Shown: piece by piece, positions 1 to 64,000 of the stretch | Layout: each line of letters begins with the position of its first letter | Position numbering within the stretch: the stretch's first letter is position 1 | Source: Actinomortierella ambigua | Lineage: Eukaryota > Mortierellomycota > Mortierellomycetes > Mortierellales > Mortierellaceae | Assembly: GCA_016098155.1 (NCBI GenBank) | Contig: JAAAJB010000007.1 | Location: 68,979 to 132,978, forward strand | Direction of reading: 5' to 3' | DNA: 64,000 bases | Made by a program: the position numbers and the translations under genes | The notes under the pieces: generated by a model | Databases searched by the model: none | What the model was told of the DNA's origin: nothing | Seen by the model: only the letters and a program-made list of their open reading frames with translations

Positions 1-1266
1 GTGTAGGTACAGGCCAAAATAGAGTTTCAAAAATTGAGAATTGACTCCCTACTTGCTGAGGACCGTGCTCCCTGAAGCCAAGTAGACGGAGAAGAGAGAG
101 AGAGAGTGATGACGTGTCAAGCACTCTTCCCAAAGGCAAGGCACCTTTGCTCTCTGAACTGCACATACTGCACACACTGCGTTGTACCGCACTCGTCTCG
201 TCTCCGCCAAATACTCGATTTCCCAAACCCACCGCGCATTTGTGTCGTTAAGGGCGGGGACTTTAGGTCATGTGAGACGAACCCAATTTCGGTTGCGCCC
301 AAAGCGGAATCGTGTGATACACAGGCAGCCGACCGGTCAGTCTACACCGGGTGGGGAGGATGGGTATGGATATCTATTCAGGAAGAGTGGGTGAGAGTGG
401 CGCATATCGCGCAGACCCTGTTCTGGCTCAGACGAAGAGAAGGGTGGAAAAGAAAAGAAGCGGAGGTAGAGAGTAAAATAAAGTAATTAAAGGTGTTGAC
501 AACTGACATTGACTTTGAGTACGACACTCGCTCGTATCGCCAATTACTTTTTTTTTTGCCACAGCAATGTCTGTGGGTTGCAGATGCGTTCTGTTGACAA
601 AAACGGTCAGCGTGCTTGAGGAAGTACGAAACCGAGACCCTTTTTGCCAAAGGTTGACAGGGGATGCAGTTTGTGGGGTGGTGGTGGTGGGGGGTGGTAG
701 GTGGAGAGAGGCTAATGGCTGAATGCAATCAGTCTGCTGACCGCGTTGTGTTCGCCTTTCGTTGGTGTTTGTTTTTGGTGGGACCTGGCTGGCCTAGTTT
801 TTTGGCAGAGAGGCACAACAACAATGGATATGTTCTTCCCCCACCCAATTTCCACCTTCCCCCCCTCCTCCCTCCCCACTCTTGTTCTTCTTTCCTGCTG
901 CTCGTGTCGCACTTTGAGGAACGCAGGTACCAAAGAGCGAATTGTTTCTGCGTGTGTACGGGCGACTATTTGGTAGTGCATTTTTCACACCGCAGAAACT
1001 CGAGCCATTTTTTTGAAACCGGTAGGGGAACAGACTCACGCTCTGCTTTCCATCACCCCACCATCACTCATCATCATCCGGGAACTTTGCCCCTTTCCAC
1101 CCATATATAAACTAGCCTGGCCGTCTATTTTTCTTCTCCTTTTTATCCTCACAAACCAAAGACTCACCTCTCCCCCCTACCACCACCACCACCAACCACT
1201 TCTCCTTTCGCTCCCACGCTCTTTTTCTCCACCAACACCACCACCTCCCCACAACACATTACAATC
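1..1266. other. 5' flank without a supported gene; promoter of the Cys-rich gene at the right end
   Basis: I find no convincing coding region here. The open frames on both strands are low in complexity, overlap one another and match no family I recognise. Bases 1-100 could be the flank of a gene beyond the left edge, but nothing shows this. The right part is a plausible core promoter: a perfect TATATAA lies at 1104-1110, followed by a C/T-rich stretch with repeated CAC/ACC triplets from about 1130 to the start codon at 1267, as in strongly expressed fungal genes. Confidence 0.5.
1104..1110 (+). promoter_or_regulatory. TATA box of the Cys-rich protein gene
   Basis: A perfect TATATAA sits about 160 bases upstream of the ATG at 1267. 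It is followed by a pyrimidine-rich tract that would hold the start site and 5' untranslated region. The placement fits a fungal core promoter; transcription from it is inferred. Confidence 0.6.
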
Positions 1267-2374
1267 ATGGGTAAAAAGGACAAGGCCGCTACTGACCTCG
1301 CCAAGAAGAACTGTGCCTGTGGCCGCCACGCCCAGGGCGACAAGCAACCCTGCCGCTTGTAAGTGTTTGGATATGCTATCGTACTCTTTGGTCTTTCCTC
1401 TCTTCCCTCTCCTCCCCCTCCCCCCTTTCCCTTCACTCTACGTTGCTGGTGTCATGGCCGACTCGTTTTCGCGTTCCTTTGCAGGCGCAGGACAAGTTTG
1501 TATTTCGTGGCTGGATTGGGCGATCGTTTTTTTATTTTGCGGGAAACGGGGTTATGTCTCTCCACCCCTCCCCACGGCCCTTTTTCTCTCCAGATGGACG
1601 CGCGAGGATTCTCCCACTCTCTTGGACGGGCTAAGCATTTGGACAGGGACAAAGCGTTGGCAGTCATGTTGTCTGTGTGTGTGTGTGGGGGGGAGTGGGA
1701 GGATGGGCCACCAGTAGAGATAATGCAGTCAGGGTCAGGGAGCAATATGGTTTGCCTCGACCCAGAGTATGAAACGTTAATAGACGTCATACGTCGTGTG
1801 CTCAATCGACCTGCCTTTTCCTTAAGAGAGAGAGAGAGATTGAGTGGGGTGGGAGGTAAGAGGGTATATGTGGCGACAGTGAAGCTGTGTGCCGTTGATC
1901 TCGACACTTGCATCCTTCACAGGCAGACGGGTGAGACCCTTTTGATTGGCGTCCTCTTCGAGCAAGATGGGTGGGGAGGGGGGCATTGCGAGAGAGGGAC
2001 AAGTATCCGTCGTGGGGTGAAAGGCAATCCATTCATTCATGCAAACCTTGTCTATCTTCGATGGGTCCCCACCTCTCACCACATTGGAGGTGACTTTACT
2101 TCACATGACTTACCTCTTACCTTTCTTCCTCAACCATAGCTGCACCAACGTTGTCTGCGATGCCTGCTTGGCAGAGTACTGCTGTGGACCCATCTGTGAA
2201 AAGTGCGAGGACCACCGCAAGGATCTCATGAAGTGCGACAAGTGCAACGACCCTGTCTGCGGAAAGTGCATCGTCATCTCCAAGGGTGCTCGTGAGGGCA
2301 ACACTTGCCGGGAGTGCCAGAAGAACCCCGCTCGTGCCGAAGCTATGGCTGGCGCCACGGAGATCACTGCCTAA
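1267..2374 (+). CDS. Small Cys-rich zinc-binding-type protein, two exons
   Basis: Exon 1 is 1267-1358 and exon 2 is 2140-2374, giving 108 residues. The donor is GTAAGT and the acceptor CCATAG. The intron is 781 nt, far longer than most in this window. The first exon is Lys/Ala-rich and carries a CxC pair. The second is dominated by closely spaced cysteines: a CDAC pair, a CCGPICEKC cluster, CDKC, CGKC and a late CREC, with one His after a CxxC. This spacing suggests two or three zinc sites resembling B-box or LIM-like ribbons. There is no signal peptide or membrane segment. Codon choice is strongly biased to C-ending codons, and with the TATA box this suggests high expression. I cannot name a family. 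The function is unknown; a metal-binding cytosolic or nuclear role is inference. Confidence 0.8.
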
Positions 2375-2838
2375 GCACCTCCCCCTCCTCCTCCCTCCTG
2401 GTATTCGCGTGTCCTCTCACGGAGAGAGAAAGACCAGAGGGGGGGGGCATGTGGGTGAGGCCTTTGGGAAAAGGACACAACAGGGGAGGAGGAGGAGGAG
2501 TTGGAGGCCGTCCATCTTTTTTTCCACACTACAAAAATCAAGGGGGTTGCACTCTCTGTCAAGAAAGCGAGTTGATGTTCGTCCTGGTGCGTGATGGACG
2601 GACAGAGATCCTGGTTGTTGCACAAACCCACTGCCTGCATCTTTCTCGCCGCTCCTCGACTTTCTTGACGTTGTATTCCCAGCCTCTTGCATTCTTGTTG
2701 CTCTTCTGTCGTTCTCTTTTCCCCCTCCTCCCCCCTCTTACCCTCCTCTCTTTTCCTTTTTCTTTTTCTGCGTGATGCACGCCTCAGCCTATTCTTGTAT
2801 ATTTTGTACAGCTCGCCTCAACACCCCATCGAAAAAAA

Positions 2839-2844
2839 AATAAA
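2839..2844 (+). terminator. AATAAA polyadenylation signal
   Basis: A perfect AATAAA lies about 465 bases after the Cys-rich gene's stop codon and downstream of a T-rich stretch. It is the best candidate for that gene's 3' end. No other supported + strand gene end is nearby. Confidence 0.45.
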
Positions 2845-2981
2845 GACTGGCGAAAGTGTTTCGTTGTTGGAGTACACGAAAAACAAAGACCATCTTATTG
2901 CACTGTGGCGAACAAGAGAGGGAAGGAGTAAAATATTGTGTTATAAGGTGGGCGTATTTTTTCTTTTTTGTCTCAATGCCG

Positions 2982-2986
<5 letters not shown>

Positions 2987-3020
<34 letters not shown>
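2987..3020 (+). repeat. (CTGG)n tetranucleotide microsatellite
   Basis: More than eight perfect copies of CTGG run without interruption, ending about 107 bases upstream of the FAM72-domain gene's ATG. It may lie in the 5' untranslated region. Confidence 0.95.
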
Positions 3021-3126
3021 CCAGTTGCCCGAATGGAGAAATAGAAGAGTCTCATTCCTTCTGGTCCTCCCTTCCTCCTTTCCTTTCTAACAACACACAC
3101 CCTCTCCTTCTCAGCCGAAACGAGAA

Positions 3127-6100
3127 ATGCCCCACCGCACCAATTCCAGCCCTCGGCTGGGCCCATCCCACGGAAGCAGCAGTAGTCGCAGACCACCGCC
3201 GTTCACACGCGGACACTCTCAGACACTACCACCGCACAGTGATCACAGCATGCAGCCAATAGCTGCGACCCACGATCACCACGCACAACGGCGGCAGATG
3301 CTACGCCAGTTTCCAAGCGAGAGCCCCGTGGCGGTGAATGAACAGGAAGAAACGGCTTATCGCGCACGCAATGTAATAGAGCCGATCGACCAGCTGCAAT
3401 CTGTGTCGAGCCGTATGACGACCACAGGGCCAATACTACCACCACCACCACCAGCGGCACAGGCTTCCAACAACAATAGCCTGCAACCTCCTCAGTTGCA
3501 TCAGTCGTCGTCTCAAGTCGGACAAGATGAGAGCGACGACATCGCTCGTTCTGCCGCGCGGATATCACTCATATCGCTCCATTCGAATGGCACTGAAGAG
3601 TCACTCAACAGCGCAGGTGAGCAGGGTGATCGATCGACATCCGCCTCCAGCAGAGGCAACACTATTTGGATAGGAGGCGTGCCACTGAATCTCGAGCGTA
3701 GGGCAGTACCGCTTCCTACCAGCATCGACTCCGCCGTGATACCCCAGCCTATTTCAAGCGGTCTAGAAGAAAATGGCATGGATTGCAGCGACGACGATGT
3801 ATCGACTCTACAAGCCCCTGCTCTGGCAATCAGTGGAGACCTACCACGGGAGGGCTCTGAGCACACAGAGGGTGAACGGCCAATGCATATAACCATCGAA
3901 GTGATTGCGGACGAGGAGGGTGACATGCCCATGTCTACACCACGCCTGCAACCGCTTTCTTCGCTGTCGCCGCCTCGAGCTTTAGCCGCTGCCTCACCCC
4001 TGTCATCCCTTTCCTCTCTTTCGGGTCAGTCTGGTATGTCCTTACTCCCCCACATCTCGTCACTCGAAAATTTTTTCTACCCTCCTGAAACCTCACAAAG
4101 TCCTACCCTAAACTCTTCCTTTGGTGTAACAGTAGGACCCTCGACTCCCTCAACCTCGTCTTCATCCTCATCAGCACGAGAAACGGGGAGAGTCAGCGCA
4201 GGCGCAAGCTGGCTTTGGACAGCCAATCAGCGGAGGCTTGCCACAAGGCTATCTCAAACTCTCACCAATCCTTCATCCACCTCGAACCAGCAATCAGCTG
4301 GAATCACAGCTGATGCCTTGGACTCTGCCGACGGACCTCAGTCTACTAGTCACGGCAGAGTCAACGACTTGGCTATGGATCTTATGGATGGAACACGTGC
4401 CAGACCGAGTGCTGGTCGAACGCCTTCGCTTAGCACCGCCAGCATGGATGTCAATCTTGATTTGGAGGGTACGATTTCATCTATTGCTCGTTCCTCCTCA
4501 GCTCTTCTCAGTCCTTTTTCTACAAAAAGCTAACGAACACGACATGCCAACTACCTTTCCATCGTACCAACAAACAAACAATAGGCCCTCGCATCGCAAT
4601 TGTCGACACGCCAGAGCCATCTCAGACATTACCCGACCCACACACTGTCACTCCTTCTCCGAGTGCCACCTCTGCCTCACTCGCTGCTGCTAGTCAAGGA
4701 TCTTCACGCGCCAGTCAGTCGCCAAATGTGGCAGCATCATCGACATTGACGTCCGTACGCGACCAACCTCGACCCACGTCAGTTGAAGCTCCCATCCGTC
4801 CATCCGCCGCCGCAGCCTCAACGACCCACCATTCGTCATCCGTTACACCACCTTCCTCTTCGCCAGTGCCGGCGCTACGACCCACAAGGACTTCTCACCC
4901 CCCTTTGTCATCAGCTACTCCTACTGCGTCTACAAACATACGGCCCCACCGTCACAACACAACGTCAGATCACACATCTGAGGAACGGGCTGGCCTCCAA
5001 AGTAGCGTCCACAATGCTCACCTCCCCCATCAGCGAGCGGCTGTGCCGGGAACCCATCGCTCGTCGCCACCAACGCCAGGATCGACAGTCGGTCAGCCTC
5101 CTCCTTCCTCTCTTCCTCCTCCAGCTCCCGCCAGAGGCAGTCATCCTGCCCCTGCCCCTGCTTCCACCCCTGCCCCGGCGTCGACTACCAATGCTTCATC
5201 GAGTGCTAGCTCAGGACCGAGGTACCCCCCACCCCGCATGCCGCCTTCGACCGCATCTTCAGCGTCATCCATTGGCGGCAGGTTCTATAGACCAACCCCA
5301 CCTAGCGGGGGGTCGTACACAGGCGCTGCGGCAGCCGCCGCGGCTGCCATGCAAGGCAACGCGAGAGGCGGTAGTAGCGGACTCCCTTGGACAAGCAGCA
5401 GCTACCGAACAGGACTCAACTATGGTAGCCACAGTACCACCGGTGGTACGAGTGGCGGCGGCATCCCAGGAAGCTCCAGTAGCAGCAAGATCGTGTTCCG
5501 GATGGACTGTCGGTACTGCAGCGCGGTGGTTTGTTTGCGCGGGATGAAGGCCATGCTCCTCGCCGACACATCGATTGAGCTCTACTCGACCGATCACCCC
5601 CCAGGATCGTAAGTTGTCTTTGTGTTGCTCGTTTCTGTTTTTTTTTCTGTGGGAATGGTGGGTACCTCTGTGTGCATGTCATTTCTGATATATCACTTTG
5701 CATTTTTTTTTTTTAAAAAAACTTTGGTGGACACTGTAGGGTTCAGTTGGTGGACAAAGATTACACAACCTTGAACTGCAAATGCAGGATTCGTGATGTG
5801 GCTTGCCGCGTGTGCGGTAACGTTGTCGGCTACCACATCACACAACCTTGCAGACAATGCCTCGACGCGCCCAACAATGGCCATTTTTGGATGTTTCATA
5901 CCGACGGTGTCGTCGGTCAGGATCGTCTCCGCATGGATCTTGGTCAGCTAGTACAGACTCTCCTAGAAATCTATGCTGAACAGGCTGATGCGCAAAAGGG
6001 GGCGGATGCAGCAGAGTCAAGGACGGCGTCATCCTCCTTGGCTTCTTCCAATACGGCTCCACCTGTTTCCACGGCACGACCAGGAGTCACGAGCGGATCT

Positions 6101-7837
6101 GCGAGCGCGAATGGTGTCTCGGACGCTCGGAGGAGGCGTTCAGCAGCCACAGACCATCCCACAGACTCTAGTTTATCGTTCTCTTCATATCAACCGGCGC
6201 ATCCGGGCAACAGGGGACCTCATTTTCCTGCGAGTCGTACCCATCCATCGCAGACACGATTAGTTTGGACCAACGAAGGCGTCGCAGGATTCGAGATTGG
6301 AGAACAAACGATCCAGCCCGTTATCTGGGATGCCTGGCTTTCTAACAACGTCACCAGTGGACAACCTCGACCCTCGTCCATGTCAGGCCGTGCTCGAGGT
6401 ACCACGACAGCCATCTCCACCGCCGCGCGACAGGGGCACGAGGTATCGGTGACCGAGCGCCGCCGACGACAACGATCCAGAGTGCACCCGGGTGAGGCCT
6501 CTGGAACCAGCAGCAGCAGCAGTGGCAGCAGCAGTGGCAGCAGCAACAACAACGCTGCCAATGAGAGTGGCGAGCACAACAACGCTACTGTTCCATCCAC
6601 GGTAGAGCAACGCTTGGCTCACCATGAACGTGAAGATTCTGAACGTCAACGGCGCAGTCGTCGTCACCATCACCGTGATCATCCTCATCACCACCATCAG
6701 CATCATCGAAACGGGCATGAATCGGTTCGCGAGGACACCCTTCCTCACGTGCTGCTAGACTCAATCCCGACTACCAACGATGGTCGTGGTGAGCTCTTGA
6801 ACGGTGGGTTGCAAGACACCCAAAAGCCTCGTCCCAGTCGCGGTCGTCCAACCATCGATGACAATAACAACAGCTACAACTTTTACTATTCCCACCACCA
6901 CCACAAAGTCCTCGAGTCGATCCGGAACCTCAACCTGCATTGTTTCCTCCAGCCCTTGAAATGGGAGCAGCTCCCGCACCCGGACTTTGACCTTGACCTC
7001 GATCCAGCCACCATGGGTGGAGACCCGCTCTTTGCAGCCCAGTGGGTCAGCATGGTCACCCAGTCTGCCCAAACGGCGGTGTTGAATATGTGGATGGCCC
7101 TGAACGAAGAGTTTGACGAATATCACCGGATCCAGGGCGGAGAAGGTCATGATGGTGTTGATGGGCTTGGTGCGACTTTTAGAACGCTGGCCACATCGCC
7201 ATTGCCACCACCACCACCGCCTGTAGTCGTCGTACTACCCATACCATCGGCCGCAACAGAGGCGGATGGATTCTCGACCTCCTCTTCGACCTCCTCCACA
7301 TCGAGCACAAGAACCTTGTCGGCGGCCACTGCGTTCCCACCGCTGCAGACGCCAACGTCCTCGTCGATGGGCTATCGTGACCATGTGCGACAGAATGAGC
7401 TTCCTGGCCAAGGCGTGTCGATTGACAGGGACGGAGAAGATGTAATCATGGCCGACGACGAAGAAAGGAGGTTGGATGGGCTTGTGTCACCTGATCATGG
7501 TATGTTTGACGACTACGACTGCGACGACTATGACAGTCTGGAGGAAAGCGAGTTTGAGAGTGAGGGCTCTGATCTCCTCCTGAACGAAGACGACGACGAC
7601 AGCGACGACGATGACGGAAATCAGTTCTACTCGGTCAGGACGCAGCAGCCACAGGGTGGCCATCATACAGGTGGCTGGCGAGGAGGGCAGGTGTCCTGCT
7701 ATTACTACGATGCTGCCACTCTGGATGCTATTGCCAAGGCTGCAGCCACCGCCGCTGCGGCCGACGCTTCGGCTGCGGCCAATAACCTTGTTTTTGGCCG
7801 GCGGATGCGACGAGATTATGAAACAATGTGTCGTTAG
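3127..7837 (+). CDS. Very long FAM72-domain protein, three exons
   Basis: Exons 3127-4468, 4585-5608 and 5740-7837 join in phase to 1,487 residues. The recognisable core straddles the exon 2/3 junction, near residues 770-860. It has CRYC, then RGMKAMLLADT and a STD motif, then CKC, CRVCGNVVGYH, a CRQC pair and NGHFWMFH. These match the conserved cysteines and motifs of animal FAM72, a protein of only about 150 residues. In vertebrates FAM72A binds and destabilises the uracil glycosylase UNG2; whether that applies here is unknown. The rest is low-complexity: Ser/Pro/Thr-rich N-terminal 770 residues with short poly-Ala and Gly tracts, and a C-terminal arm with poly-Ser, His-rich, Asn-rich and acidic (Asp/Glu) runs and a closing Ala-rich segment. 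Disorder is inferred. The gene is convergent with the M49 peptidase, 137 bases apart. Confidence 0.88.
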
Positions 7838-7946
7838 AAGGCGAAAGGAAAAAAAAAACAACTAGTAGTCAATATAATTTTTTTATACTTTTTGGCTATA
7901 AAGTAGTAGTAATTTTTGTTTTTGCGATATTTTGCTCCGCAGAAAG

Positions 7947-7952
7947 AATAAA
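7947..7952 (+). terminator. AATAAA polyadenylation signal of the FAM72-domain gene
   Basis: A perfect AATAAA lies 110 bases after the stop codon at 7837, inside an A/T-rich intergenic gap. The convergent peptidase gene ends only about 20 bases further on, so the two transcripts probably overlap at their 3' ends. Confidence 0.55.
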
Positions 7953-7974
7953 GCTATCTATACACTATTTTTTT

Positions 7975-9812
7975 TTAAAAGGTGCCGTCTTCCAGGATGC
8001 TGTACCGAGGGTACACATCCACGGGCACACCAAGGGCCTCCAGACGAGCCAGAGCCTTGGCGACATGGGGGGAGATCTTGCCATACTTTTGGATAAAGGC
8101 CTTGACGGCGGCCTTGTCGCCATCGCCCTGGAGGACCATGATCTTGTTGGTCAAGGCCGTCACGGCGGCCTCGATCTTGTCGAGGTTGACGCGGAACTTG
8201 TCCGTGGTAGCGTTGTACTCAAAGCCCCCTTGCTCCATCAAAAACTCAAACTGGATGCATTGACCCAATCCATGGGCCTCGGTGATGCCGAACCGGATCG
8301 ACCGGAAGGCTGACGCCAAAAAGGTTGCGTAGTACGAGGCTGCGGTCGGCTTGGGGTCCAGAGTGCCATCCTTGAGCAGCAATGCAATCGCCCATAAGCC
8401 AGCAATATCTAAAAGTATAGAAGGAGAAAGAGAGAGAGAGCGAGTGAAGCGTGATAAGTATGTGTTAGTGTCTCTCGAAAACTCCCTCTTTCGCCTTTTC
8501 CCCACCACGTGGAATATTCCAACAAGAACCAAAAAAAAAAAAAAAAAAGATTACCAGCTTTAGCCTCCTCCATGGCAGAATGGTACTCCTCCAAGGCCGA
8601 ACGAACGGTGGCCTTTTTGTCATGGACCAAAAAGTGTGGGCCATTCGAGTGAGCGACCTCGTGCATGAGGACATGGTTGAAGAACGACTCAAAGGCGACC
8701 AAGCCCAGCTGGTCCTGTTCGAGCACCTGTTCGGCAATGGGTCGCAGCACCTGTTCAAACTTGCCCTCCTGCACATTCTTGATGATCACCAGCTTGGATC
8801 CAGCCACAGCAATCGGCTTCTCGTCATTCGGCAGGTTGTACGCGGCCGTCATCGGCACCGCCACATCGCCTCCCGAATACAGCTGGTTGACGGCGACGAT
8901 GGCTGGTGGGAAGAGGTCCTTGGCCTTGTATTGGTCCTCGATGGGCAGCTGGTCCTCAATGTCCTGCAACCGGCTCGAAAACTTTTCCAGAATCGCGCTC
9001 GAGTCAAAGTCGCGTGCGTGCACGTAAAACTCGTACGCGGCCCGCAGCGACAGCAGCTTGTCCGTGTAGTTCTCATAGGGCCCCACCGTCACCTCCAGCG
9101 TCGACTCGGCCGAGATCCGCAGCCAGTCCACGTCCGAATCCGTATAGTCGTTGCTGCCAAAGGCCTTGGCCCGCGACTGCAAAAACTTGCGCAGCGACGC
9201 ATCGCTCACCAGCGTCGCCGCCTCCTCCAACAGCTTGGCTGCAGGCTGGAGCAGGTCCTGGTACTCGACCGAGTACGGGACCGTGTACAGCTTCTTGGTG
9301 GCCGGGTCGCGCTTGACGACGTGGTAGTAGCTCTCGGCATCGAGCTTGGCCTGGCCCGTCAAGGTGGCGACCCAGGCCTGGTACTCTTCCATGGTCATGT
9401 CGTCTGGATAGAAATGGCCGTTGTGGGGCGGTTCGGCCTTGATCTCAATCTCGACGGTCTTGCCGTCTTTGGCCAGAATCGAATCGATGAAGCGTTCTTC
9501 GTCCAGACCCCAGGGTCCCTTGAACAGACGCAGACCCAACAACAGACGCTCCTTCTTGTCGGGCAACGGCGCCGTGGTCGGATCGTCGGCGCCGCGGTGG
9601 CCGGCGATGTATTGGTGCAGCCGCTCGTTTTGCGACCACCGCTGCCGGATGTAAATCTCGTCGACCAGCTTGCCGACCTGGACCAGCAGCGGCAGAGCCT
9701 TGCGGTCTCCCTCGGTCAGGCGACCGAGGTACTGCTTGCCACCGACCTTGATTTCCTTGAACTGGGCCAGCTGGCGCGTGAGCACCGAGGACATGTTCTG
9801 AGACGACGACAT
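7975..9812 (-). CDS. M49-family (dipeptidyl-peptidase III-like) zinc metallopeptidase
   Basis: Two exons, 9812-8555 and 8408-7975, encode 563 residues. The 146-nt intron splits the second zinc motif. The zinc site is HEVAH at residues 384-388, followed by SNGPH, with the third ligand in EEAKAD (Glu416). The second motif corresponds to the EExR(K)AD/E motif of family M49, so the enzyme should cleave peptides with a zinc-bound water. Classical cytosolic DPP III has HEXXGH, with one extra residue between the His ligands. The HEXXH-x2-GPH form seen here is closer, as I recall, to the M49-like domain fused to Nudix enzymes in plants. No Nudix domain or signal peptide is present, so it is probably cytosolic. 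An antisense open frame of similar length at 8580-9863 is a shadow. The start is the first ATG of the open frame, with a second Met at residue 7. Confidence 0.88.
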
Positions 9813-10852
9813 TCGGTGTGGAGTGAGAGGGGAGTGATGGGCGAGAGAAGGAAAGGGGGATGATCTCTGAGCAATGAATCGGCCAAGGGATGAGGACGAC
9901 GACAGGCGCAGAGTGGATGCGAAGGATGAAAGGCGCGAAATGGTGGGACAAAAGAGAGAAGGGGAGGTGGAAAAGTGGGGGTGGATAGAAGAAAAGAAAA
10001 GCTTCCCCCAGATTCACTTTGCTCCTTTTTCAGGCAACAGAATTTTCCCATCACTCCTCTGGCGGGGACCCAAAAAAAAAGACTGTTTCCCCCTGCAGCA
10101 TCACATCACGCATCACTCTCTGCCCCCTGCCCCTGCCCCTGCCCCTGTTCCTGCCCTCTTTCTGTTCCTGCTTGGGCTCTTGCTCATCGGCCGTAACGTG
10201 AGGTGTCTTTTTTTTTCACGCGACAGTAGATCCAGTAAATTCGTGTATACAACATGCGCGTGTTTTGACAGAGGTCTCGTCAAGGCCTTTTTTATTTTTT
10301 TCATGCTCGACCCCATCTCCCTCGAGTTTGTCCAAGGTGCACAGCATCGACTCTCCCCAACGGTCGAGTCGAGTATGCAAACATTCTTTAGACCCAATTC
10401 CCTTCTCTCTCTCCCCCCACATCTACAACACACACAAGGGATAGTGGGCAATTCTATTCCATCCACCCATGCAAGCCTTCACGAGTGTAGAGTCCTCGCC
10501 AAAGACGCCCATCTATCGTCTCCAGCATCGACTCAAAAGACAAGGTGTGACAACCATTATTCCGTAAGCTCAGAGGAAGGGCACAGAGGCACACATAGAC
10601 CCCAGCGCCTTATGCAACGGACGGCACAACGCCCGCATCTTTCTTGGTGGAATCAATCTCTATCGAGGGGGGGACCGTGGGCAGAGACAAACAATGCTTG
10701 GCCAAGCGACGAGTGGGGTTGAGAGCAGGTTACAAAAAAGAAAAAAAAGTGGTGGCAAATTTCCTACCACCTGGCCAAGTGTCACTCACACTCCACGCAC
10801 ATCTTTCACTCCCACGTCCACCATTGCGCATGTTGTTGTGCCTGTCTTCTTC
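9813..10852. other. Divergent intergenic region between the M49 peptidase and the Crinkler-FAR1 gene
   Basis: This stretch of about 1 kb must hold both promoters. I see no TATA box with confidence. It contains purine-rich sequence near the peptidase start, a short tandem CTGCCC array at about 10120-10150 and T-rich runs. An open frame of 282 codons at 9874-10722 exists but has shifting low-complexity composition and no recognisable motif, so it is not called as a gene. Confidence 0.45.
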
Positions 10853-11211
10853 ATGGCCACCTTCATCAAGCTTCTCTGCATCGTGGATGGCACCTCCAGC
10901 GCATTCCCGATTGGAATAGATCCCACAAAGACAATTGCCGACCTCAAAGAGCTCATCAAGACCCAGCAGGCTCCTCGGTTCGATGATGTCTCGGGCGACG
11001 AGCTCACACTGTGGCATGTCGCGATTCCCGTCGAGGACAAGGGTACCAGCAGCAGCCATCGCGCTATTTGTGTCGAGGACGTACGACCCAAGACAAAACT
11101 GAAAGCTGCAGCCCGCGAGATCTCTCAGGTCGTTAACGGCACACCTCCTAAAAACACAATCCACATCCTTATCCATTGCCCTCGGCCAGGTAAAACCAAC
11201 TCCTCCTCCTC

Positions 11212-11253
<42 letters not shown>

Positions 11254-12180
11254 ACTTCATCCCCCATGCGCCCGAACAATTTAATCCCCAAAATGTCACG
11301 CGGACAATAGGAGCTTCAAAATTTGCTTTTGGACGGCTTGCATCAACTCTATGAAGGGCACACCCACTTTCTTCTTTTTCTATTTCGAACAAAATCAAAT
11401 TAGAGACGATCAACGCCGCAGGACCTTCACCTCCCACCACTACCACCAACAACCTTCTACTCGAACCCCCCTATAGGGACCAAAAGTTTCCGGATGTAGA
11501 GACTGCGACCAATTATCTCAAGTCGTGGGCTGTCACAGAAGGATTCAAGCTCTCGAAGCGCAATAGCGAAAAAGGTCGAAAGGGGCGTTGTGAGTATTTT
11601 TTTTCTTTCCTCCTTCGTTATCGAGGGAACAACAAAAAAAAAAAAAAGTAGGGTTCTTTCTCAGAACAACAGACAAAGGACACCCTCTAATCCCCCTTCC
11701 CTCCTTCCCCCCCACCCCCCTTTTTTTTGGTGCTGGTTGACTACCAATCTAGTGACTCTCATCTGTTCTAGAGGCGATAAACCACGCCTCTCGGTCCGCA
11801 ACAAAGCCATCACGCGGAACAGGGTCTCGATGAAAACAGGCTGCCTGTGCCGGATTCGGCTGACGCAGCCAAAGAGCACCGAGGCCCTGTGTCTGATTTC
11901 GTCCGTGATGTTGGACCACAACCACCCACTGGAGCGACCGAGGCCCAGCAGGACTTCCAGGGGAGGAGCAGGACCTCCTCCTTCACAGTCGTCGACGACT
12001 GCACTCAAACTGCCGAGCAAAGTCGTGCGCGATCTCAAATTTGCTGTGCAGGATCTGGGTCTGGATGCACCAAGGGCCTTAAAGTTGCTGCAGTACTTGC
12101 ATCCCACCGACACTTTGGATGCTCAAAGCGTCCAGGCCGAAGTGGCGAGAATTGCGGCTTCGTCGAACGGCACCTCATGA
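10853..12180 (+). CDS. Crinkler (CRN) N-terminal domain fused to a FAR1/WRKY-GCM1-type zinc domain
   Basis: Exons 10853-11189, 11404-11589 and 11753-12180 join in phase to 316 residues. Residues 1-112 resemble the ubiquitin-like Crinkler header: a start with KLLCIVDG, then SAFPIGID, a TIADLKELIK helix, and LTLWHVAIPVED where oomycete proteins have the LFLAK region. From about residue 130 comes a FAR1/MULE-transposase DNA-binding pattern: FPDVETATNYLKSWA, GFKLSKRNSEKGRKGR, an ICSRGDKPR strand, GCLC and a DHNH pair, giving a C..C..HxH zinc set. A basic Ser-rich linker and a helical tail follow. Exon 3 is taken from the acceptor at 11752, because it restores the ICSRGDKPR strand; the acceptor at 11771 gives an immediate stop. 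Crinklers act as nuclear effectors or in conflict systems; DNA binding here is inference. No nuclease, kinase or transposase catalytic core follows. Confidence 0.82.
11201..11251 (+). repeat. (TCC)n-(CT)n microsatellite in an intron
   Basis: Several TCC units lead into about 18 perfect CT dinucleotides inside the first intron of the Crinkler-FAR1 gene. The tract is purely pyrimidine on the coding strand but lies near the donor rather than the acceptor. Confidence 0.95.
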
Positions 12181-12704
12181 GGTACCCTTCCTCCTCCTCC
12201 TCCTTTACCACCAAAAAGAACACACAAAAAAAAGCATCTCAAGTTTTTCTCCATGCTGCTTTCATGTAGACCTTTTCTTTTAGACTGCCTATGCTAGTGC
12301 ACCTTGGGGGAAAAGGGCCTCTGATATGTTGCCATGTCGCAAAGGGAAAAGTCTGGTCTGCGGAGGAGCAGGAGAGGTTATTTCTTTGCAAAAAAAGCCT
12401 TGAGACACGGTGGCCCATGGACGGAGAAGGGGAACTGGTCGACGCAAATTTAAAAAGCTACTCTTTCATAGTTAGTCTTTCAGACGCGGTACTTTTGTGT
12501 AAGAGGCACGATACATTACGAAAACAACAGCAACAACAACGACAACCAACGGGCAGCAAGCACAACAGTTACAATAACGAGGAGAAGGAGTTTTGTTGTT
12601 GTTGTTGTTCTTGTTATTGTTGTGTGGATATGAGAGAAAGAGAAAGCAAGAAAAAAGAAAATGCCAAAAAAGAAAAAGAAAGGGAGAAAAAAATATATCT
12701 AGCT
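12181..12704. other. Convergent 3' intergenic region with CAA-rich and GTT-rich arms
   Basis: No gene is supported between the ends of the Crinkler-FAR1 and Rrb1 genes. A CAA-rich segment (about 12520-12550) is followed by a GTT-rich segment (about 12591-12622), with purine-rich sequence to the end. The two arms are roughly complementary and could pair in a transcript of either strand. I see no canonical AATAAA that clearly belongs to either gene. Confidence 0.45.
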
Positions 12705-14527
12705 TTAGATGGAAATGGTCTTGAAAATGTTAAATCCGCTCTCAGCCGTCGAGACGATGCAGCCAGGGATCTGTCGGTGCCAGTGCAACTCCTTGATCTC
12801 GGTCTGGCCCTGGTGCACAAACATGAGCTGTGGGGGCACCTCGACACCTTGGTCATTGACAATCGGCTTTTGTGCGCCACCACCGTTCAGCGTCTCCTCC
12901 GCATCGTGCTCGACCGAAAAGTCCCACAGCGTAATCTGGTCGTCCGCTCCAGCCACGGCCAGGACCGACTCGTCCGTCGGGTGCCACTCGATCGACGTGA
13001 TCGGTGCGCGGTGCCACTTGAACGTGGCAATCGGTGCCGGGTTGGCAGCGCTCTGGCTCAGCTGACGCAGATCCCACACGCTAAACACACCCTCGTCCGA
13101 TCCCGACGCCAACATGTACGGCAGCTTCCTGTTCCAGCTGATGACGTTGATGTCCGAGTTGTGCAGCTTGGCGACCAGGCCGGGCTTCTTCTTGGACCGA
13201 ATGTCCCAGATACGGACCGTCTGATCGGCCGAGCACGACGCAAACACCGTCTTCTCCGAGGGCGACCACTGCAGATCCTCAATCGAGCTCTGGTGGCCCG
13301 TAAACGGAACCCGGTCCGGCGTCACCTCGCCGTTCGACACATTCACGCTCGTCATGTAAATCTTGCCGTTCAGATCGCCCGTCACCAGACGACCCGCCAC
13401 CGTCTCCGACCAATCCATCGCGAATCCCTCGCATCGTCCGTGCGACTCGATCGTGTAGAACGGCTTCTTGGCTGTTGCGGGAACCTGCTGGCCGGGCTGA
13501 TCCAGTGAGCGAATGTGAGGTGCAAGGTCAAACAGGTGCACCTTGCCAGTGTCGGCCCATGTCGCGGCAATTGGGTGCTCGCGTTGAGGCATGACCTATG
13601 AGAGGGGGGAGAGAAAGGGAAGAGAGATATATATAATGGGAAGCGATGAGTATGGTTGTTGAACAAAAAGCATATCCTACATGGCGAGAACCTCCGTATG
13701 TAATTTCACTCCCATGGAAACTGAAGAGAAAGAGGAGAGAGAGAGAGAGAGAAAGAAGACTTACGCGAACACGGTTGACACCACCAACATGCTTGATGCT
13801 GCGGTGCTCGAGGACAGGGTCCTCATCCACATCGTCGTCATCCGAGTCGTCACTGTCGTTGCCATCATCGTGCTTGGTCTTGGCCAGCTGGCTCATCTTC
13901 ATGATAAGAACCTCGTTGTTCTGGGGCTGGTCGGCCTGTGTGCCGGTGACAACATATGCGGTGGCAGGGAAGGTGCATCGCTCCTCGCCCAAGTTGTCCT
14001 GGATCACGTCAAACGACAGACACGGCCAGTGCATGTTCATGGAGTGCAGCATCTCGTACGCCGACTGATCGGCCTCCAGAACCTCGTCCTTCTCAAGGGC
14101 CTGTCCTGGCAGGTAGACACGCACGTCCTTGTCCTCTGCCTCGTCATCCTGTTCCATCTGCTGAGCCTGATCCAATTCCATGCCTATTCCATATCAAAAT
14201 GGTGAAAAGGGGGGGCGCAGGCGTGGGAGACCGCAGAAAGACAAAAGAAAGAAAGAAAGAAAGAAAGGGTGAGCACGGTTGTCATATGTGAAAATGTCTT
14301 GCATCCTTTACTTTGCCTCCTTCCAGGTTCACACACACACCTTCATCGTTGTCGTCGTCGTCGTCGTTGTTGATAATAACCTCCTCGTCACTTTCGACTT
14401 CGTCCTCCCAGGGATCCTCAAACTCGCCCATGCCGTCGTCCTGGTCCATGCGGCTGCGATCAGCAACGGGGACAGAGGACTTTGCATCACGCATGTCCTG
14501 GTCCTCATGGAAGCGTTTTGCAGACAT
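12705..14527 (-). CDS. RRB1: Ribosome assembly WD40 chaperone, Rrb1/GRWD1 orthologue
   Basis: Three exons, 14527-14341, 14183-13765 and 13595-12705, give 498 residues. The first donor lies in a GT repeat, so its exact position is uncertain (14341 or 14335, both in phase). The N-terminus is acidic, with an Asp run near residues 50-60. It is followed by the HWPCLSFD motif (about residues 114-121) typical of the histone-binding/Rrb1 subfamily, a second acidic stretch, GGVNRVRVMPQ, and a seven-bladed WD40 propeller with WSPSEKTVFASCSADQTVRIWD and similar repeats. In yeast Rrb1 is the dedicated chaperone of ribosomal protein uL3 in the nucleus. Human GRWD1 also binds histones. The motif order and length match the family. 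A long antisense frame at 12291-13508 is a shadow. Confidence 0.93.
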
Positions 14528-15765
14528 GGTGGTGATTAATAATGTACAGTGAAGGAGGTGATTAAAGAAGGGGAGGTCGAGAGGCCAGCTCCAATGCCGC
14601 TGTCGGGGGTCATAACTCTTTTTTTTTTTTTTTTTTTCTCCTCGAGCTTGACTGAGAATCCAACACCAAAATTGACCAAGCCACATTTCCAAAAAACAAC
14701 CTGCAATCAGGACATCCAGTGAAAGGTGCTCAGCAGGGGCTACGCGAAACAAAGACCAAGTGTGGGGTGGGTGGGAGGCAGCACTTTCATCGTCTTCACT
14801 CCTTCGAATAGGTCCAAGATACCCTTATGGTGCATGTATCTCAATTGCCACTTGGAAAGAAAAAAAGAAAAAGACACGGTGCATGTTGTCGTATCCGAGG
14901 CTGACCTGTCTCGGTGGTAAAAGCGATGCTCCTGTTTTTTTTTTGACCGCAGGTTGGTAGACAGCACAACGCCTTATTCTAAATTGCCATCGGATCAATC
15001 TTCCTTGGACATGAATGCCTCCATCTTCAATACGTCTCCCATCGTTGGAAACAAATACAGATTTACGAGCAGAGTGGCGCCAGATACCGGGCTGTTGTTT
15101 TTTTTCATGAAAGCGCGATGTTGTTTCAAGACCAGAGCGTACAGAAGCGTGTCGGTGGGTAGCACCGTAGGCGGGGGGAACAAACGAGAGATTCATTGAC
15201 TTTATTAGAGATTCTTTCCATGGTCCAAAGAGTATGTATGTAGCACCCTATCGCGCGCAAGACAGAAGGGAGAAGGAGGAGGAGAACAAGAGAGTCAATT
15301 GGAGTTCACAAGGGCAGTCAGCGTGTTTAACACAAACAATAGAGTAGGGTGTCTCGCTCAGAGAGAAGATTAGTAAATTGCTGTGGGTCATGTTGTGTTC
15401 GCCTGTAGAATGGCACCACAGACCACGATGTGTGGCCCATAGTGACCAGACCATGGGCGAAGCATCCCCTTTTTGCTTCAATAGGATATCGTCCTTGCGA
15501 AAGACAGAGAACAAGAAAAAAAAAAGAATGTAGGAGATGGTGGTACCTTCTTTCTGTTGTGGATGTGAGTGAGTGAATGAATGAATGAATGAATGATGGG
15601 ATGCACTGCAGAGAGAGATAGACACACACGACCACTGCAATGAGAATGAGGATGGGATGTCGAGTGGCTTGTACTCTCCTTTCCCCGAAACCCTATAGCT
15701 CCCCCCTCCTCGCCCTTCGTATCCCCCTCTTCCCACCCACCACTCCCCAACCACCTTCCCCAGCC
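14528..15765. other. Divergent intergenic region between RRB1 and TIM9
   Basis: This stretch of about 1.2 kb should hold two promoters. It contains a T run at about 14620-14637 and a TGAA/TGAG repeat at 15566-15597. The last 80 bases before Tim9 are C/T-rich, as expected of a 5' untranslated region. Between 14825 and 15199 both strands are open at once without family resemblance. A short minus-strand frame of 62 codons (14995-15183) looks protein-like, but I cannot connect it to any exon. Confidence 0.4.
15566..15597 (+). repeat. (TGAA)n/(TGAG)n microsatellite
   Basis: Two TGAG-type units pass into about six tandem TGAA units, roughly 170 bases upstream of the Tim9 start codon. Confidence 0.9.
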
Positions 15766-16626
15766 ATGGATTTCTCTCAGTTCAACGATGCCGAGCGCCA
15801 GCACTTGCAGCGCATCATGGAGCAGAAGCAGGTGCGTGTCTCTCTCCACGCTCATTCTCAGCCAGCATTATTCTTCCCATACACGGACGCGGACTGGACA
15901 TTGTGGGCAGACACGGATCACGGAGCTGCACGCGAAGGCCGAACCATTCAGCGAGCTGTGGGACAGCAGGGTCATGTTCTCTTATACTCTCTTATTCTCT
16001 CTTACTCACGCATGTGCAGAGACACCCATACTTGTCACGGCGTTGAGCACAAAGTCTCTGAGACTGCAGGATCAAAGAGCACGGAACAGGACACCTGGCC
16101 ATCGTTGCGGATCAAATACACAACACGGGGCATGCCGTGGGGATGGATGTTGATCTGGGGCTGCGATTCACCGTGAAGCGTGGTTGCTAGACTGGCCCTC
16201 TTTGTCAACCCACCCTTATACCCACTTTAACCTCTCTTTCGTGGAAAGAGTACTCACATCAAGCACCTTGTTTCAATATCCCTTCCTCGACACTCTAGAT
16301 GAAGGACTTTTTGAAGCTCTACTCTGGACTGGTGGAGCGCTGCTTCACGGACTGCGTCAACGACTTTACTTCCAAGTCTCTCAGCTCCAAGGAGGTCAGT
16401 TATCCATTTTTTTGCTTTGTTTTGTGTCGTGCGGGTTGTTTTTTTTTGAACTCTCCTAACCATGGAAAATAACCGGCTCACAATCTACCGTCCAACGTCT
16501 TTTTCTTCTCTTTTCTAATAGGAGGGATGCGTGCAAAAGTGTGCAGACAAGTTCTTGAAGCACTCTGAACGTGTTGGTCAGCGATTCGCAGAGGCCAACG
16601 CCGAGATGATGGGCGGTGCCAAGTAG
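15766..16626 (+). CDS. TIM9: Mitochondrial import chaperone subunit Tim9
   Basis: Exons 15766-15831, 16299-16394 and 16522-16626, all in phase 0, encode 88 residues, the usual length for Tim9. The twin CX3C signature is present as CFTDC and CVQKC. They are separated by [15 protein letters not shown] and followed by the conserved [13 protein letters not shown]. Tim9 forms a hexamer with Tim10 in the intermembrane space. There it ferries carrier proteins and outer-membrane beta-barrels, and its cysteines form two disulfides. The EQKQ/MKDF junction created by the first splice matches the family exactly, which fixes the 467-nt first intron. The start is the first ATG after a C/T-rich leader. Confidence 0.95.
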
Positions 16627-16934
16627 ACTCTTTTTTTTTTTTCTTAGACAGCATGGATACAGCACTCCTCCCCCCCCCCTTTTTTTTTAAAGAATGCATC
16701 TTTTGTAATAATGGCAATCTCTTCAGAAAAAAAAGAGGAAACATGGCTATCATGGAAATGTATGTGTGTATGCATGCATCTATGGAGGACAGACCAGAAC
16801 TGCAGAGGGTCGTTATGAGAATCGAGGTTCCAACATACACATTGCATGACCAAAAAAAAGTTTAATGCAACCATGCAGGATGTGGAAGATAAAAGAGGAA
16901 AAAAAAAAGTCTCTTCTGGATGCTCATAACTGGT
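16627..16934. other. Convergent 3' intergenic region between TIM9 and the secreted-protein gene
   Basis: About 300 bases of A/T-rich sequence with runs of T and A that probably contain both polyadenylation sites. I see no gene. Short alternating GTATGCATGC sequence occurs near 16765-16780. Confidence 0.45.
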
Positions 16935-17405
16935 TTACAGGATACCGAAAGAGTGAATATCATACAGCGAGCGCTTGCGGCGCATCGCCAGCGCTCGGGC
17001 AGTCTTCTTGCTGTGCTGCTGGGTATCGGCCTTCTTGCCCTTGTTGCTCTTTGGCGCAATCTTGAATTCACCCGAGAAGCTCTCGCCGTTCTGGTCCATG
17101 GTCGAGAACGAGTAGGCTTCATCATGGCTGCCCTTGACAGGTGTGAACCGGCACGAGCCCTGGGACAAGTCGACCGACTCGCACGCGGGCTTCTTCTCCG
17201 TCGCGAGGTTCAAGGGATCGCCGTATCGCAGGAAGATCGGCGAGTTGCCCGCGCAGCCTTCATACGTGATCTCGTACGTCTTGCCCTGCATCAGAGCTTG
17301 CTGGGGCGTGTGGATCACACACGAAGTCGCGGGCACGACGGGGGTCTGAGCCAGCGCAACGCTGGCCAGGAGGGCAACTGCAACGGTGGTGGTGAAGGTC
17401 TTCAT
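16935..17405 (-). CDS. Small secreted protein with signal peptide and basic tail
   Basis: One exon of 156 codons. The N-terminus (MKTFTTTVAVALLASVALAQ) is a clear signal peptide, with cleavage expected near residue 19. The mature part has four cysteines, in SCVIHTP, EGCAGN, ACESV and SCRF, which could form two disulfides. It ends with an FSGEFKIAPKSNKGKK segment and a tail rich in Lys/Arg pairs (MRRKR). The CVIHTP...GKTYEITYEGC pattern loosely recalls the Ig-like Kre9/Knh1 N-terminal domain of fungal wall proteins, but the typical Trp residues are missing. There is no GPI signal. The dibasic sites might be processed by a Kex2-type protease; this is inference. A TATA box lies about 100 bases upstream. 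Confidence 0.8.
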   Translation of the reverse strand: MKTFTTTVAVALLASVALAQTPVVPATSCVIHTPQQALMQGKTYEITYEGCAGNSPIFLRYGDPLNLATEKKPACESVDLSQGSCRFTPVKGSHDEAYSFSTMDQNGESFSGEFKIAPKSNKGKKADTQQHSKKTARALAMRRKRSLYDIHSFGIL

Positions 17406-17507
17406 TATGGTCGGTAGATGTTTAGAGAGTGTGTGTGAGGGAGAGAGAGAGATTGAGCGGGAGAACAAGTGTGGTGAGGAGATACAAAAAGTCGGACGAT
17501 ATACTCT

Positions 17508-17514
17508 TTTTATA
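17508..17514 (-). promoter_or_regulatory. TATA box of the small secreted protein gene
   Basis: Reads TATAAAA on the minus strand, 103 bases upstream of the ATG at 17405. A GA-rich/CT-rich leader lies between. The spacing suits a fungal core promoter. Confidence 0.55.
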
Positions 17515-18325
17515 TCAACTCAACGTAGCCCGAGTGTCCATCCTTCATGGTAGGTGAGTGTGCTGGCCCTGTCTACTCCGAATGGTAAAGCGAAGCTTAG
17601 CTAGGCTCCTGATCTCCTGGGTTCGTCATGTTTGAGGAATCTTCCAAGTATCAAAATAAAACGATAATCTGACAAGGCAGCAGAGATGAAGGGTCGAGTA
17701 GTTTTCGTGTCCATTTGTCTGAGCAAACGCAGTTTCGTTCACCTTGCAAAAGCAAACACAAGCAAGGAGTTCTGTGCTCTTTTTTTTCGTGTGTGCGTGT
17801 GTTCCCTCCCTTTTTTTTCGACAACTGTTGAACAGTGTGAAGCACGGAGGCGATCTATCCATTTACAAAAGAAAGGAGAATGGGGCACCCAAATGGCTTG
17901 CCCACTCGTTTTTTTGGTATTCAGAGCATATGTATGTGAGGAGATTTGCGGGCTCGGTTGCTCTATCACAGATCTTCCCCGTCTACAATAAACCTGTCAA
18001 CGCCGCACTAAAACCACGTTGCTGGTCTAGACCGTTTTACCGTAACAGTAAACGGAAATGCTTCCTGGCTCGAAAGCAGCACCTCCCTTTCCTCACTTGC
18101 ATCTGCAATATGCTGCAAAAGTGCCCCGCCTCGTTCTCCATGATCTTGTATTTTAATTCAACCATGCATGTACTGCTGAGGGTCCCACGCGATCCTGGCT
18201 GACGGTAGAGAGCAGTCAACCATAGGTCATGCCTTGTTCAGAGAGTTGCACTCTAGACACAACTGCATCTATCTTCCTGCACAGGTCGAACCTCTAGGTT
18301 AGTCACTCTCGAACTGGATAGCTGG

Positions 18326-18330
<5 letters not shown>

Positions 18331-18369
<39 letters not shown>
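18331..18369 (+). repeat. (TC)n dinucleotide microsatellite
   Basis: A perfect TC run of about 39 bases, roughly 70 bases beyond the stop codon of the Ctk1-like kinase gene (minus strand). Confidence 0.95.
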
Positions 18370-18373
<4 letters not shown>

Positions 18374-18439
18374 GTTCACAACCACTTTGAGATGACGGGT
18401 TCAATGCAGTGTCTTTTTTGTAACAGGTCTGTATCTGTA

Positions 18440-20496
18440 CTATGGATGAGGCGGCGTCTCCGATACCGAGAGCTTGAACTTCTTGCGTCCTTGTCTTGCA
18501 GCAAGCTCAGTGTCGCCATCGTGATCATCCTCGTCGCTCTCGTGACTACCACTACGTTTGGTGTCGCCCACAGTGGCAATGGCGCTCCTCTCCTGTCTTG
18601 CCGTCCCTCCATCATCTGCAGGTCTCAGCGGTGGCGGCGGCGGCGGTGGCAGTAGCCGGGGGTCTAAGATCTCACCAGACTCGAATCCAGGCGCACCACC
18701 AGCCAAGGGAGCATCGCCCTCATTCTCCCGTCCGTGTTCTCGTCCTTCTCCTCCTCCTCCCCCTTCGTGATCAAGGCTCACGCTAGCACTCCGGCTGTTG
18801 CGGCCGCTCCAGTTTCGGCTGTCCTGACCGTCGTGGCCATGACTGGCAGCCCCACTGCTGCTGCTATGTGTGCCTCCCTCGACACCGCCTCGACCAAGGC
18901 GTGCACTCGAATCCACGCTGCTACTCCGGCTACCTCCTCGTCTATCGTCACGGTCAGGGCTGGCGCCGTCACGGTCCCAGTAGGGTCGTGATGGTGGGTC
19001 CCGTCTATCACGACCACCAGAGCGATAATCGCCATCCTCACGGACATAGTCATCGCGGTCGTAGCGGCTCTGCTCATGGTGGTGTGGCGGGTAGCCGTGG
19101 TGGTGAGGGTGGCCGCCATGGCCATGGTGGTAGTGGTGATAGTAGTACCCGCGATCTCTTTCCTTTTCACGGTGTCTGTCCCGATCACGGTCGTGGTCGC
19201 GGTGGTCTCGATCCCGTGGGTCCTGTTCACGGTCATAGTCCCGTTCTCGGTCCCGGCCCCGTTCTCGTTCTTGATCACGCTCGCGGTCCCCCTCTCGTAT
19301 CCGACCCCGCTCCCTGTCTCGATCATAGTCGCGACTGAGCTCGTAGTCTCGACCATAGCCACCGCGTTCGTGGTCATAGGGTGGTGATCTTGGGCGACCG
19401 GGATGGCGGTAGTCGTCTTCAGGATCTACGTTCTGCGCATGCTTCGGAGGAGGGGGCATGTTGCTGCTGTCGGCAGAGGATGGCTCCTTGCGGTCTATAG
19501 CGGAGGCAGCGCCATCCAAAGTCGCAACTGGTCCTTCAGTAGGCATGGGCACTGCGGAGGACTCGTCCAGCGCACTACTGACTCCTCCTGCGACAACACC
19601 ACCATTTTCAGCGCTAGGGCCTGTCGGGATGGCGGCCTCCGACATGCTTGCTGGGCCTGTGGGAGGAGGACGGTCGTGTCCACCTGCGCTCTTGTGATAG
19701 TACTCGTCACGGTACCAATCGTACTCACGCTCACGTGCGCTGCGATCACGGTCCCGCTCGCGATCACCCCGGTGATGATGATGCTGGTGGTGGTGGTGGT
19801 GATAGTCCCGATCCCGGTCTCGGTCACGATTATAGTCGCGGCCCCGTCCACGGTCCCGTTCCCGCTCCCGCTCCCGATGATAATCTCGATCACGTTCGCG
19901 GTATCGCTCTCGCGACCATTCTCGATGGCGAGACGAAGATGAAGAGCCCCCTCCTCGGTCATAGTCGCGGTCATATTCATAGAACCGGTCCCGACCGCTG
20001 CTGCGGCTGCCGCGATAGTCGCTGCCATAGTCACGGTCCCGATCCCGGTCTCGGCTATAGTCACGCCGACTACTGCTACGATCGTAGTAGCGATCGCGCG
20101 CAGTGACGGGTGCACTGCGTTCTCCACCCAGGAATGCATACGCAGGAATCTCGTAGGTGATGCCATTGTATCCAGCCGTAGGAACCGTCACTGCTGGTGC
20201 TGCCGTAGTCGATGCTGGAGCTGCTCGGTTATCCTGGGATTGTTGATGGGCATTGGAGGGCTCTTTTTCTACCGAGGGCTGGGTTTCTGTGGTGTCCTGC
20301 TGGGTAGTTGGTAGTGGTGGTGGTGGAGGTGGCGGAGGAAGGGTCGCTGTGGGAGCCGCTGTCGATGGCGCGACGAGCTCAGATGCTGATGGAAGAGAAG
20401 AGGAAGGGGCGACGGCAGTTAATGTCACGCCGATCGATGCTGTTGCGGAAGGGCGTTCATCTGCACGTGCCACTAAGGGTGATGCAGGTTGTGGTG

Positions 20497-20527
<31 letters not shown>

Positions 20528-23500
20528 TTGATGCGGTCGCAGTGGCTCTGATTCTGGCTCTCGATGGTGATCAGATACACTGGAAGACGCAGATGATGGC
20601 AGACGCGTGCGAGGAGCCGAGGATGACACTGGCTCCATGCCAGTGGTGCCCGACATCATAACGAGACCAACTGGCACTTGGCTCTCTGTTGGCGGTCGTG
20701 GCGTAGAATCTCTAACCGACTCTGAGAAAGTAGCCTTTTCTTGCTTGTTCGTATTTGTCTCTGCATTCTCCATCGGATCAGGAGCACCGCCCTTGTCGAC
20801 GTCCTTCCTGGAAAGTTGGTTGACGGGTTGCTGCTTGGCTTTTGCGTTGTTTTTCTTCCTTTGCTTTGATTCATATTCGTGCCAGTCGCCTTCAATCTTG
20901 GGTAGTCTATATGTCCAAAAAAAAAGAGGGGAGGGGGAAGGTACGAGGGAAAAAAAAGTTGTGGTTAACAGGCTTGGTTCTGCTCCTTTATACATAATGC
21001 GCTGATAGTTTGCACAACCGGTAAGATGACACATGGTGACTTACTCTTCTGGTAAACAAGCTGCTGGCTGTTCCTCCAAGAAATAGGGAAACTTGAGCGC
21101 CTCAACGGCAGAGGGTCGTTTCTTAGGATTCAAGCATAGGAGTGCCTCGGCCAAGTCCATCGCTGCAGGGCTCATTATCTTGCCATACATCTCACGGAAC
21201 CTGGATGCCCGAGCCTCGCCCTTGAGTGGGTTGAGCAGGTCAAACCACTGTAGTTCCGTCAGCTCCGGCCAAGTCTCAACCATAGGTGTGCCCATGACCC
21301 TCCAGATGTTGTCGAGTTGCGAGATCTCATTCTGGCCAGTGAAGACGGGCTTCCTCGTAAAAAGCTCGACCATGATGCATCCTGCACTCCACATGTCAAC
21401 CTCAGGACCATATGCCGTCGCGCCCAGCAGTAGTTCAGGAGGACGGTACCAAAGTGTGATTACCCGGTTGGTGTAGTCGCGCTTCGCCTTCTTTTGGAAC
21501 AGACGGGCAAGTCCAAAGTCCGTCAGTTTCAGCTCTCCGTGTCGATTGACCAAGAGGTTGGAGCCCTTCATGTCGCGGTGCAGAACCCCCTTGTGGTGCA
21601 GAAAGGCAAGGCCTTCAAGCAGCTGTCGCAAAAGACACTTGATGTGCTCTGGCCTGAATCGCAAATGCGGGTGACTGAGAATGCCCGTAAGGTCGTGATC
21701 CATGTACTCCAGCACCATGTACACCGCTCCTTTGGAGACCATTAGTTCCCGGAGGCTGACAACATGTCGGTGGTTGAGTGCTTGCAGCAGCTTGATCTCT
21801 CGCATTGCAGTAATGGGGAACTATAAAAGAAGGGTGAATAGTCCTAGATAAGTACAACCGTTTGCTTGAACGATACCAACATTTAAAAAGGCCCTAGACA
21901 GCTTGTGTGCAGACTTACGCCATCCTTCTCAGCTTCCATGCGAATTCTCTTGAGTGCAACAAATTCTCCGGTCTGCTTGTTGCGAGCCTTATACACCTTG
22001 CTACAGAAGTGAAAGAAAAAAATTAGAAAGCTCTGAAAGTTAGGCCTTTGTCTCTACGAAGGGGGGAGGGGAAATGCACCAATTCCAGCACAGTAGCTCG
22101 ACAACATACCCATAAGTTCCTTCGCCGACCTGGCCGACGCGCTCGTAAAGATCGTCCACCTTTTGCATGGTAGCGACTGCAGACGCTGCGGGTCTTGCAA
22201 GGGCGGTTTGAGCATCGGCGCCAACGCCATATGCGCTAGCAACGTCAGCAGCAGCAGCAGCACTCGATAGAGGGTCAATCCTGGGAGGCGAGCCATGGTA
22301 GCCCGCCATGGAGGACTCGTGATAGTCCACTGCGGGCCCTTTCCGATTAGGGTCGTATGGGTCATAATCGTACCGATCCCGGCGCCCTTCTGAAGGCGAT
22401 AGGGGTCGCTTGTGAGAGTCGGGCCAGTGGCCATAGCCTCGCCGACTGCTACCCTCGTATCGTCCGCCTTCAGGGTCCCTGTAGTGGTCCATATAGTAAG
22501 AGGAGGACTGGTGCCACGACTGCCTGTAATGATGGTCTCGATCCCGATCTCGGTCTCGTTCCCGTTCGCGCTCTCGTTCCCTTTCCCGTTCCCGGTCTCG
22601 ATCTCTAGCGTAGTCACGACCATGTTCGCGGGGGTAGCCGTAATAGTCATCATCGACTGTCGATCGTCGCGGTGGAGGGGGTGCGTTGTGTGTAGGTGCG
22701 TTGTGTGTAGGTGCATATGTAGTGGTTGAGGGTGGAGGTGGCGATGAAACAGTGGATGAAGTCTCGCTAGGGATAGCCTGAAGGGATGACGATGGTGGGG
22801 GTGGTGATCCCCGGTTGGATCGCAGTGTATTCCTGTCACTGTACTTGTCATACCGGTCATATTTGTCGTATCGATCATGCTTCTCGAATTTGTCGTAATA
22901 GTCGTAATGGCGGTGGGAGCTGGAGTAGCCGTGGCGTCGCGAGTGGTAGTAGTAGTCTCTGTCATCGAGGTATTTGCGACTACCATCCCTTTCTGGTGCA
23001 TCCCAATGCCAAGAAGACCGACTCTCTTGGTTGCGAGGACCTTTGGGAATGAGATCTGGGTCGTCGTCATCCGCCAGAGCTGATGCGGCGGGTCCAGTGG
23101 GTATTGACTCTGGATGTGGTGCAGAGTCAGAAGACATCTGGACAGCTGACGTGGTGGTTGGGGCGATAGTGGCGTTGGTCGACTCTCGATGAGTGGGGCT
23201 CTTCATGGTAACGTCTCTGATGGATACTTCAGTGCTTGTTGCTGACACTATTGGCAGAGTCAGTTCCTGCAATGGATGAATCGTTGATGGTGACTCTGGT
23301 CTGGAGGCAGCTCCAAGCACCTTTTGCTGCGCCGTTGGGCCATCCGTTGGGCCATCCGTTGGGTCGGGCGTAGATGGTGCAGGTGTGGTGGCAGATTGAG
23401 GCGCCACTGTTTCACCAGCATCAACGTTGGTCTTATCCTGATTAACAGTCGATGTCGATGACGACCTCGAAGCCAAAGTTGTGGCCACCCCAGTGACAAT

Positions 23501-24883
23501 GGCAGTTGGTCCTTTTGTGACCAAAGTTGCTGAGGGCAATGTAGGTGTTGTTGCCGTCGCCACCGTTACCGTTGCCACCGTTGTGACCGCTGCCGTTGCC
23601 GTTGCCGTTGCCGATGCCGATGCCGCCGCTGCTGCCGCTGCCGCTGCTGCCGCTGCTTGAGCGGCAATCTGCTCCTTGCTCAGATGCCATGGTTCGACCT
23701 TTGGTTCGAGAATGGTGAGATCGCGACTTGGTCGATGAAGTGGCTGATAGTCATGGTCTTCCAGCGCAACCTTTTCAATTTCGAGATTGGTGTCCTTTGC
23801 ACGATCCTGTTCCGTGAGACGTTGATCCTCCTGTGCACCGCGATCACGGTCGTGCTCAGTTGTTCGATCCCACTCGCGATAGCGGTCCCTGTCATAGTCC
23901 CGATCTGCATCTCGTCTGTAGCTTGGATGTCGTGGAGCGCGATCATCACTGTTATCGCCATCGTACCGACGGCTTCTCGACTCTGGGCCATCATAGTCGT
24001 AGTCCCTAGGGCCGTCTCGGCCGTCACGTTCCTTGCGATAGTATCGTTCATGCCGATAGTCCCGATAGTCGCGATCGTCCCTGTATCCTTCGTGGTAGCG
24101 GTATTCCTCGCGGTATTGCCGACTGCTGCTCTCGCCCCTATAATCCGAGTCTCTTCCGCTTGCTCGTTCGCGACTGTGGTCTCTGTATCGATCCCGGTAG
24201 TGATCCCGCTCTCGCTCGCGGTCACGCGAATGTTCCCGACGATGAAGACTGCTGCTGCTGCCGCTGCCGTACCGATGCCGCTCTCGATTGTACCGTTCTC
24301 GCTCTATAGATCGATCCCTCCGCTCACGTTCCAAGCTTGAATCTCGCCGACTCCAGTCCCGTGTCGTGGGACCATAATCACGAAAACTCGGTGGATTTGA
24401 AGGCTCCTTAGGCACAGGAATGTCTTGAACAAGTTGAGGTCGGCGACTAACGGCCTCATGTTGAAGGTCAAGTTCGCGTTGAAGCTGTAGAGCAGCAAGA
24501 GACGCAGCCGCTGCTGATGAGGAGAAGGAGCGACCAGCAGCACCACTACCGCCGCCGCCGCCGCCGCTGCTGCTACTGTTGTGATGATATGATTCCCTGG
24601 AAAAGGTGGAAGAGCTCGTGAGATACGTTGAATGCGAACCACGCGGTGACTGGAATGGTAAAAAGGTAGACTTTGATGTTGATGTTGCTGGTAGAGTGGT
24701 CGTGGTTGGCGTGGATGCTGCTGAGAGAGTTGACGCTGAGGCGGCTATAGGGCCTGACTTTGCTACTGATACCGCCGGCCTCGTTGAGGAGGCTTCTGTT
24801 GATGGCTCTACCTGGGGGGTGGTGGTGAGTGCTTGTTCCTGAGTTGCAGGAGGATCGCCGGGTTGCTGGTTGGAATCCGCCAT
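18440..24883 (-). CDS. CTK1: Ctk1/CDK12-like RNA polymerase II CTD kinase with two long RD/RE-rich arms
   Basis: Exons 24883-22110, 22000-21919, 21820-21045 and 20906-18440 join in phase to 2,032 residues. The kinase domain spans roughly residues 908-1200: GEGTYG loop, Lys942 in VALKR, PITAMRE (954-960), HRDMKGSN (Asp1035), DFGLAR (Asp1053) and T-loop Thr1069 in RDYTNRVITLWYRPPELLLG. The LPKIEGDWHEYESKQRKK tail just after it is typical of CDK12/Ctk1, which phosphorylate Ser2 of the polymerase C-terminal domain with cyclin K/Ctk2. The N-terminal arm (about 900 residues) and the C-terminal arm (about 820) both contain long runs of Arg-Asp, Arg-Glu, Arg-Ser and His, plus poly-Ala, poly-Gln, poly-Pro and Thr-rich parts. 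Animal CDK12 has a related RS-rich arm only on the N-terminal side. The long plus-strand frames opposite these repeats are shadows. Further introns in the arms cannot be excluded. Confidence 0.9.
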
Positions 24884-25964
24884 TAGGCAATTATAAGGGC
24901 AGTGAGCAATGGAATGGAGGGGATTTCAGGCGACGATTGCTCAATGAGAGATTAACTGAGAGGCAGCAGTAAGCCGCGTTCTCAATGCAAGGTTGGGAAG
25001 GACGAGGGAACGCTTTTTTGCATCGCATCATTGTTCCATATTCTCATAATGACATTTACAAAGGTCCCAAGCCACCCAATCTTGTCATTCGCGTTGCCAC
25101 CATTTTTCATTTTTCCCTTTTTTTTTCCCCCGTCTCTCCAACACGTTGGTCGGCCATCTCTGGGCGTGGTCGCCCAATGTACAATGGAGAGGGGAACAGG
25201 GGATATGACTGCAGGAGAGAATAAAAGGGGCCTGCGAATCGGCCAAGTCTTTTTTTTTTTTTTTCAGCTGGCAATGCCCTAGACATAGACATATCAAGCG
25301 TTGTTATCGAAACCTATGAGACAGAGTGGACACACGTTCTCACTTTTGCCAGTCTTTCTCTCTCTCCCTTCCAGTCAGTTGGACATCGACTTGCTCTCTC
25401 TCGCATCCACTCTTTACACACCTAACAATATACATTGAATGCTGACTTTGGAGGCAGTGAACCCGCCCACCTAGCTGTGGCTTGTGCAACGTGTGTACAG
25501 CGTCGCTCAACGCGCTATCAAATTTGGCGTCTTTCTACGTTCCTGGATGCCGCATATTATCATCTATGCAAAAGTGTTTCCTGAGCAGTTTTTCATGCAG
25601 GCTCTCTCACGAAAGATCATGGTTGATTCGCGAGATTTGCAAAGACTCTTGAGCGTCGTTTGCGGTCGACCTTGCGGAAGAGTGGAGTCGTAGAGGATGG
25701 CGAGGGAAGGAATGAAGGGTCCTTTAACTACGCTTCGGCGTTTCTGACCAACCAAGGATCGCGTTTTTTGTTCTAGGCTCTACTCGCTTAGCTCCATTGG
25801 CGCAGCATAGCCAACGAGAACGAGGCCCTTGCTTTTGGACTTTGGCATTCTCCTGCGCCACCAAAATTGACTGCGGACTGCGGTCAGACTCGCTCAAAAC
25901 CATTGCTCGAGGGCCAAATGAAAGGCATAGCATTCTTTCAGACTCCCCCACGCGCAACGTTCTG
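24884..25964. other. Divergent promoter region between CTK1 and ERI1
   Basis: About 1.1 kb. It holds T/A runs near 25110-25265, a CT-rich stretch at 25345-25400 and a GC-mixed segment from 25480 on. No TATA box is clear. An in-frame extension of the ERI1 frame back to an ATG at 25797 exists, but it looks like leader sequence. Short open frames at 25484-25755 on either strand have no family resemblance. Confidence 0.45.
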
Positions 25965-27428
25965 ATGACCACGGCTGATGCATTGCGAGAACGACTCGCC
26001 CAATTAGGGCTTGACACGAGCGGGCTCAAGCCAACGCTCAAGGCTCGTCTACGAGCACACAAGAAAAAACACCCCGAGGCATTCCAGAAACCGTCCAGTG
26101 CAGGGGATAACACAGAAGACTGCACGGAGCACAGCAATGGTGGCGCAACAGCATCACACCAGGAGGTCGAGGGAATTGTGGCGTCTGTTGACCAACTGCA
26201 GCTTGATGAGAAGCCATTGCATCCTAATTGTCAATTCAACTACTACCTCTGCTTCGATGTCGAGGCAACTTGCGAAGAAGGCCACTCATTCAACTTTCCG
26301 AATGAGGTGATTGAATTCCCCGTTGTTCTACTCGATGGTAGAACGTTGGAGGTGATTGACGAGTTTCATTCATACGTCAAGCCAACCTTCCGGCCTATTC
26401 TGAGCGACTTTTGTACAGAGTTGACTGGAATTCAACAGGTAGCACCAAACACCAAATCATCCTGTACCTTGCTTGTTTGCTTGCTTCACCCCTCCCCTCT
26501 CTCTCTCTCTCGTTTGAGTAGTTGTTCACTGGAGGGTGATGAGTAACGCTTCTCTCTTCTTCTTCTTCTTCTTCTTACTTCCCCCTCCTCATCTCTCCTT
26601 CGTATTTTCTAGGAAACCATCGATGAAGCACCAACATTTGTAGAGGTTCTCGAACACTTTGAGCAGTGGATGGTCAGGCACGGGATTTTCATCAATGTCG
26701 ACGACCAAGAGTCTATTCTCTCCTCCTTGCTGGATCCAAAGAAAAAGCGCAAATTTAGTTCGCCCGCTGTCAAGACCATCACATCTATCTCTGGCTGCAA
26801 GACCAACCCAGAGTACTCGTACTGTTTTGTGACGGATGGACCTTTTGATATTCGGGACTTTGTTGGCAAGCAATGTCGCCATTCAGGCATCAGCCGACCA
26901 TTCTATTTCACAAAGTCGTTCCTTGACATCCGGACAGCCTTCCGCAGCTTTTTTGATCTGAACCGATGGTTGAACCTCGAGGGCATGCTCACTTTCCTGG
27001 GCGAGTCGTTTGAGGGGCGTCAGCATTCAGGCATCTGCGATGCCCGCATGGTTGGACTGATCACTCGCCGGCTCGCTCAAGGATTCAAGGCTGAGGATCT
27101 TAAGCACATTGGCATCAGCACAGGCACCGGCACAGGAGCCGGCACCAACCAATCTGCCTCATCTGCCTCACCATCATGGGACGTGAATAAATTGGCTGGT
27201 GGACGTATGCTCAAGCCGAATCAGAAGCTCAAGTCGGGCAACAAGGAGTATATCAAGATGACTGCCTTTCAAGACTTGCCCCCTGCGTTGCGAAGAGTTG
27301 CTCAAGATACTACAGGGGATCAATCAGACGAAGTATCGGCAGGGGTGAATGAGGAGGCAAAGGAAGAAGCGAATGGGCCTGCAAGGACTAACGCTGGGGC
27401 TGAAGAGCCTTCTGTCGATGTGGAATAA
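25965..27428 (+). CDS. ERI1: ERI1-family 3'-5' exoribonuclease with SAP domain
   Basis: Exons 25965-26438 and 26613-27428 give 429 residues. A SAP motif (LRERLAQLGLDTSGLKPTLKARL, shown here only by name of its Leu-Gly core) occupies residues 5-35. The DEDDh nuclease domain follows: FDVEATC (Asp98, Glu100), ELTGIQQ at the exon junction, TDGPFDIRDF, and HSGICDAR with the final His/Asp pair. ERI1 (3'hExo) trims histone mRNA ends, 5.8S rRNA and small RNAs. It negatively regulates RNAi in worms and fission yeast. A basic insertion DPKKKRKFSS sits between the second and third motifs and could be a nuclear signal. I chose the ATG at 25965, right before the SAP helix; an in-frame ATG at 25797 would add 56 residues of unlikely composition. 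A TTC microsatellite lies in the intron. Confidence 0.92.
26554..26576 (+). repeat. (TTC)n microsatellite in the ERI1 intron
   Basis: About seven TTC/TCT units just upstream of the acceptor at 26612. They form part of the pyrimidine tract of the ERI1 intron. Confidence 0.85.
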
Positions 27429-27824
27429 AAGTACATACACACACTCTTGGACGCTGAATTCCACTGATCGTGCAAACGCGAATAATGTATTCTTGAAAAA
27501 AAAAAATGAATCGGGCCTCCCCCCCCCTCTTCCGAGAGTATTTTACATTGCCAAAAAGTGTTCCATTTTGGGCTGAACAAGGTCATCGATACAAGCTTAC
27601 TTCACAACCACCTCGGTCTATGGGAGGCGAGTCCTGAGGGGCAATGAAAGCGATTGTTCTGATCCGTCCCAATGTTTCTTTGCCAACCCCTGCTATTTAC
27701 TTTTATGCATCTAAACGACAGCATGATTCTCCAGTCCTCCACATCCACATCTACTTTTTCACCTTCTTTTTCCATCTCGTACATCCGCACTCTTCGTCCC
27801 ACAGTTTTTGAATTTATCTTTGAA
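27429..27824. other. Intergenic region between ERI1 and the GH16 gene
   Basis: About 400 bases between two plus-strand genes. An A run is followed by a C run near 27497-27530. The last 120 bases are C/T-rich, likely the GH16 5' leader. The TAA stop of ERI1 lies inside an AATAAA, so an overlapping polyadenylation signal is possible. No gene is seen. Confidence 0.4.
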
Positions 27825-29705
27825 ATGCGACCCATACTAGGTTTGATTTCTCCTGCACTCGTGGCTGTTCTAGCCATGAATGCTGGCGTCTTTGCACAGC
27901 CTAAGCAGCACCATAGCGGTGTGCACGAATCTACAGGTCCGGTGGATACGCAAGTTGCACCAGAAAAGGACGCTGAGGCCGCTGTAAGCGGGTTCTCTGC
28001 TGACTTGCACAAGATGCTTGGTGTAGACTTTCGACCCGACGGTGAGATCCGGCCCGATTATGCCGAGGACGAAAGCGGTGAATACGAAAGAGGCGAAGAG
28101 AATGGAGGCGAAACTGAATCACCGAAAACGATGGGAAGTCGGTCTACATACAGCGCGAGCTGCCTTATCTTTCAAGATGAATTTGATCGCCTCAATAACG
28201 CGGTCTGGAAGGTACGACCAAAGGCATTCTAAACCAAAGCATTGGAGGCTGAACCTTTGATACTCATTGCCAACTCTTCTCTTTTCACGCTGTGGACAGC
28301 ACGACATCACCATGAGTGGAGGCGGGTAAGTAAAAGAGATTGGATCGACTGTAGCTATGCTCCCAATCATCATACGCTTTTAACATGACCACGAACGAAT
28401 TGAACTGTGTGAGCTTACTTACTACTTGTTTTTTTTTTATTCCTGCAGCAATTCAGAGTTCCAGTTGTACCATAATAACCGCACAAATACATTTGTCAAG
28501 GATGGTGTGTTGTACATCAAGCCAACTTTGACAGACGAGAGAATCGGCAAGCAATTAACAAACGGAGGTGTCCTTGACATGTGGGGTGGTGATCCAGGCA
28601 CCGCCTGCACCGCAAACTACAATTGGGGATGCTTTCGTACAGCTGGTGGTGGCGGCAATATCCTCAACCCAGTCCAGTCCGGCATGATACGCACAGTGAA
28701 CTCCTTCAAGTTCCGCTATGGAAAGGTCGTCGTTCGAGCACGCATGCCTAAAGGCGACTGGCTTTGGCCTGTAAGTTCACGTTCTTCGCGAGACACAGAA
28801 TGTAAGGTGCTTCTGCTCTCGACATTGGCTAACCTTGTCTATAAATCTGGACTCAGGCTATCTGGATGCTACCCACCGATTACCAGTATGGCAACTGGCC
28901 AGCCAGTGGTGAGATTGACATTGTCGAGTCTAGAGGCAATGGGCCAGAGTATGGTGCCGGCGGTCACAACAAAGTTGGATCCACTCTGCACTGGGGTAAA
29001 CTGACGTTTAGCATGATATCTAGTGGACAATGGTGGCCTTGAAAACATCATGGTGCTGTGATTGACACAAAGTTTTTTTTGTCTTTCACCTTTAACAAAC
29101 CCAGGTCCGTCGTGGGACATGAACAGGTGGCCCTTGACTCACCAAGAGTATGTGCTCCCGGCTGGCAGGTCGTTTTCAGACGACTTTCACACCTTTACGC
29201 TGGATTGGCAGCCGACAGGCGTGACTACATACGTAGATGACCGCCAAGTTCTGAGTGTTCGGTTCGACAACATGTATAACAAAGGCAACTTCCCTGCTTG
29301 GGTCCACAACCTTTGGGAAGGCTCGAACGCCGCCCCGTTTGACCAGGACTTTTACCTTGTAGGTTGCTGTGGACGACACAATGCACCTTAGAGAAAGTTC
29401 TCTCGGTCTCCGAGCATATGCTTCTCGTGCTAACGTATGACCCTCTCTTTTTTTTTTTTTTTTTTTTTTTTGCCTGCGCGTATTTTTACTTTTCTCGTTA
29501 CAAGCTCATGAACGTTGCGGTGGGCGGTACGGCAGGCTATTTCCCAGACGGTGTTGGAAACAAGCCGTGGAGTGACGTATCCCAGCATGCAGTGAATGAA
29601 TTCTGGGCTGCTAAGGATCAATGGTATCCGACCTGGGGAAACTCAAACGACAACGCCCGGGCCATGGCAATCGACTATATCCGCGTGTATCGCTACGACT
29701 GCTGA
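27825..29705 (+). CDS. Secreted GH16 beta-1,3-glucanase/glucan-binding-type glycosidase
   Basis: Six exons, 27825-28211, 28300-28325, 28449-28770, 28857-28995, 29105-29358 and 29505-29705, join in phase to 442 residues. A signal peptide (MRPILGLISPALVAVLAM..) is followed by an acidic spacer to about residue 110. The GH16 beta-jelly roll then starts with FQDEFD and has the catalytic EXDXXE motif as GEIDIVE, giving nucleophile Glu264, Asp266 and acid/base Glu269. Downstream SWDMNRWPL, FHTFTLDWQP, LMNVAVGG and IDYIRVYRY match laminarinase and beta-1,3-glucan-recognition relatives. It should act outside the cell or in the wall on beta-1,3 or mixed glucans. Exon 2 is a 26-nt microexon coding HDITMSGG plus part of a Gly; it is fixed by phase and by the conserved N-terminal strand. 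Confidence 0.92.
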
Positions 29706-29841
29706 AAATCGTAGACACTTATTTGGGGCAAAGTGGGGGAATTAAAGGTCTTTTTTTTTTACTAGCATTCCATTTCCTCTTCCCGCCCCTTTGCACTTTT
29801 GATCAACATTCATCCCACTCCGGCTCCATGATTCATGGCCA

Positions 29842-32293
29842 ATGAGGGGCGGACGCCAGCAACATGATCAACCTGCATCCTCTGCAAGACATTCATGCAA
29901 CACCGCCTCAACTCTCACGGATGCCAGCAGCAACATTCTAGCTCTGCTCAACAGCTTCTCAGTCGAGCAACTTGAAAGCTTTGAGCAGAGTCTGCGAGCG
30001 ATCAAAGAGCAAAAGTTGGCAGGATCCCTGGCTTCTCGAGGTCAAACAACTGCCGTAGGAGCAACACCAGCCCCAACACCGTCGTCCTCTGCTCCAGCTC
30101 TAGTGCCTGAGGCGCAAACCTCCTGCGTGGAGACGGTCGATGATATACCATGGCTGACGTTCACCCACAAGGTCAAACGGCAGGAGCAGCAGGTCAGGAT
30201 CAGGATCGATGTTGAGCGAGTTGCCATGGCGGATATTGCTGACGAAGCATTTCGAGCCGCCAACTGCGTCTATCCAAAAGCGAACGATCCACAGGTGCAG
30301 GATCGAGGCGCGAGGAAGCTTTTTGAGCAAGAGTGCAATCTACAAGGCTGGAGGCTAACGTTCCTTAACAAGGGCATTTTAGAGGGAAACAAAGCGCTTA
30401 TCCAGAAGGCAGTTGTCTACTTTCGTAACTCTTCAACTACCTCGCGCTCTCGGCGTGCTTTCAGGAAGGACAAGATTGCGTCGGGGTTGTTCAGGAAGCA
30501 TTTGAACTCACGCAAAGGCAAGACGACTATTGCACCCGTTGTCGGTGACAGGTCGCCATCGTCAACACAGAGCCAAATCTTGCCTGTCCCCTCCATGACA
30601 ATTCAAGAGCCTATCTATCCCAGGAACAACCAAGGGACATTTATCCAGTGGCAGCCTACCCACCGCCCCGTGGCACCACAGAGCAAAGCAGGTGCATTAG
30701 GCTCTTCCATCACAGCTGCCAGTGCTCGTCATTTACAGGAACAGGCACCTGGATCGACCGTCTGGATCACGCACAAAGGCACCCTTCGTGACTGTGAGGT
30801 CACCGTCCATCCCTCAAACGACCCCAGACCGGAGATCCTCAGCCAGAACTCGTCGTCGTCTTTCCTTCCGCTGCCTGTCAGCCATCCAGCCAACGCTCCT
30901 CTTCTGGCTATGACACCATCGTCCTTCACTTTCGACGCCCGTTATGCCGGCAGGATCGAGAGACTCGAGTTGATCTCTGATATCGACCATGTCATGGTGG
31001 AGACCCTCCCCACAGAATTCAAGAGCGTCAACAGTGTCTTCCCGCGAGCATATATCACTGAAGAAGCCGATCTGGACGAAGCCACGATTCAGTGGGCCAT
31101 GTTTGGTATCCGCCAAGCCGAAGAGTCACTGTTGAACGAGGTTGGATGGAAGCTGGTAAGGATAAGCCGATCATTCAGGACACCTCAAAAAAAAACTGTC
31201 CCTCATCCATGGTCTTGGCAGCAAGTCTCACCTCAATACTTTGCGCTCCTCTTTCGTCCCATAGTGCTGGGTCAACCATGACAAGCTCGCAGGAAAGAAA
31301 CTGGTGCTTCAACAGGCCTTGGATGCATACCGAAAGAAATTCCTACCGGAAACATTTCAACCACGACGAAGGATTGGACCGACAATGCAGCCAAAGGCTT
31401 GGCAACCAGGACGAGATGGGGCGCAAGACTCGCCAACACTTGCTAATGTCGAAAAGAACCCTCCACTCTCCCAAAGTCTGGTCAATGTCGGAAGTGGGAC
31501 TTTTGTGGAGGAGGATGTTGGTCCGGGCATGGAGGTACATGGAGACTTTGAAGGTCGCAAACAGAATTCTGGGTCAGTCCGTTTCTTTGACCTCGACGCG
31601 TCTCCATCAAAGGCCGATCAAAGCATAGCCCTTGCAGACTCACATAGCACACGCAAAGGCGCGGAAACGTTTGGAAGCGATTACGAGGAGGAGTCGATGA
31701 ACGAGGTCGGCTCACAGGAAGCGTCTAGCGAAGGCGAGGAGGAGCAGGAAAGCGGAGAGGAGAAAGAGGGCGAAGGCTACTCAGCGATGGCACATTCATC
31801 TGTGCTTGAGGAGATTGACCGATTCCTGAATGAGGGTTCTGAGTCGGACGAATCCTCGGACGAGGACAGCCTCTCGGACAGCGCCGAGCACTCACAAATG
31901 TCGCTTCTTTCCATCACGGGCAGGATCCGGACTTATAGTCTCGGCACAGGATCGGGTTCAGCACGAAGTCGCCCTATTGATCGGACAATGATGCAAAGGC
32001 GCGGTCAATCGCATGTGAGACATCTGTCGACCCCTTTCGAACATCAGAGTGTGCTTCCATCCTCTAACCATCGTCGCGCTTCTGGATCCATATCGCTGGA
32101 GCAGGATGGGCCGCGGAGCTCATCGACGGATACACGAGATCCACCTGTGCCTTTCAAGCGCCCAAGATTGGAGGTAGACCAGACAGACTACTACGATTAT
32201 TGGGCCCGACTCTATGAGAGGGACCAGGACGGTAGCGGGGATGAAACAGACCAACAAGAAGATGATGACGGAACACCCGATAGTGGCGGATAG
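29842..32293 (+). CDS. Fungal protein with two copies of a DUF8032-like domain and an acidic tail
   Basis: Two exons, 29842-31155 and 31265-32293, give 780 residues. A similar unit occurs twice, at about residues 101-196 and 360-465. Each has a strand with aromatic-xF, an ID(x)V/IDHV segment, a line F(K/R)xxNxV(Y/F)P(K/R)A, a helix ending in NxxGWxL, and a basic helix ending YF/YRKKF. This is the pattern I associate with fungal-specific DUF8032; the accession is from memory. Copy 2 crosses the exon boundary. The rest is Ser/Pro-rich linker and a C-terminal half with an acidic Glu/Ser block (about residues 580-650). There is no signal peptide or membrane segment. A nuclear, possibly regulatory role is inference; the function is unknown. 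The GH16 gene ends only 136 bases upstream. Confidence 0.82.
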
Positions 32294-32313
32294 GCGCGAG
32301 TGAAATGGAAAAA

Positions 32314-32319
32314 AATAAA
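32314..32319 (+). terminator. AATAAA polyadenylation signal
   Basis: A perfect AATAAA lies about 20 bases after the stop codon of the duplicated-domain gene and roughly 160 bases before the Scc2 start codon. Confidence 0.5.
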
Positions 32320-32478
32320 GTTTACAAAGTGGCGTTATTTAGTGGCGTTACACTAGTAGTTTGGTCGTGACTGAAGCACTCTTTTTGTTTCCCCTTCTAC
32401 ACATTCACACAGCCTTCACATCCATTGATGCCACCTGTAGCCCCTTCTCCTGCCAGTCTCATTGTCTAGTTTCACAGG

Positions 32479-35400
32479 ATGAGCCTGCAGGGTGCACTGC
32501 CTGATCCACCACATGCCTCTGGGGGATTCGACCCAGCATTTCCGGATGTTGAACCTTCCATGGCACCCACGTCTCCTCAGTCTGGAATGCAGTACAGTGC
32601 ATTGGCATCGCTGATCACAACTGGCGGGAGTATGACGAGCTTGCTCATGCAATTGGCCTTTTTTTTCCCTTTTAGTTATGACAATTGGAACGCTATTGGC
32701 TAACCTGGTGTAATACTCGCCACCTGTTAGTGTTGCAAGGAATGCCTTCACCAGGAGCCTCGCTCCCCGAGTTCAAGTTGGTAGACACCAAGGACAAAAC
32801 AGTGAGGAGGATGCTAAAGCAGAAGAGTCTCGACCGAGAGTCGCGCAAGCACCAGGTGGACTTCTTGCGACGTATTGTCGACAGCGTCCAAGTCAATGGC
32901 ATGTAGGTACCTCATGGTACACGCCACTGAAAATACAATTTGATTACAGGCACACTTTACTCACATATTTGTAACCCTTTGCCACCAAATTAAAAAAAAT
33001 CACTAAACAGCTTGTTCCCGCCTGCCAACCAAACAACGGCTCACCACGAGGACCTCTTCAAACCGACTCAGCTCCGCGGTCTGTCACGTCTATCTGCAGC
33101 AGTGATTGACCACCCTGTGAACCCTCGACGGCTCTTGTCGCCACTGCAACCTCGAGCGGACTCGATTTATCAGCTCCCAGTCGAAGACCCTCTCGTTTCG
33201 CTCTATCGAATGAAGCTGCAAATGGACGCCCTCTCCCACTCCTTACCCACACCATCTCATATGACATACCCAATGGCAAAACCTTTATCTCTACCCTTGT
33301 CGCCATCCACTCCCACAACCAATACCACCGCCACTCACATTGCTCCGGCCTGCAATCACGTCGTCGACCAAAGAGACGCACATTCCTGGGAATCGCCTAC
33401 AAGCGCTCTATCATCCTCCTCACATACCAAGCAAGCCCAAACAAATTCAGAGGCAGCCCCTCATGCGCGGCAAAAGCGACAAGCAGCTGACGAGTCGGAC
33501 CACGAAAAGGAGCGCACAGCGGGTGTCAAACGCACAAAGGCAGCAACGAATGCGCCCTCGAGATCTGGTTTGTCGACGCGACCAGAAGGCGATCACACTA
33601 GTGTGGCCAACACCCCTTCGTCGTCCAGGGAGGACTCGAGCTTGCCGGATTCCAGTTTGTCCACCAACCCTGGATCAACCCGTTCCGATGAATCGGGACG
33701 CACCGTGCAACCCGCAACCCCACGACCCTCAGCTCCTCAGGCACCTCGGGTGTCGGCCTTGGAAGAAGAAGGCATGCAACAAGCAAACGAAGAAGAAAAA
33801 AAAAGACGGAGATTTCGATAAATCATCTTGCTGCCTTTCGAAAGGGTGATTGGAGTTTATCATATTAACCTTTACTTCTTACTCTATCGTGAAAATAGAT
33901 CCCGTCATTGAGTTTGAAAACACCATCAAGGGGCTTCTGGATGATTCAATAGAGACTGAGCAGCCCGTACGGCTGTCAGTTGTGGATCTGAGAAACATCT
34001 CGCGACTGATCAACCAGCTCAATTCGAAGAGCCTTGTGGGCGAGGTTCAGATGGACGACTTTAGCCGGCTACTGAAATACCTAGAGTCGTTTGTGAGCGA
34101 CCCAGAAAGCAGCAGGTGTTTCCCTCTCGACAATGACGGCGATGGTAATGACATGCAGGACGCAAGTGGCGACGAGCTGGACTCTAGGATAGCCACTGCA
34201 TTCGACAACACCATGCTCGTCATTGAGCACTTGGCCTTGGCAGTCTTGATTCTCAACAATCAAGACATTCCGCAGCACATCTACCCGGAGGAACTTTTGA
34301 TCAACAGCTTGGATGTGTTCAAGAGTATTGCAGATAAGATGCTTGTTCCTGCACTCGAGTTCTCGAAGGATGTTGCTGCACATGCCAGGGGATTCAGGGT
34401 TTTTACGACCATGGTTGGCAGCCAGGCTCACAGGCAACGGATGCTATCATTTGTCAGCACAGCGTGCCACCTCTCGCACAACCTTGCCCAACTGTCTGAA
34501 ACGGATATTGCCGACAGTGTCGTCGTGAAGCTGGTTTACCTTGCGCTGGCATTGTTCTTCATCGACACAACTGCCAATATGATGGTTGGACCCGTGGAAA
34601 CCGAATCCTTGAAGCTTTCGGGCACCAACCTTCTGCGTCAGGTATCTTTCTCGCTTTTTGTTTTATTCTCATCAAGGAAATGAGACTCTTCTTTCAGGGA
34701 AAGTATGGTCTCTTGCTGCTGCTAACCGTCTCAGTCTCTCCTTGTTTCTAGATATTCACCAAACACCCCACTCAACGCCTTTGGATCCTGGAAGAGATCC
34801 TGTCCTCATTAATCAAACTTCCGTATGGCAAGAAGATCTCCAAAGGATACAGGTACTACTCGACACATGTGCATCCTCGCTTCCATAGTTGTGGCTTGAT
34901 ATACTTTTCACTAATACCCGACCTCTCCCTCGTTTGTCAGACTTGCCGATGGGTCCAAGATCCACACGTCGTCGGCTCTTATTATGCAGCTCATTCAAGC
35001 TTGCACTGAGAATGCCGTGCCAGGAGACTCTTTGCCAAAAGCTTTTTTCGAAATGAGTCCTGCAGTTCAACGAGCAGAGATCTGGAAGGTACCTTTGAGC
35101 CAGCATTGATTTTTCTCCGCATATGTTGTTTGTCATCAAGATTTTTGCCACTGATCCACTTGGCATCTTTTTCTTCTTTTGGGGGGTGCTATGGAATTGA
35201 ATAGCTTGCAGATCTTCTCAAACCAGCATCAGAAAGTGCGCACGCCAGCATGACCTATGTGTTCAAGTTCCTGCTGTCACGAAGTATGAAGAGCAGCAAG
35301 TCATCCATTGAGGCTGACTACAGGACAGCTCTGGATTCCCTGGTCACCGATCTATTGGTTGTCCTGGGTCATCCAGAGTGGCCGGTAGCAGAGCAATGTC

Positions 35401-38400
35401 TGTACATATACAGCACCTCCATGGTGCGATTCATTGATGACGCTAAGAGTGAGCTCAACACAAGGACGATGGCTGTAGACTCCCTCGGAATGGTGGCAGC
35501 CAAGATCAAAACTACTATGCTTCGCTGTAAGAATTCCACTTTGGCGTCGCATCTTAAGCATCAGGCCTTACAGAATGAGGATGTAGAAGGCAGGGAGAAG
35601 ATGGCAAACGAAGAATGGAGACTGTTCTATGGAGAACTCGGCAAGGGGACCAACATCAATGATCTCATCAGCCTGCAGGGGAGCTACAACCAAGTGATCG
35701 ACTATCTCCAACCTCTCGAATGGAACGATCGTGCGATTAGAGCGGCCAAGTGTGCGTGGGTTTGGCAGTGGGCCAACCTTCTTTGCTCGGCGTGTAGCGC
35801 TTCGAAAGATATACAGGGTACAGACTGGCCTCAGGATAAATGGGGTATTATCTCCGATGAGACGATGAAGCTATGGCGGATACTGGCTGGCCATCCGCTG
35901 CCACAAGCGAGGAGAAGGTAGCATAACGGTTGCATTCATATTTGCCTCCATGTTCTGTCTCTACGCAATCTGACAAAACGAGAACTGACACACCCTCCCC
36001 CACCCGTTCTTGCGTTTTTGGTGACTATAGAGTGGCACGCACATTACCTCTAGAAGCTTCAGAGTATCTTACCTCACGGCAACCGCTCTTCCAGTCTTTT
36101 GACCTCCTCTTGTCCCGTATTCTAATGACACTTGAAGGAGGCGTTGTGGCGCTCCGGACAAAGTCCCTCAAGTCGCTTTCATTGATTGTGACGGGCGACT
36201 ATGGAGTTCTTTCTCAACAAAACGTGCAGAAGACGATATCTCTTCGACTCCAAGACTCTAGCCCAGCTGTTCGTGATGCAGCCATCGATCTTGTCGGCAA
36301 GTACATGCTTGAGGACAAGGACATCCTGAAAGCGTACTATGAAATCGTCGGCGATCGCCTTTCTGTGAGTGACACGATGACTGTCCTTTTATGCTGAGCA
36401 CTTTTCCTCTAATGACAACTAATTTTGCAGCAATGTACTTACAATATCCTGCGTCTTCTATTTTGTTTGAAATTTCCTGTCGACATCAAACAGGATACAG
36501 GTCTTGGTGTACGTAAGCGAGTTATTCGTTTGTTCAAGGACATTTTCGCAAAGACAGAGACAAGAGCTGTCAAAAATGACATTGCCAAGAGGATTTTATG
36601 GCGTGTGAAGGATGACGAACCGACCGTTCGAGATCTGGCAATCAAGAGCGCGTTTGATATTTGGTTCGGCGAGTTTGTCCAAGCAACGCAACCAGTTCTC
36701 TCGAACGCCAAGCTTGATGAGGAGCCGTCGAACGTCGCTCAAGAGTCACCCTTGAGCACCGTTTCGACCTCCCAGAGGCGCGTTGTTCTGCGCCGGGGGA
36801 GAGTGCTCGTAGACGCCGTAGAGCAATTGCCGCCACCTCTCGTGGATGCTTTTGGTCATGTCCTAGTGACTCTTTTGGGCAAGGAAGGAGCCATTACGGC
36901 GACACCGCATTCTGCTTCTGCCGCGAATGCGCCCATGAGCTCTCAGGCGTTTTCAAGAGTCTGTTATATCCTTGTCGATTGTCTTGTAGACTTGATTGTT
37001 GTGCTTCAGGAAGAAGAGGAAGCCACCTCCAAGGCTGGCACGATCGCCACGATGCATGCGCTCAGCATTTTCAGCAAGGCAGAGCCTCGGTTGATGACGG
37101 CAAGACACTTGGCCACACTACGGACATATCTCGTTGGTGCTTCGACAGCAGACGACTGGCGAATCACGATGCATGTGCTCAAGATCTATTTGGATGTAGT
37201 CCCGGCCGTTCAGGAGACGACCAGTCTAGCATTTGCCCAGTCGGTGGAGAAGCTTCTTTCGAGTCTGTTGTCGAGCTGTCCATTGGTGGTGGTGCCGGAT
37301 GCAGCGCGTGCGTTGTGTCTTGTCATCCGATTAGTGACCCTGCAGAGTGCTCGACTGAGCAAGCTGATCCAGAGCTGTGTGGGCATGCTCCGGTCCGATC
37401 TTGAGCGGTTTCACCGTCAAGGCACACAGATGACCGAAAACAAGACTCGGCGCCTACTGCTCATCACGGGTCTCCTGTGCCAACATTTTCCCTTTGATAA
37501 GGAGATTGAGAAGCATCCTGAGGAGCAGCATTTGGCGACGCTCGCTTCCAATATGGCTCCCTCAGTGCACGAGACGGTGTTCAACACCCTTCTCTCCTAC
37601 TTTTCCAAGGACTTGCCCGTCGCCATTCAACAGACGGCGTTGAGGTGCGTTGGATACGTTTTCCACTCGTTCCCGACGCTCATGAACACACAACAAGGCA
37701 TCGAGCTGATGGACTCTGTCTTTGAAGAGCGCTCGCCCGCCCATCTCCACGAGCTGCTACAACATTTTAACAACTACCTGATCAAGACGAACACGTTCGA
37801 GTCCGAGGCCGACGCCCACTCCTCAGCGACAGCAGCTAGTGGTCATAGCAGCAAGCGTGGTGGCGGCAAAAGGAGCCATTCGGACGCCGCGGCAGGATCT
37901 GGCAAGGCGACCAGGAGTCTGATCGCAAAGGCGGAAGACCATCTGGAAGCCGGTATTGCGAGCGCGGTGATGCAACGGTATTTGGACCGTATCCTGCAAT
38001 GTACGCTCATGCTGGATCCGACGGTGCAAGTGATTGCAGTGGATGTGATGACCATCATCAACCAGCAGGCTCTGGTTCATCCGATGCTCTGCATGCCGTC
38101 GATCGTGGCCTTGGAGACAAGCCCCAACCGCGTCTTGAGCGACCGCGTCCTCCGCATCCACAAGGACCTGCATCACAAGCATGCGTCCCTCATCTATGCC
38201 AAGAGCTTGGAGTGCATCCGAACCATGTATCTGTATCAGAAGCAGCTCCAGTCCTCGAGTGGCGAGCATGAAGTCCAAGGTAAAAAAAAACCTGCCATAT
38301 TGCCTCTTCTCGGGGACGAACTGTGCGGACGAAAAAAAAATTGCTCATATGATCATTTGGCTCACCTTTTTTTCCCCCTATCCATTGACAATCTTTCAGG

Positions 38401-39562
38401 TTACAGAGCGGCGGAAGGGCGTATCCCCGAGTCGCTGCTCAATCCAATGTATAGTCTAGTGTCGGAAAAACGTCAGGTTCGGCAGTCGTTGTTGTTGGGA
38501 CTGGTCAAGCTGCTGGATGTCGAGCCATCGAATCCAACCTCGACCGTCGATCCAATCTACATCCGCTTTCTCGGCGAGCTACTGGCGACTCTTGAGTATC
38601 GGACGGTGGAGGAGGTTCTTTACGTCATCTTCTATCTCAACCGGATCATTGCAGGGGCCGGATTTACATTGCTCGAGAGCTTGCGCGAACAACGGGATCC
38701 CTCTAGCACATGCAACTCTATAGGCATTCACTTGTCGTTGTCTAGCGGTACCATGGGGTCATCTTTGCCTATGGCATCGTCGTCGATGGACAAGGGCATG
38801 GCACCAGCTCCATCCAAGAGAAGTAAACGACGAAAAAAGAAGGGAATCTCCAACGACGCGATGGTAACGAGTAGTAGCCACCAGCGGTCTAGCCTGCTAG
38901 ACCATGACGAGTCGGGCGAGGACGAGGTGGGCGACCGTGTGCTACTGGACTGGTACAGCAACATTCCCGAGGCGACCTTCCGGTCGATGGAGAGGACGGC
39001 CCGAGGGAGCATTGCGCTGGAGACAGTCGTCCTGGTCAAGAGCCATCTGAAGCACGTATATGACATTAGCGAAAGCCGCTGTCAGCAGTTCCAGCCGTCG
39101 GCCCATGCAGGACATAAAGAGCGACCCCATGCTATCCACGCCACCCCGGGCAAGCTTCCTTGGAACAGGACACGTTTGGGGATCCAGATGTTGGTCATGA
39201 ATGACCTGTCGACCATATCCAGCAACAGCACCACCACCACCAACTCATCATCAGCAGGCGGAGATAAAAGTGATGACGGCGTGGCGACTCTTGCCCATAC
39301 ACGTGCTCGAAAGATGAGGGCGATCGACATCCAATTGGCGCGGTTCCGACGGCTCATGGAGGCAGAGTCTGTGGATAAGATGTTTGAATCTCTAGAGATT
39401 CGGTCGGAGCGCAACAGCAGTGGCCCAAGAAATGCATCGATATCCATAGAACTGACAACCAGGATAGATCCAGAACCGGCCGGAGGACTAACGGCAAGTG
39501 GGGCAATGAGTGGTGATGATGACGGGCTCCACGGCCATGCCTCTGGTGAAGACGAGGCTTGA
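32479..39562 (+). CDS. SCC2: Cohesin loader Scc2/Mis4/NIPBL orthologue, ten exons with one apparent frameshift
   Basis: Exons: 32479-32629, 32731-32902, 33011-33845, 33899-34641, 34752-34852, 34941-35088, 35205-35917, 36031-36364, 36494-38279 and 38400-39562. Together they would give about 2,048 residues if one base were restored in exon 3. Family marks: a HEAT-repeat body; FTKHPTQRLWILEEILSSL; the conserved stretch DTGLGVRKRVIRLFKDIF, followed by RVKDDEPTVRDLAIKSAFDIWF; then long C-terminal HEAT repeats and a basic KRRKKKG segment. With Scc4/MAU2, Scc2 loads cohesin onto chromosomes and stimulates its ATPase. The oddity is that exon 3 reads in one frame as a Ser/Pro/Glu-rich linker up to an A9 run (33796-33804) and meets a stop at 33819. 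The next frame gives TEISINHLAAFRK, which joins in phase to exon 4 through a clean 53-nt intron. A uORF (32428-32469) precedes the start. Confidence 0.88.
33796..33804 (+). other. A9 run at the apparent frameshift in SCC2
   Basis: The coding frame that is open from 33012 ends at TAA 33819-33821. The frame that continues into the conserved helical part is open from 33692 to the donor at 33846. One extra A in this nine-A run would join them. An assembly indel is the simplest reading. A natural mutation, slippage or an unrecognised intron are alternatives. Confidence 0.6.
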
Positions 39563-39750
39563 GCTTATAAGGACAAATGGATACAATTAGGCGCCATATT
39601 GTCTCTTTCTTTGGCACACTCGAAAAAAATTAAAAAAGCAAAAATGGCATTAGCGCGTTTATCTCCAGGGTCAAGACACCCCCCCTTTTTTAGAATGTTA
39701 TTGATGATGATATGTTCTACAATGTTATAAGAAGATTCTACACAGGGTGA

Positions 39751-42202
39751 CTATGCATTGGTGGCCAACTGGCGAATCTCGGCATCCTCATAACCGAGCA
39801 AGTACAAGACGTACTTGAGGCTCTTTTGGTTGATGCGGGCGCGAGCCTTCTGCTGCACACGGGGCTTGGCGTTGAAGGCAATACCCAAACCAGCCTTGGC
39901 CAACATCCACAAGTCGTTGGCACCATCGCCCACAGCAATGACCTGGTCCAGCGTGACAGACTCGGCCTGTGCAATGACCTCCAACAACTCGGCCTTGCGC
40001 TCACCAGAGACAATGGGTCCGACAGTCTCGCCTGTCAGGTACAGTCCATCGGGCGACACCTTGAGATGGTTCGCAAAGGCATAGTCCAGACCAAGAATAT
40101 TCTTGACGTGCAGCGCCAGAGGCATGAATCCTCCCGAGATGACAGCGAGCTTGAATCCAATCTTCTTCAGTGCCTTGCACAGATAGACGGCGTCCTCTGT
40201 AAACGTGAGCGATTCCTTCACCGTCTCCAACACCGCCACCGGTGTACCCTTCAGCAGCGCCACACGGCGGCGCAGCGACTCCTTAAAGTCAATCTCACCG
40301 TTCATAGCCGCCTCCGTGATTTCCTGGTAGCAAGAGCAGAAAGAAAGAGAGAGAGAGAGAGAAAGGATTTGGTAAGCATTGGAAATCAGACATTGCGAGA
40401 CAAACCATTGGATAACACAGCTCAAAACAAAAAAAAAAAAAAAAAAAAAGAGAGATATCATAGAGATGCTCAAGAAAAGATGGAGAGAGATGAAGGGCAA
40501 ACACACATACCGACACCTTGTCCATCACACCGGCGTGACGAGCAATCTCATCAATCACCTCCTGCTGAATCAGAGTCGAATCCATATCAAAAACGACGAG
40601 ACGCTTATGCTTTCGGAAGACATCGTATGGCTGCAGAGCAACATCGGTACCATGCTGAGCAGACAACTGGAACAGCGTCTCTCGGAAGCGATCCATGTCC
40701 AGGTTGGCCGGCACCGAGAGCTTGTAATCAGCACACGCCAATCGACCCTCGTTCAAGCGCACCATCTTCTCGACCGAGATCTTGGCCCGAAGCAGCAGAC
40801 CCGTCCACGAGGCCATGAATCCAGAAGTAAGACCTTGCTGACAGAGCACCGTCGCCGTGTACTTGAGGCGGCCCTCGTAGGGCGCATCCTCGAGCGATCG
40901 GGGCACATAGCTGCCAAAGTGGGGGTCCTTCTTGAGCGAATCCAAAATGTCAAACGTCAGCGTCGCATCCCACTGCTTGGCAGCACTGGCCAGGTCCTGG
41001 AAGATGCCCAGATCGTCCTTCTTGACCGTGATCAGGATCGCAAACGTCACATTGTGATACAGGCGCGCAAAGGAAAAGTCCTCCAGCTCACAATCGTACT
41101 TGGCTGCACAGTGCAGCAGCGACCCAATGATGTCCGTGCCGTGGGGCCCGCTCATCGAAATGAGAACCTTTTGGTGTGGCAGTAACGCTGCGGGAGGGAA
41201 CCACGTCTTTTCCACCGGTGGAAGAGTCGTTGGGCGCCACATCATGACTGGCGAATCAGTGTTGAACTGGACACCACCTGGCGAATATGGGGTTTCTAAA
41301 TTCACATTTTTTGTTCCCAAAAAAATAAGAAAAAAGGAGGGGACAAAAGATTTTTGTGTGTGAGGTTCGAGGGGCGGGCATTGGACTGTTTATGTACGAC
41401 CTCCTGGATCTCCATCGCATTTGGCTGATCCAAAAGACAACCAACAACAACACATGTCTGCTTTTCAACCATCCTTACCTGCAGAGCGACCACCAGGGCT
41501 CATGATCTCGGGAGGCTGAGCAGAAGTCTGGATCCTTGTGACGGCACCGGTGAGCTGCTCCATGAGCTCCTTCTTGATGGTGCTTAGTTGCTCAGATCTG
41601 GCAAAGGGCATCCTCCGGACCCGATCCAGATATGCGTCGCTCAGTCCCAGTCCTGCATGGCGGTCCATCTTCTTGATAATCTTGACAATACCTGTAAAGT
41701 TGAGGAAGATGTACCTCTCCAGCTGGATGATCGACTGGAGCGAGGCCTCGATCGTCTGCTTTGACGTCGAAGCATACGACGCTCGGATCCTTTGTGTCTC
41801 GGCCGCCGTCAGTGCAGCCACCACCCCCACCTGCTCGTCCAACATGGCCAGGAACTCGGGAACCTTGACTTGCAAAGTACCCATCCGGGCGGCAATGGTT
41901 TGTGGGAACGACTGCAGCTCTGAGAGTGCCTCGGCAAAGGAGCTCATGCCCAGGCTGTAGGGCGGCGAGGAAGGAAGGCCATTAGATGTCTGCACGGGGG
42001 AGCCTAGCTGGGGAATCGACGACGTCGTGCCGACACTGCCCTTGTTGACACCGTTGGTGGTGGTTGCTGAGGAGGGCCTCAAGCATGCAGGGGCGATCTC
42101 GTCTTTGATAAACTGCTTGAGTTGGGAATAGTCGATAACCTTGGGCTGCCACTCAACGGGCAGCTGCTGCTTCCGCTCGTTGAGGTAATTGCCGTACTTC
42201 AT
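39751..42202 (-). CDS. SPX domain fused to a tandem-ACT phosphoserine phosphatase
   Basis: Exons 42202-41479, 41295-40511 and 40323-39751 join in phase to 693 residues. Residues 1-220 are an SPX domain: start MKYGNYLNERKQQLP, the DYSQLK helix (Tyr25, Lys29) and KIIKKMDRHAG (Lys174, 177, 178). These are the positions that bind inositol pyrophosphates in SPX proteins. An insert fills residues 40-85. The second exon encodes two ACT-like folds (about 283-360 and 385-465). The SerB-type HAD phosphatase then starts with VVFDMDSTL (Asp478, Asp480) and carries VISGG, GERK and GDGANDLWML. The enzyme should make L-serine from phosphoserine in the last step of the phosphorylated pathway. The fusion rests on a GTAAGG donor inside the SPX frame, a matching phase-1 acceptor, and no good start at the head of the phosphatase part. 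If unspliced, the SPX frame stops nine bases into the intron. Confidence 0.86.
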
Positions 42203-42451
42203 TCTTTCTTACTGAAGAGGAGGAATGAGGAGGAATGAGCCAAAAAAAAAGGAAGGTGAATGAAATGAATGTGAGAAGGGAGAAAAGGGAAAAAGAATGC
42301 CTTTATTTTTTTAGGAGACGGGGGGAGACTCTGTGTTTTGCGGGGTTCCACCAAAACGGGATGATAAGGGAGACGATGATTCATTTTTGATTTGCCTACA
42401 AACTCTATTATTCCCTCTTCCTCCTCGTGCCTACATCGGTAACACCAACGC

Positions 42452-45400
42452 TTACAGCTTTGCAGCCATTGTTCGTAGGAGTGCAGCATTGTGTGCCCCA
42501 GTTTCGTCCACCAAGGCCCCGAATAATGAATTGGGCCTTTCTAGCAGCTGTCTTGGGGTATCAAACTCGGCCACCTCGCCATGCTCCATGACAAGGATCA
42601 CGTTGTAGTCGATGATGGTGTTCAACCGGTGGGCAATCGTCACTACAGTCGACGTAGCAAAGTCCTCGCGAATCGCCTTCTGGATCAGTGCATCCGTCGC
42701 CAAATCCACGCTTGCCGTCGCTGTTGAGAGTGGGGAAGGGGGAGGAGGAGGAGGAGGAGGAGGAGGAGAGAGGGCCATTAGGTATAGAGAACAGGCACGA
42801 ATAGATCAACGGAGAGCCCTTGACCTCTTGTCATCAACTTTGCATCCACAACACTCATCATGACCACTTACCCTCGTCGAGCACCACAACTTTAGACTTT
42901 GCCAACAGCGCTCGTGACAGACAGACCAATTGTCTCTGACCAACACTCAGATTCTCTCCATGAGCGGCGACTACGGCATCAAGCCCTCCATCCTGCTCAG
43001 CAACATAATTCTTGAGGTCCGATGTTTCCAATGCTCGCCATAGCTCGTCATCGGTGTATCGGCCCAGCGGATCGAGATTGTATCGGAAGGTGCCCTGGAA
43101 GAGAACCGGGTCCTGAGGAATAATAGCAATCCTGGATCGCAGGTCGGCCGTGCCCAAAGCCCCAGTCTCAATGCCGTCGATGAATATCTGGCCCTCATCC
43201 AGCTCAACCAGGCGAAAGAATGCCTGGATAAGAGACGACTTGCCGGCGCCGGTACGACCCACCACGCCAATCTTCTGGCCGCCCTGGACAACAAAGGACA
43301 CGTTGCGGAGAACCCGAGGCAATCCGGCTCGGTAGCACATCGAGACGTTGGAAAACTCTATTGTTCCTTGCGATGGCCATGACGCTGCTGGTTCTGTGTC
43401 GGGTCGTACAGCTGGTGGTTCGCTGGGCAGGTTCTCGATGTAGTAGTTAAGGCGCTCTGCAGAGTTCATGTTGTTTTCCTAATGTTGGTATAGTAGACAG
43501 GACGAGCAAGTGGATGAGCGAGTATGTGTGAAAAATACGTCCGTCAGTGCTACATCAACAAGGTCATCATCCACCCAAAAAAAAATAGAAGAAGTAAACA
43601 TAAATAGTTATCATCGTAATATCATCCATTACCAGCATAGTGATCTTTTGAAGGACCCAGTTCATGTCGCCAGAGAGACGTGAAAGGTAGCTCATGACCA
43701 AACCAGCGGTGGCAGCGTCAATCGTAAAGCGTGTACCGATGATCATCATCGCTGTTCCAAACTGAATCAAGGTACCCAGGAGATTGACGCGCAACGACAA
43801 CCATCGGGCCGCTGTGATAAAAATGTAGTAAGGTCGGTTGCTGCGGTCCAAAACAGCTCGCTGGTCCTTTATCGCCGTCTCTGTCACTTTAAATGCCCGG
43901 AGCAATGTCATGCCATGAAGACATTCCGCAAAGTGTGTAAACAGGTAGGACCGGCAGGTGGAATCCAACCGCTTGACCTCTCGACTGGTAGTCAGGTAGT
44001 AGACGCTGATCAAATAGTAGGTTGCACCGATCGGAAGGATGGCCACAGTGAGCCACGGAAAGAAAATTATGGTAAGGACAACCGTGCCCAGGGCGTTGAG
44101 CGCGGTTACAAAGATGTCGTTGATCGTCTCCCAAAAGATATTGTCCAGATCTGAGACATCCTTGCTAAATCGGTTAAGAATACGTCCAGCGGGCGTGGTG
44201 TCGAAGAACGAAAGAGGCGCTCGAAGCACATTCTCCATCGCCCGGTCGTGGATTGTGCGTGTCGTCACGATGATGATCTTGGAGAGAAGTGCGGTTGCAG
44301 TAAGACCCATGCCCAGTTGATCGAACGCAAAGACCACATAGATGATAATCTAAATAGTGATGCAGATATGCATTGGTTAAAGTGAGGCATAAGAGGATCG
44401 TCCTATACGAGGAAATTGTATTCCGCTGATTCTTCATGCCGGCGGGGACACCATCACTTACATATTGAAACATGGGTAACCCAAGAGAGTCATTTGTCCA
44501 CAAGCTGAGCCAATAGTTCATGCTACAAGAAAAACAAGTCAGAACAACGTTAGCTAGAGTCAAAAGCAGGCATTATCACAGTCTCTTGTCCATTGAATTG
44601 ACGGATAGGCCAGTGCACGGTAACGTACACGACACTCTGCACTTGTTGGATGACGTAGAAAAAGGCCGCGATGCCCCAGAGCCGCCATCCTGCAGTCTTG
44701 AAGTACGCGATATAGACACTGGAATCGATGGCACCTTTTGCGCGCTCTTCGTCCACAATCTGTTTCGCCGGTGTTTGGCCAGATGTGGAGTCAATAGAGT
44801 CTTCCTTGACATCCCTCTCCTTCTCAAGTGGCGCTGTCTGATCGTCTCCTTGGTCTTTCTCACTGATTGGTGCAGCTCGCTCGGAAGTATTGACTGGTAT
44901 CTCTGTGAGCTCACCCTTGATAGATGCACGGTCCCCCTGACTCGAAGCGCCGTCGTTCGACGATTGAGTAGAAGATACATTCTCTTCTCCACCATACTGC
45001 TCCATGAGGAGACGGAAGCTACTCTTGTCGTCGTTCATGAGCTGATTGTATGTGCCTTGTTGATCGATTTTGCCATCTTTCATGCACACAATATAGTCGA
45101 CATCTGGCAGAACATGAAGCTGATGAGTAGCAATGACTCTTGTGCGTCCACGCAGCTCGCCCAGTACACATCTGTGCCAAAGATGCTTGCCGACGTGCGC
45201 ATCTACTGCGGATAACGGATCATCCATCACCACCATGTCAGCATCAAAGTAGACGCTCCTGGCCAGCGACAGACGAGCCTTCTGGCCTCCCGACAGATTG
45301 ACGCCTCGTTCTCCAATCTCTGTCTGATCGCCATCTGGGAACATGGCTAAATCCTTCTCCATGCAACATGCCGTCACGATCCTCTGATATTTGACAGGAT

Positions 45401-47435
45401 CCAAGGGTTGTCGGAAGAGGATATTGTCTTGGATCGTGGCATTCTGAATCCATGGTGTTTGAGGTGCATAGCTGACAGTCGAGCCTCGCGTGAGGTGTCC
45501 TGCAGACATTGTCATGGAGCCCACCATCGCCTGCAGCAGCGAAGACTTGCCCGCCCCGACAGGTCCGACGACTGCAACAAGAGAGCCACGAGGGATGTGA
45601 AGGTGAATGTCCCGCAAGAATGTGATGTAGGCATCCTCCTGTTTCGTGGACGAAAGACTGTCCTCATTCTTTTCCTTCTTGCTCCTCTTGCCTGTCTTCT
45701 TCTTCTCCTTCTTGCTCTCGTCCTTTCCTGCTGGTGTGGGTGATGGTGGTCGAGAAGGAAGGGCGGGTTCTTGCTCCCAGATAAAGTCTGCATGGTCGAA
45801 CGACAGCGCAAACTCGTGCGCCGGGTCCACAGTCACCGACAAAGAGATCTCGTCCGCCAACAGGAATTTCTCAATCCGACGGATGGCAACGAGCGCGTCA
45901 AAGACTGCAGCGTAGCAGTTGGGAAGGATCTGCATCGGGACTCGAAGAATAGTGAAGTAGGAAAGGACTGGGAACACAATCTCCGCTTTCAGCTCGTGAT
46001 TCGTGGCGGCATAGAGAACAAATGTCAACGCTGACGCAAATACCGGGATTGCCTAGCGTCGACAAAAAAAAATGGGCAAAGAATGGTGTGAGAGTGACGA
46101 GTTGTTGGAGATGACAAATACATATGTGAATTTGTGTTACATCGGATCTCAAGGCGTTTTAAAGACGAATTAGAGGAAAAGAAAGAAAGGGGTGGGTAAG
46201 AAGGTCTTACAGCGCTTGTCGCAGAGGCGAACCCTTTGTCACGGAGAATTCGCTTGATCCCTTGCAATTCCTGGGCACGATATTCTGCCAATTTGGCCAG
46301 AAAGGATGGCTCCCAGGCAAAAAACTTGATGACTTTGATGCCCTGGACAATCTCTGTTGTCAGTTTCATCCGCGCATCGGTGACCTGAGAGGCCTCCTTC
46401 CGTATAGGAGCCAGGAGACCCATAAAGTATGCTTGGATTGGATTGGCAAAGAGCAAGATGACCGCACCGATCAAGGCGCTGGGGCCAATCAGATCGATTA
46501 AGAGACCGATGACGGCGATAATAAAAATCGGACAGGCGACGGCGATGAGCGCTTGGAGACCGGCAGTGTCGATTCTGCTCACATCGGTCGACATGAGGTT
46601 GATGATTTTGCCGTCTGGGAACGCTAGATGCGATCGGGCCGAGAGAACGGTTGCCTTGCGGAAAACGGCATCTGTCAAAATAGTTCGAGCTTGAATGCCC
46701 ACACGGAACGACCGAATATTGAATTGTTGGTAGGTGATAGCCATCCATGCAGCCAGCAGCAACATGCCCACGGCGAGACCGTATCCTTGGGCAATCGGGG
46801 GTGGTTGACTCGGATTGGACTGAGCCTCTTTGACGTGCTGCAGGATCTGGAAGTGGGATGATAGGGCAGCAGATTAAGGTTTAGCAGCGCCCTTGAGTAA
46901 CGATTCAGGGGCAATGATCGGTCGCGAAGGGAGGTGAGAATTTCTTACCGCACGGAGAATGATGGGATTCAGAATCTGGCAGACATCTGATAGTGGGGTG
47001 AGAGATGACGACCGTTACTGTTAGATGGCTTGTGCCTGGAGGAGAGAGAATGACACTGCCGTTGGGGTGGGGGGGGGAGTTACCTCCAAGTTCCAGGACC
47101 AGGAAGGCCACGAAATATGGCTTCCATAAAACAGCGGCAATAGCTCTGCCGAGAGAGGGCTTCCCTCCTTTGGTTTCAGCCCTCTGGTGTTGGTGATCCC
47201 AGGCAGCCTGGAAGGCATTGCCGAGGGTAGTAGCCTTGCGCTCATCTAGAACCTCATACAGATCTGCCTCCTCGATTGCCTGGCGATTTCCTCGGCGAAA
47301 GAGTCCATCGAGCCAAAAGAAGCTCCATCGGCTAAAGACATTTGCTGTTGCTTCTGGGGAGATAGGGGCGCCACTTGAAGACTCTGTTTCTGGCAGTTTT
47401 TCCTGCTGAGGTTCCTTCTCTGATGACATCTCCAT
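42452..47435 (-). CDS. ABCC (MRP/Ycf1-type) ABC transporter, eight exons
   Basis: Exons 47435-47084, 46986-46949, 46846-46211, 46052-44629, 44522-44462, 44349-43633, 43478-42872 and 42720-42452 join in phase to 1,367 residues. The layout is short-form ABCC: no N-terminal TMD0, then TMD1-NBD1-TMD2-NBD2. The N-terminal ANVFSRWSFFWLDGLFRRG is the usual lead-in. NBD1 has GPVGAGKSS (from about 505), LSGGQ and VVMDDPLSAVD. NBD2 has GRTGAGKSS (about 1150), an altered signature LSVGQ, and VVVLDEATASVD. ENNMNSAERL before NBD2 is a subfamily hallmark. The enzyme should export anionic conjugates, such as glutathione adducts, across the plasma or vacuolar membrane; the substrate is unknown. A Lys-rich insert (about 450-475) lies before Walker A of NBD1. 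Exons 2 and 5 are short (38 and 61 nt). The start at 47435 is provisional; a small upstream exon cannot be excluded. Confidence 0.92.
42737..42769 (+). repeat. (GGA)n microsatellite in an ABCC intron
   Basis: About ten GGA/GAG units, read as CCT/TCC on the transcribed strand. They form the pyrimidine tract upstream of the last exon of the ABCC gene. Confidence 0.9.
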
Positions 47436-48072
47436 GCAATGCGAGATGAGGAATGAGTAAAAAAACAAAAACAAAAAAAAGAAGTGAAGAGCAATAACAA
47501 CTCAAAACACGGACATTCAAACCATGAACAAGGACTAATCCAAAAAAGGGCACGAAGCTTACTTGGAGATCGGTAGACTCATCGTTTCCAACATGCAGGA
47601 AGCTTGGTGTCTAGTGGACTCTCAACTCCCAATGCTCCTCAAACACCATAGCCTTTATCACCTTTCGACTGTGCAAAGCCATATCGCCTCCCCCGTCTGT
47701 TCGTGTGACTCTGCTATTGGTGGTCAACTCATCTAGCAAGGATACACGGCCCATTTCCACTCAGTGGCGTTAACATTGGTAACTTGAACACTAGAGTTAT
47801 ATCTTATTAAATTTCTTGCTCTCCCCACATCATACCATTTGCCCTTACTCGTCATACGACCCTGACGTCTATACGATTCTGAAACCATTGTCTCTGACAA
47901 AGAAGCTGGCACTCCTTTCATGATTTATGGATGCTGAACAACTGAATTGGATTGGATTGGATTGAATGCTGAGTGAGACAAAATGGAAAAAAAAACAAAA
48001 ATGCTTGATTGTGTGGTATCGATCAATTTCGAGGTGGCAGCAGGGTGCCGTGGGAGAGAAAAAATGAATTCT
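47436..48072. other. Promoter region of the ABCC transporter and 3' flank of the Rcf2-like gene
   Basis: Both flanking genes are on the minus strand, so this is mainly the ABCC upstream region. It contains an A-rich block near 47459-47480, a minus-strand short open stretch ending in a GTAAGC-type donor near 47562 that might be a 5' exon, and a tandem ATTGG pentamer at about 47948-47966. ATTGG is also the reverse of a CCAAT box. No gene is seen. Confidence 0.4.
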
Positions 48073-48676
48073 TTATGCTACAGGTGTCTTGACTTCCTCC
48101 TTTGCAGGTGCTGCTGCTTCTGCTGCAGGCGCTGTTGATGTGGCTGTTTGGAAATCGGCATGGATATTGGAGGTCACGGGAATAGAAGCTGCACGCTGGG
48201 CATCTGCATCACTACCATAGAGAATCTCCTTTCGTCGCTCGTTTGCCGAGCGGATCTGCATCTCACGGTTGCGGCGCTCAAAGTTTGTGAATGCTGTATC
48301 CGATCCGTTACCAAAACCACCCAGGAAGGCAGCCACCATCAACCAACCCTAATACAGAGAGAGCGAGAGAGACAGAGAAAGAGATGTGAGTATTTTGGAT
48401 TATTCGCTCGCTAATTTTTGCTCCACAGAGAGGGCATAGGCAAGGGAGATGGGAGAGAGAGAGAGAGGGTATGTGTGTATAGGGACAGGTATGATATGGC
48501 ATAGTAGCTTAAGATACCTTCTGAGGAGGACGAATGGCACGGAAACGGGGCGAGGTGGCGGTCAAGACGCCTCCGACAAAGAGAGCGACGGTGCAGTACT
48601 TGACGGCACCAATGGCACCACCACGCATGGCCTCAGTGGCGGCCATGTCGTCGTCGTTCTGCTTAATAAGACGCAT
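48073..48676 (-). CDS. Small membrane protein resembling the N-terminal part of Rcf2
   Basis: Exons 48676-48518 and 48348-48073 give 144 residues. The start MRLIKQ, an ATEAMRGG turn and a hydrophobic segment AIGAVKYCTVALFVGGVL, followed by RFRAIRPPQKGWLMVAAFLGGF, give two membrane helices with a basic loop. This resembles the first domain of yeast Rcf2, a respiratory supercomplex factor of the inner mitochondrial membrane, whose N-terminus carries a similar TLRGG, helix, Pro/Arg loop, helix order. The FERRNREMQIRSANERRKE tail is helical and charged, and the end is Ala/Thr-rich. It lacks a HIG1 domain, so it is much shorter than full Rcf2. Mitochondrial location is inference. It ends 637 bases before the ABCC start. 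Confidence 0.78.
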
Positions 48677-49473
48677 TGTGTATGTGTGGTGGGGTGAGTA
48701 AGGTGGAGAGGTGAGAAATGGAGAGAAAAAGAAAGAATGAGAGAGAGAGTGAGGAGGTGTAACTGTTGTTGACGAATTGGCTAGTCGGTGAAGGAATGGG
48801 GAGTTGATTCAGCCGGTATTTATGCGGTGGCACCCTTTCCCAGTTTGGACATGGTCCGACGGAAAAAAATGAAGTGGTTTCGCACCCCTTCCGTGCTCCG
48901 GCGGTGTGGAAGAGAGTCCGCGATCCGCTCCCTCAAAGTATTTTCTTTTCCGATAGAGAGAGAGAGGGAGAAGGGGGGGGTGGTTCCAGGGATCCGGTGC
49001 ACTGGTAAACAAGTCAGGCAGCAGACATGTTGTGTGGGAGAGCTGAACAACGGAGATCGGTGGCTGGATGGATGGGATCTCTTTCTCTCTCTCTCTCTTC
49101 TCTTCTACCTTCCCTTTGTGGACAATAGACTTGTCCAAAGTTGATCTGCAAACGGATTCTTCGCTGCGCAGTCGCAACAACGTGGGGACTGAACCATTTT
49201 GTCCTCACTGTGTATTGGCTCATTGGCTGGCTCACCCCTCCAAACTCCACGAAACAGGGCATCGGACCCCTCCGCTCCCTCCTCCCTCTCTTTCGGATGA
49301 TCCCATTTTTTTATTCGCTCACACTTTATAATAATTACCGTGCTTCCCCGTGCCCCCTCCCATCTGACGCCCCCTCTGTTGGAAGGTTTGATTGGCTCTG
49401 CCTGCCCCTGTGCTGCTGCTGAACAATTGAAAGGGAGAGGGGGGAGTAGAGACAATATAATGTTCGTTCACTT
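48677..49473. other. Upstream region of the Rcf2-like gene and 3' flank of ARG4
   Basis: About 800 bases. It contains GA-rich/CT-rich blocks near 48720-48755, 48957-48985 and 49080-49100, and three CCAAT boxes on the minus strand (49214-49395). Open frames on both strands have no family resemblance. The ARG4 stop codon is at 49474, and the adjoining ATAATG and TTTATT stretch may hold its processing site. Confidence 0.4.
49214..49395 (-). promoter_or_regulatory. Cluster of three CCAAT boxes upstream of the Rcf2-like gene
   Basis: ATTGG on the plus strand at 49214-49218, 49222-49226 and 49391-49395 reads CCAAT on the strand of the gene starting at 48676. They lie about 540-720 bases upstream. 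CCAAT boxes bind the HAP complex, which controls respiratory genes in fungi. The distance makes the assignment weak, and the sites may be chance. Confidence 0.25.
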
Positions 49474-50971
49474 TTATTGAAGCCAAGCCTTCAGGGTGTC
49501 GATCTGCGCCTGCACAGTCACACGGCTGGTGCCTCCTGGCGTGCATCGATTGTCGATGCTCTTCTCATAGTTCCACACCCCCATGACGTCCTCCTCAAAG
49601 GACGGATGCAGCTTCTTGAAATCCTCCAGCGTCAGGTCAGCCATGCTGCACTTGCGCTCCTCCGCCAGTCGGACAGCCTCGCCTGAAATGTGATGTGTCT
49701 CACGGAAGGGGACGCCTTTGCGAACCAGGTACTCTGCCAGATCTGTCGCCAGCATGTCTGTGCTGAGAGCTGCCCTCATGCGCTCTGGCCGAATGGTCAG
49801 AGTCGACAGGACGCCTGTAGTGATCTGGATCGATCCCATCAGAGTATCATACGCATCAAAGACTGGCTCTTTGTCCTCTTGCAGATCCTTGTTGTAAGTG
49901 CTTGGGGTGCCCTTGTAGGCCATCATGAAGCCAGCAAGGTCTCCGTACACGCGTCCAGACTTGCCACGAAGCAGTTCGAGACTGTCAGGGTTCTTCTTTT
50001 GGGGCATCAGGCTGCTTCCCGTGCTATTAAACAAAAGACAAAATAGAGTTAGACTGTTTGTCAAAGAGTCATAAAATAAATACATCACACGCTGGAGAAC
50101 AAATCAAACATCAGCAACAAACAAAGTACCTGTAGGCGTCGGCCAATTGCACAAAGCCAAACTCGGCGGTGGAGTAGATGATGAGATCTTCGGCGAACCG
50201 TGAGATGTGGACCATGGTAAGCGAGGCCCAAAAGAGAAACTCGGCCACAAAGTCTCGATCACTGACACCGTAGAGCGAGTTGGGGATCAGGCCCTCGAAT
50301 CCCAGCTCATCGGCCAGGAACTGGCGATCGATCTGGAAAGGGTTGCCTGCAAGTGCGCCAGAGCCAAGTGGGCAGAGGTTCATGCGGCTGATCAGCTGCT
50401 CGAGACGCTGGCAGTCGGCATGCCAACCCCATGCATGTGCAAGGATCAGATGAGACCAGCGGATTGGCTGTGCGCGCTGGAGATGTGTGTATCCAGGCAT
50501 GATCACATCAATCTCGCTCTCGGCACGCTCCACTGCCGCTGCGATGAGCTCCTTGAGAACAATGACCAACTTGCGCGCCTCATCGCGGACCCAGATGCGG
50601 AAATCGGTGGCCACCTGGTCGTTACAGCTGCGGCCGGTGTGCAGCTTGCCAGAGATATGAGTGCCAATAATCTCGCCGAGGCGGCGCTCGTTCGCCGTGT
50701 GGATATCCTCGTCGCCGTCCTGCAGGACAAACTGCCCGGCTTCCCATTCCTTGAGGACAGCATCGAGACCCTCCTGCAGCTTGTCGCACTCATCTTGGGT
50801 GATAATGTTCTTGCGGGCAAGGGCCTTGGCATAGGCTTTGGAGCCAACTACATCAGCCTTGAAGAAACGCGAGTCAAAGGAGATCGAGGCGTTGAACTTC
50901 TCCATTAACGGATCTGTCTTGCCAGAGAAGCGGCCTCCCCAAAGTTTCCGAGCAGCAGGAGCAGTAGCCAT
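49474..50971 (-). CDS. ARG4: Argininosuccinate lyase
   Basis: Exons 50971-50130 and 50023-49474 join in phase to 463 residues, the standard length for this enzyme. It cleaves argininosuccinate to arginine and fumarate, the last step of arginine synthesis; the enzyme is a cytosolic homotetramer in yeast. The start [19 protein letters not shown], the [17 protein letters not shown] segment with HTGRS-N-DQ, and [10 protein letters not shown] with the catalytic His are all present. The fumarase-superfamily signature [10 protein letters not shown] lies at residues 283-292, directly after the intron, with the catalytic Ser in the flexible loop. The gene is divergent from a Myb-type gene with 293 bases between starts; that gap holds a (GTT)12 repeat. 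No perfect Gcn4 site (TGACTCA) is seen in it. Confidence 0.96.
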
Positions 50972-51013
50972 TGTGTATAGTCTGTATGTACGAAAGAGGT
51001 GGAAGAGTTGAAA

Positions 51014-51014
51014 G

Positions 51015-51049
<35 letters not shown>

Positions 51050-51050
51050 G
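51014..51050 (+). repeat. (GTT)12 trinucleotide microsatellite in the ARG4 leader/promoter
   Basis: Twelve perfect GTT units, about 43 bases upstream of the ARG4 start codon. On the ARG4 strand it reads (AAC)n, a typical unstructured leader sequence if transcribed. Confidence 0.97.
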
Positions 51051-51264
51051 CTGGTGCTATTGCTGTTGTTGCGTGGTTAGAGTGGTAGCAAGTGGGAAGA
51101 CAAGTGGTTGTGGGGTCAAAGGTACGAGGGTAAAAGATTGGTTATTGGCATCCCCCTTTTAAAGCGGGAGATGTGACTGCTTCAACTCACCTGGTCATGA
51201 ATTAGAGTTTTGCATCGATGCCCTATCCTCTCCACCTGTACCTCTTTCTCCCCTCCTCAGTTGC

Positions 51265-53061
51265 ATGGTAGTCTCCATCTTCATCGGCCGATCTTCACTG
51301 CTCCGGGCATGCTTCGCTGAACCATGTCCGGCACAGGCATTTTCAAGAAGATCACTTGCCGTGATCCCGTCCTCTCCAGCTCCCAGAGCTGTAGCAGCTG
51401 TAGCTACGGCAGCGGCAACAATGGCAGCCTCAACAGTGATACCACATTCGTGTACTTTGCTCACGGATACTTCCACACCAACAGCAGGCCCACCGGCAGA
51501 TCGGCAGGACGACACACTCGCGGCAATTCCCACGGGCGACAAACAACAGGCAGCTGCTGCCACCCAGCCTTCCCACACACATGTAGCCTCCTTCAGGATA
51601 CTCGCTAAAGCCCGCAACAATGCGCCTTGGACACCCCAGGACGACCGTAGGCTGGTAGCACTCAGGGTCCAGGGGTGCACTTGGGGAACGATCGCATCGA
51701 TCCTCAGTCGCCACAGGACAGCGTGCAGTCGTCGCTACGACCAGCTGTCTATGAACGGTTGGCCAAGCGACGTAGTAGAGTGTGATAGTACCGGTCAAAT
51801 TAATCCCATGTTCGCCGAGCACTCTGAGAACCGCGAGCTACTCTTCCGCCTTGTCAACCAAGGTACTTCGTGGAAGCAGATCGGCTACGTGTTTGGGCTA
51901 AAGGCAAATGTCTGTCAAATCCAGTGGCGACGTCTCCGGAGGCAAATGGACCATTGTTCAGCCGACAAGCCCGCCGCATTCGACGATCAGCTGGAAGCCG
52001 GATCCCTCGACCGTCGGCGGTCGATCTCTTCCTCTACTTCATCGTCTCGTTCTCGCACGGGCTTCCAGTTGGCGTTGACGCAGGCAGTGCAAGATTACGG
52101 TCCAGACCAGTGGGAGACGATCAGCCAGCAAGTGTTTGACGGGAAATTTAGCCCGGCGTGGTTGCGGTACCAGTATGTGAGGCATGAGCAAGAACGGACC
52201 AAGTGGACCAAGCTGGAGGACCAACAGTTGCTGAGTGCCGTTCGAGCGATGATTGAGCCTTCCATAATCGGCCAATGTAGCGACCTCACACTTTCACAGT
52301 GGGAGATCATTGCCTCGGGGCTTGGTGGGCAGCGCGCTGTAGACGAGTGTCGCAAGCGATGGAGAAAGCTTCGGTTGACTAATCCATCACACAACAACAC
52401 GTGCATGGCCTCTCCAACCCAGAAGCATGCGGACCAAAAGACAAAGACAGACAAGTATATGGTCTGGACTGACGAGGCATCTGCAAGACTGAAGAGTCTC
52501 GTACCAACCTGCACAAAAGATGAACATGGAAAGCGACTGATTGATTGGTTGAAGGTCGAAGACGGCATGAAACCACTTGGATATACAAAATCGCAGTGCA
52601 AAGCGAGGTGGAACCGTATGATCAAAATCTCTAGCCTGATGTCGACTTCACCTGTGATGGCAGTAACCTCCATGACAACAACTACAACCTCTACAGCAAC
52701 AGTAGCAGCAACAGTCGCTGTGCCGTCGTTGTCGTCGTCCTTAGGCCGAGCCTTGGGTAGACCTTGGGAGCAACAAGAGATTGAGGCCTTGCTGCGTGGT
52801 GTAGCTGATCTGGGCGATGGGGCATGGGCAAGGATCCAACGAAAACACCTGCCAAATAGACTCGACAAGGGAATCCAAGGCAAGTGGAATGGCATCATGC
52901 GCAAACTTTGGCGTGAGAGCTTTGTCAATCTTACATCCATTGAGCATGAAGCTGAGCGGACGTACGGCCCAGTAGCGCGCAGGGACCTCGAGCTGATCGC
53001 CGTCAAATGGCCTCATCTGATTTCAAAAGCCGAGAAGAAACACTCCTTAGAAAAAAAATAA
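51265..53061 (+). CDS. Multi-repeat Myb/SANT protein with a telobox-like last repeat
   Basis: A single exon of 598 codons. I count about six Myb/SANT-like helical units: residues 120-162 (PWTPQDDRRLVAL), 190-228, 265-305, 313-370, 399-455 and 500-550. The last has DGAWARI and GIQGKWNGIMRKL, in the place where telobox proteins have VDLKDKWRN. This is the pattern of DNA-binding repeats in Myb transcription factors and telomere-repeat binders. Which DNA it binds is unknown. The N-terminus (RSSLLRACFAEP.., Ala-rich to residue 115) could be disordered or, less likely, a mitochondrial leader; an internal Met at 53 is an alternative start. The Thr/Ala-rich linker at 465-490 separates the last repeat. 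The gene is convergent with the NTF2-like gene, 94 bases apart. Confidence 0.82.
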   Translation: MVVSIFIGRSSLLRACFAEPCPAQAFSRRSLAVIPSSPAPRAVAAVATAAATMAASTVIPHSCTLLTDTSTPTAGPPADRQDDTLAAIPTGDKQQAAAATQPSHTHVASFRILAKARNNAPWTPQDDRRLVALRVQGCTWGTIASILSRHRTACSRRYDQLSMNGWPSDVVECDSTGQINPMFAEHSENRELLFRLVNQGTSWKQIGYVFGLKANVCQIQWRRLRRQMDHCSADKPAAFDDQLEAGSLDRRRSISSSTSSSRSRTGFQLALTQAVQDYGPDQWETISQQVFDGKFSPAWLRYQYVRHEQERTKWTKLEDQQLLSAVRAMIEPSIIGQCSDLTLSQWEIIASGLGGQRAVDECRKRWRKLRLTNPSHNNTCMASPTQKHADQKTKTDKYMVWTDEASARLKSLVPTCTKDEHGKRLIDWLKVEDGMKPLGYTKSQCKARWNRMIKISSLMSTSPVMAVTSMTTTTTSTATVAATVAVPSLSSSLGRALGRPWEQQEIEALLRGVADLGDGAWARIQRKHLPNRLDKGIQGKWNGIMRKLWRESFVNLTSIEHEAERTYGPVARRDLELIAVKWPHLISKAEKKHSLEKK

Positions 53062-53155
53062 AAACCAAAAAAAAACTTTTTATACACTGTACTGTACGAA
53101 GTTGAGGAAAACATGAAAAAAAAATCGCGAAAAGCCGACTCCCATTGGCCAGGCT

Positions 53156-55617
53156 CTAAGATCCTGTGATAGCTTTGGCGGTATTCAGTGGGTGCATCAA
53201 CTTGCGCATCCGCTCGACCTCTTCCCTCGCCGACGCGACTTTCTTCTCAACGGTGTCCTTGGCTTGATCTACCATCGCCTGTGCCTTTATGGTCATCTCT
53301 CGCGAACGCTGTTGGATCTCGGTTCCAGATTTTTCAATGATTTCAGACGAGATTTTCTGGACTTCGTGAGCGCCCAAGGTCAGGTACCCTGTGGTCTGGT
53401 TGGCAGTGTGTAAGAAACCGCCAGTGCTTGTCAACAGTCTCCCAAGGACGTTTCTAATACATGAAATACATGATTCAGTCAAAGAATAGAGTTGCGGAAT
53501 CGTAGATTAGATAAAGGTGCATGTGGAATTTCAGTTTCAGTAGAAATTGAGCATGGTACGATAACTTACCGGACAACGTTGTCATACCACCACCCAAGTA
53601 ATGGCATACTCTGTACAATGCCCTCTAGAGTCCATGAATCTTGCTGTTGATAGATCATCAGACCATACTCTGTGTCTGTGAACTGCAGAGTTATTGTAGC
53701 GGGGACAGACAAGTGAAGAAGCGGAAATAGGCGTGGTCGAAGATTTTGGATAAGCGATATAATGGCCGTGTGTCCGCTAGAATAGGATGATGAAAACCAA
53801 AGAAAATAGGCTGTTAATAGGGCTCGCTCGAAGGAAAGGGATGGGGAAAGAAAATTTGACAGAAGCGGCTCTTATTCATTGTGGGCTCTAGACATGATGT
53901 CTATGCGTGGAACCCGACACTGGTAACAATGGAGCGACTACAGTCGTTGTGCTGAACGTGGGAGGGGGCATGCTGAAGAGCAAAATTTGTTGGGTTGTTG
54001 TGTGCTGCCATTGTGATTACTCCTACTTGCCGTTGGCGAATGTCCAGTAGTCCTGCAAAGAATCGAGGAAACCCCATTGTGCGGTCAAGAGCAGTGTAGA
54101 CCATGTGGTACAACTGTGTGGCTCTTATGCTTACGTCCTCAAGGACAAATGATGTAGATAGCGCCTGCTTCCTGCCAATACAATCGTAAATGGTATGCGT
54201 GTGCTAAACGCCATGCAATGATGCTTCTCGGTTTGTCATCCAACTCCATGTTGCCGGATGAAAGTAGAGGGCAGACAGGGAAGTCAGGATCGGCTGATGA
54301 ATAGTTACTTACTCAAATACAATGTTGGTCACTTCGGGCTCATCCTTATTGAGCGACGTCCAGACCCGGAACACTTTCCGGATGTTGTATCTCCCCTCCA
54401 CAGTCAAGGCCGGATGAACGTATCTAAGTCGTAGAGGAATAGAGACCGATTGTAGGACAGCAGAGGCAGCGTGAGTGTGCTATCTCATGGCAGCCGTCAT
54501 GAACCAAGATAGGGTGCCAAGGTCATATGTACGAGATAGGATTAGGGAGTACTAGAGTGAGAGAGACAGGGGCGAGAAAATGGTATGTCCAGTCCAGCCA
54601 TGCTCTGCCGAGGCGGTCAATCATGTGCAAAAAAAAAATCCTGCCCCATTTGAGCACTCAATTCTCCGGCAAGCATAATTATGTTTGAGCACAACAACAT
54701 GCCACTCTTTCCCGTACATATCGACGATGAATATGCTTCTCCAACTTCACAGCCAGTAGTATTCCACAGGTGTGAGGAGGCAGACTGTCCCTTTCACTCT
54801 TCTGACAGTCATTGCTCAGGTGATTGCGAATTACTTGTCGATTGTTGAAGCAAACGCTACTACAATCCTTGTTTGAAGTACGAGGAGGCGTCATTTCCTT
54901 TGCTACCCGATGCTTTGTTCGGCCGCAGCGAAAACTTGCATCATGCAAGGCATTGACACTCTCCTCTCCCTCCCCCCCCCTGAAAAAGCAATGGGACGAT
55001 GGCACTGCCAATACTCTCATAGATAAAGGCCCTTTTGCCACCCCTACTTTTGCGCGGAAGAACGGGTGGAATAGTCGATGCATGGACGGAGAGAAGGGGA
55101 GGGATAGGACGCGGGAAGGGGGGCTACACAAGCTGTCCTTTCATACACACACATCTCCGGCATGGGCATGCCGACCAGAAATAGACAAGAGGCTCCTATC
55201 CTGTGACGAGGGATGGGGAGTGAACTGACGAAGGGAATGGAGGCTGGGGAAAGGAGGGCGGAACAGAAAGATAAACAGGCGACACTTACTTTGCATCGTC
55301 TGTGAAGAAGTCTTCGAGGATCTCTTTGTGCATTTCTTCATCGTACGAAGTCAGGCGGTTAGCGAGCCACCAAATGAACTCTGTGTTTCTCTCTAAGACA
55401 TTGGTGGCATGATGGTTGATCCCACATGGTACGTAGTGGAGGAAGGACAAGAGAGAAAACACGTTAACAAAGGGATGTAGAAAAGAAAGAAAGAGGGGAT
55501 GTATAAAGTGTCGCTCACATGCATCCTACCTGCAATGGCGTCGTGGTGGTCGCTTGTGACACTGGTGCCGCTGACACTACCACACGACGAGGACCCGTAG
55601 CTACGAGAGGATCCCAT
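53156..55617 (-). CDS. NTF2/SnoaL-like domain protein with C-terminal amphipathic helix, seven exons
   Basis: Exons 55617-55530, 55392-55290, 54423-54313, 54171-54135, 54052-54027, 53776-53570 and 53453-53156 join in phase to 289 residues. After a Ser/Gly-rich start, ERNTEFIWWLANRLTSYDEEMHKEIL and FFTDDAKYVHPALTVEGRYNIRKVFRVW look like the opening helices and conserved acid/His of an NTF2-like cone. Strands LHLSVPATITLQF and YGLMIYQQQDSWTLEGIVQSMPLLGWWYDNVVR follow. This resembles the fungal SigF-like NTF2 family, an assignment made from memory. The last 100 residues are a charged heptad-like helix (IIEKSGTEIQQRSREMTIKA and onward) that could lie on a membrane or lipid droplet, as apolipoprotein-like helices do. 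Function is unknown. Two microexons (37 and 26 nt) and an intron of more than 850 nt are unusual. Their placement rests on phase and splice sites only. Confidence 0.75.
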
Positions 55618-57953
55618 GGCACTGCTGTCGCCGGACGAGTATGTGCGAGGAATGATGGGCAAAAATGAAGAAGGAGAAGAGGGGGAACAGTAGAGGAGGT
55701 GGGGAGAAACCACGCTGTTTTGCACTCCCTTGTAGTGAAGGTGAGGAAGGTGTGTATCCTGTGATGCGCGAACACCCACAAAAAAAAATAAGGTAGCGTG
55801 AGACAAGGATGTCCTCTGGCTGGTCAGGTACAGTCTCGTATTTTGGAAGAGAGAAGGGGGGGGGGCAGTTTCTAGTCGCGAGAAAGACAAGTGGAATGAA
55901 ATGAAGAAAGACGAGGTAGATGGTGTAGTGATGTGGAATTGGGAGTAGGGCCAAGGGGAGAGAAGAGTAGCAAGAGAACTAAATGGTCAAGGATGAACAC
56001 GCAATGAGAGAGGAATAGAGAAGAAATGTGAAATGGAGAAAGAAGAGAGAGAAAAAAAAGGTTGAAAGAGGAACCATGAAGCAACTGCAACCAACGCCCG
56101 TTGGGGGGATGTCCCGTCTCGTCCTCCTCCCCCTCCACTCCAAAGGTAGAGCTTATCCCTAAAGCAAAGCATAGCAAAGCAAGACTGAGCAAAGCAGGCC
56201 CAAAGGTTGCGTGAGGGGAGAAGGAGGGAAGGGGAAACGGGGATGGGGTGGGAGAGAAGGCAGGGCGAAGAGATGTTCCAGCACTAGCAGGACAGTAGTA
56301 GTACCCTTTGTTTCTCTTGTCATTCATCGTCCTTGTTGCCGCTCTGCCGCATGCATTGGTAGACCATACAGCAGCCAAGCGAATCCAGGGCAAGTGATCT
56401 CGTCCGCGGCGACAGGTCTGGACGCGCCTCGCGAGCAAGCTACCGCGATTAGATGTACAGATGGGTTTGGTAGGCCCAACAAAAAAAAGTATCCCATCCT
56501 TCCATTCCTGCTCTCCCTCTTTCCCCTTACCCTCTCCCCTCTCCCTCCCTCTCTCGCTCACTCTCTCTCTCTCTCTGGTCCACTTGAACGCAGCATCGCC
56601 CCTTGACAACTGGACCACTATGATACTGTGCTACAAAAAACTGTAAGGCCTCGGGGGAGGGGAGGAACGATCGAGAGGCAATGAGGTTGTGTCACAAATC
56701 GACGTATCAAATAGTTGTTTGTGGACTACTCGTTGTTTGTGTGCAAGATGACGAACCTCAACACCCCAGACAAAAAAGTCTTTCCTTTTCTCTAGCAGCT
56801 GCATGCAAGATAGGCAAGGCCTGCTATTTGAGTGGGCGATACAACCAACAGCGCGTGTAGATACCCCCCCTCCCCAGTTGATGCAAGTTTCTCGCGAAAC
56901 AGCATTTTCCTCCCGACGCATTCCAATCCTTTGCCATCTTCGGATTTTGCATCACAACACCTATTGCTGGGAGATGGGGCAGAACTCTATTACGTCCATC
57001 AAGTGGCCATGTTTTCAACTTTGAGGGAAGAACATGGTCACCTATGTTCCCCTCGCCAAGATTGGCCCGATGCCACGTTGTTTGCCCCAAAAGGTACGCT
57101 ACACAACAGTTTGTACCAGAGAGCACAAAGGCCCGCCAGGAATGAGATCTTCTTTTGAGATATTGAACCCCCAGAGTCCCTTTTCCTTCCCACATCCATC
57201 TCCCATCCCTCTCGCGTCCTTCCTATCCCTCTCCCTCTCCCCCCCCCCTTTTTTTTTACTTGTAGAAACAGAGTATTGTAGGACCACGCATGACACACTT
57301 TCGCGTTCTTCACTTGCTACGACACTCACATCCCTGAAATAACCACATTCAATACCAAGGGCATATTTGTAGTAGCTTCTTGTAGTCTTGCAGAGAAACC
57401 TTGATCGTCCAGGCATTGCTCACTGTAGAAGTCACCTCTCCCCTTCCCCACAATCTTCTTGCATTTTGGTATTCTTCAGAGAGGGAGCACATAGGCTTGC
57501 TCTTTGACAGTAGAAGAGCAGACCAATTTGAAAATGGATGACACGCTATGAAGCGGAGGGTGAGACCATTCCTGGCCGTAGAGCCAGCGTCCGACTTTTT
57601 TTTTTTTTGTGCTGGTCTAGCTAGTGAAAGTGATAAGGGACGCGGTATGCGGATATTATTACTAGGAAACTCGTTTTTTAGTGCAGTACCCAGGTCGACA
57701 AGTATCTGCGCGCTCAGATGGATCAAGCGCGTGAAATATATAATGTCAGAGTGCCATGGGTGCACTATCCTACCCTATCCGAAGACTCTCTTACATGATA
57801 CGTTCGACTGTTAGAGGACTGTGTGCAGGGTACGCCACGAATTTAGAAATGCAGTCACTATTTACATTTTTGGTTTCCCTTCTCTTTTTTTTTGAGCTAC
57901 CTCCAAGGAACCTTCCTCTCGTCAAGTCCTCATTCATTCCATTGGAGAGCAGC
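55618..57953. other. Gene-poor stretch with purine- and pyrimidine-rich blocks
   Basis: This is the shared upstream region of the NTF2-like gene (minus) and Utp21 (plus). The left half is strongly purine-rich on the plus strand (GGGA, AGAA, GAGAG). A short AAAGCA/GCAAAGCA repeat lies at about 56159-56196. CT-rich stretches occur at 56500-56578 and 57175-57255. Open frames of up to 248 codons exist on both strands, but their composition follows the base bias and none shows a motif. I find no tRNA, snRNA or rRNA pattern, though a non-coding RNA cannot be excluded by eye. Confidence 0.5.
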
Positions 57954-60900
57954 ATGTTCGGTGTTCCCAAGAAACAGCGCACACAGCCTCCAAAGGCGCC
58001 AGCTCCTCGCATCTTTGTCCCCTTTCGGGCTATCGGATATGTCACTAATGAAGTCCCTTTCAACATCCAAGCTCGAGGACAGGCCTACTTCTTGACCACC
58101 TGCGTCGGCACTACCTATCATATTTACGATGTCGCCAAGATGAACCTCCTCTTTGTTGGCCCTCATACAGCAACGCCAATCACAGCCATTGCTTCCCATG
58201 GCGACCTCACCTTTATCGCTTGCGGTGGCGATGTCGTCTCGTATAAGCGAGCCAAGGAGGTATTTATTTCCCCTGACCTCATGTCCGATCAACCGGCCAT
58301 ATACCCCATTTCTCGCCGCCTGGAGTGGGTACAGCTCTCTGATGGTTTATTTCCTCTTTCGCTTTTTTTCCATTTGCTCTAGGTTGGTCGGTTTTCTTGT
58401 GGTACAGACACTAGGCTGACAATAGCGTCGCTCGAAGTCTTTGGCCAGCACATCATCTCCGTCTGCAGTGACAACACGATCAAGTTGCACGATCACGCCA
58501 CTGGGGGTATGAGCAATCTGTTGGACAGATATTGACTAGAGGTTCTCGTTGGTATGTATGTTCAAACTCACTAATATTTAAAATACAACTTTCCTTCTTG
58601 TCCGAAAACCTTAGAGCTCTACACTACTCTTGACTTCGACAACACCTTCACGGTGACCACCTTGATCCACCCCAGCACATACCTCAACAAAATCCTGATC
58701 GGCAGCAACCAAGGAACTATGCAGCTGTGGAACATCCGCACCAGCTCGCTCGTGTATACATTCAAGGGCTTCAGCTCACCCATCACCTGCTTCACTCAGA
58801 CGCCTGTCGTCGATGTCATTGCTGTTGGATTGTTGGATGGATCTGTCGTCATCCATAACATTCGTACAGACAGCACCATCATGACACTGAAGCAGGAAGG
58901 CAAGGTCACATCTATCTCATTCCGAACAGATGATCAGCACGTTATGGCCTCGGCCAACATGTACGGAGATATTGCTCTATGGGACCTTGACCGCCAAAAG
59001 ATCCTGCACGTCATGAAAGGCGCCCATGACGGTACGATCCCTTCGATCCAATTCCTGAATGGCCAGCCCATCTTGATGAGTTCCGGCGCAGACAATGCCG
59101 TCAAGCAGTGGATCTTTGACAGTCTGGATGGTTTGCCTCGGCTTTTAAAGTCGAGAAGTGGTCATCATGCACCCCCCACCAACATTTCGTACTATGGCGA
59201 AGATGGCCACTTTATCCTGTCCGCCGGTCGCGATCGATCTCTGCGTGCCTTCTCTACTGTTCGGGACTCTCAGTCGGTCGAGCTGTCGCAGGGCTCTCTC
59301 AGCAAAAAATCCAAGCTGCTGAATCTCAAGATTGACGACCTCAAGCTGCCTCAGATCACTTCGGTCGCATCGTCTCCAGCGAAGCAGAAGGAGTGGGACA
59401 ACATTGTCACAAGTCACTGGAACGAGCCTGGCGTCCGGACGTGGAATTATCAACGCAAGGCATTGGGCTCTCACATTCTGACGCCCAAGGATGGCTCGGC
59501 TGCCAAGTCGGTTTGCATCACGGCATGTGGAAACTTTGGACTCGCTGGATCGACGCAAGGTGGCATCGATATGTACAACATGCAATCGGGACTCTTCCGT
59601 CGGTCCTTTACAGAGAATGGTAAGTGTTGAGGAGATTCACCTTGAGTATTTCACAATCTTCGTCAAGTATTGGAAATCATAATGTCAATTAACACACTCA
59701 CACACCTTATTAATTTACATGTCTTGCTATCCGACTTGAAGGTCATACCAAGGCGGTGACAGGAGTGCAGACTGACTCGCTCAACAAGTTTGTGCTTTCT
59801 GGATCGTTGGACAACAACCTCAAATTCTGGGACTTTCAGTCGGGAGCATGTGTTTATACCATGAAGATGCCGTCGCCCATTACGCAGTTGCTGCTCTACC
59901 GTGAGAGTGATCTTTTGGCTGTCATTTGCGATGACCTTTGCATCCGTATTGTCGATGTGGAGACTCGGCGAATCGTCCGTGAGTTCTGGGGCCACTCCAA
60001 CCGCATTACCGACATGACTTTCAGTCCCGATGGTCGCTGGTTGGTTTCCTCATCACTGGATGCCACAATCCGAACCTGGGATTTGCCGACTGGTCACATG
60101 GTGGATATTTTCAAGTGTGAGAGTATTGCGACCAGTGTCACCTTCTCACCCACAGGCGACTTTCTGGCCACGGCCCATGTCGACAATGTCGGAATTTTCC
60201 TTTGGGCAAATCGCATGCAGTTTACGACAGTGTCGCTTCGGAGTATCACTGAGGAGGACGTTGCTCGGGTAGCACTACCGACAACATCCGTGGTGGACGT
60301 AGATGAAGATGAAAACCTGTTTACGACCAACGACGAGGTTCAGGCACTGGAGCCGACGATCGATACAGTGGAGCAGCTGACGGAGAAGATGATCACGCTG
60401 TCACACCTGCCAAAGTCCAAGTGGCAGTCGCTCCTCAGCCTCGATGTGATCAAGGCACGCAATAAGCCCAAGGAGGCACCCAAGGCTCCTGAGAAGGCAC
60501 CGTTCTTCCTTGGCACTTTGCCTGGAGTCGAGCCAAAGTTTGTGGCTTCTAAGAACGACGATGAGCGTGGCGCAAACTCTGCCGACTCTAAGGTCATCCG
60601 CATGAGCAAGCTGCAACCAGAGACAGTGTTTATGACCCTGCTTAAGCGCGGCCATGCTTCGGGACCTGTGACGATCGGAGGCGAGGGAAGCGAGGCTGTT
60701 GTCATCGACCACGACTACTCGGACTTTTTCGACTACATCAAGAACCTGAACCCCTCGGCAATTGATTTTGAGCTGCGATCGATGTCGCTTGACAATGACT
60801 TGGCTGAGCCACGCTACTTCTTGGAGGCAATTGAGTGTCTATTGAAGCATCGTCGTGACTTTGAGCTTGCAGAGGCGTACTTGAATGTCTTCCTCAAGAT

Positions 60901-61201
60901 CCATGGCGATATTATCATCACGAATCCCGACGCTGGAGCTGACGATGTGGAAGAAGAGGACGAGTATGATGAGAGCGACGAGGAGATGGTCAGTGATGCA
61001 GACAGCGATGGCTCTGACAAGGAACGGACGAACAAGAAGGGCTTGTTGAAGATGAAGCTGGCTGCCACCAGGGCAGGTCCACTGACTGTCGGAATGCGTC
61101 TGAGACGTCTGATTGACGAGCATCAAAGGGAGTGGCGGCGGCTGGAGGAGCTTTTCCAAAGCACTTTGTGCCTCATTGAGTTTATGCGTTCCAAAGTCTA
61201 A
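57954..61201 (+). CDS. UTP21: U3 snoRNP/SSU processome WD40 protein Utp21/WDR36
   Basis: Exons 57954-58259, 58383-58506, 58615-59619 and 59742-61201 join in phase to 964 residues, close to the yeast protein's length. The start MFGVPKKQRT is followed by IFVPFRAIGYVTNEVPF, a family mark. Tandem WD40 propellers then include ILIGSNQGTMQLWNIRT, VMASANMYGDIALWDLDR, FVLSGSLDNNLKFWDF and WLVSSSLDATIRTWDLPTG. After about residue 690 comes the C-terminal Utp21 domain (LSHLPKSKWQSLLSLDVIKARNKPKE, PFFLGTLPG), with an acidic EEEDEYDESDEE patch near the end. In yeast Utp21 is part of the UTP-B complex, which binds pre-rRNA and U3 snoRNA for 18S rRNA maturation in the nucleolus. It is convergent with the HAD gene, 165 bases apart. 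Confidence 0.95.
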
Positions 61202-61366
61202 TGATATAGCTTTGACTCCATATCACCACATTTACACATTTACACATTCACTCTCACAACCAATCAATCACCCACCCACTCACACATTCCTCAACAATAT
61301 CACGCACTTTTTTTTATCTGTAATGATTCATTGTAGTAGAGTATGTAATTTGATCTAGCAAGTATA

Positions 61367-61554
61367 TCAGAGCGTTGTTTTCTCGAGTGCCTTGGCTAGC
61401 TCATCGATGCTGCTGGGAGGGGCTTGCGGCGCGCCCGCGGGCTTTTGCTTGTCGGGGTCTATGAAAGGCGTACAAGATGCGGAGCCAAAAAAAAAAAGGG
61501 GGTATAGATGGGGGGGGGCGTGGAAGGGGAGGGGGTTTTGGGAGAAGTATCAGC

Positions 61555-61585
<31 letters not shown>

Positions 61586-62753
61586 CAAGCAACGATTAGA
61601 AAACATTGCAACAACAAGCAGCAAGGATACTGGGCATACTGTCCGCAGTTGCAAGTCATTACACTCGGCGGGCTCGGTATCGGATGTAAATGGGTGGAGC
61701 CTCATATAGGCGCTGACATTCTCTTGATAAGCGAGCTTGCGCAGATAGCCCTTCACTTTCAGGAGCTCGACATCTGAGCCTGCCTTTGCTCGTGCCTCGT
61801 CAAAGTCTGCCAAGACGACGCAGTTGTGTTTTTGAAGCTGACTCTTGTCATACGAGTCGTCAATCAGGATCGTGTTGGTCTGATCAAACTCCACATCATA
61901 TTTCTCCGCCAGCGTCCCCTTCTTTGTGTTGTTGGACGTAGCGTTGGTTGCCGACAAGCCGAGTCTCTTGAGCTCCTGGGCACGCTCGTGCCCGACGCGA
62001 CGCCAGACAATCTCGAGGTCCTTGAGGGTGAGCACCTTGCGGTTGTAGTCGACAGGGTCGAGACCAAAATCCTGACGGGTCCAAATGCGGTCGAGCTGGT
62101 GCATGTACTCGCCAAGACCGACCTGGAGCATGGACTCGACGCTTGGCGGGGTGGCACTGGACCAGATCATGACGCGAAAGTTGTTGAAAAGGAAGCTGAG
62201 AAACTCGGGGAGAAAAGGCCGGGTTGTGATGTTGCGGCGAGCGGCGCGAGAGCGGTAAAACAGGGTGCCATTGAGGTCCAGAATGACGAGATGCTTGCGA
62301 GGGGTGTCGAGCTGCTTGGGAGTGAGGTTTGCTCGAACGAGATAGTCGGGTGTCACAGGCCTGATGGGCTTGCGAGGCCAGAACGTTTTTGTCTGGACAT
62401 TGTAGTAAGCCGAGTCGGGGATCTTGGAGGTTCTGGGGGATGAAAGTCCTGCTGCACCTTTGGGGGGACCTTTGCTAACGATGGTAAAAGAGCCCACAGT
62501 CGATTGGTACCTGCCTGCAGCAGACGCTAGAGGCTTGGTGCGAGGGGTGGCAGTAGTGGTACCCTGGGCAGGACTAGATGGGGAGGTAAGGCCGCCACTA
62601 GCAGATGACTTGACAAAATTGTGAGATCCCTCATGTCCATGGGCTAGCTTTCATTTTCATCCCCAGTGGAGGAGCCAAGGGCTCTAGCTATCGACCTACC
62701 TCGTGGTGGGGACGGGTTCGACCTGTGAAAGTAGAGTGGCTGGATGAGCTCAT
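61367..62753 (-). CDS. FCP1/NIF-type HAD-superfamily protein with an altered DLNGT motif
   Basis: Exons 62753-62700, 62647-61663 and 61458-61367 join in phase to 376 residues. The first 70 residues are Ser/Thr/Pro-rich. Then KHLVILDLNGTLFYRS (Asp142, Asn144) is HAD motif I. FRVMIWSSATPPSVESML is motif II, and TILIDDSYDKSQLQKHNCVVL holds the motif III/IV acids. In CTD/NIF phosphatases motif I is DxDGT. Here the second Asp, the general acid/base, is Asn, so activity is uncertain; Tim50 is a related non-enzymatic case. A (T)26 tract lies in the second intron. The start at 62753 follows from the short first exon; an in-frame ATG at 62867 would add 38 residues that resemble a presequence. The last exon has an acidic-to-basic tail ending LAKALEKTTL. 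The cellular role is unknown. Confidence 0.82.
61555..61580 (+). repeat. A26 homopolymer (T26 on the transcribed strand)
   Basis: A perfect run of 26 A inside the second intron of the HAD-superfamily gene. It forms a poly-T pyrimidine tract on the minus strand. Length errors are likely here in any assembly. Confidence 0.95.
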
Positions 62754-64000
62754 GGGCCGAATGGAGGATGAGGAGAAGGTGAAGAAGAGACGATGAGTGG
62801 GATTGTTGGAATGGGAACTCAATAAGAACAGATTTCGAGGCAGAGGAAGCTGCGGCAAGCAAGGCATTGTCGTAGAAAGTCAAGCAGCGTGGGTGTTTTA
62901 TTTTTGATAGAATGCAATTTTGTCAATTATTCGAGACTTCACGTTTGTTCAATCAATTGCCCCATTACCTAAACCTTTTTTTTCGATCCAGAGATTACGG
63001 ACCAGACCATGAGAAGGTCCGAAAGGTCCGGAGGGATGGAGGAAACTGGACTCTCCGCTGCACATTGTAGCTTGGGAGCGCCCTTGGTCCATCCATCAGG
63101 CAGCGGGCCATCGGCCAGGGCAGGGCGAGAGTAACTTCACCGACTTGTCACGGTATAGAACCAAAGCTCGTAAAAACCATAGAGACTCATTCTCGTCACC
63201 CGCCCACGAGTAGCACAGGCAGAGGTGGCAGAGAACTGCTGAGAGGAAGACGACTGCAGTGGGGGAGAAGACTGCCAGGCTCCAGCTCTATGCCAGCGAC
63301 TGGACCCGATGACAAGCAAACAGTAAGCACAAAGGTGTATTCGGTGGGCAGGGCATCGAGTTGAAAGTCTCGACCTGTAGACCACGCAGTACCTATGCTG
63401 AAGGCACCACGCCATCCAGGATTACGCGCTGAATGCAGCCCCGATGATCCGAGAGACATTGGTTGGGCGCTGCTGACGGAGCTTATTGTCATTACCTCCG
63501 TTTCCCACAGCTGGCCAGCACCTGATCCGCTAAACTGCTGAGGCACTTGGTCCGCCAAACTGCTGAGGCACTTGCTGCGACAGGATAGTGGGTGTTGGAT
63601 GTGCCCAATGGGCTTGGCGTGCCTGTGGTTCTTGGGTGACATGGAAGGTGGACAAGTCAAGAATTGAACGTGGCTAATACTTGCCATCGGAAGTGCTACA
63701 GGTGCTTGCTAGAGGGGATAGGTAAGCCAAGTGGAATGTAGCGTACATATACCAATGTTCATTCTTGACCCTCACAGCAGAGGTACAGGTGGATATCAGC
63801 AGACAACAATAAATGATTCGTGCGTGGCTTTGGCAGTATGAAAAGTATATTATATACCCAGGCCCCTTCCTTCCCTTCGATGGCTGCTGCTTGGGAAGAG
63901 CTGGTTGCGGTCTTTTTGGGGTCCGTTTGAGTCTGGCTGAGTCTGGCTCTTGGAGGCTGCTGCCGCCTTGTTTTTTTTTCTTCCATCCCCTCATCACGAG
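62754..64000. other. Right-hand flank without a supported gene
   Basis: The first 150 bases hold the leader and possible N-terminal extension of the HAD gene. Beyond that, open frames on the minus strand (for example 63196-63687, 163 codons) have no motif or clear splice context and may be chance. A tandem repeat lies at 63526-63574, and a doubled TGAGTCTGGC decamer near 63930-63952. A gene entering from beyond 64000 cannot be excluded. Confidence 0.45.
63526..63574 (+). repeat. Two-copy tandem repeat, 25-bp period
   Basis: Copies at 63526-63549 and 63551-63574 share 23 of 24 bases, with one T/C difference, and are separated by one G. The core is TCCGC(T/C)AAACTGCTGAGG plus six more bases. 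It lies in non-coding sequence. Confidence 0.9.

Follow-up and report, generated by a model that had tools for sequence, protein, structure and literature searches.

The window analysed here, a stretch of 64,000 nucleotides from contig JAAAJB010000007.1 of the fungus Actinomortierella ambigua, carries on its minus strand a gene of three exons whose predicted product joins an SPX domain to a tandem-ACT phosphoserine phosphatase (Table 1). A plus-strand frame at 36416-39562 encodes the C-terminus of a Nipped-B/Scc2 sister chromatid cohesion protein (PF12830, 160.6 bits) and converges with the SPX-phosphatase gene, fewer than 200 bases separating the two stop codons. On the same strand as the SPX-phosphatase gene (minus), directly upstream at 42452-44349, an ABC transporter is encoded (exons with ABC_tran and ABC_membrane); its apparent last exon, the frame at 42452-42805, stops about 250 bases short of the SPX start codon.

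Gene structure and domain order

Table 1. Features of the SPX-phosphatase gene, in positions of the window
Feature	Position	Strand	Remarks
Exon 1	41479..42202	minus	start codon, SPX domain, first part of linker; phase 1 end at GTAAGG donor
Intron 1	41296..41478	minus	183 nt, GTAAGG...TTTAG
Exon 2	40511..41295	minus	second part of linker (up to aa 283), both ACT domains, start of HAD phosphatase
Intron 2	40324..40510	minus	187 nt, inside phosphatase domain
Exon 3	39751..40323	minus	rest of HAD-IB phosphoserine phosphatase: SGG, Lys613, GDGAND
Stop codon	39753-39751	minus	end of exon 3
SPX domain	42202-41543	minus	aa 1-220; Pfam and predicted fold
Linker	41542-41171	minus	aa 221-283; predicted disordered; intron 1 falls within
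ACT1	41170-40943	minus	aa 284-359; exon 2
ACT2	40867-40628	minus	aa 385-464; exon 2
DMDST motif	from 40588	minus	start of HAD phosphatase, exon 2
Tyr25 codon	42128..42130	minus	putative inositol-pyrophosphate pocket
Lys29 codon	42118-42116	minus	putative inositol-pyrophosphate pocket
Helix alpha-4 lysines	41669..41683	minus	Lys174 41683-41681, Lys177 41674-41672, Lys178 41671-41669

Joining the three exons yields a protein of 693 amino acids. The SPX frame with a phase-1 GTAAGG donor and an exon end at 41479, described in an earlier note on this DNA, recurs in the spliced model, where the junction reads G/GTAAGG and exon 2 begins at 41295 after TTAG. An alternative acceptor for intron 1 at 41277 also keeps the frame; it was rejected, since linker residues conserved in relatives would be lost. 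We prefer the acceptor at 41295, which the same note had chosen, because the linker segment ETPYSP then aligns with ESPFSP of a Linnemannia homolog (P0003) and because the spliced product is identical at 693 of 693 positions to P0001 (hypothetical protein DFQ27_008372 of A. ambigua, labelled phosphoserine phosphatase in UniRef), a record that may itself rest on gene prediction. Intron 2, a second intron absent from the earlier note, splits the phosphatase, and therefore the SGG and GDGAND motifs lie in exon 3. Two homologs, P0001 and P0002, are both labelled Actinomortierella ambigua; they are 90% identical overall and 77% identical over residues 1-245, which suggests two species under one name.

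The predicted protein is a single polypeptide in the order SPX, disordered linker, ACT, ACT and phosphoserine phosphatase, and the fusion that had been claimed from the reading frames is also what Pfam, NCBIfam, the structure model and fused homologs indicate. Pfam detects SPX (PF03105) at 46.0 bits over the full protein and at 51.1 bits for exon 1 by itself (cut-off 27.8), together with ACT_6 at 35.3 bits (cut-off 23) and Hydrolase at 82.7 bits (cut-off 26.4). The NCBIfam serB model (TIGR00338) scores 264.7 bits against an equivalog cut-off of 144.15, and the five relatives scanned also lie above it. Pfam finds the first ACT domain alone, the second being drawn from the structure model and from the alignment with Mycobacterium avium SerB2 over 393 residues; both are predicted to fold as beta-alpha-beta-beta-alpha-beta, and the helical SPX fold begins at residue 1 of the predicted structure. 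The top 50 of a Foldseek search with the full model are ACT- and HAD-type proteins without any SPX protein, because the phosphatase fills the list, and SPX was therefore also modelled by itself. The linker contains four SP/TP motifs (in MSPGG, ETPYSPGG and DSPVMM), and the linkers of the 15 members shown have 1 to 4 each; these are possible candidate sites for proline-directed kinases.

SPX domains are known from the EXS/XPR1, VTC, GDPD/Gde1, Pho81, Pho87/90/91 and SPX-RING architectures, and act as phosphate sensors on transporters, on the polyphosphate polymerase, on Gde1 and on the Pho81 regulator. The partner domain at this locus falls into none of the known classes (EXS, VTC, GDPD, ankyrin, transporter or RING) among the eight Pfam families matched up to E 1, which are SPX, ACT_6, DUF705 and five HAD-type phosphatase or hydrolase families. 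The protein thus differs from the SPX subunits of VTC (Vtc2/3/4), whose partner is a membrane polyphosphate polymerase where here it is a soluble HAD phosphatase, and from Gde1 (CtGde1, 5ijj) in both catalytic domain and substrate, Gde1 having a GDPD catalytic domain, no known ACT domains and a substrate that is not an amino-acid precursor. Its closest likeness is to mycobacterial SerB2 (M. avium 3p96/5jlp and MtSerB2), with which it shares the order ACT1-ACT2-HAD at 33% identity over the 393 aligned residues, the catalytic motifs and the glycines of the ACT turns. The mycobacterial enzymes differ in being bacterial, in carrying neither SPX nor linker, and in being described as regulated by L-serine, other amino acids and oligomer state. 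The matched chains of human PSPH (221 residues) contain no SPX, and yeast Ser2 is a short phosphoserine phosphatase that is not known to carry one.

Spread and descent of the fused family

A homolog search with the full protein scored 7999 candidates, of which 3523 reached E <= 0.001, and we examined the best 120. The combination of SPX with HAD_PSP, which the earlier note proposed to look for in fungal proteomes, is present by Pfam in 106 of these best 120 of 3523 homologs; a family SPX profile (<1e-5) finds SPX in 111, a count that leans towards yes since the profile was built from 37 of the same homologs. SPX-bearing hosts include Mortierella, Linnemannia, Podila, Lobosporangium, Rhizophagus, Diversispora, Ambispora, Geosiphon, Endogone, Jimgerdemannia, Rhizopus, Mucor, Phycomyces, Umbelopsis, Basidiobolus, Syncephalis, Coemansia, Spizellomyces, Gaertneriomyces, Piromyces, Allomyces and Paraphysoderma. 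No Dikarya and no non-fungal eukaryotes are named in the best 120 of 3523 matches or in the 40 proteins found with the P0099 query described below. When residues 1-245, the SPX part, served as the query, 34 proteins were returned, all mortierellid and all ranked 34th or higher with the full protein; SPX alone is therefore too divergent for that search to go further.

Several members of the family bear directly on the question of whether the fusion is a product of gene modelling. For P0086 (627 aa) and P0093 (625 aa) the longest contigs listed are 1,884 and 1,878 bases, in both cases the open reading frame plus stop and nothing more, which leaves space for neither an intron nor a gene boundary. 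P0099 is a fused EukProt protein named Partr_v1_DN27200_c2_g1_i1, a prefix that presumably stands for Paraphelidium tribonematis, an aphelid, and a form of name that we take to be that of a transcript assembly. Its first 425 residues, used as a query, returned 40 proteins, 17 of them new, and SPX is present in 15 of the 17. Among these, ten metagenomic frames (P0122, P0123 and P0129-P0136) run through the ACT region into DMDST and then turn to foreign residues at the position of intron 2 of the window. Nine of them (P0122, P0123, P0129-P0135) begin at or before MKFG, and P0136 begins inside SPX. We take the ten frames to be unspliced, in which case SPX and the start of the phosphatase would be seen fused with no splice inferred between them. 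P0126 and P0127 turn to foreign residues before the intron 2 position, and P0121 and P0125 do so after it. We considered proteins with SPX and ACT alone as a second architecture and rejected it: the frames read into foreign residues, mostly at intron 2, and therefore look like cut predictions. One such fragment, P0131, is entered at its source as a glycine cleavage system regulatory protein; the name is misleading and probably derives from the ACT domains.

Taken across these genomes, the SPX-phosphatase fusion is confirmed as real at the level of sequence, a family of fused proteins excluding chance, and by its predicted distribution it is an old architecture of early-diverging fungi, from Mortierella to chytrids and Allomyces. 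The earlier note had regarded SPX on a serine biosynthetic enzyme as unfamiliar. This stands as far as description goes, since titles and the opening parts of abstracts in the open-licence literature yielded no account of an SPX-bearing phosphoserine phosphatase, and the main text of a survey of nutrient signalling in arbuscular mycorrhizal fungi mentions neither SerB nor serine biosynthesis. It does not stand for the databases, where the architecture is already present well beyond this genome. The parts are known, and their combination appears undescribed as far as the searched literature extends.

The family also includes relatives in which the SPX profile finds no SPX domain, namely nine of the 120 (P0035, P0096, P0103, P0108, P0109, P0111, P0114, P0115 and P0119) and two of the 17 added proteins (P0128 and P0137). 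P0035, which begins MSGPHG, belongs with those that resemble cut gene models. Six of the others (P0103, P0108, P0109, P0111, P0114 and P0115; 417-430 aa), from Dentiscutata, Racocetra and Gigaspora, which we take to be Gigasporaceae, start at the linker, unlike the Rhizophagus proteins. In the tree, the SPX-less P0103 and P0115 group with Rhizophagus (support 82) and P0137, from Tieghemiomyces, groups with Coemansia (94). We read the Gigasporaceae pattern as either a loss of SPX or a missed exon, and therefore either the enzyme can work without SPX or these gene models are incomplete.

The SPX domain evolves faster than its partner, with a mean distance of 0.60 compared with 0.21 for the phosphatase. 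SPX and HAD distances are correlated (r 0.74 over 666 pairs from 37 members; none of 10000 shuffles reached this value), as joint descent would predict. The origin of the phosphatase core was approached through 80 of 588 confirmed bacterial SerB loci, which match residues 260-693 alone, in a tree made by a quick method from these 80 sequences and 22 fungal cores. A branch with an SH-aLRT of 100 has the fungal cores on one side; their stem, beside a Leptospiraceae row, is long and carries a long-branch warning, and we therefore name no donor. A SerB contig labelled Roseburia sp. (L041, a Bacillota metagenome-assembled genome) sits inside Bacteroidota in the same tree, which may reflect bin contamination or transfer.

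Putative sensor pocket, catalytic sites and the serine pathway

The residues that the earlier note had listed as intact (Tyr25, Lys29, Lys174/177/178, DMDST, SGG and GDGAND) are all in place, and most are invariant well beyond this species. In an alignment of the 110 of 120 homologs that are at least 540 aa long, every row with a letter has Tyr at position 25 (103 of 103) and Lys at positions 174 and 177 (109 of 109 each) and 178 (110 of 110); at position 29, 103 of 105 rows have Lys and the other two have Asp. The 103 rows with letters at both 25 and 178 were thinned to a non-redundant set of 37 members below 80% identity, whose residues 1-230 have a mean identity to P0001 of 31%. Even so, none of the 37 departs from Tyr25, Lys29, Asn168, Lys174, Lys177 or Lys178; every one has Lys or Arg at position 181, and Lys2 is kept at 0.95. 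The six Lys/Arg of the pocket have a mean conservation of 0.95 compared with 0.39 for the other 19 Lys/Arg of the domain (100000 draws, p 0.00055), with the pocket chosen from the earlier note's list and from homology to SPX structures; Lys33 and Lys210, outside the chosen set, are also invariant in the 37 members.

Alignment with the InsP6-bound SPX structure 5ijp is clear for helix 4, and it pairs Tyr25 with chain residue 22 and Lys29 with chain residue 26 within a short stretch that has no score of its own. In the SPX domain of Vtc2, the mutations Y19F, N121A and K127A are reported to mimic the structural effect of ligand binding (PMC10167327). By our reading, the spacing of Asn168 and Lys174 matches that of N121 and K127 in Vtc2. 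Conservation of the pocket across the family thus lends support to the suggestion, made before these comparisons, that the domain may read inositol pyrophosphates, and the same conservation could instead serve InsP6 as a structural cofactor.

The enzymatic half of the protein is equally well preserved. D478, D480, S481, T482, E487, R523, S566, G567, G568, K613, D636, N639 and D640 do not vary in any row that carries a letter (109 or 110 of 110), nor do the ACT glycines G291, G294 and G396, and position 293 is His in 109 of 110. In MtSerB2, glycines of the corresponding kind (G18 and G108) are reported to be required if serine is to bind, and the oligomer that serine brings about is inactive (PMC4270767); ACT1 domain swapping has been described in the active SerB2 dimer and is disrupted by serine (PMC10564941). 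The same source reports that MaSerB and MmSerB2 showed no serine-driven size shift (PMC10564941), and a serine response of the fungal protein therefore cannot be assumed.

The gene encodes what is predicted to be the phosphoserine phosphatase of the fungus, which would carry out the last step of serine synthesis, from O-phosphoserine to serine and Pi. Across its own genome, the SerB profile gives 13 matches, two of which are exons of the SPX gene, and nothing else exceeds the cut-off of 144.15. Another phosphoserine phosphatase was sought among the 11 remaining matches and rejected, all of them scoring 38 bits or less. A family scan of five of these 11 loci (L013 and five more lay outside it) found P-type ATPase domains in L011, L014 and L016, the C-terminus of a P-type ATPase in L015, and no family in L012 in the frame scanned, which may differ from the matching frame. 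A SerC-like phosphoserine aminotransferase gene is found in two pieces (324 and 90 bits, set against a bacterial-model cut-off of 443.6); its presence, with a single SerB above cut-off, fits the predicted hydrolysis of phosphoserine in serine synthesis. The bacterial model of PGDH, the enzyme of the first step of the pathway, has eight partial matches, all below cut-off. IPK-family and PPIP5K_N matches provide candidate inositol-pyrophosphate kinases, from which it follows that inositol pyrophosphates can probably be made. The SPX profile has sixteen exon-level matches, two of them from the SPX-phosphatase gene, and the genome therefore encodes other SPX proteins as well.

Proposed regulation by phosphate status and the alternatives to it

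On balance, we consider it probable that the enzyme is under SPX control in one direction or the other, and our best reading is that inositol pyrophosphates regulate the serine-synthesis phosphatase through SPX, perhaps together with serine through the ACT domains. Inositol pyrophosphates, 1,5-InsP8 above all, would bind SPX when phosphate is plentiful; in yeast, InsP7 and InsP8 are reported to fall on Pi starvation, and 1,5-InsP8 has been proposed as an abundance signal to SPX proteins (PMC10511240). The bound ligand would then alter how SPX domains touch one another or the enzyme. The ACT pair, for its part, may take up serine, with a shift of the oligomer like that of M. tuberculosis SerB2, in which the ACT1 domain is reported to govern dimer formation (PMC10564941). 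With SPX adjoining ACT1 through the linker, ligand-controlled SPX contacts could, in the simplest mechanism, shift the ACT-driven oligomer and hence activity, and the phosphate and serine signals would jointly set the rate at which serine and Pi are released. That phosphate status gates this release and that the ACT domains sense serine were both suggestions of the earlier note, and we infer them likewise. As to direction, we modestly favour activation or de-repression by pyrophosphate binding in phosphate-replete cells, because in VTC the binding of inositol phosphates or pyrophosphates breaks an inhibitory SPX-SPX contact and so activates the complex (PMC10167327).

The opposite sign, in which InsP8 inhibits the enzyme in phosphate-rich cells and starvation releases it so that serine synthesis becomes a source of Pi, is the smaller branch of the preferred explanation and not exclusive of SPX control. 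Serine feeds phospholipid and one-carbon demand and is thereby linked to growth, which speaks against release under starvation, as does the VTC precedent of activation by pyrophosphates (PMC10167327). In its favour, serine synthesis has been described as a phosphate source that is predicted to rise under Pi limitation (PMC7864628), and the reported drop of InsP7 and InsP8 in Pi-starved yeast (PMC10511240) points the same way; we regard inhibition as a real but rather doubtful option. It is less likely still that the main role of SPX lies in assembly or tethering, keeping the enzyme near other SPX proteins or serine-pathway proteins, with inositol phosphate at most a structural cofactor. The full-length model does not place SPX against the enzyme (pTM 0.55, residues 220-275 below pLDDT 50), so allostery stays a proposal and a loose tether is possible. 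The long disordered linker, the lack of a fixed interface in that model and the homotypic SPX contacts of VTC (PMC10167327) are all compatible with such a role. However, few positions of the domain are as conserved as those of the pocket, even if Lys33 and Lys210 are invariant too, and the SPX contact in VTC is itself described as controlled by ligand (PMC10167327).

That SPX might be a relic, used by an ancestor and since drifted out of regulatory use in this lineage, gains something from the faster divergence of the domain and from the position of SPX-less P0103, P0115 and P0137 nested among SPX-bearing members of the tree. Yet the pocket residues are intact here and in 37 of 37 members (rows chosen for letters at 25 and 178), and we think a relic improbable. 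More remote by far is the idea that the fusion is an artefact of gene modelling and that two genes are present, one for an SPX protein of 245 aa that stops at the TGA at 41467-41465 and one for a phosphatase initiated at an internal ATG, or that retention of intron 1 yields both forms. The SPX frame does stay open into intron 1 until 41465, and retention may occur as an additional minor form. Against two genes stand the SPX domains on 111 of the best 120 of 3523 homologs, the fused P0086 and P0093 on contigs too short for introns, the metagenomic frames that pass from SPX to DMDST before entering an intron, and P0099, fused under a transcript-assembly style of name. The SPX-to-DMDST frames, and the fused homologs that leave no space for a boundary, were the grounds on which the two-gene reading was rejected.

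Regulation through SPX is a strong and direct hypothesis for a domain combination that appears real, old and conserved, with its sensor and catalytic sites intact. We give roughly even chances to the fuller history, in which a fungal ancestor placed a serine enzyme under direct SPX control, the early-diverging fungi including Rhizophagus-type mycorrhizal species kept this arrangement, and some later lineages dropped it. The apparently SPX-less Gigaspora and its kin offer a natural comparison. If the fuller history is true, the protein would represent a whole undescribed branch of inositol-pyrophosphate signalling, in which phosphate status sets the supply of serine and one-carbon units post-translationally and in which serine feedback and an InsP8 signal are read on one polypeptide. 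A pocket that is invariant from chytrids to mycorrhizal fungi suggests that phosphate or energy status tunes amino-acid and one-carbon supply. In oil-producing fungi and plant symbionts, this would be a protein-level link of phosphorus with nitrogen and carbon metabolism.
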